Translations under genes and position numbers: made by a program
Assembly: GCA_036273515.1 (NCBI GenBank)
Contig: DASUHM010000031.1
Coordinates: forward strand, 1-45,203
DNA length: 45,203 bases
From: Gaiellales bacterium
GTDB lineage: Bacteria; Actinomycetota; Thermoleophilia; Gaiellales; JAICJC01
Direction of reading: 5' to 3'
Shown: positions 1 to 45,203 of the stretch, one piece after another
How the letters are laid out: each line of letters opens with the position of its first letter
Numbering within the stretch: the first letter of the stretch is position 1
Notes under the pieces: model-generated
The model's database searches: none
Told to the model about the DNA's origin: nothing
Seen by the model: only the letters and a program-made list of their open reading frames with translations

Positions 1-352
1 CCTGGGACACCACCGTGAACCAGCGCGACCGCGAGGGGATCCTGGTCGTCTACGCGGGCGGCCGCCGCGGCGCGACGTATCCGGTCTCACGCTCCCACGG
101 CCCGGCACCCGCCCACGTCGCCCGCGAGACGGTGGCGCAGCTGGCGGCGATCCACCCGCACCTCGAGCGCGACTTCACCGGCCGGCGCACCTCGACGCCT
201 GGGTGCACAACCCCTGGTCGCGCGGCTCCTACGCCGCCTTCCCGGTGGGGTCAGTACACGCGTTCCTGAGACCGTCCGGGCCGGGCGGGAGGGCGGCGTG
301 CACTTCGCCGGTGCGCACGGGCGAGCGGGCCGCACGCGAGCTCATCGCCTAG
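1..352 (+). pseudogene. Flavin amine oxidase C-terminal remnant, frameshifted
   Basis: This looks like the 3' end of a flavin-containing monoamine oxidase (FAD-dependent oxidation of amines) whose body lies left of the window. Frame 3 reads WDTT then QRDREGILVVYAGG, a family-typical stretch. The conserved C-terminal pieces that follow are each in another frame: LDAWVHNPWSRGSYAAFPVG in frame 2 from 188, GQYTR in frame 3 from 249, GGVHFAGAH in frame 1 from about 292, and TGERAARELIA-stop in frame 2, ending at 352. The roughly 15 residues normally found between the HFAG and GERAA motifs are missing. At least four frame changes plus a deletion argue for gene decay rather than one sequencing error. 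It runs tail to tail into the histidine kinase gene with a 4-base overlap. Confidence 0.7.
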
Positions 353-1797
353 ACCACGAGCTGCTCGGGATGCGGCTCGGCGACGGCCGAGAGCGGGAAC
401 GAGATGGTGAACGTCGCGCCGCGCCCCGGAGCGCTGCGGATGTCGAAGGTCCCGCCGGCGACGCTCACGCGCTCGCGCATCGACTCGATCCCCAGGTGCA
501 GGCGCATGCGGTCGCGGTCGAGGGCGCTCGCGGGATCGAAGCCGACGCCGTCGTCGGATACCTCGCACACGATCGCGCCCTCGTGCTCGCGCATCGTCAC
601 GGAGACCGACCGCGCCTGCGCGTGCTTGCGCACGTTCGTGATGGCCTCCTGGAGCACCCGGTAGCACAGGTTCTCGAGCGCGCGCGGGTAGCGCCCGACG
701 GTGCTCCTGACCTCGAACCGGAACCCGCCGTTGGCCGCCGCGTCCTCGAGCAGCCCGCGCACCGCCGCCTCCAGGCCGCGCTCGGTCAGCACCTGGGGAC
801 GGAGCTGGAACATCACGTGGCGGGCCCGCTCCGTCGCGGCGTGGATCGTCTGCCGGGCCGAGACGACCGCCGGGAGCGTCCTGGCCGGGTCGCCGTTCGC
901 CATCGCCCGCTCCAGCCGGTCGAGCGCCAGCTGGGCGGCGACCATCACCTGGATCGTGTCGTCGTGGAGATCGCTCGCGAGCTGGGCCTTGGCGTCCTCC
1001 TCGGCCCGCAGCAGGGCGCCGAGGACGTGGCGGCGATGCTCCTCCTGCTCCTCCAGCTCGCGCACGCGCTCGGCCCGCTCGTAGGCGACGCCGATCTGGC
1101 CGCCGATCTGCTCGATGACGTCGAGCAGGGTCTGGTCGATGCCGTCGAGATCGTCGGTGAAGCACTCGACCACGCCGGTGACGACCCCCTCGCGGACGAT
1201 GGGGACGAACACCACGCCGGCGAAGCCGAGGCCCTCGAGCAGCTGCTGGCGGCGGAACCCCGTGCCCGAGATCGGCGTCGCCAGGGCGGTGCCGCGCTCC
1301 CACACGCCGCCCAGCACGCCCTGCCCGCGCTCGAACTCGATGCACTCGGAGTCGACCCGGAATGCCTCCGAGTCCACACCCGGCGCCGACCAGCTGCCGA
1401 CGTAGCGCAGCCGCTGGTCGCGCGGGTCGGACCGCCAGGCGACGGCAAGGCCAAGGCCGAGGGAGTCGCCCAGGGCGCGCAGCATCGCGCGGGTCGTCTC
1501 CTCGAGGGTCGCCGCCGTCGCGAGCGACCGCGCAACCGTCGACTGCATGCGCACGAGCCGCACGGCCCGCGCCCGCTGGTCGTACAGCCGGGCTGCCGTG
1601 GCCGCAGCGATGCCGCCGGCCGTGATGGCCGCGGCGGCCCAGACGGCCGCCTCGATCCAGTAGTAGCGCGTGACGGGGGCGAGGGCGCCGATCACGACGA
1701 TGACGATCGCGGCCAGGGACACTGCAGCCATCCCTACCGCGACCTCGGTCGCGCGCCCGCGCCTGCGTCTGCGGATTGACCCAGTGACAACAGGCAT
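349..1797 (-). CDS. Membrane sensor histidine kinase (GAF, NarL/DegS type)
   Basis: A 482-residue two-component sensor kinase. Visible order: a basic N-terminus, two hydrophobic segments (about residues 18-40 and 48-66), a GAF-like sensor region (about 85-245), a short coiled coil (240-265), the HisKA_3 dimerisation helix with phospho-acceptor His278 in SDLHDDTIQVM, and a HATPase domain (about 365-470) with NVRKHA (N box) and DDGVGFD (G1 box). Length and order fit the NarX/DegS-like class that phosphorylates LuxR-type response regulators. No response regulator is adjacent, so the kinase is an orphan here and its signal is unknown. A TTG one codon upstream (1800) is an alternative start; the ATG is preferred. 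The kinase core resembles that of the gene at 19092-20282, suggesting paralogy. Confidence 0.9.
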   Translation of the reverse strand: MPVVTGSIRRRRRGRATEVAVGMAAVSLAAIVIVVIGALAPVTRYYWIEAAVWAAAAITAGGIAAATAARLYDQRARAVRLVRMQSTVARSLATAATLEETTRAMLRALGDSLGLGLAVAWRSDPRDQRLRYVGSWSAPGVDSEAFRVDSECIEFERGQGVLGGVWERGTALATPISGTGFRRQQLLEGLGFAGVVFVPIVREGVVTGVVECFTDDLDGIDQTLLDVIEQIGGQIGVAYERAERVRELEEQEEHRRHVLGALLRAEEDAKAQLASDLHDDTIQVMVAAQLALDRLERAMANGDPARTLPAVVSARQTIHAATERARHVMFQLRPQVLTERGLEAAVRGLLEDAAANGGFRFEVRSTVGRYPRALENLCYRVLQEAITNVRKHAQARSVSVTMREHEGAIVCEVSDDGVGFDPASALDRDRMRLHLGIESMRERVSVAGGTFDIRSAPGRGATFTISFPLSAVAEPHPEQLVV

Positions 1798-1843
1798 CAA
1801 CCCACCAGGCTATCTGCGCGGTCGAATCCGCGCAACCCGGCCG

Positions 1844-2167
1844 CTAGCGGGGTGTTGCCGCAGGCTCCGCCCGCGCCCAGCCGCGGAGCTCGTCGAGCCC
1901 GGGCCGGAGCTTCTGTCCGCGCTCGGTCAGCGCGTAGTGCGCGCGCGTCGCCGGCTCCCCGGAGCGGCACACCACGCCGGCGGCGACGAGCTCGCGCAGG
2001 CGCTCCGCCAGCAGCCGGTCGGAGAGGCCGGGGATGGCCCGGTGGATCTCGCAGAACCGGGCCGGCCGGGCCGCCAGCACGTCCAGGATCAGGGCCGTCC
2101 AGCGCTTGCCGAGCAGGTCGAACGCGGCGCGCAGGTCGGGGCAGCACTCGAGCGGGCGGTCCTCCAT
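1844..2167 (-). CDS. HxlR-family winged-helix regulator
   Basis: A 107-residue protein of the HxlR (DUF24) family. It shows the usual order: an early cysteine pair (LECCPDL), LGKRWTALILDVLAARPARFCEIHRAIPGLSDRLLAERLRELVAAGVV for the winged helix-turn-helix, then the wing and YALTERGQKL. Members bind short palindromes as dimers and often sense thiol or aldehyde stress through an N-terminal Cys; the residues Cys8/Cys9 are in the right place, but redox sensing is inference. It is transcribed divergently from the DsbA-fold gene at 2279, with a 111-base intergenic region that carries an interlaced palindrome, so control of that neighbour and autoregulation are likely. Confidence 0.88.
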   Translation of the reverse strand: MEDRPLECCPDLRAAFDLLGKRWTALILDVLAARPARFCEIHRAIPGLSDRLLAERLRELVAAGVVCRSGEPATRAHYALTERGQKLRPGLDELRGWARAEPAATPR

Positions 2168-2191
2168 CGCACCAGGATACCGAAGGCAGGC

Positions 2192-2212
2192 TACTTACCG
2201 ACGAAAAGTAAG
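2192..2212. promoter_or_regulatory. Interlaced palindrome, likely HxlR operator
   Basis: Two overlapping inverted repeats share one centre: TACTT-N9-AAGTA (2192-2210) and CTTAC-N9-GTAAG (2194-2212). HxlR/DUF24 proteins typically bind AT-richer TACTT/GTAAG-type dyads, and this site is the only such AT-rich stretch between the divergent regulator and DsbA-fold genes. Binding by the adjacent HxlR protein is inferred. Confidence 0.5.
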
Positions 2213-2278
2213 CACGATGCTAGGCTGCCGCGCAATCGTACGTCGTCGGAAGATTCTGCTTCACACCAGGGGGTTCCA

Positions 2279-3235
2279 ATGCCGGGTCACATCGAAACCA
2301 CGCTCTACACGGATCCCGCCTGCCCCTGGGCGTATTCCGAGATTCCCGCCCTGCGCGTTATCGACTGGCGCTACGGCTCGCAGCTCGACTGGCGGCTCGT
2401 CATGATCGGCCTGACCGAGAGCGCCCAGCAGTACATCGACCGCGGGTACACCACGCTCAACTCGGCCCGCAGCCATGCCGGCTTTCGCCGCTACGGCATG
2501 CCGTTCTCGCCGCGGCCGAAGGCGCGCGTCTCGGCGACCGCCCGGGCCTGCCGTGCGATCGAGGCGAGCCGGCTGATGGAGCGCGGCAGCGAGTGGGCGG
2601 CGCTGCGGGCGCTCCAGCTGCTCCAGTTCACGACGCCGCTCGTGCTGGACGACGACGAGTCCGTCGCCCGGGTCGTCGCCGCGGCCACCGGCCATGACGC
2701 CGACGCCATCCTCTCCGGCCTCGACGCCGCCGAGACGACCGAGGCGTACGAGCGCGACCGGGCCGAGGCCCGCAGCGCCGCCGGCAGCGCCGCCGAGCTG
2801 CAGGGCAAGACCGCCACGACCGACGGCGCCGTGCGCTTCACCGCGTCCTCCGTGACGTTCGCCCGCGACGGCGTGCGCCTCGTGGCCGGCGGGTTCCAGC
2901 CGGTCGAGGCCTACGACGTCCTGATCGCGAACCTCGATCCGGCCCTCGATCGGCGCGAGGCGCCGGACGACCCGGCCGAGCTCCTGGCCGAGTACCCCGA
3001 CGGGCTCACCACCCAGGAGGTGGCCGCACTGCTCGCCCGCAGCAACGATGCGCCCGACCGGGTCGCGGCCGAGACGGCGCTCCTCGAGCTCGTGTTCGAC
3101 GGCCGCGCCGAGCAGATCGCTCTCGGCGACTCGGCGCTCTGGCTGGCCCCCGACCGGGCCGAGCGGTTCCACCGCATCCTCGGAGCCGTCGAGCCCGCGC
3201 GCGTCAACCGAGATCCAATCGGCGTAACCGCATAA
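2279..3235 (+). CDS. DsbA/FrnE-fold protein with C-terminal wHTH-like extension
   Basis: A 318-residue thioredoxin-fold protein of the DsbA/2-hydroxychromene-2-carboxylate isomerase superfamily. The N-terminus ETTLYTDPACPWAY places a single Cys15 where DsbA/FrnE proteins have CxxC, so it is probably not a classical disulfide oxidoreductase; a glutathione-S-transferase-kappa or isomerase-like role is possible. The helical insertion domain spans about 60-190, and a return to the fold with a cis-Pro-like GGFQPVEAYD lies near 213-222. Residues about 245-300 look like an added winged-helix module (GLTTQEVAALLA...GRAEQIALGDSALWLA). The ATG follows an AGGGGG ribosome-binding site in the gap shared with the HxlR gene; an open frame continues upstream but has no better start. 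The substrate is unknown. Confidence 0.75.
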   Translation: MPGHIETTLYTDPACPWAYSEIPALRVIDWRYGSQLDWRLVMIGLTESAQQYIDRGYTTLNSARSHAGFRRYGMPFSPRPKARVSATARACRAIEASRLMERGSEWAALRALQLLQFTTPLVLDDDESVARVVAAATGHDADAILSGLDAAETTEAYERDRAEARSAAGSAAELQGKTATTDGAVRFTASSVTFARDGVRLVAGGFQPVEAYDVLIANLDPALDRREAPDDPAELLAEYPDGLTTQEVAALLARSNDAPDRVAAETALLELVFDGRAEQIALGDSALWLAPDRAERFHRILGAVEPARVNRDPIGVTA

Positions 3236-3289
3236 TCTCATTCGCCCGTCCCCTCGACGACGGCCCTGGACAAGCTGGGAGGGGGCGAG

Positions 3290-3616
3290 CTACAGGCCGC
3301 CGGAGTCGTGCCCGGCGGCCTGTCCCTTCAGCGGGCTACGGAAGTAGTCGCCGACCGCGAACCCCATCGCGACTGCGATCAGCCACAGCCCGACCAGCCC
3401 CAACGTGGGCCAGATCCAATCGACCCACGTGACGGGGTCACACTCTGCGCCCGCCGGACACCTATACGTCTGTGCAGCGTAGGCGATGACCGCCGCGCAG
3501 ACGGCGACGCCGAGGACGACCGCCGCGCCGAACCAGCGGCCGCCGTGACGGCTGCCGAGGGCGCCGACCGCCATGCCGAGGACGAGCTCGCCGGAGCCGA
3601 GGAGAAGCTCTACCAC
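3290..3616 (-). CDS. Small membrane protein downstream of iclR
   Basis: A 108-residue protein that I do not recognise. It starts with GTG overlapping the stop of the IclR gene, which indicates translational coupling. Hydrophobic segments fall at about 10-22, 29-50 and 68-92. Between the second and third is a short Cys-containing loop, YRCPAGAECDPVTW, whose two cysteines could form a disulfide on the outer face. The C-terminus is polar (SPLKGQAAGHDSGGL). The co-operonic position suggests a role linked to the IclR regulon, but nothing in the sequence says what it is. Confidence 0.65.
   Translation of the reverse strand: MVELLLGSGELVLGMAVGALGSRHGGRWFGAAVVLGVAVCAAVIAYAAQTYRCPAGAECDPVTWVDWIWPTLGLVGLWLIAVAMGFAVGDYFRSPLKGQAAGHDSGGL
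3292..3323. terminator. GC-rich hairpin at end of convergent genes
   Basis: Perfect 11-bp arms ACAGGCCGCCG and CGGCGGCCTGT with a 10-base loop lie between the convergent DsbA-fold gene (stop 3235) and the small membrane protein gene, whose last codons they overlap. There is no T-run on either side, so intrinsic termination is only a possibility. Confidence 0.35.
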
Positions 3617-4368
3617 CGGGCCGCGCCGAGCTCGCGCGAGATCGCCCGGGCGGCGTCGCGGACGCTGCCGATCAGCGCCGCCTTCGGCTGGCGGCGCGTG
3701 TAGAGCCGCTCGACCGGGCCGACGATGCCGATGGCGCCGGCGGCCTGGCCCGCGCGGTCGAAGACGGGGCTTGCGATCGAGGCCTCGCCGATGATCGCCT
3801 CCTCGCGCTCGGCCGCCCAGCCCTTCTCGCGCACCTCCTCGAGCATCTTGCGCACCGCCCCCGGCGAGACGACCGTCGCGTGGGTGAGGCGGGCGACCCC
3901 GCCCGCGAGCAGGTCGGCGGCGACGTGCGGGTGGTGGGCCAGGAGCGCCTTGCCGAGCGCGGTCGCGTGCAGCGGCAGGTGCGCGCCCACCTCGGGGATC
4001 TGGAGGCTGTTGTCCATCCGGAAGACGTGGTGGACGACGATGACCCCCTCGCCGTGGAGCGTGCCGACGCGCACGGCCTCGCCGCTGCCGGAGGCCAGCC
4101 GGTCCGACCACGCGATCGAGCGCGCCCGCAGCTCGTTCACGTCGAGGTAGCTGTTCGCGAGCTGGAGCAGCGCGGCGCCAAGCTGGTACTTGCCGGTCTC
4201 GGGGTCCTGCTCGACCAGCCCCTCGGCCTGGAGGGTGCGCAGGAGCCCGTGGGTCGTCCCCTTCGCCAGGCCCAGCCGCTCGGACAGATCCGAGACCCCG
4301 AGGCGGCGCTGCCCGCTGGCCAGGGCGCGGAGGATCGACGACGCTCGCTCGATGGACTGGATTCCCAT
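3610..4368 (-). CDS. IclR-family regulator of glycerol/dihydroxyacetone genes
   Basis: A 252-residue IclR-family transcription factor. The N-terminal winged helix (about 1-65) reads SIERASSILRALA...LGVSDLSERLGLAKGTTHGLLRTLQAEGLV. The C-terminal effector domain (about 80-248) contains the typical LPLHATALGKALLAH and ASIASPVFDRAGQAAGAIGIVGP stretches. It lies back to back with dhaM, next to dihydroxyacetone-kinase and glycerol genes, which resembles GylR of streptomycetes, the IclR-type repressor of glycerol genes. A perfect 9-bp-arm palindrome in the shared promoter and related palindromes at dhaK and glpF support a regulon. The effector (glycerol 3-phosphate or dihydroxyacetone phosphate) is inference. 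Confidence 0.88.
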   Translation of the reverse strand: MGIQSIERASSILRALASGQRRLGVSDLSERLGLAKGTTHGLLRTLQAEGLVEQDPETGKYQLGAALLQLANSYLDVNELRARSIAWSDRLASGSGEAVRVGTLHGEGVIVVHHVFRMDNSLQIPEVGAHLPLHATALGKALLAHHPHVAADLLAGGVARLTHATVVSPGAVRKMLEEVREKGWAAEREEAIIGEASIASPVFDRAGQAAGAIGIVGPVERLYTRRQPKAALIGSVRDAARAISRELGAARW

Positions 4369-4384
4369 TGGCTATGTGCCGCTC

Positions 4385-4413
4385 TTGCCGAACCCGGTTC
4401 GGCAATATAGGAT
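4385..4413 (+). promoter_or_regulatory. dhaM promoter with IclR-type palindrome
   Basis: TTGCCG (4385-4390) and TAGGAT (4408-4413) are separated by 17 bases, a credible housekeeping promoter reading toward dhaM. A perfect inverted repeat, TTGCCGAAC-N3-GTTCGGCAA (4385-4405), covers the -35 and most of the spacer. Its half-site recurs at 8494 and 10328. Bound protein here would block dhaM transcription and could also affect the divergent iclR gene. Confidence 0.6.
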
Positions 4414-4440
4414 CGACCGTTGTATGAGTGGAGACGAGCG

Positions 4441-4830
4441 GTGATCGGGATTGTATTGGTGTCCCACTCCGCGGCGCTTGCAGAGGGGCTTTCCGACCTG
4501 GTCGGACAGGTCAGTGGCCAGGACGTTCGCGTCCGTCCGGCGGGCGGCTCCGGCGACGGGGGGCTGGGCACCGATCCCGACCGGATCGCCGCCGCGATCC
4601 GGGCCGCGGACACCGGCTCGGGCGTCGTGGTGCTCGTCGACATCGGCAGCGCCGTCCTGAGCGTGAAGGCCATCCTGGCCGGCGGTGACGTGGACGGGAT
4701 CGACGTCCGCCTGGCGGACGCGCCGCTCGTCGAGGGCGCCGTGGCCGCCTCGGTGCTGGCGGCGACCGGGGCCGACCTGGCGGCGGTGGTCGCCGCCGCG
4801 GAGGAGGCCCGCGACGTCGCAAAGCTCTGA
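4441..4830 (+). CDS. dhaM: PTS-dependent dihydroxyacetone kinase phosphotransfer subunit DhaM
   Basis: A 129-residue EIIA-mannose-like domain protein. DhaM takes phosphate from HPr on a conserved histidine and passes it to the ADP held by DhaL. The N-terminus IGIVLVSHSAALAEGL puts the expected His at residue 9; LVDIGSAVLSVKA and the ADAPLVEGAV stretch are also family-typical. The length fits a single-domain DhaM. GTG at 4441 is preferred with GGAGA upstream; an in-frame TTG at 4420 adds seven residues that do not fit the family. The HPr gene follows 13 bases after the stop in the +1 frame, and the last sense codon plus stop read CTC TGA (see findings). Confidence 0.9.
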   Translation: MIGIVLVSHSAALAEGLSDLVGQVSGQDVRVRPAGGSGDGGLGTDPDRIAAAIRAADTGSGVVVLVDIGSAVLSVKAILAGGDVDGIDVRLADAPLVEGAVAASVLAATGADLAAVVAAAEEARDVAKL

Positions 4831-4843
4831 GCTTCGCCGCACC

Positions 4844-5086
4844 GTGACGCTGCCCGCCGGCGTGCCGCTGCACGCCCGCCCCGCCGGGAACCTGGTGCGG
4901 TCGGCGGCCGCGCTCGATGCGACCGTCGTGCTGCACGCGAACGGCCGCACCGCGAACGCGAGCAGCATCCTGCAGGTGCTCGCGCTCGGCGCCGAGGGCG
5001 GCGCGGACGTCGAGGTCGTGACCTCGGGCCCGGGAGCGTCAGAGGCGCTCGACGCCATCGCCGGGCTGCTCGAGACCCTCGAGTAG
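4844..5086 (+). CDS. Phosphocarrier HPr
   Basis: An HPr-domain protein of about 80 residues. LHARPAG carries the phospho-accepting His (residue 10 from this start), and NASSILQVLALGAEGG matches the region around the regulatory serine. HPr relays phosphate from enzyme I to DhaM. With the GTG at 4844 the first beta-strand is about four residues shorter than usual. The open frame continues upstream through dhaM's end (as ...SELRRTVTL), so either an unusual upstream start or a frameshift from dhaM would give a better N-terminus. Its last 48 bases overlap the 3' end of the convergent enzyme I gene. Confidence 0.82.
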   Translation: MTLPAGVPLHARPAGNLVRSAAALDATVVLHANGRTANASSILQVLALGAEGGADVEVVTSGPGASEALDAIAGLLETLE

Positions 5087-6763
5087 CGCACCGTCGACCG
5101 TCGCCCGGGCTGCGGCGCCGACCTCGTCCGCCGTGCGGGCGGCGAGCGCGTCGACGAGCGCGGCCTTCGCCCGCTGGGTGGTGAGGTTCCTGACGTAGCG
5201 GCGGGTCTGCGCGATCCGCGCGGGCGACACGCTCAGCTCGTCCACGCCCAGCGCGACCAGGAGCGGCAGCAGTTCGGGGTCGCCGGCGGCCTCGCCGCAG
5301 ACGTCGACCAGGATCCCGGCGGAGTGGGCTGCGGCGATCGTGCGCGCGATCAGGCGCAGCACGGCCGGGTGGTGGGCGACGGCGCGGAACGCGCCCGGGT
5401 GTTGGCGGTCGGCGGCGAGCGCGTACTGGGTGAGGTCGTTCGTGCCGATCGAGAGGAAGTCGCACGCCTCGGCCAGCCGCCGGGCCATCAGCGCGGCCGC
5501 GGGCACCTCGATCATGGCGCCCACCATCGGGTCGGGCGCTCCCGGGGCGACCGCATCGCGGGCCTCGTTCGCGATCGCCCGCACGGCCTCGATCTCGGCC
5601 GGGTCGGTCACCATCGGCACGAGCACCCGCAGCACCGCGTCGCCGCTGACGCGGAAGAGCGCCCGCAGCTGCGGCGCGATGCCGTCGGCGGACGCGAGCG
5701 CGAGCCGGATCCCGCGCGGCCCGAGCGCGCCGCCGGTCGCGTCGGCCAGGAACGGCGGCGTCTTGTCGCCGCCGAAGTCGAGCGTGCGCACCGTGGCGAT
5801 GCGGTGACCGAGCTGGTCGAGCATCGGCCGCAGCGCCGCGACGTGCTCGTCCTCGGCCGGCCACGCCGCCGCCTCGAGGAAGGCGAGCTCGCTGCGCAGG
5901 AGGCCGATCCCCTCGGCCCCCGCCTCGAGGGCCGCCCGCACCTCGGCCTCGGTGCCCGCGTTCGCGAGCAGGCGGATGGTGCGCCCGTCGCCGGTGCGGG
6001 CCGGCTGGCGCCGCTCGCGGCGGTCGCGCTCGGCCCGCTCTGCCACCCGGGCCGCCCGCTCGCGCAGGCGTGTGCTTGTGTCGTCGTCGGGCCGCAGCCA
6101 CACCATGCCCCGGTCGGCGTCGACGCCGATCTCGTCGCCCGCGCCCGCGGCGAGCACTCCGGGGCCGGCGCCGGTCACGAGCGGGATCCCCAGCGACCGG
6201 GCCACGATCGCGGCGTGCGCGGTCGTGCCGCCGCCGGCGAGGACGATCGCCGCCAGGTTGCCGCTCCACGCCGCCACCTCGCCGGGGCCGAGGTCGTCGG
6301 CGATCACGACCACGCCTGCCGGCGGCTCGCTCGAGCGGCCGGTGCTGAGCTCACCCGCGCGGCGGGCGATCGCGTGCAGGTCGGCCGCGCGGGCGGCGAG
6401 CAGCGGGTCGTCGAGATCGGCCAGCGCCTGGGCGTGCGGCTCGATCGCGCGGGCGATGGCCTCGGGCGCGCTCGCGCCGGCGAGCGCCTCGCGCTCGGCC
6501 GCATCGAGCAGCGTCTGGTCCTGGGCCATCAGCTGGTTGGCCTCGACGATCTCGGCATCGCCGCCGTGGCCCTCGCCGCGCAGCGCCTCCGCCAGGTGGC
6601 CGAGCTCGTCGGCGGCGAGCTCGAGCCCGCGCCGGGCCGCGGCCGCCTCGGTGTCCGGTGCCCCCCCGCCGCCGTGGCCGGCGACGTCACCCGATCTGGT
6701 CCAGGCGGGGCCCACCGCGGCACCCGGCGAGGCCGGCGTGCCGCGCACGACCCGGGGGGTCAC
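5039..6763 (-). CDS. ptsI: PTS enzyme I (PEP-protein phosphotransferase)
   Basis: A 574-residue enzyme I, the entry point of the PTS: it autophosphorylates from phosphoenolpyruvate and phosphorylates HPr. It contains an N-terminal segment starting RGTPASPGAAVGPAW, an HPr-binding helical region, the swivelling domain with active-site His in GGGTTAHAAIVARSLGIP (near residue 187), GIGLLRSELAFL, RTLDFGGDKTPPFL, and the PEP-binding barrel with FLSIGTNDLTQYALAADR and DVCGEAAGDP. Length is normal. The GTG start overlaps the dhaL stop by four bases, so it is the third gene of dhaK-dhaL-EI. That placement suggests a dedicated enzyme I for dihydroxyacetone phosphorylation, though it could serve other PTS branches. 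Confidence 0.93.
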   Translation of the reverse strand: MTPRVVRGTPASPGAAVGPAWTRSGDVAGHGGGGAPDTEAAAARRGLELAADELGHLAEALRGEGHGGDAEIVEANQLMAQDQTLLDAAEREALAGASAPEAIARAIEPHAQALADLDDPLLAARAADLHAIARRAGELSTGRSSEPPAGVVVIADDLGPGEVAAWSGNLAAIVLAGGGTTAHAAIVARSLGIPLVTGAGPGVLAAGAGDEIGVDADRGMVWLRPDDDTSTRLRERAARVAERAERDRRERRQPARTGDGRTIRLLANAGTEAEVRAALEAGAEGIGLLRSELAFLEAAAWPAEDEHVAALRPMLDQLGHRIATVRTLDFGGDKTPPFLADATGGALGPRGIRLALASADGIAPQLRALFRVSGDAVLRVLVPMVTDPAEIEAVRAIANEARDAVAPGAPDPMVGAMIEVPAAALMARRLAEACDFLSIGTNDLTQYALAADRQHPGAFRAVAHHPAVLRLIARTIAAAHSAGILVDVCGEAAGDPELLPLLVALGVDELSVSPARIAQTRRYVRNLTTQRAKAALVDALAARTADEVGAAARATVDGALLEGLEQPGDGVERL

Positions 6764-7395
6764 GATTCCTCCGCCACCGTGCGTTCGAGGGCAGCGAGGA
6801 TGAGGGCGGTCGAGGTGGCGCCGGGGTCCTGATGACCGACCGAGCGCTCCCCCAGGTACGAGGCGCGGCCCTTGCGGGCCTGCATCGGGATGGTCGCACG
6901 CATGCCTTCCTCGGCGGCCGCGCGGGCCTCGGCGACCGCTTCGGGCAGCGGCGTGCCGGCGTCGACCCGCTCGCGCAGGGTCGCCACCGCCGGCCCGAGG
7001 GCGTCGACGATGGTCTTGTCGCCCGGCTCCGCCGCGCCCAGCTCGACGATCCCGGTCAGGGCGGCGTCGAGCGCCGAGACGAGGTCGGGCGCCTCGAACG
7101 TCTCGGCGTCGCCGAGGGCACGGCCGGCCCGGCGCATGCCCGAGCCCCACAGCGGGCCGCTGGCGCCGCCGACGGTCGAGACCAGCGTCGAGCCCGCCTG
7201 GATGAGGGCGCGGCCCGGCGTCGTGCCGTCGTCCAGCCCGTCCAGCTTGGCCTCGACGGCGGTGAACCCGCGCGTCATGTTGGCACCGTGATCCGCGTCG
7301 CCGATGGCCGCGTCGAGCTGCGTCAGGTAGTCGCGCTGCTCCGAGATCGACTCGGCGCACGCATGCATCCAGCGGGTCACGGTCTCGGTGTTCAC
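6760..7395 (-). CDS. dhaL: Dihydroxyacetone kinase ADP-binding subunit DhaL
   Basis: A 211-residue DhaL (Dak2) domain. It binds ADP/ATP through magnesium and transfers the phosphate received from DhaM to dihydroxyacetone held on DhaK. Family marks: YLTQLDAAIGDADHGANMTRGF (the Mg-binding aspartates), TVGGASGPLWGSGMRRAG, GDKTIVDALGPAV, and RKGRASYLGERSVGHQDPGATST. The GTG at 7395 is preceded by a GGGAGGG ribosome-binding site and gives the normal DhaL length; the longer open frame to 7467 would overlap dhaK. Co-operonic with dhaK (26-base gap) and enzyme I (4-base overlap). Confidence 0.93.
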   Translation of the reverse strand: MNTETVTRWMHACAESISEQRDYLTQLDAAIGDADHGANMTRGFTAVEAKLDGLDDGTTPGRALIQAGSTLVSTVGGASGPLWGSGMRRAGRALGDAETFEAPDLVSALDAALTGIVELGAAEPGDKTIVDALGPAVATLRERVDAGTPLPEAVAEARAAAEEGMRATIPMQARKGRASYLGERSVGHQDPGATSTALILAALERTVAEES

Positions 7396-7421
7396 GTCGC
7401 CCTCCCTCGAGCCTCGAAGTG

Positions 7422-8444
7422 CTACGCGCCCCAGCGCAGCGCAGCCGTCTTCACGGGAGCATCCCACAGACCGGCGAGCTCGTCATCGAGCCGCAGGAGG
7501 GTGATCGAGCAGCCCGCCATCTCGAGGCTCGTGATGTAGTTTCCGACCAGGCTGCGGCCGACCTCGATGCCGCGGGCGCCGAGGCCCCTGGTGACCTCGT
7601 TGAAGAGCAGGTAGAGCTCGATCAGCGGCGTGCCGCCGAGGCCGTTCACGAACGCGAGCACCGACTCGCCCTTCGCCAGGCCGAGGTCGGAGACGATCGG
7701 CTCGAGCATCTCCTCCGCGATCTCCGCCGCAGGCTTCATCTTCTCGCGCCGCCGGCCCGGCTCGCCGTGGATGCCGACGCCGACCTCGATCTCGTCGGGG
7801 CCGAGGTCGAAGATGGGCGTGCCGGAACTCGGGGTGGCGCAGGACGTCAGGGCGACGCCGAACGACCGGCCCTGCTCGTTCACCTTGCGGCAGATGCCGG
7901 CCACCTCGGCCAGCGATCCGCCCGCCTCGGCCTTCGCGCCCGCGATCTTCTCCGCCAGCACGGTCGCGCCCGTCCCCCGGCGGCCGGCGGTGTACAGGCT
8001 GTCCTGCACCGCCACGTCGTCGTCGAGGACGATCGACTGCACCTCGATGCCGTCGTCCTCCGCGAGCTCGGCGGCCATCTTGAAGTTGAGGACGTCGCCC
8101 GTGTAGTTCTTGACGATGTGCAGCACCCCGGCGCCGCCGTCGACGGCCTTCGTCGCGGCCGCCATCTGGTCGGGCACGGGCGAGGTGAAGATCGCGCCGG
8201 CGCACGCCGCGTCGAGCATGCCGCTGCCGACGAACCCGCCGTGCAGGGGCTCGTGGCCCGACCCGCCGCCCGACACGAGGCCGACCTTGCCCGACACCGG
8301 GGCGTCCGCGCGGATCACGAGCTGGTTCTCCAGGTCGACGCGGACAAGCTCGGCGTGGGCGGTCGCGATGCCCGCGAGCGCCTCGGGCACCACCGTCTCG
8401 GGGTCGTTGATGAACTTCTTGACGACTGCGGCGTGCGTGCTCAT
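7422..8444 (-). CDS. dhaK: Dihydroxyacetone kinase substrate subunit DhaK
   Basis: A 340-residue DhaK (Dak1) protein that binds dihydroxyacetone covalently as a hemiaminal on a histidine. It contains [41 protein letters not shown], and [16 protein letters not shown], whose His is the predicted substrate-binding residue. Length and motifs are those of the PTS-dependent E. coli-type enzyme rather than the two-domain ATP-dependent kinase. First gene of the dhaK-dhaL-EI unit. A clear promoter and an IclR-type palindrome lie just upstream (8494-8550). Confidence 0.95.
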
Positions 8445-8493
8445 TCCCGGGGCCCTCCCTGGTCTCTCGGAACCTTCGCCGACGATCCGTTTG

Positions 8494-8510
8494 GTTCGAC
8501 AATGCCGAAC
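8494..8510. promoter_or_regulatory. IclR-type operator at dhaK
   Basis: GTTCGACAATGCCGAAC is a near-perfect 17-bp dyad (arms GTTCGrCA / TGyCGAAC). It lies about ten bases downstream of the dhaK -10 hexamer, the position of a repressor roadblock. It shares half-sites with the palindromes at 4385 and 10328. Confidence 0.6.
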
Positions 8511-8520
8511 GACTTTCAGG

Positions 8521-8550
8521 ACAATAACGCGTGGGCGGCGCTGATGTCAA
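8521..8550 (-). promoter_or_regulatory. dhaK promoter
   Basis: On the minus strand TTGACA (8550-8545) and TATTGT (8526-8521) are 18 bases apart, a near-consensus sigma-70-type promoter. The -35 overlaps the stop codon of the upstream epimerase gene, so dhaK has its own promoter in a compressed space. Confidence 0.65.
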
Positions 8551-9557
8551 GCGGTGCGATCGGCGCGGATCCCGGCGCCGTTCACCATGCCCTGATCGAC
8601 GTACCAGGCCAGCGTCCGGCGCACCATGGCGTCGAACGAGCGGTACTCGAGGCCGAGCTCGCGGGCGGCCCGCGAGCCGTCGTATGCGTGGCCGTGCAGG
8701 AGCGTCGCCACCATCTCGCGGCACAGCCGCGGCCGCCGGCCCCGCACCCGCGCGGCGGTCGCGACCACGTCGCCGGCGGCCAGGGCAAGGGGTCGGGGCA
8801 GGTTCAGCGCCCGCCGCTCGATCCCCGTCACCCGGGCCAGCGTCGCCACCGCCTCCTCGGTCGTGACGGTGACGCCCGCGAGCAGGTAGCGGCGGCCCGG
8901 CACGCCGCGGGCCTCCGCCAGCAGGTGGCCCTCGCTGCAGTCGTCGGCGTCGACCAGGCTGAAGCGCGAGCGCACGAGCGTGCGCAGCTTCCCGTTGGCG
9001 TAGTCGAGGATCAGCCGGGCGGTGCCGCCCGTGCGGCCCGGCCCCTGCACCGACGCCGGGTTCACGCACACGAGCTCGATCCCGTCGCCGGCGGCCGCGC
9101 GCATCGCCGCGACCTCGGCGTCGTGCTTCGAGCGCTCGTACTCCGACAGGAACCAGCCGCGGTGGGGCGTGTCCTCGGTGGCGACGACGCCGGCCTCCTC
9201 GCCGATCACCGCCGCCGACGACGTGTACACGACCCGGCGCACGCCCGCGCGCGCGCACGCGGCGATCACGTTCTCCGTGCCCGTCACGTTCGCTGCCCGC
9301 ATCGGGCCCGGGTCGCGCATGCAGAAGCCGTTCACGCCGGCGGCGTGGTAGACGACGTCGCACCCGCGCGCGGCCTCCTCGACCGTCTCGGGGGCGAGCA
9401 CGTCGCCGGGCACGACCTCCGCGCCGAGCGCCTGCAGGGCCGTGGCGGCCTCGGGCCGGCGCGAGAGCGCGCGCACCTCGCGGCCGTCCGCGAGCAGGCG
9501 GCGGGCGATCCCGCCGCCGACGAAGCCGGTCGCGCCGGTGACGAGGACGCGGCTCAC
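8547..9557 (-). CDS. NAD-dependent epimerase/dehydratase
   Basis: A 336-residue extended short-chain dehydrogenase. The Rossmann motif VLVTGATGFVGGGIARRLL is at the N-terminus; YHAAG, SSAAVIG and the catalytic-type Y...K in LSEYERSKHDAE (near 153-157) follow, then NPASVQGPGR. This order matches hopanoid-associated sugar epimerases and dihydroflavonol reductase-like proteins, but the substrate cannot be told. GTG start with 4-base overlap on the stop of the PgsA-like gene upstream, so the two are co-translated; a role in lipid or cell-envelope modification is inferred from that. Confidence 0.85.
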   Translation of the reverse strand: MSRVLVTGATGFVGGGIARRLLADGREVRALSRRPEAATALQALGAEVVPGDVLAPETVEEAARGCDVVYHAAGVNGFCMRDPGPMRAANVTGTENVIAACARAGVRRVVYTSSAAVIGEEAGVVATEDTPHRGWFLSEYERSKHDAEVAAMRAAAGDGIELVCVNPASVQGPGRTGGTARLILDYANGKLRTLVRSRFSLVDADDCSEGHLLAEARGVPGRRYLLAGVTVTTEEAVATLARVTGIERRALNLPRPLALAAGDVVATAARVRGRRPRLCREMVATLLHGHAYDGSRAARELGLEYRSFDAMVRRTLAWYVDQGMVNGAGIRADRTA

Positions 9558-10120
9558 GGCTCCGACGCCGCGCCGGTGAACGAGCCCGAGAAGCGCACGA
9601 GATACTCGACGGCCGAGGCGACCGTGATCAGCGCGGCGATCAGCATCGCCACCTCGTCGAGGCGCCACGAGCCGATGTCGACCGCCGGATGGACGATCGC
9701 GAGCAGGATGGCGATGAACTGCGTGTTCGTCTTCAGCTTCCCCCAGATGGACGGCTTCATCACGACGCCGTCGGCTGCGACCAGGCCGCGCAGGCCCATG
9801 ATCAGGAGCTCCCGGCCAATGATGATCGTCGCGACCCAGGCCGACGCCCGGCCGACCGACACGAGCGCGACGAGCGTGCCCGACGTGAGCAGCTTGTCGG
9901 CGGTGGTGTCCAGGAACGACCCGAGCGTCGTCTCCATCCGCCAGCGCCGGGCCAGGTACCCGTCCAGCGTGTCGGTCACGGCGGCGAGGGCGAAGAGCGC
10001 GCCGGCGGCGTAGTCCCAGCGGTGGCCGTTGTTCGCCAGCACGAGCGCCATGACGACCGGCACCGCCAGCACGCGCATCGACGAGAGTGCCGTGAGCAGC
10101 CCTTCCGAGCGCCTGATCAC
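9554..10120 (-). CDS. pgsA: CDP-alcohol phosphatidyltransferase (PgsA-like)
   Basis: A 188-residue integral membrane enzyme. The CDP-alcohol phosphotransferase signature D-G-x2-A-R-x8-G-x3-D-x3-D is intact in TLDGYLARRWRMETTLGSFL followed by DTTADK (about residues 51-74). Four or more hydrophobic segments surround it. The most likely reaction is CDP-diacylglycerol plus glycerol 3-phosphate to phosphatidylglycerol phosphate, which would use the product of the neighbouring glpK; another CDP-alcohol transferase specificity cannot be excluded. GTG start. The 3' end overlaps the epimerase start. Confidence 0.85.
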   Translation of the reverse strand: MIRRSEGLLTALSSMRVLAVPVVMALVLANNGHRWDYAAGALFALAAVTDTLDGYLARRWRMETTLGSFLDTTADKLLTSGTLVALVSVGRASAWVATIIIGRELLIMGLRGLVAADGVVMKPSIWGKLKTNTQFIAILLAIVHPAVDIGSWRLDEVAMLIAALITVASAVEYLVRFSGSFTGAASEP

Positions 10121-10285
10121 GTCCGTCCCGAACGCGGGCCCCGCCCACGGCGGCGGTCCCGACGGTGGTCGGCGGTGGGGGGCACCGACGAACCATAACC
10201 GAGCAGCGGAGGCGTCTCGGAAGGGCCTCGCGAACGGCCGGAATTCGCGCTTCCCATGCGGGTTTGCGGGCGGGGGGCGGCCAGG

Positions 10286-10314
10286 TTGACAACCGGGTGT
10301 GGGTCGACTAGCGT
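10286..10314 (+). promoter_or_regulatory. glpF operon promoter
   Basis: TTGACA (10286-10291), a 17-base spacer and TAGCGT (10309-10314) form a strong housekeeping promoter. Transcription would start near 10321, just before the palindrome at 10328-10344, and give a leader of about 130 bases before glpF. Confidence 0.65.
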
Positions 10315-10327
10315 GACCTCGGCCACA

Positions 10328-10344
10328 GTTCGGTGATGCCGAAT
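10328..10344. promoter_or_regulatory. IclR-type operator at glpF
   Basis: GTTCGGTGATGCCGAAT is an imperfect 17-bp dyad with the same GTTCGG / TGCCGAA half-sites as the dyads at 4385 and 8494. It lies directly after the predicted transcription start, consistent with repression by the IclR protein. Confidence 0.55.
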
Positions 10345-10408
10345 CACGTTCATGTCTAGGGGCCTGTCGGGCTGACGGGCCCGTCCCGAAGATCGGGAGG
10401 GAGGGCGC

Positions 10409-10456
10409 ATGTTCGTTTTCGTGTCGGCGGCTGACCGCGAGGACGGTTCGCCGTGA
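10409..10456 (+). CDS. 15-residue leader peptide coupled to glpF
   Basis: A short open frame encoding MFVFVSAADREDGSP, preceded by a very purine-rich GGGAGGGAGGG ribosome-binding site. Its TGA overlaps the GTG start of glpF by the pattern GTGA. Just upstream are the palindrome GACGGGCCCGTC (10374-10385) and a small hairpin TCCCGA-AGA-TCGGGA (10384-10398). The geometry suggests translational coupling of glpF to a leader peptide. No function beyond that is visible, and it may be untranslated. Confidence 0.4.
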   Translation: MFVFVSAADREDGSP

Positions 10457-11205
10457 CGCTTCTGACCTTCAACTCGGGCTCCGTCTTCTTCCCGGAGCTG
10501 GTCGGTACGGCACTGCTGGTCCTGATGGGCTGCGGCGTCGTCGCCGGCGTGCTGCTCGCGCACTCGAAGGCCCAGAACGCGGGCTGGGTCGTGATCACGT
10601 TCGGGTGGGGCCTCGGCGTGATGATCGGCGCGGGCTCGGTGGCCGACTACGGCGGCGCCAGCCTGAACCCCGCGGTGACGCTCGGCATCTGGGCAAACGA
10701 CGGCTTCAGCTCATCGTTCGGAGACAAGATCCCCACCTACATCGCCGGCGAGTTCTGCGGCGCGTTCCTGGGCGCGTTCCTCGTGTACCTCGCCTACTAC
10801 CTGCACTGGAAGGACACCGAGGACCCGGGGCTCAAGCTGGCCGTCTTCTCGACCGGCCCGGCCGTCCGCAACTACGCCTGGAACCTCGTCACGGAGATCA
10901 TCGGGACGTTCGTCCTGGTCTTCGGCATCTTCTCCGTCACGGGCAACACGGGCATCGCGCAGAGCGGCACCGCCATCCTGTTCGTCGCGCTGATCGTCGT
11001 CGGGATCGGCATGTCGCTGGGCGGGCCGACGGGGTACGCGATCAACCCGGCGCGCGACCTCGGCCCGCGCATCATCCACGCGCTCGTGCCGATCCCCGGT
11101 AAGGGCGCTTCCGACTGGGCATACTCGTGGGTACCCGTGGTCGGCCCGGTGATCGGCGGCCTGCTGGGCGGCATGGCTCACCACGCGTTGTTCCCGATCT
11201 CCTAG
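10453..11205 (+). CDS. glpF: Glycerol facilitator (aquaglyceroporin)
   Basis: A 250-residue MIP-family channel with six membrane segments. Both half-helix motifs are present: GGASLNPAVT (about residue 75) and YAINPARDLGPR (about residue 200). The Asp after the second NPAR is a mark of glycerol-conducting members. It lets glycerol enter by diffusion and is followed by glpK, which traps it as glycerol 3-phosphate. GTG start overlapping the leader-peptide stop. First substantial gene of glpF-glpK-small repeat gene-glpA-glpB-glpC. Confidence 0.95.
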   Translation: MTLLTFNSGSVFFPELVGTALLVLMGCGVVAGVLLAHSKAQNAGWVVITFGWGLGVMIGAGSVADYGGASLNPAVTLGIWANDGFSSSFGDKIPTYIAGEFCGAFLGAFLVYLAYYLHWKDTEDPGLKLAVFSTGPAVRNYAWNLVTEIIGTFVLVFGIFSVTGNTGIAQSGTAILFVALIVVGIGMSLGGPTGYAINPARDLGPRIIHALVPIPGKGASDWAYSWVPVVGPVIGGLLGGMAHHALFPIS

Positions 11206-11217
11206 GAGGCGAGGCCG

Positions 11218-12735
11218 ATGTCGAAGTACGTTGCGGCGATCGATCAGGGCACCACCAGCACCCGGTGCATGGTGTTCGACCACGCCGGCAAGGTGATCTC
11301 GATCGATCAGAAGGAGCACGAGCAGATCTTCCCGCAGCCCGGCTGGGTCGAGCACTCGCCGACGGAGATCTGGGACCGAACGCAGGAGGTGGTGAAGGGC
11401 GCGCTCGAGAAGGGCAGCCTCTCGGCCTCTGACGTCGCCGCGGTCGGCATCACCAACCAGCGTGAGACGACCGTGGTCTGGAACAAGAAGACCGGAGAGC
11501 CTGTCCACAACGCGATCGTGTGGCAGGACACGCGCACCGACCGCATCTGCGACGAGCTCGCCCGCGACGGCGGCCAGGACCGGTTTCGCGACAAGACCGG
11601 CCTGCCGCTTGCGACCTACTTCTCGGGCCCGAAGATCAAGTGGGTGATCGACAACGTGTCCGGCGTGCGCGAGGCCGCCGAGAGCGGCGACCTCGCCTTC
11701 GGCAACATCGACAGCTGGGTCATCTGGAACCTGACCGGCGGGACGGACGGGGGCGTGCACGTCACCGATCCGACCAACGCGTCGCGCACGATGCTGATGA
11801 ACCTCGAGACGCTCGACTGGGACGACGAGATCCTGGACACGATGGGCGTGCCGCGGGCGATGCTGCCGGAGATCCAGTCGTCGAGCATGGAGTACGCGAA
11901 GGCGAAGGGCGCGCTCGACGGGATCCCGGTCGCCGGCATCCTCGGCGACCAGCAGGCGGCCGTGTTCGGCCAGACGTGCTTCTCGGTCGGCGAGGCCAAG
12001 AACACGTACGGCACCGGAAACTTCCTGCTCCTGAACACGGGCACGGAGCCGGTGCAGTCGAAGAACGGGCTCCTGACGACGGTCGGCTACAAGATCGGCG
12101 AGCAGGACGCCGTGTACTGCCTGGAGGGCGCGATCGCCGTCACCGGGTCGCTGGTGCAGTGGCTGCGGGACAACATCGGGCTGTTCCAGAGCGCTCCCGA
12201 GATCGAGGACCTGGCGAAGACCGTCGAGGACAACGGCGGCGCCTACTTCGTGCCGGCGTTCTCGGGCCTGTTCGCGCCGTACTGGCGCAGCGACGCCCGC
12301 GGCGCCATCGTCGGGCTCACGCGCTACGTGAACAAGGGCCACCTGGCCCGGGCGGTGCTCGAGGCGACGGCGTTCCAGACCAAGGAGGTCGTCGACGCGA
12401 TGAACGCCGACTCCGGCGTCGAGCTCGAGTCGCTCAAGGTCGACGGCGGCATGGTGCAGAACGACCTCCTGATGCAGTTCCAGGCCGACATCCTGGACGT
12501 GCCGGTGATCCGGCCGACGGTCGCCGAGACGACGTCGCTCGGCGCGGCGTACGCCGCCGGCCTGGCGGTCGGCTTCTGGGGCGAGATCGAGGACCTGCGC
12601 GCCAACTGGGGCAAGGACCACGAGTGGACGCCCGAGATGGACGCCGACCGGCGCGACCGCGAGTACCGCATGTGGAAGAAGGCGGTGACGCGCACGTTCG
12701 ACTGGGTCGAGTCCGAGGAGCACGCACATGCCTGA
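11218..12735 (+). CDS. glpK: Glycerol kinase
   Basis: A 505-residue FGGY-family kinase that converts glycerol and ATP to glycerol 3-phosphate. It has the family marks [16 protein letters not shown] at the N-terminus, [29 protein letters not shown], the [10 protein letters not shown] segment and the C-terminal signature [20 protein letters not shown]. Length is exactly as usual. An AGGAGG ribosome-binding site overlaps the glpF stop. The His-phosphorylation loop typical of low-GC Gram-positive GlpK is not obvious here, so HPr-dependent activation is not supported by sequence. Confidence 0.97.
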
Positions 12736-12946
12736 GCGCAAGAAGGGCGACGATCGCCACGGTGACTTCGCCAAGGGCGAGGAGGAGCTGCCGCCGCCCG
12801 AGCACGAGGGCGACTTCGCCGAGGGACAGGAGTCCGAGCGCCCCGACCATCTCCGCCGCGGCAGCTTCGCCGAGGGCCAGGAGGAGGACGAGGACGACGA
12901 CGAGCGCGAGGGCAGCTTCGCCGAGGGTCAGGAGCAGGACGAGTAG
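12728..12946 (+). CDS. Small acidic protein with four G(D/S)FA(E/K)G repeats
   Basis: A 72-residue, strongly acidic, low-complexity protein. The unit G-D/S-F-A-E/K-G-Q/E-E occurs four times, starting at residues 12, 28, 45 and 62, so the period is 16-17 residues, with charged Glu/Asp/Pro/Arg linkers. There is no hydrophobic core, signal peptide or known domain, so it is probably disordered with four identical short linear motifs. The ATG overlaps the glpK stop by eight bases, placing it firmly in the glycerol operon. I do not recognise a function; it could be a multivalent docking peptide for an operon enzyme. Confidence 0.75.
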
Positions 12947-12955
12947 CTCCATGTG

Positions 12956-13006
12956 GGTCGCGCGGAGCGCGACCGGAGGGGCCGGCCGAGGGCGGCCGGC
13001 CGCTCC
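12956..13006 (+). promoter_or_regulatory. Two intra-operon hairpins before glpA
   Basis: In the 93-base gap between the repeat-protein gene and glpA there are two stable stem-loops. The first is GGTCGCGC-GGA-GCGCGACC (12956-12974). The second is GGAG-G-GGCCGGCC, a 6-base loop, then GGCCGGCC-G-CTCC (12975-13006). There is no T-run. They could be RNA processing or stability elements or a weak attenuator; other junctions in this operon overlap by a few bases. Confidence 0.45.
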
Positions 13007-13039
13007 GGCGCGCACGCCGCCACCGCGTATGGTTCGCCT

Positions 13040-14584
13040 GTGATCGAGACGCAGGTGCTGGTCGTCGGGGGCGGTGCGACCGGTGTCGGGGTCGCCCGCG
13101 ACGCCGCGCTGCGCGGGCTGCGCGTCGTCCTCGTCGAGCGGCACGACCTGGCCGAGGGCACGACGGGCCGCTTCCACGGGCTGCTCCACTCCGGCGGCCG
13201 CTACGTGGTGAAGGATCCCCGCTCCGCCAGGGAGTGCATGGACGAGAACCGCATCCTGCGCCGGATCGCCGCGCACTGCATCGAGGACACCGGCGGCCTC
13301 TTCGTGTGCACGCCCGGCGACGACGAGGAGTACGCCGACGGCTTCGTGGCTGCGTGCGCCGAGGCGGGGATCGAGGCGGAGGAGATCGGCGCGGCCGAGG
13401 CGCTGCGGCGGGAGCCGCGGCTTCACCCAGGCCTCGCCCGCGCCTTCTCGGTGCCCGACGCCGCCGTCGACACGTGGCGGCTGGTGGGGGCGTGCGCCGA
13501 CGACGTCGAGCGCCGCGGCGGGACGGTGCTGCGCCGCCACGAGGTGGTCTCGCTGATCGTCGAGGCCGACGCCGTGCGCGGCGCCCTGGTGCGCGACGCC
13601 CGCAGCGGCGACGAGGTGGAGGTGCGGGCCGAGATGACGGTGAGCGCGACCGGCGCCTGGGCGGGCCAGCTCGCGGCCATGGCCGGCTGCGACGTGCACG
13701 TGCGCGGTGGCCGCGGCATCATGGTGGCGCTGAACCACCGGCTCACGCACGCGGTCGTGAACCGCTGCCGCATGCCCTCCGACAGCGACATCCTGGTGCC
13801 CGCGCACACCGTCTGCGTGCTCGGCACCACCGACGTCTCCACCGACGACCCGGACGACACCGCGGTGCCGGCGGACGAGGTGCGCCAGATGCTCGCCGAC
13901 GGCAGCGAGATGGTGCCGCACATCCGCGCCGCGCGGGTGCTGCGGGCCTGGGCCGGGATCCGGCCGCTCTACAGCGAGGGCGACACGGGCGCGGCGACGC
14001 GCGACCTGACCCGCGACCTGACCCTGCTCGACCACCGCGAGCGCGAGGGCGTCGGCGGGTTCCTCACCATCACCGGCGGCAAGCTGACGACGTTCCGGCT
14101 GATGGCCGAGGTGACGGTCGACGCCGTGTGCGAACACCTCGGCGTCGACGCGCCATGCACGACGGCGGACGAGCTCCTCCCCGGCTCGGGGGACGGCCAC
14201 CTGCTGACGGTGGGCGAGCGCCTGGCCGAGCGGGAGCGAAACCTCCACGACGAGCAGATCGTGTGCGAGTGCGAGCTCGTTACCCGGGGGATGCTGCTCG
14301 ACGCTGCCGCCACCCGTCCCGTGGTGAGCCTGGACGATCTGCGCCGGGCTACGCGCCTCGGCATGGGCCCATGCCAGGGCGGCTTCTGCATCCCGCGGGC
14401 GGCGGGGCTGCTGGCCGCCGCCGGGGCCATGGACGCGCCGGCGGTGAACGCGGCGGTGCGCGCGTTCGTCGAGGAGCGGTGGAAGGGCGGCTGGCCGATC
14501 CTCGAGGGCCGCCAGGCCCGCCAGATGCGCCTCGACGACTGGATGTTCCACGGAGCCCTCGACATCGACCACCTGCCCGGATGA
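13040..14584 (+). CDS. glpA: Glycerol-3-phosphate dehydrogenase subunit A (GlpA)
   Basis: A 514-residue FAD-dependent dehydrogenase that oxidises glycerol 3-phosphate to dihydroxyacetone phosphate. The FAD motif VLVVGGGATGVGVARDAALRG is at residues 6-26, followed by ERHDLAEGTTGRFHGLLHSGGRYV. The C-terminal extension carries a BFD-like [2Fe-2S] domain with cysteines at about 409, 411, 445 and 450 (VCECEL ... GPCQGGFC), which separates GlpA from GlpD. The GTG start follows a four-codon ATG open frame ending in GTGA; no clear ribosome-binding site is seen. Overlaps glpB by ATGA. Confidence 0.92.
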   Translation: MIETQVLVVGGGATGVGVARDAALRGLRVVLVERHDLAEGTTGRFHGLLHSGGRYVVKDPRSARECMDENRILRRIAAHCIEDTGGLFVCTPGDDEEYADGFVAACAEAGIEAEEIGAAEALRREPRLHPGLARAFSVPDAAVDTWRLVGACADDVERRGGTVLRRHEVVSLIVEADAVRGALVRDARSGDEVEVRAEMTVSATGAWAGQLAAMAGCDVHVRGGRGIMVALNHRLTHAVVNRCRMPSDSDILVPAHTVCVLGTTDVSTDDPDDTAVPADEVRQMLADGSEMVPHIRAARVLRAWAGIRPLYSEGDTGAATRDLTRDLTLLDHREREGVGGFLTITGGKLTTFRLMAEVTVDAVCEHLGVDAPCTTADELLPGSGDGHLLTVGERLAERERNLHDEQIVCECELVTRGMLLDAAATRPVVSLDDLRRATRLGMGPCQGGFCIPRAAGLLAAAGAMDAPAVNAAVRAFVEERWKGGWPILEGRQARQMRLDDWMFHGALDIDHLPG

Positions 14585-15819
14585 GCAGAGTCCTGGTCGT
14601 CGGTGCGGGCCTCTCCGGCCTCGCCTGCGCCCTGCGCCTCGCGGACGCCGGCGCGCCGGTGACCGTGATCGCGACGGGCACGGGCTCGCTCCAGCTCGGC
14701 GGCGCGACCATCGACCTGCTGGGCTACGCGCCGGCGCTCGTCCGGCAGCCGCTCGACGCGCTCGCCGGGCTTCCGGCCGACCACCCCTACTCGGTGCTCG
14801 GCCGCGAGCGGGTCGTCGCGGCCACGGGCTGGCTGGCGGAGCGGCTCCCGGCCCTGCGGCTGCGCGGCGACGGCGGCACGAACATGCTCCTGGCGACGGC
14901 CCTCGGGGCCGTCCGCCCGACGGCGGTCGCGCCCGCGGCGGTGGCGGCCGGCGACCTGCGGCCGGGCGGCCCGGTCGTGTTCGCGAACGTGCGCCCGCTG
15001 CGCGATTTCTTCCCGGCGCTCATCGCCGCGAACGTGGCCGCGTCGTCCGAGGTAGGCGTCGAGACGCGCGCGGCCGAGGCCGACGTCGACGTGCGCGGCG
15101 ACGCGGACGCCTCGCCGATCGCCCTTGCCTGGGCGCTCGAGCTCCCGGATCAGCGCGCCCGGATCGCCGCCGCGCTGCGCGACGCGGTGGGCGACGCGGG
15201 CGGGGCCCGGGTGGGCCTGCCGGCCGCGCTCGGCGTCGACGGCCACACCGATGTGGTGGAGGCCGTCTCGGACGCGCTCGGGACGGAGGCGTTCGAGGTT
15301 CCGACCGCGCCGCCGTCGGTGCCCGGGATCCGGCTCTACCGGGCCCTGCTCGCGGAGCTGCGGAACCTCCAGGTGCGCCTGATCGTGGGCTCCACCGCCG
15401 TGGCCGGCGTCCGCGACGGCGACCGGATCGGGTCGCTCGACGTGCAGGTCTCCGGCCGCATCCGCAGCTTCGCGACGGACGCCGTCGTGCTCGCGACCGG
15501 CGGCCTCGCGACGGGCGGGCTCGAGGCCGACCGCGACGGCCTGCGCGAGCCCGTGCTGGGGCTCCCCGTCGCCGGCGACCCGGGCGCCGACCGCTACCAC
15601 GCCGACCCGTTTCGCGAGCACGCGGTCGACCGCGCCGGCATCCGCGTCGACGCCCGCATGCGCCCGCTCGGAGACGGCGCCGTCGTCCACCCGAACGTCC
15701 ATGCCGTGGGCGCGCTCGTCTACGGGGCGGTGCCGTGGCGCGAGCTCTCCGGCAACGGGCTCGCGCTCGCGACCGGTCTCGCCGCCGCCGACGCGATCCT
15801 CGAGGAGCGGGCCGTATGA
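14581..15819 (+). CDS. glpB: Glycerol-3-phosphate dehydrogenase subunit B (GlpB)
   Basis: A 412-residue flavoprotein subunit. The N-terminus VLVVGAGLSGLACALRLADAGAPVTVIATGTGSLQLGGATIDLLGY is typical of GlpB, as is the C-terminal AVVHPNVHAVGALVYGAVPWRELSGNGLALATGLAAADAI. GlpB is thought to carry electrons (FMN) between GlpA and the iron-sulfur subunit GlpC. ATG overlaps the glpA stop, and its own stop overlaps the glpC start, so the three subunits are translationally coupled. Confidence 0.92.
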   Translation: MSRVLVVGAGLSGLACALRLADAGAPVTVIATGTGSLQLGGATIDLLGYAPALVRQPLDALAGLPADHPYSVLGRERVVAATGWLAERLPALRLRGDGGTNMLLATALGAVRPTAVAPAAVAAGDLRPGGPVVFANVRPLRDFFPALIAANVAASSEVGVETRAAEADVDVRGDADASPIALAWALELPDQRARIAAALRDAVGDAGGARVGLPAALGVDGHTDVVEAVSDALGTEAFEVPTAPPSVPGIRLYRALLAELRNLQVRLIVGSTAVAGVRDGDRIGSLDVQVSGRIRSFATDAVVLATGGLATGGLEADRDGLREPVLGLPVAGDPGADRYHADPFREHAVDRAGIRVDARMRPLGDGAVVHPNVHAVGALVYGAVPWRELSGNGLALATGLAAADAILEERAV

Positions 15820-17024
15820 GCGTCGACATCCGCGGATCGCTCGACAACTGCGTGAAGTGCACGATCTGCGAGACGTTCTGCCCCGTCGCCCAGGCGACGC
15901 CGCTCTTCCCCGGCCCCAAGTACGCCGGGCCGCAGAGCGAGCGCTACCGCGAGCCGGGCACGAGCGTCGACGCGTCGCTCGACTACTGCTCGGGCTGCGG
16001 GATCTGCACCCAGGTGTGCCCGCAGGGCGTCGACATCGCCGAGATCAACGCCCGCGCCCGGGCACAGATGCGGACGGAGCGGGGGATGCCGCTCCGCGAC
16101 CGGCTGATCGCGCGGCCGACGCTGCTCGGCCGCCTGGCCCAGCCGGTGGCGCCGGTCGCGAACGCGGTCATGCGCACCGGGCTCGCCCGCCGCGCGGCCG
16201 AGTCGGCGCTCGGCATCCACCGCGATGCGGCGCTGCCCTCGTTCTCGGCCCGGACGCTCCAATCGCGCGCCCGCCGGCGCCGCCGGCCGGGCGGCGCGGG
16301 CCGCACGGTCGTCTACTTCCACGGCTGTGCCGCCAACTACAACGAGCCCGACGTCGGCATGATGGCGATCGAGGTCCTGGAGCACAACGGCTTCGAGGTG
16401 ATCGTGCCGCCCCAGGGCTGCTGCGGCCTGCCGCTCCAGTCGAACGGCAACTTCGGCCCCGCCCGCTCGCACACGCGCGAGCTTGTGTCCCGCCTGGCCC
16501 CGCTCGCCCGCGACGGGCACATGATCGTCGCCAACTCCACCAGCTGCGGCCTGATGCTGAAACGCGAGGCGCGCGAGATCCTCGGCATCGACGATCCCGA
16601 CCTGGCGCTCGTCGGCGAGCGCATGTTCGACATCTGCGAGCTCCTGCGCGACCTGCACGACGCCGGCGAGCTGCGCACCGACTTCCACCCGCTGCCGATG
16701 CGCGTCCCCTACCACCAGCCCTGCCAGGGCCGTGGCCACGGGTTCGGCAAGCCGGCGCTCGACCTGCTGCGGCTGATCCCCGAGCTCGAGGTGATCGAGA
16801 CCGACCGCGAGTGCTGCGGCGTCGCCGGCACCTACGGACTCAAGAAGGAGAAGTACGAGATCGCGATGCGGGTCGGCGCGAGCCTCTTCGCCGATATCGC
16901 CGAGGCCCGGGCGGACTGCACCGCGTGCGACTCGGAGACCTGCCGCTGGCACATCGCCAAGGCCACGGGCGTTCCCGCCCTCCACCCGCTGGAGTTGCTC
17001 CACCGAGCGTACCGGCTCTCCTAG
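15816..17024 (+). CDS. glpC: Glycerol-3-phosphate dehydrogenase iron-sulfur subunit (GlpC)
   Basis: A 402-residue membrane-anchoring electron-transfer subunit. Two [4Fe-4S] motifs are intact: Cys12/15/18/22 in CVKCTICETFCP and Cys58/61/64/68 in YCSGCGICTQVCP. Two CCG domains follow (QGCCGLPLQSNG near 205 and DRECCGVAGTYGLKKEKYE near 330), the arrangement seen in GlpC and heterodisulfide-reductase subunits. It would pass electrons from GlpAB to the quinone pool. The stop overlaps plsY on the other strand by four bases. Confidence 0.93.
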   Translation: MSVDIRGSLDNCVKCTICETFCPVAQATPLFPGPKYAGPQSERYREPGTSVDASLDYCSGCGICTQVCPQGVDIAEINARARAQMRTERGMPLRDRLIARPTLLGRLAQPVAPVANAVMRTGLARRAAESALGIHRDAALPSFSARTLQSRARRRRRPGGAGRTVVYFHGCAANYNEPDVGMMAIEVLEHNGFEVIVPPQGCCGLPLQSNGNFGPARSHTRELVSRLAPLARDGHMIVANSTSCGLMLKREAREILGIDDPDLALVGERMFDICELLRDLHDAGELRTDFHPLPMRVPYHQPCQGRGHGFGKPALDLLRLIPELEVIETDRECCGVAGTYGLKKEKYEIAMRVGASLFADIAEARADCTACDSETCRWHIAKATGVPALHPLELLHRAYRLS

Positions 17025-17674
17025 GTCTCAGCCCCCGGGGGCGGCGGCGCTTCGGGGGCGCGCGGCGTGCGCCAGTCCCACGGCCGCCGGGAGAAGCCGA
17101 AGCGGTTCTCGGTGCCGTGCAGCAGCCGGCCGACGTTCTTGCGGTGGAAGACGATCACCGCGGTGCAGGCGATCGTCAGGAAGACGAGCACCGGCGGCGG
17201 CGCGCCGAACCCGAAGGCGAGCAGCGGCATCGCGATGCAGCTCGAGAGCGAGGCGATGCTCGAGTAGCGGGTGGCCACGAAGAGCGTCCCCCAGATCAGG
17301 GCGACGCAGAGCGCGGCCAGCGGCGCGACGGCGAGGGCGGCCCCGAGGCCGGTCGCGACCGACTTGCCGCCCTGGGCGAAGCCGAGGAACAGCGGCCGGT
17401 AGTGCCCCACCATCGCGGCCGCGCCGGCGACGACGGCGCCGAGAGAGCCGGCCACGGCCAGGCCGACCAGGGCGGCGGCGGTGCCCTTGGAGATGTCCAG
17501 CAGGGCGACGGCGATCCCCCAGCGCGTGCCCGCGACGCGGGCCACGTTGGCCGCGCCGACGTTCCCGCTCCCATGCTGGCGCACGTCGACGCCCTTCGAC
17601 CACCGGGGTAGCCAGTAACCCCACGGAATGCTGCCGAGGAGGTAGCCGACGGCGATGAGGAGGATCAGATTCAC
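17021..17674 (-). CDS. plsY: Acyl-phosphate:glycerol-3-phosphate acyltransferase
   Basis: A 217-residue PlsY with five or so membrane segments. It transfers an acyl group from acyl-phosphate to the sn-1 position of glycerol 3-phosphate, the first step of phospholipid synthesis. The three conserved loops are present: GYLLGSIPWGYW, HGSGNVGAANVARVAG with GKSVATGLGA, and HRKNVGRLLHGTENRFG. The C-terminus has a Pro/Ala-rich tail. It converges on glpC with a 4-base overlap, so two consumers of glycerol 3-phosphate (this and the PgsA-like enzyme) flank the glycerol operon. Confidence 0.93.
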   Translation of the reverse strand: MNLILLIAVGYLLGSIPWGYWLPRWSKGVDVRQHGSGNVGAANVARVAGTRWGIAVALLDISKGTAAALVGLAVAGSLGAVVAGAAAMVGHYRPLFLGFAQGGKSVATGLGAALAVAPLAALCVALIWGTLFVATRYSSIASLSSCIAMPLLAFGFGAPPPVLVFLTIACTAVIVFHRKNVGRLLHGTENRFGFSRRPWDWRTPRAPEAPPPPGAET

Positions 17675-17768
17675 GAGCGGACCAGGCGTGCGCTCAAGGG
17701 AGCGTGGCCGATGTTACCTGCCGGGTCGGGGAGCGTGCACGAACGGGGCCGGGGGTATCCTCCCGCCG

Positions 17769-18890
17769 ATGGCCCCGCGCGACCGCCCGCCGTTCCGCGC
17801 CGACCACGTCGGCAGCCTGCTGCGGCCGCCGCGGCTGATGCAGGCCCGGGCGGACCATGCCGAGGGCCGGATCGACGCCGGCGCCCTTCGCGCGGTGGAG
17901 GACGACGCCATCCGCGAGGCGGTCGCGATGCAGCGCGGCGCCGGCCTGCGCAGCGCGACCGACGGCGAATTCCGGCGGGCGTCGTGGCACATGGACTTCA
18001 TCTACCAGCTCGGGGGCGTGTCGCAGGTCGAGGGCGAGCGCATCCACGTCAAGTTCCGAAACGAGGAGGGCGAGTACGACTTCTCTCCACCGGCCATGCG
18101 CGTCGACGGCCCGGTGCGCATCGAGCGGACGATCTTCGGCGACGCCTTCACCTTCCTGCGCGATGCCGCCGGTGACGCAACGCCGAAGCTCACGATCCCG
18201 TCGCCGAGCATGGTGCACTACCGCGGCGGCAACTCGGCGATCGACCAGGCGGTGTACCCGCAGATCGAGTCGTTCTGGGACGACCTCACCGCCGCATACG
18301 CGGACGAGGTGCGCCGCCTGCACGAGCTCGGCTGCACGTATCTCCAGCTCGACGACACGAGCCTCGCGTACGTGAACGATCCGGCCCAGCGCGAGCACAT
18401 CACGTCGATCGGCGGCGACCCCGAGCACCTGCACGAGCAGTACATCGCGAACATCAACCGGGCGCTCGCCGGCCGGCCCGAGGGGCTGACCGTGACGACA
18501 CACATGTGCCGCGGGAACGCGCAGTCGATGTGGGCGGCGGAGGGCGGCTACGAGTTCGTCGCCGAGGCCCTGTTCAACGATCTCGAGGTGGACGGCTTCT
18601 TCCTCGAGTACGACGATGCCCGCTCGGGCGGCTTCGAGCCGTTGCGCTTCGTCCCGCCCGGCAAGTGCGTCGTGCTCGGCCTGGTGACGACGAAGCGCCC
18701 GCAGCTCGAGGACAGGGATCTGCTCAAGCGCCGGATCGAGGAGGCGTCGCGCTACGTGGACGTCGACCAGCTGTGCCTCTCGCCGCAGTGCGGCTTCTCC
18801 TCGACGGTCGAGGGCAACCGGCTCACGATCGCCGAGCAGCAGCAGAAGCTCGAGCTGGTGGTCGAGACCGCCGCCGACGTGTGGGGCTAG
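17769..18890 (+). CDS. MetE C-terminal-domain (cobalamin-independent methionine synthase-like) protein
   Basis: A 373-residue protein of the UROD/MetE-like superfamily, YxjG/YxjH type. It begins RADHVGSLLRPPRLMQAR, then has TDGEFRRASWHMDF, LDDTSLAYVNDP, THMCRGN and LCLSPQCGFSS. The His and Cys of THMC and the Cys of SPQCGF are the expected zinc ligands, so methyl transfer to a thiol (such as homocysteine) is likely; the N-terminal half of full-length MetE is absent, as in this subfamily. ATG at 17769 follows the conserved domain boundary. A GGGGTCAGACCCC repeat pair begins two bases after its stop. Confidence 0.88.
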   Translation: MAPRDRPPFRADHVGSLLRPPRLMQARADHAEGRIDAGALRAVEDDAIREAVAMQRGAGLRSATDGEFRRASWHMDFIYQLGGVSQVEGERIHVKFRNEEGEYDFSPPAMRVDGPVRIERTIFGDAFTFLRDAAGDATPKLTIPSPSMVHYRGGNSAIDQAVYPQIESFWDDLTAAYADEVRRLHELGCTYLQLDDTSLAYVNDPAQREHITSIGGDPEHLHEQYIANINRALAGRPEGLTVTTHMCRGNAQSMWAAEGGYEFVAEALFNDLEVDGFFLEYDDARSGGFEPLRFVPPGKCVVLGLVTTKRPQLEDRDLLKRRIEEASRYVDVDQLCLSPQCGFSSTVEGNRLTIAEQQQKLELVVETAADVWG

Positions 18891-18892
18891 AA

Positions 18893-18970
18893 CCGGGGTC
18901 AGACCCCGAACGTCGGCCGACACACGACCGTTGCACTTCTGTTGCACCTCCGTTCGGGGTCTGACCCCGG
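18893..18970. repeat. Paired inverted GGGGTCAGACCCC element, copy 1
   Basis: CCGGGGTCAGACCCCGAAC (18893-18911) and its exact reverse complement (18952-18970) flank a 40-base spacer. Each arm is itself a palindrome around GGGGTCAGACCCC. The element starts two bases after the MetE-like stop. An identical pair of arms occurs at 31309-31375. The layout resembles a REPIN (two inverted REP units). Confidence 0.8.
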
Positions 18971-19091
18971 ACGGAGCGGCATACCAAATACCCCGAAATG
19001 GGGATGGAACCCCCCCTCGTCCTACGTAGGATGCGTTTCCAGTGTGGGGTGGAAATCGGGCTCCTCGAGCCCCCCGGAAGGGGGGCCGTCG

Positions 19092-20282
19092 GTGACGACC
19101 TCGCGTACGCGCACGGGAGTGGGAGGCAGGCAGGCGAGCCTACCGGCCCCGGCCGCGCAGGCGAGGGCCGTCGTCGCTGCGCCGGCCGGCGTCGCCGCCG
19201 TGGCCGGCTCGGCCGCGGATGCGATCGTCACCACCGACCTCGGCGGGATCATCACCGGCTGGAACGCCGGCGCGGAGCGTCTCTACGGCTACACCGAGGA
19301 CGAGGCGCTGGGGCGTACCCTCGGCCTGGTCGAGCCGCCCGCCCGCCGGCAGCGGTTCGGCGAGCTCGTGCGCGCGGTGATGGGCTGCAGCCGCGAGCTC
19401 GGCATCGAGATCGTGCGGTGGCGCAAGGACGGGAGCCGGGTGGAGGTGTGGCTGACGCGGGTGGACGTGCACGACGAGGCCGGCCAGATCGTCGGCATGA
19501 CCGAGATCGGCCGTGACGTCACCAACCGCTGCCGCGAGGCCCGCCGGGCCGCGCGGGCGCTGCGCGAGAGCGAGCGGCTGCGGCGCGAGGTCGTCGCCAG
19601 CATGCTCCAGGCCGAGGAGGTCGAGCGCAGCCGGATCGCGACCGAGCTCCACGATGACACCGTCCAGGTGATGATCGCCTCGCTGATGGCGATGGACCGG
19701 GTCGCGCTCGTCGCCGGCCGGGTCGGCGCGCCTCAGCTCCAGTCAGCGGTGTCGGTCGCCCGGGCGACGCTCGAGGAGGCGACCGACCGCACCCGGCGGC
19801 TGATGTTCGAGCTGCGCCCCGCCGTGCTGATGCGCGATGGCCTGGTCGCCGCTGTGCGGGTGCTCGCGCAGCAGGTCGCGCGTGAGACCGGTGCGAGCGC
19901 GCGCGTGCGCGGCGTCATGGGCCGCTACGACCATGCGCTCGAGGAGCTCGTCTACCGGTCGGTGCAGGAGGCGCTCGCGAACGTGCGCAAGCACGCGCGC
20001 CCCAACTCGATCACGGTGACGCTTCGCGAGCGGGCGGGCGCGATCGGCGCTGAGGTGTGCGACGACGGGCTCGGCTTCGACGTCGTCGACGCCCGCGCCC
20101 GCCGGGGCGCGGCCCTGCACCTCGGCCTCGACGCCCTCCAGGAGCGCGTTCGCGCCGTCGGCGGCACCGCGTCGATCACGTCGTCTCCGGGCCGGGGCAC
20201 GTGCGTGCGCTTCACGGTGCCGCTCTCGGCGGGGTCGCGCGAGGCGGCCGCCGCCCGCGAGGCCGCCATGCTCGAGCGCTGA
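19092..20282 (+). CDS. Soluble PAS-domain histidine kinase (NarL/DegS type)
   Basis: A 396-residue sensor kinase without membrane segments. A PAS domain (about residues 35-145; VTTDLGGIITGWNAGAERLYGY and the PAC-like RKDGSRVEVWLTRVDVHDEAGQIVGMTEIGRDVT) leads to a HisKA_3 helix with His187 in TELHDDTVQVM and a HATPase domain containing NVRKHA and DDGLGFD. The GTG at 19092, with GGAAGGGGGG upstream, is chosen; an in-frame TTG at 18942 would start inside the upstream repeat. No response regulator is nearby. The 12-bp palindrome TCCTACGTAGGA lies upstream (19020-19031). Core sequence resembles the kinase at 349-1797. Confidence 0.87.
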   Translation: MTTSRTRTGVGGRQASLPAPAAQARAVVAAPAGVAAVAGSAADAIVTTDLGGIITGWNAGAERLYGYTEDEALGRTLGLVEPPARRQRFGELVRAVMGCSRELGIEIVRWRKDGSRVEVWLTRVDVHDEAGQIVGMTEIGRDVTNRCREARRAARALRESERLRREVVASMLQAEEVERSRIATELHDDTVQVMIASLMAMDRVALVAGRVGAPQLQSAVSVARATLEEATDRTRRLMFELRPAVLMRDGLVAAVRVLAQQVARETGASARVRGVMGRYDHALEELVYRSVQEALANVRKHARPNSITVTLRERAGAIGAEVCDDGLGFDVVDARARRGAALHLGLDALQERVRAVGGTASITSSPGRGTCVRFTVPLSAGSREAAAAREAAMLER

Positions 20283-20439
20283 CGCGACATCGAGACGTCA
20301 CATCGGGGCGATACGTCACGACCGTGATGACATTTGGCCACACATTTACGAGCACTCGTGGCGTATCACGCTTGAGTGACAATGGTCTTGCAACGGTGTC
20401 GTGTAAGGTTCTACGAACCCCCAAGGAGGTTCCGACCGC

Positions 20440-20811
20440 ATGCCCCGTAAAGCAACCATCGGCCCCGCCGTCTACGAGCGCGTGAACCAGCTCGTGGCGG
20501 AGGGGAAGAGCCGCACCGAAGCGTTCACGCAGATCGCCCAGGAGCGCTCGAGCCGACCCGGCACGATCGCGGCCAACTACTACCGCACCGCCCGCTCGCA
20601 GGGCGCCTCGACCGGCCGTCGCCGCTCCACGCGCACCCGGCGCTCGACCGCCGCGAAGCCCCGCGCGGCTGCCGCTGCGGCACCCCGCTCGACGTCACGC
20701 GCCCAGGACGGCGACATCGGCGTGCTGGCGAACCAGATCAGCGATCTCGTTCAGCAGCTCGTCCGCCAGGTGCAGGAGCGCGACCAGCGGATCCGCGAGC
20801 TCCTCGCCTGA
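20440..20811 (+). CDS. Small HTH-like basic/coiled-coil protein
   Basis: A 123-residue protein I cannot name. Residues 8-55 look like a helix-turn-helix (VYERVNQLVAEGKSRTEAFTQIAQ then RPGTIAANYYR). Residues 56-85 form an Arg/Thr/Ser/Ala-rich linker, and residues 88-123 a short amphipathic helix likely to dimerise (LANQISDLVQQLVRQVQERD). The order suggests a DNA-binding, dimeric chromosome-associated or regulatory protein. It has a perfect AAGGAGGT ribosome-binding site nine bases before ATG and sits alone, with an AT-richer 157-base upstream region and a terminator downstream, so it is probably well expressed from its own promoter. Confidence 0.75.
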   Translation: MPRKATIGPAVYERVNQLVAEGKSRTEAFTQIAQERSSRPGTIAANYYRTARSQGASTGRRRSTRTRRSTAAKPRAAAAAAPRSTSRAQDGDIGVLANQISDLVQQLVRQVQERDQRIRELLA

Positions 20812-20826
20812 CACCCTGCTTCGCGA

Positions 20827-20865
20827 CGGCCGGCCGGTTGCGACAGCGCGACGGCCGGCCGTTTT
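20827..20865 (+). terminator. Rho-independent terminator
   Basis: Two copies of the self-complementary CGGCCGGCCG (20827-20836 and 20852-20861) form a 10-bp stem with a 15-base loop, followed by TTTT. It lies 15 bases after the stop of the small HTH-like gene and before the convergent L,D-transpeptidase gene. Confidence 0.8.
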
Positions 20866-20871
20866 GCGTCT

Positions 20872-21768
20872 CTAGATCGTTACCGTGACGAGCGTGCCGT
20901 AATTCATCAGCCCGTACGCCGTCTCGGCGGCCGAGTACGGCAGCTCGACGCAGCCGAGGCTCTGCGGCGATCCGTACGAACCGCGCAGGAACCCGTGCAC
21001 CGCGTCGCCGCCGTTGAAGTAGCTCACCCACGGGACGCCCGGGTCGGAGTAATGCGTCCCGTCGGGGTTCGTGCCCTGCATCGTGGTCGACGTGTACCGC
21101 AGATACACCGGGTAGGTGCCGAGCGCCGTCGGCGCCGCGGGGATGCCGGTGTTCGCGAGCGAGGTGAAGCTCGCGTGGCCGGTGCGGAAGATCGTGATCG
21201 TCTCGGGCGAGGACTCACGTACGAGCGCGTAGGTGTACGCCGCCTTCGTGAACGGCTTCGTGGCGGTCAGCGCCTGCCATACCCGGCGGCCGGCGATCCC
21301 GTCCGCCGCGAGATCCAGGTCCGCCTCGAACGACATCACGGCGCCGCGCGTGACCGTCGAGAACACGCCCGGCCGCCATTGCGAGCGCAACTCGGGGGGC
21401 GCGTTGAAGCGCCACTGGAAGCGTCCGTGCCGCGGCGAGATCGTGTACATCGGCTGTGGTCCGAACGCGTGAAACGTCACGGGCAGGTATCCGCGCCGGG
21501 CGAGCAGCTGCTGCAGGCGCAGCACGCTCGGGCCGTGCGCGCCGTCGGTCAGCGTCGGGTAACGCGTCTGCGGGTGGCCGTAGGCCCGGGTGGGCGCGCG
21601 CGTGTGGCCGTGATGATGCACGTCCGCGACGACCTGCGGATGCGCAGGCTTTCGCGTCGCCGCCGTCGCCGCCGCCGGCTCGCCGGAGCCGCGCGACACG
21701 GCAAGGAACACGCCTGCGGCTGCTGCCGCGAGCGCGAGTACCGCACCGACCACGAGCACGCGCCGCAT
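20872..21768 (-). CDS. Secreted L,D-transpeptidase (YkuD)
   Basis: A 298-residue envelope protein. An N-terminal hydrophobic stretch (residues 5-24, VLVVGAVLALAAAAAGVFLA) is a signal peptide or anchor. A His/Thr-rich linker and a peptidoglycan-binding-like region (about 70-165, GPSVLRLQQLLARRGYLP) follow, and the YkuD catalytic domain ends the protein: His258 and Cys273 in HGFLRG ... SLGCVEL. The usual SHGC motif reads SLGC here. Enzymes of this type make 3-3 crosslinks in peptidoglycan or attach proteins to it. The ATG at 21768 starts right at the signal peptide; the open frame continues upstream but without sense. Confidence 0.85.
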   Translation of the reverse strand: MRRVLVVGAVLALAAAAAGVFLAVSRGSGEPAAATAATRKPAHPQVVADVHHHGHTRAPTRAYGHPQTRYPTLTDGAHGPSVLRLQQLLARRGYLPVTFHAFGPQPMYTISPRHGRFQWRFNAPPELRSQWRPGVFSTVTRGAVMSFEADLDLAADGIAGRRVWQALTATKPFTKAAYTYALVRESSPETITIFRTGHASFTSLANTGIPAAPTALGTYPVYLRYTSTTMQGTNPDGTHYSDPGVPWVSYFNGGDAVHGFLRGSYGSPQSLGCVELPYSAAETAYGLMNYGTLVTVTI

Positions 21769-21828
21769 CGGGAGGCAGTGTACTGGCGGTTGGCGCGTGC
21801 GTCCGCGCGGAAGGCTAGGAATTCGGTC

Positions 21829-22602
21829 ATGCCGGACCCGCCGCTCGAGCGGCACGCGGCCTCGTTCGGACGCGTTGCCGAAGCGTACGACCGGGGCCGG
21901 CCACCCTATCCGCCCGAGGCGCTCGCCTGGCTCGCCTCCGAGCTCGCCGTGACGCCCGCGGCGTCCGTGCTCGACCTCGCCGCCGGCACCGGCAAGCTCA
22001 CCGCAGGGCTCGTGCCGATCGCCGGCCATGTGATCGCCGTCGAGCCGGTGGCCGAGATGCGCCGCGTGCTCGCGGCCGGCCGCCCCGAGGTGGAGGTGCT
22101 GGCCGGGCGGGCGGAGCAGATCCCGCTCGCCGACCGAAGCGTGGACGCCGTGTTCGTGGCCGCGGCGTTCCACTGGTTCGACCCCGACGCGGCGCTGGCC
22201 GAGATCCGGCGCGTGCTCCGGCCCGGCGGCGGCCTCGGCCTGCTCTGGAACCGGCAGGAGTGGGAGGGCGAGCCGTGGTACCCCGAGTTCGCCGCGCTGC
22301 TCGAACGCGCCCGCGAGGAGCAGAACGCGCCCAACCGCTACATCGCCGGCGAGTGGCGGGCGGCGCTCGAGCGCTCGACCGGCTACGGGCCGGTGCGCAA
22401 GCGCGAGTTCCGCCACGTCCACCGGGTCACCCGCGAGGGGTTCCTGGCCCGGGTGGCGTCATGGAGCGTGTTCGCGGTGCTTCCCGACGACGAGCGCGAG
22501 GAGCTGCTCGCCTCGGTGGCGCGGATGCTCGACGCGCACGGAGTCGACCGGCTCGACCTGCGCTACCGCACCGACACGTATCGCGCCCGCACCCGCCCGT
22601 GA
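21829..22602 (+). CDS. Class I SAM-dependent methyltransferase
   Basis: A 257-residue methyltransferase of the UbiE/Methyltransf_11 type. Motif I is VLDLAAGTGKLTAGL (about residues 45-60), followed by VEPVAEMR, AGRAEQIPLADRSVDAVFVAAAFHWFDP and EIRRVLRPGGGLGLLWN. The AFHWF motif and AEAYDRGRPPYPPEA at the N-terminus match a common actinobacterial group of unknown substrate. Divergent from the L,D-transpeptidase, with a 60-base gap. A repeat palindrome overlaps its stop codon. Confidence 0.88.
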   Translation: MPDPPLERHAASFGRVAEAYDRGRPPYPPEALAWLASELAVTPAASVLDLAAGTGKLTAGLVPIAGHVIAVEPVAEMRRVLAAGRPEVEVLAGRAEQIPLADRSVDAVFVAAAFHWFDPDAALAEIRRVLRPGGGLGLLWNRQEWEGEPWYPEFAALLERAREEQNAPNRYIAGEWRAALERSTGYGPVRKREFRHVHRVTREGFLARVASWSVFAVLPDDEREELLASVARMLDAHGVDRLDLRYRTDTYRARTRP

Positions 22603-22629
22603 ACAAAAGGGGTCGGACCCCGTTTGTTC
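22601..22629. repeat. Single GGGGTCGGACCCC palindrome
   Basis: Arms GAACAAAAGGGGTC and GACCCCGTTTGTTC (14 bp, one mismatch) flank a single base. It overlaps the methyltransferase stop and lies just before the end of the convergent IscA-type gene, so it may act as a bidirectional terminator. The core is shared with the elements at 18893, 31309 and 42234. Confidence 0.75.
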
Positions 22630-22636
22630 AGATCGG

Positions 22637-23005
22637 TCAGCCGCACCCGTTGGGCTTCGGCGAGTACGGCCCCTCGATCCCCGGCTTCGCCTGGAAGGAC
22701 GAGTTGCAGCCGCACGTCGAGGCGACGTTGGGGTTGTCGAAGCTGAACCCCGCGCCCATGAGCCCGTCGTGGTAGTCGATCGTCGAGCCCTGGAGATAGG
22801 GCAGGCTGATCGGATCGATGACGACGCGAACGCCGCGCGAGTCGATCTCGACGTCGTCGGGCTCGCACTCGCTGTCGAAGCCGATGGCGTACTGGAAGCC
22901 CGAGCAGCCGCCGCCTTCGACGGCCAGGCGCAGCACCTTCGCCTCGGGATCTTCGGCGGCGAGCGCCTTGACGCGTTCGGCCGCGATCTCGGTGAGCATG
23001 ACCAT
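22637..23005 (-). CDS. A-type iron-sulfur carrier (IscA/ErpA/HesB family)
   Basis: A 122-residue iron-sulfur cluster insertion protein. The three conserved cysteines are present: GGGCSGFQY and STCGCNSSF. Length and the LTEIAAERVKAL start fit the family, which delivers [2Fe-2S]/[4Fe-4S] clusters to apo-proteins. The ATG of MVMLTE is chosen; the next ATG is two codons inside. The C-terminal tail (AKPGIEGPYSPKPNGCG) is longer than usual and ends with another cysteine. No suf/isc genes are adjacent. GlpA and GlpC in this window are possible clients, but that is only inference. Confidence 0.9.
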   Translation of the reverse strand: MVMLTEIAAERVKALAAEDPEAKVLRLAVEGGGCSGFQYAIGFDSECEPDDVEIDSRGVRVVIDPISLPYLQGSTIDYHDGLMGAGFSFDNPNVASTCGCNSSFQAKPGIEGPYSPKPNGCG

Positions 23006-23046
23006 GGGCCAATTGTAGCCGCAGGCTGCGGCGGAACGCGAGCCTT

Positions 23047-23328
23047 TCATGCGGGCGGCCGCCTTCCGGTCAAGCGGTACGCCCACACCAGCGCCTCGGC
23101 CACGGCGGCGTAGAGCTCGGCCGGCACGTGCTGCCCCAGCTCGAGCGTCTCGAGCGCCTGGATGAGGGCCGTGTCCTCGCGGACGGGGATGCCCGCGTCG
23201 GCCGCCGCCCGCAGGATCGCATCGGCCACGTGGTCGCGGCCGCTCGCGACCAGCTCTGGCGAGACGTCGCCGCTGCGGTACCGCACGGCTGCGGCGCGGC
23301 GGCCGGGGCGGCGCTCAGGCGTAGCCAT
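23047..23328 (-). CDS. FlhB C-terminal-domain-like protein (YlqH type)
   Basis: A 93-residue protein equal to the cytoplasmic tail of FlhB: VRYRSGDVSPELVASGRDHVADAILRAAADAGIPVREDTALIQALETLELGQHVPAELYAAVAEALVWAYR aligns with residues about 275-350 of the full FlhB at 37457-38521. It lacks the NPTH autocleavage site and the membrane half. Such short FlhB-like proteins accompany flagellar genes in Bacillus (YlqH) and others and can partly replace the FlhB tail as export switch. It overlaps the FliK-like gene upstream by 14 bases. Confidence 0.85.
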   Translation of the reverse strand: MATPERRPGRRAAAVRYRSGDVSPELVASGRDHVADAILRAAADAGIPVREDTALIQALETLELGQHVPAELYAAVAEALVWAYRLTGRRPPA

Positions 23329-24025
23329 CGAACGCTCCCGAGGGCGGGGAGGGGGCCGGCTTCGAGGCGGCCCGGGCCGAGACGGCGGCCGTGGCCGGGC
23401 GGCCGGTCGCGCGCTCGAGCGCGGCGACCAGATCCGACAGCCCCGACTCGGCCAGCTCGGAAGTCGGCCCGGGTGGTGTGACGACGCCCGCGCGGACGCA
23501 GCCGGGGCCGACGTGCAGGCGCACCTCGATCGCCCCCAGCTGCGGGCAGTGGAGGGTGAACGCGGCCTCGCCGCCCGCGCCCTTCGAGCTGCCGCCGGCC
23601 GTACCGCCGGCGTCGGGATCGACGGTCACCGAGGCGGCCGCCCCGCCCGGCAGCCACAGCGTGCCGTCTGCCAGCGCGAGCGCTGCCCGCAGGAGGTCGG
23701 GGTCGCCGCGCAGGGCGAGCTCGCCGGCCACGCGGCCGGCGGCGGCCGCGTCGAGATGCTCCGGCGCGTCGGGGATGATCTTGACGACGACCTCCTCCGC
23801 GTCCGCGCGCGTGACCTGGAGCCGCAGCGTGCGGCCGGCGTCGAGGCCCGGGGGCAGCCGCGCCTCGAGGACGATCCCGGCCAGCGAGATCAACCCGTGA
23901 CCGCCGCCCTCCGGGGTCATGAGGATGCGCGCGACCAGCTCCTTGCCGAGCGGGAGCGCAAGCGGCCGCGCGCCCGACGCCGGGTCTGCTGCGGCCCCCT
24001 TCAGGGTGATCTGTTCGACGTTCAT
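23315..24025 (-). CDS. FliK-like hook-length/export control protein (YlqG type)
   Basis: A 236-residue protein with no membrane segment or signal peptide. The N-terminal part (about 1-85) is beta-rich (KELVARILMTPEGGGHGLISLAGIVLEARLPPGLDAGRTLRLQVT) and resembles the domain of YlqG/FliK-like proteins. Residues about 155-190 (FTLHCPQLGAIEVRLHVGPG) look like the Flg_hook/FliK C-terminal strand pattern. It is followed by an Ala/Pro-rich tail. Its overlap with the FlhB-tail gene, the known FliK-FlhB partnership and the divergent flagellar operon point to control of export specificity. Assignment is by context and weak similarity. Confidence 0.6.
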   Translation of the reverse strand: MNVEQITLKGAAADPASGARPLALPLGKELVARILMTPEGGGHGLISLAGIVLEARLPPGLDAGRTLRLQVTRADAEEVVVKIIPDAPEHLDAAAAGRVAGELALRGDPDLLRAALALADGTLWLPGGAAASVTVDPDAGGTAGGSSKGAGGEAAFTLHCPQLGAIEVRLHVGPGCVRAGVVTPPGPTSELAESGLSDLVAALERATGRPATAAVSARAASKPAPSPPSGAFDGYA

Positions 24026-24026
24026 G

Positions 24027-24053
24027 TCAAGTCACGCTCATCCCGGACGATCA
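24027..24053 (+). promoter_or_regulatory. Putative sigma-28 promoter for the first rod/hook gene
   Basis: TCAA (24027-24030), N15, then GACGATCA (24046-24053) is close to the sigma-28 consensus TAAA-N15-GCCGATAA, with two mismatches in the -10. It lies 61 bases before the ATG at 24115 and directly against the divergent FliK-like start. Confidence 0.45.
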
Positions 24054-24114
24054 TCGGCGGGAGGGTCCGGACACTCCGGACTCCCGTCATCGACCGGTTG
24101 GGAGTGAATTCGAG

Positions 24115-24858
24115 ATGGAACGAGGTCTGTACATCGCGGCATCGGGGATGCTGGCAGAGCAGGTGCGCCAGGACCAGCTCGCGAACGACCTCGCCAACGC
24201 CTCGACGCCCGGGTACAAGGCCGACAACTCCGAGCAGGCCAGCTTCTCCGACCTGCTGCTGTGGAACTCCAGCACCGGCGCGCCGGTGGGCTCGCTGAGC
24301 ATGGGCTCGCGGATCACCCACGTCGTCACCGACCTGACCCAGGGTCCGCTGCAGAGCACCGGCAACCCGCTCGACCTCGCCCTCGACGGCCCGGGCTTCC
24401 TCGCGGTCGCCACCAGCTCCGGCGTCCGCTACACGCGGGACGGCCAGCTGATGGTCGACGCCCGCGGCCGGCTGTGCACCGACACCGGGAACCTGGTGCT
24501 CGGCACGAGCGGCAAGCCGATCACGGTCGGGCAGGTGTCCGACCCCTCCCAGATCTCCGTCGACCAGCGCGGCACCGTCAAGGTGGGCAGCCGCACGGTC
24601 GGCACCCTGGCGGTCATGTCCCTGACCGGCGCCACCAAGCAGGGCGACACCCTCTTCGCCGGCACGCCGGGCGTCCGCCCGAGCGGCACGACCGTCCAGC
24701 AGGGCTTCCTCGAGGGCTCGGGCGTCCAGCCCGCCGAGGCGATGGTGGACATGATCGTGTCGTTCCGCGCCTACGAGACCACCCAGCGGGCGATCCAGTC
24801 GATCGACACCGAGCTGGGCCGGGCCGCCAACTCGGTCGGCAGCGCCACCGGTCAGTAG
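24115..24858 (+). CDS. Flagellar hook-basal body (rod) protein, FlgF/FlgG family
   Basis: A 247-residue axial protein. The N-terminal rod signature is MERGLYIAASGMLAEQVRQDQLANDLANASTPGYK; LDLALDGPGFLAVATSSGVRYTRDGQL is in the middle; the C-terminal QGFLEGSGVQPAEAMVDMIVSFRAYETTQRAIQSID is the DUF1078 tail. These coiled-coil ends pack in the rod. Two paralogous genes are adjacent; this one is the more divergent and is best called FlgF-like. It is exported by the flagellar type III apparatus, without a signal peptide. Confidence 0.88.
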   Translation: MERGLYIAASGMLAEQVRQDQLANDLANASTPGYKADNSEQASFSDLLLWNSSTGAPVGSLSMGSRITHVVTDLTQGPLQSTGNPLDLALDGPGFLAVATSSGVRYTRDGQLMVDARGRLCTDTGNLVLGTSGKPITVGQVSDPSQISVDQRGTVKVGSRTVGTLAVMSLTGATKQGDTLFAGTPGVRPSGTTVQQGFLEGSGVQPAEAMVDMIVSFRAYETTQRAIQSIDTELGRAANSVGSATGQ

Positions 24859-24892
24859 TCGACCTCGCGCGCCACGCGATCTGCTCGGCGGC

Positions 24893-24919
24893 TCAAGAAC
24901 CGTCCGGACCCGCCGATAA
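24893..24919 (+). promoter_or_regulatory. Sigma-28 promoter before the flgG-like gene
   Basis: TCAA (24893-24896), N15, GCCGATAA (24912-24919): the -10 matches the sigma-28 consensus perfectly. The leader to the ATG at 25031 is about 105 bases. It would make the second rod gene, and the run behind it, a late sigma-28 unit. Confidence 0.7.
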
Positions 24920-24999
24920 CCAGGCAGAACATATCGGGGATCGCACACGGCTGGACTGCACCGCAGAGGCCGACGAGGGAGGCACCGACGCACTCTCTC

Positions 25000-25027
25000 A
25001 GCCCCGAGTTTTCCTTCGGGAAGGGCT
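25000..25027 (+). promoter_or_regulatory. Leader hairpin over the flgG-like ribosome-binding site
   Basis: AGCCC (25000-25004) pairs with GGGCT (25023-25027), and CGA (25005-25007) with TCG (25016-25018). The 3' side contains GGGAAGGG, the only ribosome-binding-site-like purine run before the ATG at 25031, so the stem would partly hide it. Folding is by eye. Confidence 0.4.
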
Positions 25028-25030
25028 TCG

Positions 25031-25750
25031 ATGCTGAACGGACTGTATTCGGCCGCCAGCGGAATGCTGGCACAGCAGACGCGGATGGACATGCTCGCCA
25101 ATGACCTGGCGAACGTCGACACGACGGGCTACAAGCAGGCCCGCATCGGCTTCCGTGACCTGATCTACAACACGGAGCAGGGCATGCGCATCGGCGCGGG
25201 CTCGGCCATCGTCGACGCCGGCCGAAACGAGGCCGAGGGCGCGTTCAACGCGACCGGCGACCCGCTCTCGCTGGCCATCGCCGGCCCCGGCTACTTCCAG
25301 GTGCGCCGCGCCGACGGCTCGGTCGCGCTCACCCGCTCGGGCGACTTCACGACCGACGCGAACGGCGAGATGGTGACCCAGAACGGCGAGCGGCTGGTGC
25401 CGCCGATCAAGTTCCCGGCGGGCACCGATCCCGACACGATCTCGATCGGCGCCGACGGCACCGTCAAGGCCGGCCAGACCCGCATCGGCAAGATCACCGT
25501 CGTCACCGTCACGAACACCGGCGGCCTGACGGCCCTCGGCGGGAACCTGTTCGCCGCGACCGCGGCGAGCGGCAAGCCGCACGCGATCGCCGGGTCAGAG
25601 CTCCAGCAGGGCTACCTCGAGTCGTCGAACGTCGACCTCGCCCAGACGATGGTCGCGCTGATCGACGCGCAGCGCAGCTTCGAGATGGACAGCCGTGCCA
25701 TCCAGAACCAAGACCAGATGATGCAGGTCGCGAACCAGATCAGGCAGTAG
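25031..25750 (+). CDS. flgG: Flagellar rod/hook protein, FlgG family
   Basis: A 239-residue axial protein: MLNGLYSAASGMLAQQTRMDMLANDLANVDTTGYKQ at the N-terminus, LSLAIAGPGYFQVRRADGSVALTRSGDFTTDANGEMVTQNGERLVPPI in the core, and LQQGYLESSNVDLAQTMVALIDAQRSFEMDSRAIQNQDQMMQVANQIRQ at the C-terminus. This closely follows the FlgG (distal rod) pattern, though it is about 20 residues shorter than the usual 260, so a generic rod protein is an alternative. Two bases separate it from the rod-binding gene. Confidence 0.85.
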   Translation: MLNGLYSAASGMLAQQTRMDMLANDLANVDTTGYKQARIGFRDLIYNTEQGMRIGAGSAIVDAGRNEAEGAFNATGDPLSLAIAGPGYFQVRRADGSVALTRSGDFTTDANGEMVTQNGERLVPPIKFPAGTDPDTISIGADGTVKAGQTRIGKITVVTVTNTGGLTALGGNLFAATAASGKPHAIAGSELQQGYLESSNVDLAQTMVALIDAQRSFEMDSRAIQNQDQMMQVANQIRQ

Positions 25751-25752
25751 AC

Positions 25753-26220
25753 ATGAGCGACCTCACGGCCACCGACCTCTCCGCGCTCGGCTCGAACATC
25801 CTGCCGACGGTGCTGCCGCCGGACGTCCGCAAGGCGGGCGCCAAGGGCGAGCAGCTCTACAAGGCCGCGCTCGGCTTCGAGCAGCTGCTGACGCAGGAGC
25901 TGACCGACCAGCTGGCGCAGGCGATGCAGGGCACCGACGACGCGGACGGCTCGGACTCGAGCTCCGACGACGGGTCGGACGATCCCTCGACGCAGTCGAT
26001 CTTCTCGATGGGCGGCTCCTCGCCGGTCGTGAGCCAGATGCTGCCGCAGGCCCTGTCCGACGGCATCACCCAGGCCGGCGGCCTCGGCATCGCCCACCAG
26101 CTCTACCTCATGCTCGCCCAGTCGACCGGCCTCACCACGCCGAGCGGCTCCAGCACGCAGACGCCGCCCGCCACGGGCACGCCCCCGACCGCCGGCACCG
26201 GCGCAGGTGACGCGCAGTGA
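25753..26220 (+). CDS. FlgJ-type rod-binding protein (no muramidase domain)
   Basis: A 155-residue protein with the rod-binding domain: EQLYKAALGFEQLLTQELTDQLAQAM (about 35-62), an acidic Asp/Ser-rich insert (65-85), SPVVSQMLPQALSDGITQAGGLGIAHQLYLML (about 97-128), and a Pro/Thr-rich tail. It matches the N-terminal half of FlgJ, which caps the growing rod; the peptidoglycan hydrolase half is absent. The CHAP hydrolase encoded at 30664 could supply that activity. Its stop overlaps the flgN GTG start. Confidence 0.8.
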   Translation: MSDLTATDLSALGSNILPTVLPPDVRKAGAKGEQLYKAALGFEQLLTQELTDQLAQAMQGTDDADGSDSSSDDGSDDPSTQSIFSMGGSSPVVSQMLPQALSDGITQAGGLGIAHQLYLMLAQSTGLTTPSGSSTQTPPATGTPPTAGTGAGDAQ

Positions 26221-26696
26221 CCGGTCTCGTCGAGCATCTCGAGCGCCAGCTGGCCTCGAACCGGCGCATGCTCCAGATCGTCCTCGCCCAGAGCGAGGCG
26301 ATCAAGGTGCAGGACGTCCAGGGCGTGCTCGCGCGCCTGGCGGAGGTGCAGCAGGAGATGGTGCAGCGCTCGCAGATCGAGCGCGAGCGCGATGCGCTGC
26401 TCGCGAACGCCGCTCAAGTTCTGCGCGTGCCTGCCGATCAGGTCACCCTGGACATGCTTCTGCAGCTGACCCCCGAGCCCACGGCGACGCGGGTGCGCGT
26501 GCTCTCGGCAGAGCTCAAGGGCCTGCTGGCGGAGGTCGCGCGCATCCACCGGCAGAACCGCGTCCTGATCCGGCAGGAGCTCCTGTTCCTGGATCACCTG
26601 ATGCGCGTGATGTCCGGTGCGCCGCAGGCCGGCTACACGGCGGTCGGCCACACGACGCCGACCCAGCCCGCGAACCTGGTGGACCTGAGGGGATAG
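26217..26696 (+). CDS. flgN: FlgN-family export chaperone
   Basis: A 159-residue helical protein: long amphipathic helices (LVEHLERQLASNRRMLQIVLAQSEAIKVQDVQGVLARLAEVQQEM, and LKGLLAEVARIHRQNRVLIRQELLFLDHLMRVM) typical of FlgN, the chaperone of the hook-filament junction proteins FlgK and FlgL. Those two genes follow directly, which supports the call. GTG start, 4-base overlap with the rod-binding gene. Confidence 0.78.
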   Translation: MTGLVEHLERQLASNRRMLQIVLAQSEAIKVQDVQGVLARLAEVQQEMVQRSQIERERDALLANAAQVLRVPADQVTLDMLLQLTPEPTATRVRVLSAELKGLLAEVARIHRQNRVLIRQELLFLDHLMRVMSGAPQAGYTAVGHTTPTQPANLVDLRG

Positions 26697-26699
26697 GGC

Positions 26700-28055
26700 A
26701 TGGGTCTCTCCACGTTCATGGGCCTCGAGACGAGCCTCCGCGGCCTGCTCGCGCAGCAGCAGGCGCTGGACACGACGAGCCACAACATCGCCAACGCGAG
26801 CACCACCGGGTACTCGCGGCAGGTGGCCGTGTTCCAGGCCTCGCCCGCCTACACGATTCCCGGCGTCACCACCGCCCCCGCCGGCCCCGGCCAGATCGGC
26901 ACCGGCGTGGACGTGGCCAGCTACCAGCGCATCCGTGACGCGTTCCTCGACGTCCAGTACCGCGCCCAGTCGATGCTCCAGGGCCAGGCCCAGGCGAACC
27001 AGGACGGCCTCCAGCAGGTGCAGCTCGCGTTCAACGAGCCCACGGACAGCGGCATCTCGAGCCTGCTCTCGAACTACTGGGGCGCCTGGCAGAACCTCTC
27101 GAACAACCCGGAGGACATGGGCACGCGCCAGGCGCTCGCGCAGTCGGCCGCCAGCCTCGCCGACGGGTTCCAGAGCCTTTCGTCGCAGCTGACCACGCTG
27201 CAGTCGCAGACGGCCCAGAACGTCACCGACCAGATCAACCAGGTCAACAACCTGGGCACCCAGATCGCCCAGCTGAACCTGACGATCTCGAAGATCACCG
27301 CCACCGGCAACTCGCCGAACGACCTGCTCGACCAGCGCGACCTGCTCGTCGACCAGCTGTCCGCCCTCGGCAACGTGGCGGTCACGAACGGCGCGAACGG
27401 GTCGGTCGACATCAGCTTCGGCGGCGCCTCGCTGGTCACCGCCGGTACGTCGGCGACGCTGGCCGAGTCCGACCTCACGAGCCTCTCGGCCGGGAAGATC
27501 CAGGGCCTGATCACGCTGCGGGACACCACGATCCCCGGCTACCAGGCCCAGCTGAACACGATCGCCTCGGCGCTGATCACGAAGACGAACGCCCAGAGCG
27601 CGGCCGGCTTCGACCTGAACGGCAACGCCGGCGGCGCCTTCTTCACGGGCACGGACGCGACCAACATCGCCGTCAACCCGGCCGTGATCTCGAACCCCGC
27701 GCTGATCGCCGCCTCCGCGACGGGCGCCGTCGGCGACGCCGGGAACGCCCTTCGGATGGCCGACATGCAGACGACGCCGACGATCGGCTCGGCCACGATC
27801 GACGCCGCCTACACGCAGCTCGTGACCCAGGTCGGCGCCGACGTCCAGCAGGCGACGAACCAGGTCGACACGACGACGGCGCTCACGAACGCGCTGCAGA
27901 ACCAGCGCCAGTCCGTCTCCGGCGTCAGCCTCGACGAGGAGATGACGAACCTGATCACGTTCCAGCGCGGCTACCAGGCCTCCGCCCGCGCGCTGAGCGC
28001 GATGGACGACATGCTCGATCAGCTGATCAACCGCACCGGGAGGGTTGGCCTGTGA
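26700..28055 (+). CDS. flgK: Flagellar hook-associated protein 1 (FlgK)
   Basis: A 451-residue hook-filament junction protein. The N-terminus FMGLETSLRGLLAQQQALDTTSHNIANASTTGYSRQ, the central ISKITATGNSPNDLLDQRDLLVDQLSALGNV and the C-terminus VSLDEEMTNLITFQRGYQASARALSAMDDMLDQLI are all standard FlgK. It overlaps flgL by four bases. It is exported by the flagellar type III system with FlgN. Confidence 0.95.
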   Translation: MGLSTFMGLETSLRGLLAQQQALDTTSHNIANASTTGYSRQVAVFQASPAYTIPGVTTAPAGPGQIGTGVDVASYQRIRDAFLDVQYRAQSMLQGQAQANQDGLQQVQLAFNEPTDSGISSLLSNYWGAWQNLSNNPEDMGTRQALAQSAASLADGFQSLSSQLTTLQSQTAQNVTDQINQVNNLGTQIAQLNLTISKITATGNSPNDLLDQRDLLVDQLSALGNVAVTNGANGSVDISFGGASLVTAGTSATLAESDLTSLSAGKIQGLITLRDTTIPGYQAQLNTIASALITKTNAQSAAGFDLNGNAGGAFFTGTDATNIAVNPAVISNPALIAASATGAVGDAGNALRMADMQTTPTIGSATIDAAYTQLVTQVGADVQQATNQVDTTTALTNALQNQRQSVSGVSLDEEMTNLITFQRGYQASARALSAMDDMLDQLINRTGRVGL

Positions 28056-28948
28056 CCGCCAGGATCACCCAGGGAATGATGAACCAGACGTTGCTCTACG
28101 ACCTGCGCAACGTGACGACGCAGCTCTCGACGTCCGAGCAGCAGCTCTCGTCCGGCTACAAGCTGAACAAGCCGTCGGACGATCCGTACGGCGCCAGCCA
28201 GGCGCTGAAGCTGCGCGCCGACCTGGCCGCGAACAAGCAGTACCAGTCGAACGTGCAGGACGCGAACTCGTGGCAGAACGTCGCGGACACCGCCCTCGGC
28301 GACATCGGCGACTCGATCCAGCGCGCCCGCGACCTGGTCATCCAGGGCGCGAACGACACGAACGACGCGAGCGACCGCCAGGCCATCGTCACCGAGCTCA
28401 ACCAGCTCATCGATTCGATCAAGACCGACGGGAACACGCAGTACGCCGGCCGCTACATCTTCTCCGGCACGTCGACGAACACGCAGCCCTACCAGCTCGG
28501 CTCGAACGATGCGTACTCGGGCAACACCGCGATGATCACGCGCGAGATCGGCGTGGGCGTGCAGGTCGCGATCAACACGCCCGGGTCGAGCGTCATCGGC
28601 GACGGCACGAGCGGCCTGCTCGCGACGCTGCGCGGGATCGTGAACGACCTCCAGTCGGGCAACACCAACGCGCTCAGCACCACCGACCTGAACGCGCTCG
28701 ACACCGCCAACGACACGCTCCTGAACGCGCGGGCGCAGGTCGGCGCGCTGTCGGATCGCCTCACCACTGCGTCGAATCGGCTCCTGTCGACCGAGCAGTC
28801 GACGACACAGCTTTTGTCCAACGTCCAAGACGCCGATATGACCCAGGTCATGGTCAACTTCTCCACCCAGCAGGCCGCATATCAGGCCGCGCTGCGCGCC
28901 GGCGCCCAGATCATCCAGCCGTCGCTCATGGACTTTCTGAGCACGTAA
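28052..28948 (+). CDS. flgL: Flagellar hook-associated protein 3 (FlgL)
   Basis: A 298-residue flagellin-like junction protein. MMNQTLLYDLRNVTTQLSTSEQQLSSGYKLNKPSDDPYGASQAL is the typical N-terminal coiled coil; FSGTSTNTQPY follows, and the C-terminus reads LLSNVQDADMTQVMVNFSTQQAAYQAALRAGAQI. GTG start overlapping the flgK stop. A GCCGATAT octamer inside its 3' end looks like a sigma-28 -10 but has no matching -35. Confidence 0.93.
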   Translation: MTARITQGMMNQTLLYDLRNVTTQLSTSEQQLSSGYKLNKPSDDPYGASQALKLRADLAANKQYQSNVQDANSWQNVADTALGDIGDSIQRARDLVIQGANDTNDASDRQAIVTELNQLIDSIKTDGNTQYAGRYIFSGTSTNTQPYQLGSNDAYSGNTAMITREIGVGVQVAINTPGSSVIGDGTSGLLATLRGIVNDLQSGNTNALSTTDLNALDTANDTLLNARAQVGALSDRLTTASNRLLSTEQSTTQLLSNVQDADMTQVMVNFSTQQAAYQAALRAGAQIIQPSLMDFLST

Positions 28949-28974
28949 CGACTCCTGAAGGAGATACGACACAC

Positions 28975-29457
28975 ATGTTCATCAACAGCACCCGATTCGG
29001 TCAGCTCGAGATCCGTGACGACTCGATCATCGTGTTCCCGGAGGGGCTCATCGGTCTCGGCGGGAGCCGCTATGCGCTCGTCGCGCGTGACGACAAGTCT
29101 GTCTTCTTCTGGCTGCACTCGATCGACGATCCGTCGCTGGCGCTGCCCGTGACGAAGCCGTGGCCGTTCTTCACCGACTACGAGGTCAAGCTGTCGGACG
29201 ACGACGCCGCCACGCTGCAGCTCGAGTCGCCCGAGCAGGCCGAGATCTTCTGCGTCGTCCGCGCCGCCGACCAGCTCGGCGACTTCACGATCAACCTGCG
29301 CGGCCCGATCGTCATCCACGGCGAGAGCCGCCTCGGCCGCCAGGTGATCAACGAGGTCGGTGGCTACGGCGTCCGCGAGCCGCTGTTCGCGCGCGTCCCG
29401 CTGTCCGAAGTCCGTCCTGCCACCCCGGCCGCCCCGGTTGCGGCCACGGGGGTGTAG
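28975..29457 (+). CDS. fliW: Flagellar assembly factor FliW
   Basis: A 160-residue FliW: FINSTRFGQLEIRDDSIIVFPEGLIGLGGSRYALV, then FWLHSIDDPSLALPVTKPWPFFTDYEVKL and NLRGPIVIHGESRLGRQVI. FliW binds both flagellin and CsrA; when flagellin is exported, freed FliW takes up CsrA and lifts repression of flagellin mRNA. The gene lies between flgL and csrA. A short CTCC-TGAA-GGAG hairpin (28952-28963) precedes the start. Confidence 0.93.
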   Translation: MFINSTRFGQLEIRDDSIIVFPEGLIGLGGSRYALVARDDKSVFFWLHSIDDPSLALPVTKPWPFFTDYEVKLSDDDAATLQLESPEQAEIFCVVRAADQLGDFTINLRGPIVIHGESRLGRQVINEVGGYGVREPLFARVPLSEVRPATPAAPVAATGV

Positions 29458-29459
29458 GC

Positions 29460-29681
29460 GTGCTCGTAATCACACGACGAGCCGGCGAGCGCATCTGCCT
29501 CGGCGACCAGATCACCGTCACGGTGCTCGAGGTCTCCGGGTCGAGCGTCCGCCTCGGCATCGATGCGCCCGGCGACGTGCCCGTGTACCGGCACGAGATC
29601 TGGCTCGCGATCAAGGAAGAGAACGCCGCCGCCGCGCTGGCGCCGGCCTCGAGCGTCCCAACTGACATCCCCCCGAACTAG
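29460..29681 (+). CDS. csrA: Carbon storage regulator CsrA
   Basis: A 73-residue RNA-binding protein: LVITRRAGERICLGDQITVTVLEVSGSSVRLGIDAPGDVPVYRHEIW is the complete CsrA core, with Arg6 and the C-terminal Arg of VYRHEIW available for GGA recognition. A disordered 20-residue tail follows. GTG start two bases after the fliW stop. Its probable target, hairpins with AAGGA loops, is in the leader of flagellin 2 (33414-33465). Confidence 0.95.
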   Translation: MLVITRRAGERICLGDQITVTVLEVSGSSVRLGIDAPGDVPVYRHEIWLAIKEENAAAALAPASSVPTDIPPN

Positions 29682-29712
29682 ACACTGAAGTCCGTCCCCA
29701 AGGAGAACTGCC

Positions 29713-30534
29713 ATGTCCCTTTCCGTCCAGACGAATATCGAGGCGTTCGACGCCCACCGCAACCTGCTGAACACGTCGAACCAGCTGTCCGAGTCCATGC
29801 AGAAGCTGTCCTCGGGCTACCGGATCAACAAGGCCGCCGACGACGCCGCCGGCCTCGCCATCTCGGAGAAGCTGTCCGCGCAGGTGAGCGGCCTGACCCA
29901 GGCCCAGCAGAACGCGCAGGACGCCGTCAACCTCGTGCAGACCGCCGACGGCTCGATGGGCGAGGTGCAGGCCATGCTGCAGCGCGTCCGCGACCTCGCG
30001 GTCGAGTACAACAACGGCACGCTGTCGACCGCCGATCAGGCCGCCATCACGGCCGAGGTCGCCCAGCTCTGCGCCGAGATCAACAACATCGGTAGCGACA
30101 CGACCTTCAACGGCATCGCGCTGCTGACCGGCACCGCCACGATCACGTTCCAGGTCGGCGCCAACGACGGCGAGACCATCACCACCTCGGCCGTCAAGCT
30201 GTTCGGCTCGGGCGCCGGGTTCGCGGTCGACTCGTCGATCTTCAGCTTCTCCGGCTCGACGATCAACCTGTCGGCGATCGACGCCGCCATCGAGAACGTG
30301 TCCACCGACCGGGCCACGTTCGGCGCCGTCCAGAACCGGCTGCAGCATACCCTGAACAACCTGGGCAACTACCAGGAGAACCTGTCCGCGGCCGAGTCGT
30401 CGATCAAGGACGTCGACATGGCGGCCGAGATGGTCAACTTCACCAAGCTGCAGGTGCTCCAGCAGGCCGGCATGAGCGTCCTCTCGCAGGCCAACCAGTC
30501 CTCGCAGTCGGTGCTCTCGCTGCTGCGGCAGTAG
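29713..30534 (+). CDS. fliC: Flagellin 1
   Basis: A 273-residue flagellin with intact D0/D1 ends (MSLSVQTNIEAFDAHRNLLNT, KLSSGYRINKAADDAAGLAIS, and the C-terminal ENLSAAESSIKDVDMAAEMVNFTKLQVLQQAG followed by MSVLSQANQ) and a short central region, so D2/D3 are minimal. The AAGGAGAA ribosome-binding site is eight bases before ATG. I see no sigma-28 site in the short csrA gap, so it is probably read with fliW-csrA. About 90% identical by eye to flagellin 2 (32595-33413), which lies inverted 2 kb away. Confidence 0.95.
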   Translation: MSLSVQTNIEAFDAHRNLLNTSNQLSESMQKLSSGYRINKAADDAAGLAISEKLSAQVSGLTQAQQNAQDAVNLVQTADGSMGEVQAMLQRVRDLAVEYNNGTLSTADQAAITAEVAQLCAEINNIGSDTTFNGIALLTGTATITFQVGANDGETITTSAVKLFGSGAGFAVDSSIFSFSGSTINLSAIDAAIENVSTDRATFGAVQNRLQHTLNNLGNYQENLSAAESSIKDVDMAAEMVNFTKLQVLQQAGMSVLSQANQSSQSVLSLLRQ

Positions 30535-30565
30535 TCGCACGGCAACCGAGCATCACCCGAATGAC

Positions 30566-30605
30566 CCGGGGGCCGTCCACCTCTCGAAAGGTGGGCGGCC
30601 CCCGG
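30566..30605 (+). terminator. Strong hairpin after flagellin 1
   Basis: Seventeen-bp arms, CCGGGGGCCGTCCACCT (30566-30582) and AGGTGGGCGGCCCCCGG (30589-30605), with one mismatch and a 6-base loop, 32 bases after the flagellin stop. The following CCCAATT has only a weak T-run, but the stem strength suits a terminator or mRNA 3' stabiliser. Confidence 0.7.
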
Positions 30606-30627
30606 CCCAATTCCGCGACGTTGCGGC

Positions 30628-30654
30628 TCAACTTCCGCCGCCCGCGGGCGATGT
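30628..30654 (+). promoter_or_regulatory. Possible sigma-28 site before the CHAP gene
   Basis: TCAA (30628-30631), N15, GGCGATGT (30647-30654). The -10 has three mismatches, and a start 6-7 bases later would fall almost on the ATG at 30664, leaving the ribosome-binding site (AGAGGA) out of the transcript. It is therefore weaker than the other sites. Confidence 0.25.
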
Positions 30655-30663
30655 AGAGGATGA

Positions 30664-31308
30664 ATGAGCTTCTCGCCTGACGCCGTCTCCCCCGCGAGCT
30701 TCACCGATGCCCTGAGCCGCATGCAGCAGCTCGAGGCGATGGTCGACCAGATCTCCTCGCCGAGCCTCCTCAGCGCCTCGCCTGGCGCGCCGGCGACAGC
30801 GTCGGGCTCCGCCTCGTCGTTCCAGCAGGCGCTCGCCGCCGCCGGCGGCACGAACGGGGTGGCCTCGTCCGGCGACACGAGCGGCAACGCGGGTCTCGCC
30901 GCCCTCCAGGTGGCCGAGAGCCAGGTGGGCGTCACCGAGCAGCCCCCGGGCTCGAACGACGGCCCTCAGATCGCGATGTACCGCACGGCCACGCAGGGCG
31001 CCTACGCCGGCGCCCCCTGGTGCGCCTACTTCGTCTCGTGGTGCGCGAATCAGGCCGGCGCCCCGATCGGCGACCACGGCCAGGGCCTCGGCTCCGTCGC
31101 CGAGATCACCGACTGGGCCCGCTCGACCGGCCGGCTGACGCAGACGCCCGCTCCCGGCGAGCTGATCCTGTTCGGCACCGAGCACGTGGGCATCGTCAAG
31201 TCGGTGAACGGCGACGGTTCGCTGACGACGGTCGAGGGCAACGCCTCGAACGGCGTCCGCGAGGAGACCCGCTGGCCCTCCGAGGCCACCGGCTACGTGA
31301 CGCTCTAA
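30664..31308 (+). CDS. CHAP-domain peptidoglycan hydrolase linked to flagella
   Basis: A 214-residue protein. Residues 1-75 are low-complexity Ser/Ala-rich with a short helix (ALSRMQQLEAMVDQI) and no signal peptide. Residues about 78-210 form a CHAP (NlpC/P60-like) amidase domain: Cys120 in APWCAYFVSWC, His174 in TEHVGIV and Glu191 in VEGNAS are the likely catalytic residues. Between flagellin and other flagellar genes, without a Sec signal, it is probably exported through the flagellar apparatus to open the wall for the rod, replacing the muramidase half missing from the rod-binding protein at 25753. Confidence 0.8.
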   Translation: MSFSPDAVSPASFTDALSRMQQLEAMVDQISSPSLLSASPGAPATASGSASSFQQALAAAGGTNGVASSGDTSGNAGLAALQVAESQVGVTEQPPGSNDGPQIAMYRTATQGAYAGAPWCAYFVSWCANQAGAPIGDHGQGLGSVAEITDWARSTGRLTQTPAPGELILFGTEHVGIVKSVNGDGSLTTVEGNASNGVREETRWPSEATGYVTL

Positions 31309-31375
31309 CCGGGGTCAGACCCCGAACGGAAGTGCCAAGTGAGTGTCACGGCCGGCGTTCGGGGTCTGACCCCGG
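31309..31375. repeat. Paired inverted GGGGTCAGACCCC element, copy 2
   Basis: Same 19-base arms as copy 1: CCGGGGTCAGACCCCGAAC (31309-31327) and its reverse complement (31357-31375), here around a 29-base spacer of unrelated sequence. It begins immediately after the CHAP stop codon. Confidence 0.8.
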
Positions 31376-31561
31376 GGCGGAGCTCGAGGTTGTCGCTGGC
31401 GGGAGCGCCGACGAATGGCGGGCGCCCTCCTCATCGCTCGGTCTGAGCGAGAGCCATTCAGCGACTTCACGGTTGCTGGCTCGGCGCGCGACCAGATGTG
31501 CGATCCGAACCCCAGCCGCGGTGAGCTCGTCGAGTGCTGAGCTGCGTGTCGACCTCGGCAC
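31346..31561 (-). pseudogene. Remnant of a LuxR-type HTH gene
   Basis: This lies within the 317-base stretch 31309-31625, which holds no intact gene. The minus strand reads DELTAAGVRIAHLVARRASNREVAEWLSLRPS, which follows the LuxR C-terminal helix-turn-helix pattern (LTxxExRVAxLVAxGxSNREVAxxLxLSxxTV) up to the recognition helix and then loses it. The open frame runs into the repeat at 31346-31375. There is no upstream domain, so this looks like the broken 3' end of a regulator gene, truncated near the repeat insertion. The rest of the stretch (31562-31625) shows nothing I recognise. Confidence 0.4.
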
Positions 31562-31625
31562 CGCATGGATCGGCAGGACCTGACCGTGCGGGTATGCAAG
31601 AGTCCGGCTCGCGAGGTCTGGCCCC

Positions 31626-32396
31626 TTACGCCACGAAGGCCTCTACGACCTGGCGCCAGCGTCCCGGTTGATACAGGTGCAGGTCGTGGCCGGCGTCCGA
31701 GACGACCGCCGAGCTCGCGTTCTGCGCCTCGGCCACCATTCGCTCCACGAGCTCCGCAGGGACGCCGTCGTCGCCCGCGCGCACCACGAGGGTGGGGCAG
31801 GCAACACGCCGCCACTCGTCCCAGTAGTCGCGCTGCGACGTCTCGGCAAGCGAGGCGACCATCACGTCGACGTCGAAGGCCGGCCAGAGGCCGTCCTCGC
31901 GCTCCTCGAGGCCGTCCGTCCAGGCCCGGCCCCAGGGCGTGTCGCCGAAGAACCCCAGCGCCTCCTGGCGGCCTGCGAACGGCACCGGCCACGATCGCAG
32001 CCATGCCTCCACGGTGGCGGGCGCGTCGGGGTCGGCCGGCGGCGCCGCCTCGGCGACCACGAGCGCTCGGACGAGCTCGGGCCGGCGGGCCGCCAGCAGG
32101 AAGGCGGTGTGCCCGCCGAGCGACTGGCCGATCACGACTGCGGGGGCGAGCCCGAGCAGCTCGATCCAGTGAGCGAGGTCATCGACGCACGCCGCCCGGG
32201 AGACGTCGCCGGGACGGCGCTCGCTGCGGCCGTGGCCGCGGGCGTCCGGCGCGACCACCCGGTGCGTCCGGCCAAACCACGCCGCCGTACCGTCCCACTC
32301 GCCGGCGTGGCCGGCCAGCCCGTGGGCGAGCACGGCCGCCGGCCTCTCGCCGCCGTAGTCGAGGCAGGCGAGGCGGACGCCCGCACGTGAGGTCAT
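31626..32396 (-). CDS. Alpha/beta hydrolase
   Basis: A 256-residue alpha/beta-hydrolase fold protein. HGLAGHAGEWD is the oxyanion loop region, DARGHGRSERR follows, GQSLGGHTAF carries the nucleophile Ser, and AGDDGVPAELVERM and DAGHDLHLYQP give the acid and base. It resembles esterases/lactonases of the 3-oxoadipate enol-lactonase group; the substrate is unknown. The ATG at 32396 starts at the family N-terminus (MTSRAGVRLACLDYGG); a longer frame upstream to 32567 enters repeat-like sequence. It is a non-flagellar gene between the two flagellin genes. Confidence 0.82.
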   Translation of the reverse strand: MTSRAGVRLACLDYGGERPAAVLAHGLAGHAGEWDGTAAWFGRTHRVVAPDARGHGRSERRPGDVSRAACVDDLAHWIELLGLAPAVVIGQSLGGHTAFLLAARRPELVRALVVAEAAPPADPDAPATVEAWLRSWPVPFAGRQEALGFFGDTPWGRAWTDGLEEREDGLWPAFDVDVMVASLAETSQRDYWDEWRRVACPTLVVRAGDDGVPAELVERMVAEAQNASSAVVSDAGHDLHLYQPGRWRQVVEAFVA

Positions 32397-32507
32397 CCGC
32401 CACACGCGGCCAGCATATGCCAGGCCGACCTGGTCCGCGGGTCGGGCGAGACCGCGTCTCGCCGGAGCTCCGCCGACAATCGGCGGCGATCCGTAAGGAG
32501 GGGGCTC

Positions 32508-32532
32508 GTGGGGGAACCATGGGTTCCCCCAC
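32508..32532. repeat. Palindrome in the hydrolase-flagellin 2 gap
   Basis: GTGGGGGAAC-CATGG-GTTCCCCCAC, 10-bp perfect arms, upstream of the hydrolase gene and ten bases from the flagellin 2 terminator. It may be a second terminator or a protein-binding site. Confidence 0.5.
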
Positions 32533-32542
32533 GTTAAACGCC

Positions 32543-32568
32543 GGTGGGCCACCCGAGGGTGGCCCACC
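32543..32568 (-). terminator. Terminator of flagellin 2
   Basis: GGTGGGCCACCC-GA-GGGTGGCCCACC, 12-bp perfect arms, 26 bases after the flagellin 2 stop on the minus strand. On that strand it is followed by GGCGTTTAACG rather than a long T-run, but stem strength and position fit a terminator. Confidence 0.7.
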
Positions 32569-32594
32569 GTTCGTCATGCGAGTGAAGCGTGGTA

Positions 32595-33413
32595 CTAGCG
32601 GAGCAGCGAGAGCACCGACTGCGGGGCCTGGTTGGCCTGCGACAGGACGCTCATGCCGGCCTGCTGGAGCACCTGCAGCTTCGTGAAGTTGACCATCTCC
32701 GACGCCATGTCGACGTCCTTGATGCTCGACTCGGAAGCGGACAGGTTCTCCTGGTAGTTACCGAGGTTGTTCAGCGTGTGCTGCAGGCGGTTCTGGACGG
32801 CGCCGAACGTCGCGCGGTCAGTCGAGACGTTCTGGATGGCGGCGTCGATCGCCGACAGGTTGATCGTCGAGCCCGAGAAGCTGAAGATGGCGGAGTCGAC
32901 GGCGTAGCCGGCGCCCGAGCCGAACAGCTTGACGGCGTTGGTCGTGATCGTCTGGTTGTCGTTGGCACCCACCTGGAAGGTGATGGCCGCGGTACCGGTC
33001 AGCAGAGCGATGCCGTTGAACTGCGTGTCCGTGCCGATGCTGGAGATCTCGGCGCAGAGCTGCGCGACCTCGGCCGTGATGGCGGCCTGGTCGGCGGTCG
33101 ACAGCGTGCCGTTGTTGTACTCGACCGCGAGGTCGCGGACACGCTGCAGCATGGAGGTGACCTCACCCATCGCGCCGTCGGCGGTCTGCACGAGGTTCAC
33201 GGCGGACTGGGCGTTCTGCTGAGCCTGGGCCAGGCCGCTGACCTGCGCGGACAGCTTCTCGGAGATGGCGAGACCGGCGGCGTCGTCGGCGGCCTTGTTG
33301 ATGCGGTAGCCCGAGGAGAGCTTCTCCATCGAGCTGGCCAGCATGCTGCTGGTCTTGACGAGGTTCCGATGAGCGTCGAACGCCTCGATGTTGGTCTGGA
33401 CGGAGAGGGACAT
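32595..33413 (-). CDS. fliC: Flagellin 2
   Basis: A 272-residue flagellin, about 90% identical by eye to flagellin 1; most differences lie in the first D0 helix (NLVKTSSMLASSMEK versus NLLNTSNQLSESMQK) and the small central region. The ATG (MSLSVQTN) is set by alignment; the open frame continues upstream through the leader. It has a near-perfect sigma-28 promoter and a leader with CsrA-type hairpins, unlike flagellin 1. It is followed by a strong hairpin. Confidence 0.95.
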   Translation of the reverse strand: MSLSVQTNIEAFDAHRNLVKTSSMLASSMEKLSSGYRINKAADDAAGLAISEKLSAQVSGLAQAQQNAQSAVNLVQTADGAMGEVTSMLQRVRDLAVEYNNGTLSTADQAAITAEVAQLCAEISSIGTDTQFNGIALLTGTAAITFQVGANDNQTITTNAVKLFGSGAGYAVDSAIFSFSGSTINLSAIDAAIQNVSTDRATFGAVQNRLQHTLNNLGNYQENLSASESSIKDVDMASEMVNFTKLQVLQQAGMSVLSQANQAPQSVLSLLR

Positions 33414-33465
33414 ATCTTCCTCCTTGAAGATAGGTGTGTGTCCTTTGCGACCGCGTCCTTGCGGT
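33414..33465 (-). promoter_or_regulatory. CsrA-type hairpins in flagellin 2 leader
   Basis: Two perfect small hairpins on the transcript each display a GGA loop. ACCGC-AAGGAC-GCGGT (33465-33450) is the upstream one. ATCTTC-AAGGAG-GAAGAT (33431-33414) ends at the ATG, and its loop is the ribosome-binding site. A third, unpaired AAAGGAC lies between (about 33446-33440). CsrA dimers recognise A-N-GGA in 5-6 base loops, often one site upstream and one on the ribosome-binding site, exactly this layout. Confidence 0.7.
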
Positions 33466-33476
33466 GCGCGCACCGG

Positions 33477-33503
33477 TAATCGGCCGGCCCCCTCCGCTCT
33501 TTA
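33477..33503 (-). promoter_or_regulatory. Sigma-28 promoter of flagellin 2
   Basis: Minus strand TAAA (33503-33500), N15, GCCGATTA (33484-33477): one mismatch from TAAA-N15-GCCGATAA. Transcription would start near 33470, giving a leader of about 57 bases. Confidence 0.8.
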
Positions 33504-33521
33504 GCGATCTGTAAAGATCGC
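33504..33521 (-). terminator. Hairpin between the flhF unit and the flagellin 2 promoter
   Basis: GCGATCT-GTAA-AGATCGC, 7-bp perfect arms with a 4-base loop, placed directly against the sigma-28 -35. It may end the upstream flhA-flhF transcript or be a binding site; it has no clear T-run. Confidence 0.4.
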
Positions 33522-33543
33522 AAATGCGGACGTCCGAATGCGC

Positions 33544-33708
33544 TTACGCGCGGACGTCGATGAGGTGCGGCTCGTCGTCCTCGGGCTCGTCGACCGGGGC
33601 GGGCGGCTGCTGCTTCGGGCGGCGGGGGTCGCCGTCGCGGCGCGCGTCGCGCTCGCGGAGGGCCCACGCCGGCGGCATCTGCGGGATGCGGTCGATCGGG
33701 TCGGTCAC
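33544..33708 (-). CDS. 54-residue Pro/Asp-rich protein in flhF unit
   Basis: A short open frame: it begins (M)TDPIDRIPQMPPAWALRER, has a basic middle (DARRDGDPRRPKQQPP) and an acidic end (VDEPEDDEPHLIDVRA-stop). Its GTG start overlaps the stop of the 104-residue membrane protein gene by the pattern GTGA, which supports translation. It is probably disordered. I know no family; position at the end of the flhA-flhF unit suggests a flagellar accessory role. Confidence 0.55.
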   Translation of the reverse strand: MTDPIDRIPQMPPAWALRERDARRDGDPRRPKQQPPAPVDEPEDDEPHLIDVRA

Positions 33709-34019
33709 GCCTCGGTCCCCTGTGACCCACGCTGGGCGGCGCGGCTGCGGTTCTCCCTGGCCTGGCGCACCGCCGTCTTGGCCTCGCCCTCGAGCAGGTG
33801 CTGCCAGAGCACGATCGCGGCGATCCAGGCCAGCATCTGGGCGGCGACGCCGGCGATCACGCCGCGCAGCAGCGCGTCCGCGACGCCCATCCCGCCCATG
33901 TAGCTGTACCCGGCGACGACGACGAAGCCGAGCAGGCCGCCCCAGGCCTTGATCTGCTGGATGGAGCGGGAGGCCCGGGGGTGGTCGGACAGGCCGACGA
34001 GCGGCGGCTTGGGATCCAT
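33705..34019 (-). CDS. Small two-span membrane protein after flhF
   Basis: A 104-residue protein with a polar N-terminus (to about 24) and two hydrophobic segments (about 26-45 and 51-72), then a basic, helical C-terminus (EGEAKTAVRQARENRSRAAQRG). The start overlaps the flhF stop by one base and its stop overlaps the next gene, so it is translated with flhF. I do not recognise the family; a membrane partner of FlhF is a reasonable guess only. Confidence 0.7.
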   Translation of the reverse strand: MDPKPPLVGLSDHPRASRSIQQIKAWGGLLGFVVVAGYSYMGGMGVADALLRGVIAGVAAQMLAWIAAIVLWQHLLEGEAKTAVRQARENRSRAAQRGSQGTEA

Positions 34020-35224
34020 CAGGGCATCACCAGCGCGGCGAGCTCATTGGGATCGGCCGGGCGCAGCCCGTCCGTGGGGCGGCGGCCGTCGGCGAGGTAG
34101 GAGATCGGCCGCTTCAGGCTGAGCGAGATGCCGACGGGCACGGCGGCGGTCGGGGCCTCGTCGATGCGCGAGATCAGGATCCGGTTGGCCGGGCACAGCG
34201 GATCGATCGCCGCGTTCAGGTGCAGCAGCGAGCGCGCGTCGTAGCCGGCCGGGGCGATCAGGTGCGTCTCGTCGGGCCGGGCGGCCGCGAGCAGCTTGCC
34301 GAGCGTGGCCAGGCTCTCGCCGTCGCCGGCGGAGATCGGCGGCGTGTCGATCAGGACGACGCCGTCGTTGCCGGGGGCGCGCACGGCCGACTTGGCGGCC
34401 TCGGGCGTGTCGGCGGTGCGGCGCTCGACGTCGAGCCCCTCGGTCAGCGCCGTCAGCCGCTCGGCGCCCTCGCCGGGCTCGAGGCTGACCAGGCGCACCG
34501 TGAAGGGCGAGCGGTCGGCGAATGCGTGGGCGAGCTTGGCGATCGTGAGCGTCTTGCCGGCGCCGGCGGGCCCGACGACGGCGATCGTGCGGCTCTTCGA
34601 GTGCCAGCCGTGCTCCACCCGCACGGTGCGGCCGAGCATCTGGCGGACGAGGTCGGCCTCCCGCGCGTCGGGGTCGAACGGCGCCAGCAGCCGCACGGCG
34701 TCGGAGACGAGCGCCTCGACGACATCGGCGGGCATGCCGGCGTCGAGCAGCTGCGCCGACACCTGCTCCCAGTCTCCGGTCGCGACCTGGCGGGCCGCGA
34801 CCTCGACGGAGCCGGCGGCGGACACGAGGTCGATGCCCTCGAACCCGTCGCGGACGGCGGGCGTCGTCCCGTCTGCCTCGACCATGGCGTCGCCGAGGAC
34901 GTCGGCGAACGGGCTGGCCTGCTCGATGAACGAGCGCATGACCGGGCCGTCGGCGTCGACGCCCAGGTCGAGGTCGGAGTCCATCTCGAGCTCGGGCTCC
35001 TGGGCCGTGTCGTAGGCGTCGAACACGCTGCGCGCGGGGACGGACTGCATGGGCGCGCCCGCCTGGGCCTCGACCTCGATGCAGCGCTTGCCGAAGAAGC
35101 CGGCGAAGCCGCCGGTCACGCCCTCGCGCCGGCGCGTGATCACGGCGCCTGCGCCCAGGTCGGCGCGGATCTGGGGAAGCAGCTCCTCGAGGGACGCGCC
35201 CTGATAGGTGCGGGTCTCAGGCAT
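34019..35224 (-). CDS. flhF: Flagellar SRP-like GTPase FlhF
   Basis: A 401-residue FlhF. The B domain starts MPETRTYQGASLEELLPQIRADLGAGAVITRRREG; an acidic linker (60-120) follows, then the helical N domain, and an SRP54-type G domain from about 212 with P-loop GPAGAGKTLTIAKLAHAFADR. Downstream GTPase motifs are unusual: LIDTPPISAGD stands where DTAGR is expected, and LISRIDEAPTAAVPV where TKLDE occurs. FlhF helps place the flagellum at the pole. It follows flhA with a 22-base gap. Confidence 0.88.
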   Translation of the reverse strand: MPETRTYQGASLEELLPQIRADLGAGAVITRRREGVTGGFAGFFGKRCIEVEAQAGAPMQSVPARSVFDAYDTAQEPELEMDSDLDLGVDADGPVMRSFIEQASPFADVLGDAMVEADGTTPAVRDGFEGIDLVSAAGSVEVAARQVATGDWEQVSAQLLDAGMPADVVEALVSDAVRLLAPFDPDAREADLVRQMLGRTVRVEHGWHSKSRTIAVVGPAGAGKTLTIAKLAHAFADRSPFTVRLVSLEPGEGAERLTALTEGLDVERRTADTPEAAKSAVRAPGNDGVVLIDTPPISAGDGESLATLGKLLAAARPDETHLIAPAGYDARSLLHLNAAIDPLCPANRILISRIDEAPTAAVPVGISLSLKRPISYLADGRRPTDGLRPADPNELAALVMP

Positions 35225-35246
35225 GGTGTGCAGTACGGGCGGTGCC

Positions 35247-37301
35247 CTACCCCGCCACGACCCCGGTGGACTCGACACGGATCCCCGGAAGGATCTCATT
35301 GTAGGACACGACCGGCAATTGCGGCAATGCCTGCTCGATCAGGCGCCGCAGATGGCGGCGGATGCGGCCGGAGCACAGGAGCACCGGCCGCAGGCCCATG
35401 CCCGTCGCCTGTTCGACCTCGCCGCTCAGGAGGCGCACGACGGTCTGTGCGCGGGCGGGATCCATGGCCAGGTACTCGCCGTCGCGCGTCTGGGTGACCG
35501 ATTCGGCGATCTCCTGCTCCAGGTTCGGGTCGAGCGAGATTGCCTGCAGAGACTTGCTCGCGTCGAGGTAGTTCAGCGTGATGGAGCGCGCCAGCGCCTG
35601 GCGGGCGTACTCGGCCAGGATGGCGGGGTCGCGCGTCGAGGCGGCGCGGTCGCCGATCGACTCGAGGATCGTGCCCAGATCGCGGATCGAGACGTTCTCG
35701 CGCAGCAGGTGCTGGAGGACGCGCTGCACCTCGCCGACGCCGAGCTTCTCGGGCACGACCTCCTCGACGGCGGCGGCGTTCTGCTCCTTCAGCGCGTCGA
35801 TCAGCTTCTTCGTCTCCTGGCGGGTCAGCAGCTCGTCGACGTGGCGGCGGATCGTCTCGGTGAGATGGGTGACGATCATCGACTCTGCGTCCACGACGGT
35901 GTAGCCGAGCGCCTCGGCTTCGGCGCGGTGGTTCTCGTCGATCCACACGGCCGGCAGTCCGAAGGCCGGCTCGACGGTGGGGATGCCGGACACGCCGGGC
36001 GTCGCGTCGCCCGGGTCCATCGCCAGGCGATGGCCGGGGATGACGCGGCCGCGGGCCACCTCGGCGCCGCGCACCTTGACGGCGTACTCGTGGGAGTCGA
36101 GGCCGACGTCGTCGTGGATGCGCACCGGCGCGATGACCATGCCGAGCTCGGAGGCGATCTGGCGGCGGACGACGCCGACGCGGCCGAGCAGCGAGCCGCC
36201 GGACTTCGCGTCGACCATCGGCACCAGGCCGAAGCCGATCGTGAGCTCGAGCGGGTCGATCTGGAGGGCGCCGACGGCGGCGTCGCCGGGCGAGGCGGCC
36301 GGAGCGGGCAGGGCGTCCTGCGCGGCCTTCGTCGCCGCGGTCGTCTTCGCGTGCGCGACCATGGCCCGGCCGAGCAGGAAGAAGATCGTGCCGATGGTGA
36401 GGAAGGGGATGATCGGCATGCCCGGCACGAGGCCCATCGCGGCGATGATGCCGCCGGCGATCATCGGCGCCCGCGGCTGGCGCAGGATCTGGGCCGAGAT
36501 GTCGGAGCCGAGGTCGGCCTCGCTGCCCGAGCGGGTGACGATGATGCCCATCGCGGTCGAGATCAGGAGCGCCGGGATCTGGGCGGCCAGACCGTCGCCG
36601 ATCGTCAGGATGGGGAACTGGTGGGCGGCGTCCGAGAACGACATGCCGCGCTGGAGCAGGCCGACGCCGATGCCGCCGAGCAGGTTGATGGCCACGATCA
36701 GGATGCCGGCCATCGCGTCGCCCTTGACGAACTTTGAGGCGCCGTCCATCGCGCCATAGAAGTCCGCCTCGCGCGCGATCTGCTCGCGCCGCTCGCGGGC
36801 CTGCTGGTCGGTGATCTGGCCTGCGTTCAGGTCGGCGTCGATCGCCATCTGCTTGCCGGGCATGGCGTCCAGGGTGAAGCGGGCGGCGACCTCGGCCACG
36901 CGGCCGGCGCCGTTCGTGATCACGACGAACTGGATCACGACCAGGATCAGGAACACCACCATCCCCACGAGCACGTTCCCGCCGACGACGAACGAGCCGA
37001 AGGCGTGGATCACGTTGCCCGCGTCGCCGTGCAGCAGCACGAGCCGGGTGACGCTGATGTTGATCCCGAGCCGGAAGAGCGTCGTCAGCAGCAGCAGCGA
37101 CGGGAACGCGGCGAAGTCGAGCGCGCGCGGCACGTACATCGTCGTGATCAGGATCATCAGCGCGCCGGAGATGTTGACCGTGATGAAGATGTCGATCAGC
37201 GCGCTCGGCAGCGGCACGAGCATCATCGCGACCACGACGACGACGCCGACCGCGGCCAGCAGGTCGTTGTGACGCAGGAGGATCCGGAGGCCGCCGCCCA
37301 T
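35247..37301 (-). CDS. flhA: Flagellar export gate protein FlhA
   Basis: A 684-residue FlhA with eight predicted N-terminal membrane segments and a large cytoplasmic domain. It contains LIDIFITVNISGALMILITTMYVPRALDFAAFPSLLLLTTLFRLGINIS, the conserved FHIPEP-type loop region around ARFTLDAMPGKQMAIDADLNAGQI, and GATP-like downstream features. FlhA forms the nonameric ring that docks substrates and chaperones. Start by ATG; the C-terminus ends before flhF. A sigma-28-like site lies about 110 bases upstream. Confidence 0.96.
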   Translation of the reverse strand: MGGGLRILLRHNDLLAAVGVVVVVAMMLVPLPSALIDIFITVNISGALMILITTMYVPRALDFAAFPSLLLLTTLFRLGINISVTRLVLLHGDAGNVIHAFGSFVVGGNVLVGMVVFLILVVIQFVVITNGAGRVAEVAARFTLDAMPGKQMAIDADLNAGQITDQQARERREQIAREADFYGAMDGASKFVKGDAMAGILIVAINLLGGIGVGLLQRGMSFSDAAHQFPILTIGDGLAAQIPALLISTAMGIIVTRSGSEADLGSDISAQILRQPRAPMIAGGIIAAMGLVPGMPIIPFLTIGTIFFLLGRAMVAHAKTTAATKAAQDALPAPAASPGDAAVGALQIDPLELTIGFGLVPMVDAKSGGSLLGRVGVVRRQIASELGMVIAPVRIHDDVGLDSHEYAVKVRGAEVARGRVIPGHRLAMDPGDATPGVSGIPTVEPAFGLPAVWIDENHRAEAEALGYTVVDAESMIVTHLTETIRRHVDELLTRQETKKLIDALKEQNAAAVEEVVPEKLGVGEVQRVLQHLLRENVSIRDLGTILESIGDRAASTRDPAILAEYARQALARSITLNYLDASKSLQAISLDPNLEQEIAESVTQTRDGEYLAMDPARAQTVVRLLSGEVEQATGMGLRPVLLCSGRIRRHLRRLIEQALPQLPVVSYNEILPGIRVESTGVVAG

Positions 37302-37407
37302 GGCTCAGCGACCCATCTCGGTGGGGAGGGATCCGGTCGGTCCCGGCAGGCGGCCGCGGGGGGAGCGGCGGCGAAGCGAAGGGCATTCGATTCGCATTCG
37401 GGGACCC

Positions 37408-37435
37408 TCATCGGCGTTCCCGCGCGCCGACTTGA
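37408..37435 (-). promoter_or_regulatory. Possible sigma-28 promoter for flhA
   Basis: Minus strand TCAA (37435-37432), N16, GCCGATGA (37415-37408), one mismatch in each box and one base longer in the spacer than the others. It is in the 155-base gap between flhB and flhA, the place an internal operon promoter would be. Confidence 0.45.
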
Positions 37436-37456
37436 GCATCCGCGCGGCGGCCGCGA

Positions 37457-38521
37457 TCACGACGCCCTCCGGCGGTGGCGGGCGGTGCGGTAGACGAAGG
37501 CCAGCACCTCGGCCACGGCGGCGAAGAAGGAGTCCGGGATCATCTGCCCGATCTCCACCTCCTTATGGAGCGCGCGCGCGAGGGGCGGGTTCTGGAGCAC
37601 GGGCACGCCGGCGTCCTCGGCCGCCTTGCGGATGGCCGCGGCGACCAGGTCGACGCCCTTGGCGACCAGCTCCGGCGCCGGCCGGGAGCCGTCGTAGCGC
37701 AGGGCGACGGCGAAGTGGGTCGGGTTCGTGACGACGACGTCGGCGGTGGCAACGTCGGCGATCATGCGCTGGCGCGCGCGGGCGAACTGGCGGCGGCGGA
37801 TCGCGCCGCGCACCTCGGGGGCCAGATCGGACTGGCGCGACTCCTGCCGCACCTCCTCCTTCGTCATCTTGAGGGACTTCTCGTGCTGGTAGCGCTGCCA
37901 GGTGAAGTCGATGATCCCGATCAGGAGGAACGCCACGCAGACGTAGAGCGCGAGCATCATCACCATGCTCCCCAGCTGGCTCATGATCTCGCCCGGGGGC
38001 GCGCCGGCGAGCTGGCCCAGGTCCTGCAGCCGCGGCCAGATGGCGACGAAGGCGGCCACGGCGACGACGCAGGTCTTCACGATCGTCTTGCCGCCCTCGA
38101 ACAGGGCGCGCACGCCGAAGAGGCGCTTGAAGCCCGCGCGCGGGTCGAGCCGGTTCCACTGCGGGCCGAGCGCGGAGGTCGTGATGGCCGGGCGGTTCTG
38201 CACCACGTTGGCGATCAGGCCGGCGGCGGCCGCCGTGACGGCCACCGGCGCCACGATCGCGAGCATCGACTGGACGCCCCACGAGTAAAGGGCGCCGACC
38301 CCGGCCCGCCCGGCCAGGTGGGTGTCGCCCGACTGGCTGAGGCCGACGCGGACGATCTCGGAGAAGTGGTCGAGCATCGTCGGCGCGGTCACGACGATCG
38401 CCAGGATCCCACCGAGCAGCACCGCGGCCGAGGTCAGGTCGGTCGAGCGGGCGATCTGGCCCTTGTCGCGGGCCTCCTTACGCCGTTTCGGTGTGGGCTT
38501 CTCGGTGCGGTTGTCGGCCAC
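37457..38521 (-). CDS. flhB: Flagellar export switch protein FlhB
   Basis: A 354-residue FlhB. The N-terminus EKPTPKRRKEARDKGQIARSTDLTSA is typical; four membrane segments follow, and the autocleavage motif NPTH is at residues 266-269 (VVVTNPTHFAVALRYDG), followed by the switch domain. GTG start. Unlike its tightly packed neighbours it is preceded by a 162-base gap occupied by an inverted-repeat element. A second, tail-only FlhB-like protein is encoded at 23047-23328. Confidence 0.95.
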   Translation of the reverse strand: MADNRTEKPTPKRRKEARDKGQIARSTDLTSAAVLLGGILAIVVTAPTMLDHFSEIVRVGLSQSGDTHLAGRAGVGALYSWGVQSMLAIVAPVAVTAAAAGLIANVVQNRPAITTSALGPQWNRLDPRAGFKRLFGVRALFEGGKTIVKTCVVAVAAFVAIWPRLQDLGQLAGAPPGEIMSQLGSMVMMLALYVCVAFLLIGIIDFTWQRYQHEKSLKMTKEEVRQESRQSDLAPEVRGAIRRRQFARARQRMIADVATADVVVTNPTHFAVALRYDGSRPAPELVAKGVDLVAAAIRKAAEDAGVPVLQNPPLARALHKEVEIGQMIPDSFFAAVAEVLAFVYRTARHRRRAS

Positions 38522-38523
38522 CT

Positions 38524-38684
38524 AGTGGGCCCTCTCGTGATGTTGATCTGGAGATGGCGAGCGAAAACCGAGCGATGCAAGGACGCGGGACGATAACAGT
38601 GCTTTGCACGGCATCGTCCAAGGACACCGCAGCGCGACGGTTTGCAGCCGCCAGAACGGGTCAGACATCGCGAGAGGGCCCACT
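38524..38684. repeat. 161-bp element with 14-bp inverted ends between fliR and flhB
   Basis: AGTGGGCCCTCTCG (38524-38537) and its exact reverse complement (38671-38684) bound a 133-base interior and fill the whole gap: one end touches the fliR stop, the other is two bases from the flhB start. The interior has no open frame of note but holds a promoter-like pair on the minus strand. The structure resembles a non-autonomous insertion (MITE); no clear target duplication is seen. Confidence 0.55.
38593..38621 (-). promoter_or_regulatory. Promoter-like pair inside the fliR-flhB element
   Basis: Minus strand TTGGAC (38621-38616), 17-base spacer, TGTTAT (38598-38593). It could give flhB-flhA an internal housekeeping promoter supplied by the inserted element. 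Hexamer match is moderate. Confidence 0.35.
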
Positions 38685-39460
38685 TAGCCGCCCAGTGTCT
38701 GGACCGCCTGCAGCACCGACTGCTGGAGGGCGCCCTGCACCTGGTTCGAGACGAAGGGCAGCGTCGCCGCGATCACGGTCATCCCGACCAGGATCTTGGC
38801 CGGCATGCCGACGACGAAGACGTTCATCTGCGGCACCGCGCGGGACACGAGGCCGATGGCGGCGTCGGTGATCACGAGCGCGACCAGCACGGGCGCGGCG
38901 ATCTCGAGGCCGATCACCCACACCTGGGAGAAGGCCGCAAGCGAGCCGGCGGTCAGCGCGCCGATGTGCGGGAAGGCGGTGATCGGGAGCGCCCGGTAGC
39001 TGGCTCCGATGCCCTCGATCATGATCTGGTCGCCGCCCGACATCAGCAGCACCAGCACGGCGAAGAGGCTGTAGAACTGGCCCAGGATCGCGGTCTGCTG
39101 GTTGTTGACCGGGTCGAGCACCGACGAGAACGAGAAGCCGATCAGGGTGTCGAGCAGGCTCGCGCCCGACTGGACGGCGGCGCCGACGAGGGCCATCGGG
39201 AAGGCGAAGATGAGGCCGACGCCGATCTCCTTCAGCATCAGCATCACGTAGTCGCCCGCGTCGAGCGGCACGGTCTGGCCGTGCACCGCGATCGGCAGCA
39301 TCGCCAGAGAGAGCGCCATCGCCAGCATCAGCTTGATCCGGCTCGGGATCATCGCCGAGGAGAACCCGGGGGCGAGCACGAACAGGCCGCCGACCCGGCA
39401 GACCACGAGCAGGAAGCCCAGCACCTCGGTGAGGGCCTGGTCCGGCAGCGTGACGGTCAC
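38684..39460 (-). CDS. fliR: Flagellar export gate protein FliR
   Basis: A 258-residue FliR with six or so membrane segments: VLGFLLVVCRVGGLFVLAPGFSSAMIPSRIKLMLAMALSLAML at the N-terminus, and the central LLMSGGDQIMIEGIGASYRALP followed by PQMNVFVVGMPAKILVGM, all conserved in FliR/SpaR. The GTG start overlaps the fliQ stop (GTGA). The longer open frame is only the continuation into fliQ. Confidence 0.93.
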   Translation of the reverse strand: MTVTLPDQALTEVLGFLLVVCRVGGLFVLAPGFSSAMIPSRIKLMLAMALSLAMLPIAVHGQTVPLDAGDYVMLMLKEIGVGLIFAFPMALVGAAVQSGASLLDTLIGFSFSSVLDPVNNQQTAILGQFYSLFAVLVLLMSGGDQIMIEGIGASYRALPITAFPHIGALTAGSLAAFSQVWVIGLEIAAPVLVALVITDAAIGLVSRAVPQMNVFVVGMPAKILVGMTVIAATLPFVSNQVQGALQQSVLQAVQTLGG

Positions 39461-39729
39461 GGCCCGACCAGGTTCGGGATGTTCGTGTACAGGTTGGTCG
39501 TGTAGGTCAGCATCTGGTCGAGCATCCACGGGCCGCCGATGGCGAGCACCGCGCCGATCACCAGGATCTTGGGGATGAAGCTGAGCGTCTGCTCCTGGAT
39601 CGAGGTGACGGCCTGGAAGACCGACACGATCAGCCCGACCACGAGGCCGGCGAGCAGGAACGGCATCGACACCTCGAGGGTGACGGTCAGCGCCTGGGTC
39701 GCGAGTGAGTTGACGGTATCTGCGTTCAT
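39457..39729 (-). CDS. fliQ: Flagellar export gate protein FliQ
   Basis: A 90-residue, two-span protein: MNADTVNSLATQALTVTLEVSMPFLLAGLVVGLIVSVFQAVTSIQEQTLSFIPKI is the standard FliQ pattern, with IQEQTL strongly conserved. Five bases separate it from fliP, and its stop overlaps fliR. Part of the FliPQR export channel. Confidence 0.95.
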   Translation of the reverse strand: MNADTVNSLATQALTVTLEVSMPFLLAGLVVGLIVSVFQAVTSIQEQTLSFIPKILVIGAVLAIGGPWMLDQMLTYTTNLYTNIPNLVGP

Positions 39730-39734
39730 GGTCG

Positions 39735-40421
39735 TCAGGTGTGGAAGGACTGAACGAGACTCTGGATCACGAGATGCCACCCGTCGACCAGCACGAACAG
39801 CATGATCTTGAAGGGCAGCGAGATCAGGACCGGGGGCAGCATCATCATCCCCATGGACATCAGGGTCGAGGCTACGACCATGTCGATGATCAGGAACGGC
39901 AGGTAGATCAGGAACCCGATCTGGAAGGCCGTCTTCAGCTCGGAGATCATGAAGGCCGGCACCAGCACGTAGGTCGGGATGTCGGCGCGCGTCTTCGGCC
40001 GGGGCAGGTTCGCCATCTTCACGAACATGGCCAGGTCGGAGTCGCGCGTCTGGTTGAACATGAACGTGCGCAGCGGCTGCTGGCCGCGGGTGGCCGCCTG
40101 CGAGAGCGTGATCTCGTGGCTCGTGTACGGCTGGATCGCGGTCGTGTTGATCTGCTTGAAGGTCGGCGCCATCACGAAGATCGTCAAGATCAGCGACATG
40201 CCCACCAGCACCTGCGAGGGCGGGCTGGTCGGCGTGCCGAGGGCGTTGCGCACGAAGCCGAGGACGATCAGGATGCGGGTGAAGCCCGTGACCATGAGCA
40301 GCGCGCCCGGCAGGAGCGCGAGCAAGGTCATCGAGATCAGGATCTCGACCGGCGTCGAGAGGGCGTTCCCGTTGATCGAGATGCCCGAGGACGCGGCGGC
40401 GAGGAGCGGCAGGCCGGTCAT
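39735..40421 (-). CDS. fliP: Flagellar export gate protein FliP
   Basis: A 228-residue FliP: TPVEILISMTLLALLPGALLMVTGFTRILIVLGFVRNALG, PPSQVLVGMSLILT, and the C-terminal LVPAFMISELKTAFQIGFLIYLPFLIIDMVVASTLMSMGMMMLPPVLISLPFKI. The N-terminal hydrophobic part is shorter than in E. coli, where FliP has a cleaved signal. ATG overlaps the fliO stop by four bases. Confidence 0.96.
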   Translation of the reverse strand: MTGLPLLAAASSGISINGNALSTPVEILISMTLLALLPGALLMVTGFTRILIVLGFVRNALGTPTSPPSQVLVGMSLILTIFVMAPTFKQINTTAIQPYTSHEITLSQAATRGQQPLRTFMFNQTRDSDLAMFVKMANLPRPKTRADIPTYVLVPAFMISELKTAFQIGFLIYLPFLIIDMVVASTLMSMGMMMLPPVLISLPFKIMLFVLVDGWHLVIQSLVQSFHT

Positions 40422-41062
40422 GCCCGGGCCGTCCTCTTGCGCAGGACCTCGAGGAAGCTCTCACGGCCGGACGGCGTGGCCGCCGGCAGCTGCAGCGGCG
40501 CGTCGGCCCCGCCCTCGACCAGGATGGCCTCCTCGGACGTGTAGACGCGAAGCGGCGTGATCGAGTGGTCGGTGGCGCCGACCAGGATCAGCTCGTCGCC
40601 GGCGCGGACGAGGTGGAGCGAGCGGTTCGGCGCGAGCGGCGTGGTCGCGATCACACCGATGCGCTCGTCCGCCCGTCCGGACTTCGCGCGGGCGTGGCTC
40701 TTGAGCAGCCAGTAGACGCCGTAGATCACGCCGAGGACGACCGCGAGGCCGACGATCGTGCGGATCACGTCGGCGCCGGCGCTGCCGACCGACGGGGCCT
40801 GGCCCTTCGCCGTGCCGGCCGACGCGACGCCCGGATCGAGCGGCGTCCTGTCCTCGTGGAACGCGGGCGCCTGCTTCTTCGCGTGGGTGGCGGCGTGCTT
40901 CGCCGCGGCCGCCTTCACGGCGGTCTTCTGGGGCCCGGTCGCGGCGGACGCGCGGGCGGGATGGAGCAACGCGATCGCCGCGCATGCGGCAGCGATCAGG
41001 AGGATGCTCGTCCGAACTGGGGGGAGTCGGCGGGAGAGCAAGGCGATCACCACATCGGTCAC
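40418..41062 (-). CDS. fliO: FliO-like flagellar biosynthesis protein
   Basis: A 214-residue protein with a possible N-terminal signal (about 18-42), an Ala/Lys/His-rich linker, one membrane segment (about 112-132, IRTIVGLAVVLGVIYGVYWLLKS) and a beta-rich tail (GVIATTPLAPNRSLHLVRAGDELILVGATDHSITPL), the FliO pattern. FliO helps assemble FliP. GTG at 41062 is chosen because the open frame upstream crosses the divergent promoter region. Overlaps fliP by ATGA. Confidence 0.82.
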   Translation of the reverse strand: MTDVVIALLSRRLPPVRTSILLIAAACAAIALLHPARASAATGPQKTAVKAAAAKHAATHAKKQAPAFHEDRTPLDPGVASAGTAKGQAPSVGSAGADVIRTIVGLAVVLGVIYGVYWLLKSHARAKSGRADERIGVIATTPLAPNRSLHLVRAGDELILVGATDHSITPLRVYTSEEAILVEGGADAPLQLPAATPSGRESFLEVLRKRTARA

Positions 41063-41104
41063 CCGGCCGCGCGGCTTGAGCGTTCGCGCGGCCGCCGTGA
41101 CGGA

Positions 41105-41127
41105 ATCCCCGATCGCGCTTCGGGGAT
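41105..41127. promoter_or_regulatory. Perfect dyad in the fliO-fliA divergent region
   Basis: ATCCCCGA-N7-TCGGGGAT, 8-bp perfect arms, is the only dyad of this size in the 209-base gap between divergent fliO and the sigma-28 gene. A regulator site acting on one or both promoters is plausible; the protein is unknown. Confidence 0.4.
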
Positions 41128-41271
41128 ACTCCAAAATGGGGAGGGCGACCTGTGCCGGGACTGCCGATACGGACGACGTGCGTCCCCGGCCCCACCCGGG
41201 ACGCGGCTCCGACCAGCAAAGTCTTTCCAAGCTCCCCTTCCGTCTTACGTGTCCCTCTGGAGGTCTCCTCT

Positions 41272-42099
41272 GTGGAAGCAACGCCCGTGTCCAGCAGCTC
41301 ACGACCCACGGCCGGCACCGCGGAGGCCTTGTGGCGAGCCTGGATCCAGAACAAGGATGTGGCGGCCCGTGACCGCCTCGTGCTCTCCTACGCGCCGATG
41401 GTCAAGTACCTCGCGTGCCGCAAGGTTCGTGAGCTGCCGGCCCACTGCGAGCTCGACGACCTCGTGTCGTGCGGGCTGCTCGCGCTGATCGCGGCCGTCG
41501 ACCGGTTCGACCCGGCCAAGGGCGCGACGTTCGAGCAGTACGCCTGGACGCGCGTCTCCGGCGCCATCATGGACGAGCTACGCCGGCAGGACTGGGCTCC
41601 GCGCTCGCTGCGCCGCAACGGCCGCGCGATCGAGCGCGCCCGCGAGGCGTGGCAGCTGCGCACCGGCCGCCTGCCCTCCGACGAGGAGCTCGCCACCGAG
41701 CTCGAGATCGACGTCGACTCGCTGCACAACCACCTCGAAGGCCTGTCCCGGGCCGACCTGCTCAGCCTCAACACGCCCGCGCGCGGGACGGAGGAGGCGA
41801 TGCCGGTCGAGGTCGGCGACACGATCGAGGCCCCGGCGGGCGAGTTCGACCCGGAGCTGGCCGCGCTGGCCGGCGAGCGGGCCGCCGTCCTCCGCGACGC
41901 GATCGCCTCGCTCAGCGAGCGCGAGCAGACGATCCTCGTCCTGCTCTACGTGAAGCACATGCAGGGCGCCGAGGTCGGCCGCATGCTCGGCATCAGCGAG
42001 TCGCGCGTGTCGCAGATCCTCTCCTCGATCCGGCGCACGCTGAAGGAGCGCATCGACACGTACGACTCGGTCGTGCCGCCGCTCCGCCGCGCCGCCTAG
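41272..42099 (+). CDS. fliA: Sigma-28 family RNA polymerase sigma factor (FliA/WhiG)
   Basis: A 275-residue sigma factor with regions 2, 3 and 4. Region 2: RLVLSYAPMVKYLACRKVRELPAHCELDDLVSCGLLALIAAVDRFDPAKGATFEQYAWTRVSGAIMDELRRQDW. Region 3: RSLRRNGRAIERAREAW. Region 4: SLSEREQTILVLLYVKHMQGAEVGRMLGISESRVSQILSSI. GTG at 41272 follows TGGAGG and fits the family start; an open frame extends 40 codons further. It lies between fliN and fliO on the other strand. TAAA-N15-GCCGATAA-like sites in this window are its likely targets. No FlgM anti-sigma gene is seen here. Confidence 0.94.
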   Translation: MEATPVSSSSRPTAGTAEALWRAWIQNKDVAARDRLVLSYAPMVKYLACRKVRELPAHCELDDLVSCGLLALIAAVDRFDPAKGATFEQYAWTRVSGAIMDELRRQDWAPRSLRRNGRAIERAREAWQLRTGRLPSDEELATELEIDVDSLHNHLEGLSRADLLSLNTPARGTEEAMPVEVGDTIEAPAGEFDPELAALAGERAAVLRDAIASLSEREQTILVLLYVKHMQGAEVGRMLGISESRVSQILSSIRRTLKERIDTYDSVVPPLRRAA

Positions 42100-42114
42100 A
42101 CCGTTTGCCACACC

Positions 42115-42152
42115 AGGTGCCTGGCACCGGCCTTCGCCGGAGCCAGGCACCT
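42115..42152. repeat. GGTGCCTGGC inverted repeat after fliA
   Basis: AGGTGCCTGGC (42115-42125) and GCCAGGCACCT (42142-42152) are perfect 11-bp arms; inside, CCGG and CCGG extend the stem partly. It lies 15 bases after the sigma-28 stop and may terminate it. It shares GGTGCCTGGCACC-like sequence with the palindrome at 42267. Confidence 0.7.
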
Positions 42153-42233
42153 CTGTTGTTGGGCCCACCACCAGCCGGGACCGTCCCCAGAACTGCTCCA
42201 TCCCCAGCCGCGACGGGACAGGACCGCGCTGCT

Positions 42234-42264
42234 GCACCAAAAGGGGTCTGACCCCGTTTGGTGC
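42234..42264. repeat. Single GGGGTCTGACCCC palindrome
   Basis: Arms GCACCAAAAGGGGTC and GACCCCGTTTGGTGC (15 bp, one mismatch) around one T. The core and the A/G mismatch position match the element at 22601-22629, whose outer bases differ but stay complementary. Confidence 0.75.
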
Positions 42265-42266
42265 GT

Positions 42267-42287
42267 AACCGGTGCCTGGCACCGGTT
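42267..42287. repeat. AACCGGTGCC/GGCACCGGTT palindrome
   Basis: Perfect 10-bp arms with a single central T, two bases after the GGGGTC palindrome and nine before the fliN stop. Together the three palindromes fill the convergent fliA-fliN gap. Confidence 0.7.
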
Positions 42288-42295
42288 CTGCAGGT

Positions 42296-42652
42296 CTAGG
42301 CGGCGGCGTCGAGGCGGCGCTTGGGGGAGACGACCTGCGTGATGCGCAGGCCGAACTCCTCGTCGATCGCGATGACCTCGCCGCGCGCGATCGTCTGGCC
42401 GTTCACGAGCAGGTCGACCGGCTCGCCGGTCAGGCGGTCGAGCGCCACGATCGAGCCGGGTCCCATCTCGAGCGTCTCGCGGATCGTCATCGTCGTGCGG
42501 CCGATCTCGACCGTCAGCTCGACGGGCACGTCGAGGACGGGGCCGAGGTCGAGGACCGCGGGCCGCTCGCCGGGCTGCTCCTGGAGCGCCGGCATGACGA
42601 GCTCGGTGCCCACCTCGGGGGTGGGGGCGATGGCGGGATCGTGTTCGGACAT
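42296..42652 (-). CDS. fliN: Flagellar switch protein FliN
   Basis: A 118-residue FliN: a Glu/Pro-rich N-terminus and one SpoA domain (about 35-110) with VLDVPVELTVEIGRTTMTIRETLEMGPGSIVALDRLTGEPVDLLVNGQTIARGEVIAIDEEFGLRIT. FliN forms the bottom of the C-ring and binds export and chemotaxis proteins. It follows fliL directly; no fliM gene lies between them or anywhere in the window. Confidence 0.94.
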   Translation of the reverse strand: MSEHDPAIAPTPEVGTELVMPALQEQPGERPAVLDLGPVLDVPVELTVEIGRTTMTIRETLEMGPGSIVALDRLTGEPVDLLVNGQTIARGEVIAIDEEFGLRITQVVSPKRRLDAAA

Positions 42653-42661
42653 GGTGATTCC

Positions 42662-43090
42662 CTACTGGACGACGACGTCGGTGAACAGCACCTCGGTGAC
42701 CTTTACATCGGTCTTCTTCTGCAGATCCGTGAGGATCTTCTTCTCGATCGCGTTGCGCTTCGGGCGGTCGATCAGGTCGCTCGACGGCAGGCCCGTGAGG
42801 TCGTTCGTGACGATCGCGCGGACGGCCGCGTCCTCGGGCAGGGTGGCGGCGGTGCCGTCGGTCGAGGCCGCCGGAGCGCCGGCGCTGAGCAGCAGCGCGA
42901 TCGACACCTTGCCGTAGTGCTCGCCGTCCAGGTTGACGACGAACTCGGGCGAGAGCGGGAAGAGCGTGCCCTCGACCTTGGGCGGGGCGGCCTTCGCGGG
43001 CTTGGGGGCGAGGACGAAGAAATAGGCTCCGCCACCGCCGGCGGCGAGCAGCAGGAGCACGGGCAGGATGATCTTGAGCTTGCCTTTCAC
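42662..43090 (-). CDS. fliL: Flagellar basal body-associated protein FliL
   Basis: A 142-residue, single-span protein: LKIILPVLLLLAAGGGGAYFFVLA is the N-terminal anchor, then a periplasmic SPFH-like domain (LFPLSPEFVVNLDGEHYGKVSIALLLS ... DLIDRPKRNAIEKKILTDLQKKTDVKVTEVLFTDVVVQ). FliL surrounds the stator and raises motor torque. GTG start overlapping the motB stop, and nine bases before fliN. Confidence 0.9.
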   Translation of the reverse strand: MKGKLKIILPVLLLLAAGGGGAYFFVLAPKPAKAAPPKVEGTLFPLSPEFVVNLDGEHYGKVSIALLLSAGAPAASTDGTAATLPEDAAVRAIVTNDLTGLPSSDLIDRPKRNAIEKKILTDLQKKTDVKVTEVLFTDVVVQ

Positions 43091-43962
43091 GGGGTCGTTC
43101 CTCCGGAGGACTGGGTGGCGTTGGAGCGGATCACCACGATGTCGACGCGGCGGTTGAGCGCGCGACCCTGGGGCGTGGTGTTGGGGGCGACGGGGTTCTG
43201 GTCGGAGTAGCCGACGGCGGCCAGGTGGCTCTGGGCCACCCCGTGATGGATCAGGAACTCGAGGACAGCGGTGGCACGCGAGGTGGAGAGCTCCCAGTTG
43301 CTCGGGAACTCGCTGCTCGAGATCGGCACGTCGTCCGTGTTGCCCTCGACGCTGATCGGGTTCTGGATGCTCATCGAGACGATGAGGCGGGCGACCCGGC
43401 TCAGGAGCGGGAACGCGGTCGGCTTGAGAGTCGCCTGACCGCTGTCGAAGACGAGGTTGTTGGTCAGCAGGCGGATGACCAGCCCACGCTGGTCGATGCT
43501 CGTCGAGATGTCGTTCGCGAAGCCGTGCTTGCGGGCGTAGTCCTCGACCTTGCGCTGCACCTCGAGCAGGGTGTTCTGCTCCTTGGCGGCGGCCTTCGCC
43601 TTCGCGGCGGCATCGGTCTTGGAGCCGATCAGCGTGTGCGTGAAGATGTTGAAGCTCGAGTCGACCGAGCCGCTCGGCGTGGCGGTCTGGACGCCCTGGA
43701 TGCGGGTCGGGTTGCCCTGCTGGACGCCCTTGCCGCCGTCGAGGACGCCGCCGATGAACGCCTTCTGCAGCGCGTGCTGGAGCACCTGGTACTTGGAGAT
43801 GTTCACCGACGAGATCGAGAACAGCACCATGAAGAGCGCCATGAGCAGCGTGATCATGTCGGCGTAGGTCAGGAGCCAGCGCTCGTCGCCGCCCTCGTGG
43901 CCTCCGCCGCCATGCCCGTGCCCGCCGCGCCTGCGGCGGCCGCGTCCGTGCGAAGCGCTCAC
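43087..43962 (-). CDS. motB: Flagellar stator protein MotB
   Basis: A 291-residue stator subunit. The single membrane helix has the ion-binding Asp35 in LLTYADMITLLMALFMVLFSISSVN. The C-terminal OmpA-like peptidoglycan-binding domain spans about 165-280 (LVFDSGQATLKPTAFPLLSRVARLI, VEGNTDDVPI, NWELSTSRATAVLEFL). The cytoplasmic N-terminus (residues 2-26) is unusually Gly/His/Arg-rich. Proton or sodium use cannot be told. GTG start, 4-base overlap with motA. Confidence 0.94.
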   Translation of the reverse strand: MSASHGRGRRRRGGHGHGGGGHEGGDERWLLTYADMITLLMALFMVLFSISSVNISKYQVLQHALQKAFIGGVLDGGKGVQQGNPTRIQGVQTATPSGSVDSSFNIFTHTLIGSKTDAAAKAKAAAKEQNTLLEVQRKVEDYARKHGFANDISTSIDQRGLVIRLLTNNLVFDSGQATLKPTAFPLLSRVARLIVSMSIQNPISVEGNTDDVPISSSEFPSNWELSTSRATAVLEFLIHHGVAQSHLAAVGYSDQNPVAPNTTPQGRALNRRVDIVVIRSNATQSSGGTTP

Positions 43963-44762
43963 GCCGCCTCCCGCAGTTCCGCGGACGACGTGGCGCCGTC
44001 GGCGTTCTTGCCGCGGTCGGCCGGGGCGACGAACGCCTCGAGCTTCTCGGACAGGACGCGCGGGTTGTCGCCGGCCTGGATCGACAGGATGGCGTCGAGG
44101 ATCATCATGCGGTGGTTGACCTCGACCGAGGACATCTCCTTGAGCTTGTTGCCGATCGGCAGGAACATCAGGTTCGCGCTCGACACGCCGTAGAGGGTGG
44201 CGATGAACGCGCCCGAGATGGCGGGGCCGAGGGTGGAGGGCGCGGCCAGGTTCTCGAGCACGTGGATGAGGCCCATGACGGTGCCGATGATGCCGACGGT
44301 CGGGGCGAAGCCGCCGGCCGTGGCGAACAGCCCGGCCACCAGCTGGTGGCGGGCGGCGAGGCCGTCGACCTCGGCCTCCAGGATGGCGGCGACGAGGTCG
44401 GAGTCGGTGCCGTCGACGACCAGCTGCAGGCCCTTGCGGGTGTAGGCGTCGTCGATCTTGGCGACGTCCTCCTCGAGGGCCAGCAGGCCGTTTCGGCGCG
44501 CCTTCTCGGACAGCTCGACCATCAGGCCGATGGAGCTCGCGGAGTCGATCGAGGAGCCCTTGAACGACATGATCGCGGCCTTCGGCGCGGTCATGAACGC
44601 GCGAAAGTTCGTGGACGCCATCGTCGCCCCGGCGGTGCCGCCGGTGATGAGGATGAGCGCCGGGATGTTCAGGAACGCGACCGGGTTCGTGCCCTCGAGG
44701 ATGGCGGACACGAAGAGCGCGCCGAACGCGCATGCGATGCCGATTGCGGTGATTGCCTTCAT
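43959..44762 (-). CDS. motA: Flagellar stator protein MotA
   Basis: A 267-residue, four-span stator subunit: MKAITAIGIACAFGALFVSAILEGTNPVAFLNIPALILITGGTAGATMA at the N-terminus; LFATAGGFAPTVGIIGTVMGLIHVLENL and AFIATLYGVSSANLMFLPIGNKLK in the third and fourth helices, with the conserved Pro-containing TVGIIGTVMG. It forms the ion channel with MotB. A sigma-28 promoter lies 64 bases upstream. Confidence 0.95.
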   Translation of the reverse strand: MKAITAIGIACAFGALFVSAILEGTNPVAFLNIPALILITGGTAGATMASTNFRAFMTAPKAAIMSFKGSSIDSASSIGLMVELSEKARRNGLLALEEDVAKIDDAYTRKGLQLVVDGTDSDLVAAILEAEVDGLAARHQLVAGLFATAGGFAPTVGIIGTVMGLIHVLENLAAPSTLGPAISGAFIATLYGVSSANLMFLPIGNKLKEMSSVEVNHRMMILDAILSIQAGDNPRVLSEKLEAFVAPADRGKNADGATSSAELREAA

Positions 44763-44825
44763 GTCGGTCCGTTCCTTCGGGGCGAGCGCCGCCGTCCGTG
44801 GCGGGTGTTCGAATCTGCTTGCAGA

Positions 44826-44852
44826 TAATCGGCCCGCATGGCTCGAGATTCA
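44826..44852 (-). promoter_or_regulatory. Sigma-28 promoter of motA
   Basis: Minus strand TGAA (44852-44849), N15, GCCGATTA (44833-44826), one mismatch in each box. The -35 overlaps the stop codon of the FlbD gene, so the motor genes have a late promoter separate from the hook gene unit. Confidence 0.7.
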
Positions 44853-45134
44853 GTCTGCGGCACGTGCGTCGCGGGGCAGGTCGACCACGGCGGAGAGGCG
44901 GCCGTAGCCCACCCGGCGGGCGTTGGCGCGGGCCGGACGCTCGACCGCGGCGACGATCGAGGCCCGCCACTTCCGGACGAGATCCGCCACCTCGGCGGCC
45001 GTCTCCGAGACCACGTAGCGGGTGCCGTTCGCGAGCACGATCACGGTGTCGGGGTTCGCCTCGATGACCTGGATCAGGTCCGGGTTCACGTACAGCTCGT
45101 GGTCGGGCTGGGTGATGCGATGGACGGCGATCAC
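44850..45134 (-). CDS. flbD: FlbD-family flagellar protein
   Basis: A 94-residue protein: IAVHRITQPDHELYVNPDLIQVIEANPDTVIVLANGTRYVVSETAAEVADLVRKWR is the full short FlbD family sequence (not the Caulobacter NtrC-like FlbD), usually encoded between flgE and motA. A basic 30-residue tail follows. GTG start with GAAAGGA upstream. The remaining 69 bases to the window's right edge show no gene I can assign. Confidence 0.88.
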   Translation of the reverse strand: MIAVHRITQPDHELYVNPDLIQVIEANPDTVIVLANGTRYVVSETAAEVADLVRKWRASIVAAVERPARANARRVGYGRLSAVVDLPRDARAAD

Positions 45135-45203
45135 GCCGGGTCCTTTCGGGGTCGGGGGCGGGCGGCGGTGCGGAAAAACATGTGGCGGGGCCGGCGCGTC
45201 AGG

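What the first reader, a model, noticed from the sequence alone, without database searches (positions are those of the whole stretch)
33411..33503. Flagellin 2 leader carries two AAGGA-loop hairpins behind a sigma-28 promoter: a FliW-CsrA circuit
Seen: a one-mismatch sigma-28 promoter gives a leader of about 57 bases with two perfect hairpins, each with AAGGA in a 6-base loop, one exactly on the ribosome-binding site, plus a third AAGGA between them. Known: in Bacillus, CsrA represses hag through an upstream and a ribosome-site hairpin and FliW relieves it. fliW and csrA lie beside flagellin 1. The inference is that flagellin 2, not the csrA-adjacent flagellin 1, is the main CsrA target. This architecture in an actinobacterium-like genome is not something I know to be described.
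Basis: partly seen in the sequence, partly recalled or inferred. Interest (0 to 1): 0.75.

Follow-up and report, generated by a model that had tools for sequence, protein, structure and literature searches.

The report
CsrA-controlled leader of flagellin 2
The messenger RNA of one of this soil bacterium's two flagellin genes starts with a conserved folded switch that the regulator CsrA probably holds shut until the flagellum is ready, while the near-identical flagellin beside csrA lacks the switch, a split found in every related genome examined that has both copies.

Summary
The minus-strand leader of flagellin 2 has a sigma-28-type promoter (33503-33477), hairpin 1 ACCGC[AAGGAC]GCGGU (33465-33450), an AAAGGAC between, and hairpin 2 UAUCUUC[AAGGAG]GAAGAUA (33432-33413) on the ribosome site. 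It is not chance: across 155 Thermoleophilia flagellins the upstream ANGGA-loop hairpin occurs in 86 of 119 copies away from csrA (1.9 expected), with covariation in both stems, and a covariance model matches only this place in the window's genome. The CsrA-FliW reading is well supported by homology; no binding was tested.

(1) The 'third AAGGA' is better explained as one arm of a helix locking the start codon (GGACA/UGUCC): genes starting AUGUCC carry GGAC (56/67), genes starting AUGGGC carry GCCC or GGCC (18/20). (2) The flagellin directly behind csrA lacks promoter and upstream hairpin (0/25); in all 24 genomes with both kinds only remote copies have the switch, although their coding sequences intermingle in the tree.

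It is a lineage variant of the known B. subtilis hag leader; CsrA control of an actinobacterial flagellin was already proposed for Kineococcus in 2008.

The parts
33477..33503 (-). sigma-28-type promoter TAAAG-N14-GCCGATTA
   Evidence: same kind of promoter before 96 of 119 remote flagellins, 0 of 25 csrA-adjacent ones (2% in shuffles)
33447..33469 (-). hairpin 1 (putative high-affinity CsrA site 1): core ACCGC[AAGGAC]GCGGU 33465-33450, extended by 3 bp
33439..33443 (-). 5' arm GGACA of helix P3 (within the 'third AAGGA', 33446-33439); pairs with the start codon region
33413..33432 (-). hairpin 2 (putative CsrA site 2 on the Shine-Dalgarno): UAUCUUC[AAGGAG]GAAGAUA, ends on A of AUG
33408..33412 (-). 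3' arm UGUCC of helix P3 (UG of the start codon plus codon 2)
32595..33413 (-). flagellin 2 (272 aa), the regulated gene
28975..29457 (+). fliW
29460..29681 (+). csrA (73 aa, only CsrA of the genome; Arg44 and Asn55 kept)
29713..30534 (+). flagellin 1 (273 aa, 90% identical to flagellin 2), 31 bases behind csrA, without sigma-28 promoter or CsrA-type hairpins

Best explanation
The leader is a CsrA-operated translational switch of the B. subtilis hag kind. Sigma-28 makes a transcript with about 57 leader bases. One CsrA dimer can grip hairpin 1 (loop AAGGAC) and hairpin 2 (loop AAGGAG, the Shine-Dalgarno) and so block the ribosome. A further helix, GGACA with UGUCC, stacks on hairpin 2 and ties up the start codon, giving a closed ground state that CsrA would stabilise. 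FliW, freed when flagellin is exported through a finished hook, takes CsrA away and flagellin 2 is made in bulk. Flagellin 1, read from the flgK-flgL-fliW-csrA operon without this leader, escapes this control. Shown: anatomy, conservation, covariation, specificity, presence of CsrA and FliW with key residues. Inferred: CsrA binding, FliW relief, bridging by one dimer, the role of P3, and the timing.
For: Upstream hairpin in 86/119 remote leaders vs 1.9 expected, 0/25 csrA-adjacent. Stem arms fit only their own partner: 5.2 vs 2.0 bp for hairpin 1, 3.9 vs 1.9 bp for hairpin 2 after swapping arms between leaders. Covariation score 0.349 vs 0.141 in shuffles and at most 0.125 in slid registers. 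Loops match the CsrA consensus, ANGGA in a 5-6 base loop (PMC7652899). Leader model: in the own genome only this place scores (E 0.0014; next E 3); in 399 Thermoleophilia genomes 62 have a hit at E <= 1e-3, 61 of them among the 86 with a flagellin match and 1 among 313 without; the strong hits that were fetched (L207, L211-L241) sit at a flagellin start. Flagellated hit genomes have CsrA, except two incomplete ones, G002 and G113. P3: AUGUCC with GGAC 56/67, AUGGGC with GCCC/GGCC 18/20, permutation 0/2000; RNAfold expects P3-type pairs in 73% of remote leaders against 16% of csrA-adjacent and 11% of other phyla.
Against: No binding or expression data. The window's own leader is one of the weaker members (35 bits; relatives up to 77). 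33 of 119 remote leaders lack a recognisable hairpin 1, and 45 of 119 lack a hairpin 2 of at least 4 bp. A 7-bp stem is longer than most CsrA SELEX ligands (four or fewer pairs, PMC7652899). P3 has exceptions (two leaders with GCC as second codon keep GGGAC; the GGT class is weak), and its GCCC form is mostly one lineage.
Confidence: 0.87

Rival explanations
1. The leader is a protein-free structural switch: hairpin 2 and helix P3 alone sequester the ribosome site and start codon, for example as a thermosensor or to set a low basal rate, and hairpin 1 only protects the 5' end.
For: Hairpin 2 plus P3 form a near-continuous 12-bp closed structure (-10.8 kcal/mol); P3 covariation points to pairing as such.
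Against: The loop of the strongest hairpin holds GGA in 91/116 leaders where chance gives about 16%, a protein-recognition signature and not a structural need; hits co-occur with CsrA; the corresponding hag and fliC sites are CsrA sites, footprinted in B. subtilis and predicted in C. difficile (PMC7652899, PMC8523840).
Confidence: 0.08
2. All three AAGGA motifs are CsrA sites and the leader also titrates CsrA, as the C. jejuni flaA leader does.
For: Three AAGGA in the window leader; titration of CsrA by flaA mRNA is known in C. jejuni (PMC4894983).
Against: In leaders whose gene starts AUGGGC the middle motif is GCCC or GGCC, without GGA, in 18 of 20, as expected for a pairing arm and not for a CsrA site.
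Confidence: 0.12
3. The hairpins are ordinary: a strong Shine-Dalgarno AAGGAG gives GGA for free and GC-rich DNA gives stems by chance.
For: SD sequences trivially contain GGA; folding energy alone is only z -1.8.
Against: Shuffle expectation 1.9 against 86 observed; arm-swap and covariation tests; csrA-adjacent copies of the same genomes have 0/25.
Confidence: 0.01

Closest known systems
Bacillus subtilis hag leader (CsrA sites BS1 and BS2, FliW antagonist)
   Same: sigma-D/28 promoter, two CsrA sites with one on the Shine-Dalgarno, fliW-csrA beside a flagellin gene in a flgK-flgL-fliW-csrA order (PMC7652899, PMC8523840)
   Different: hairpin 2 is a strong perfect stem; an extra start-codon helix P3; the regulated gene is a remote copy while the csrA-adjacent flagellin is leaderless
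Campylobacter jejuni flaA (two stem-loops, main CsrA target) versus flaB
   Same: two GGA stem-loops; the sigma-28 flagellin is the main target while the second flagellin is a weaker one (PMC4894983)
   Different: the other flagellin there is sigma-54-dependent; here it lies in the fliW-csrA operon
Kineococcus radiotolerans fliC (proposed BS2-like site)
   Same: actinobacterial flagellin with csrA in the flagellar island; CsrA control proposed from a BS2-like sequence (PMC2587704)
   Different: only the ribosome-site match was noted; no upstream hairpin, covariation or leader split was described in the passages read
Clostridioides difficile fliC leader (BS1 TGACAAGGATGT, BS2 CTAAGGAGGG)
   Same: predicted two-site CsrA leader with FliW (PMC8523840)
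   Different: no start-codon helix and no split between two flagellin copies mentioned in the passages read

Membership tests
CsrA-repressed flagellin leader (hag type) | upstream hairpin with A(N)GGA in a 5-6 base loop | tested here: met
   33465-33450, loop AAGGAC; conserved and covarying
CsrA-repressed flagellin leader (hag type) | second GGA site overlapping the Shine-Dalgarno | tested here: met
   33432-33413, loop AAGGAG
CsrA-repressed flagellin leader (hag type) | sigma-28 (sigma-D) promoter giving a leader that contains both sites | tested here: met
   33503-33477; 96/119 in relatives; the start site itself was not mapped
CsrA-repressed flagellin leader (hag type) | CsrA present with RNA-contact Arg44 and FliW-sensitivity Asn55 | tested here: met
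   alignment; Arg44 role in PMC7652899, N55D allele in PMC6529632
CsrA-repressed flagellin leader (hag type) | FliW present | tested here: met
   PF02623 2e-30, solved FliW 5dmb E 7e-18
CsrA-repressed flagellin leader (hag type) | CsrA binds the leader and blocks the ribosome | not testable with these tools
   needs gel shift, footprint, toeprint
CsrA-repressed flagellin leader (hag type) | FliW relieves repression | not testable with these tools
   needs csrA and fliW mutants and a reporter
Known Rfam RNA family | match to one of 4227 curated families | tested here: not met
   only one hit, below its gathering score and on the other strand inside the gene

The most novel reading that the evidence does not exclude
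Flagellin 1, coupled to fliW and csrA and free of CsrA control, is a dedicated sensor: it soaks up FliW while the hook is unfinished, so CsrA keeps the bulk flagellin 2 shut by a start-codon-locked leader; export of flagellin 1 opens the switch. The coding sequences of the two kinds are kept alike (gene conversion or repeated duplication) while the leaders stay strictly different by position.
Probability: 0.2. Interest if true: 0.72.

Novelty: new variant of a known kind. Interest (0 to 1): 0.52.

Why it matters
It carries the best-known flagellin checkpoint of Firmicutes over to a deep actinobacterial class with covariation evidence. It adds a start-codon helix not reported for hag in the papers read, and shows a strict split between a leadered and a leaderless flagellin (24 of 24 genomes). 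The split offers a natural way to separate the sensing and the producing role of flagellin, which B. subtilis combines in one gene.

Tried and rejected
Folding energy alone was not decisive (z -1.8). Rfam gave nothing. The first start-codon assignment was off for some outgroup genes and was redone. MAFFT mis-registers hairpin 2 because its loop is 5, 6 or 7 bases, so the arm-swap test was used besides. A control set of other genes with an ANGGA ribosome site was small (21), and its single hairpin hit was an out-of-frame reading of a flagellin leader. In genomes with flagellin but no detected CsrA (G004, G146, G346) the leaders examined lack the hairpin, but these are few and one is a broken copy. 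The sensor idea is not required everywhere: 24 of the 76 genome groups have the leaderless csrA-adjacent copy beside remote ones; many others have only leadered copies in hand, so it stays a minority reading.

Full report
What is there. The leader of flagellin 2 reads, on the minus strand, TAAAG-N14-GCCGATTA (33503-33477), then hairpin 1 ACCGC[AAGGAC]GCGGU (33465-33450), AAAGGACA (33446-33439), hairpin 2 UAUCUUC[AAGGAG]GAAGAUA (33432-33413) and the gene AUGUCCCUC. RNAfold forms both hairpins and a helix GGACA/UGUCC that encloses hairpin 2 and takes up U and G of the start codon, the A being the last base of hairpin 2. The window is from a Thermoleophilia genome (G000; nearest named records are Thermoleophilia MAGs). 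On the plus strand flgK, flgL, fliW, csrA and flagellin 1 follow one another, the order known from B. subtilis. The genome has one CsrA.

More than chance. I collected 155 Thermoleophilia flagellin starts. Copies that are not directly behind csrA have an ANGGA-loop hairpin at -80 to -20 in 86 of 119 cases (1.9 expected from dinucleotide shuffles), 79 with stems of 6 bp or more (0.3 expected); a ribosome-site hairpin of 5 bp or more in 52 (1.8 expected). Chosen without regard to its loop, the most stable hairpin of the region has GGA in the loop in 91 of 116, against 16% of background hexamers. Swapping 3' arms between leaders drops the mean stem from 5.2 to 2.0 bp (hairpin 1) and from 3.9 to 1.9 bp (hairpin 2). 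On a 65-leader alignment the covariation score is 0.349 against 0.141 shuffled and no more than 0.125 when slid; all seven pairs of hairpin 1 show changes on both sides.

Specificity. A covariance model of the leader finds in the own genome only this leader (E 0.0014, next 3.0). In 399 Thermoleophilia genomes, 62 have a hit at E <= 1e-3; 61 of these are among the 86 genomes with a flagellin match and one (G042, E 8e-4) among the 313 without. The strong hits that were fetched (L207, L211-L241) begin at a flagellin start. The model was trained on leaders from these genomes, so finding them is expected; the absence elsewhere is the result. Of the flagellated genomes with a hit at E <= 0.002, all but G002 and G113 (each 82% complete) have CsrA.

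Helix P3. The motif between the hairpins is GGAC in 56 of 67 leaders whose gene starts AUGUCC, and GCCC or GGCC in 18 of 20 whose gene starts AUGGGC; pairing with the own start region beats permuted start regions in 2000 of 2000 trials. Predicted P3-type pairing is found in 73% of remote leaders, 16% of csrA-adjacent ones and 11% of those from other phyla. The GCCC form lacks GGA, so the motif acts as a pairing arm rather than a third CsrA site. Limits: the GCCC form is mostly one lineage (Solirubrobacter-like) with a few separate cases, the GGT class is weak, and two leaders with GCC as second codon keep GGGAC.

The split. Flagellins within 140 bases of csrA have no upstream hairpin (0/25) and no sigma-28 promoter (0/25, against 96/119 for remote copies). 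In all 24 genomes with both kinds, the close copy lacks the hairpin and at least one remote copy has it. Yet on the protein tree close and remote copies intermingle, with at least 9 changes of label forced by starred branches, so the coding parts have been homogenised or re-duplicated while leaders stay by position. Where csrA lies further away and the gene has its own promoter, the leader can be present (hairpin in 7 of 11), as in Bacilli.

Wider range and literature. The same upstream hairpin is seen in Arthrobacter, Paeniglutamicibacter and Actinotalea flagellins, in Bacilli, Clostridia and spirochaetes. Known: two CsrA sites in hag (PMC7652899), predicted in C. difficile fliC (PMC8523840), two stem-loops in C. 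jejuni flaA, where flaB is a weaker target (PMC4894983), sites near the Shine-Dalgarno of T. denticola flaB1 and flaB2 (PMC9481697), and a BS2-like site proposed for Kineococcus (PMC2587704). The survey of actinobacterial flagella lists CsrA and FliW, with no leader found in the passages read (PMC10746217). I found no report of the start-codon helix or of the leadered/leaderless split in the held library, which lacks most subscription papers.

Mechanism. FliW binds flagellin and CsrA in turn (PMC6529632, PMC6070490). Flagellin 1 and 2 are 90% identical, so both should bind FliW. The likely scheme is CsrA repression of flagellin 2 through the two loops on a pre-closed start region, relieved by FliW after hook completion. 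That flagellin 1 serves as the FliW sensor is my inference and only one possible use of an unregulated copy; it may equally be a minor first filament subunit.

Noticed in passing
399 Thermoleophilia genomes: 184 genomes have CsrA but only 86 a flagellin match; many have a second CsrA outside the flagellar operon. A non-flagellar CsrA role in this actinobacterial class seems likely.
   Followed up: no
L124, L144, L153 (Solirubrobacter-like genomes G242, G322): Up to eight flagellin leaders per genome match the model, mostly in tandem arrays, with the GCCC form of P3.
   Followed up: partly
L075, L076, L088, L091, L098, L102: Arthrobacter-type and Actinotalea flagellins carry GGCCC[ACGGAC]GGGCC-like hairpins upstream, so the CsrA-type leader reaches class Actinomycetia.
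   Followed up: partly
window 30664-31308 (+): A CHAP-domain protein (peptidoglycan amidase-like) lies between the two flagellin genes.
   Followed up: no
L196, L201, L202, L242, L245: A second group of divergent flagellins (f5 family genomes) shares a different leader ending in GGCGAGAAAGGACUUC without the upstream hairpin; its control is unexplained.
   Followed up: no
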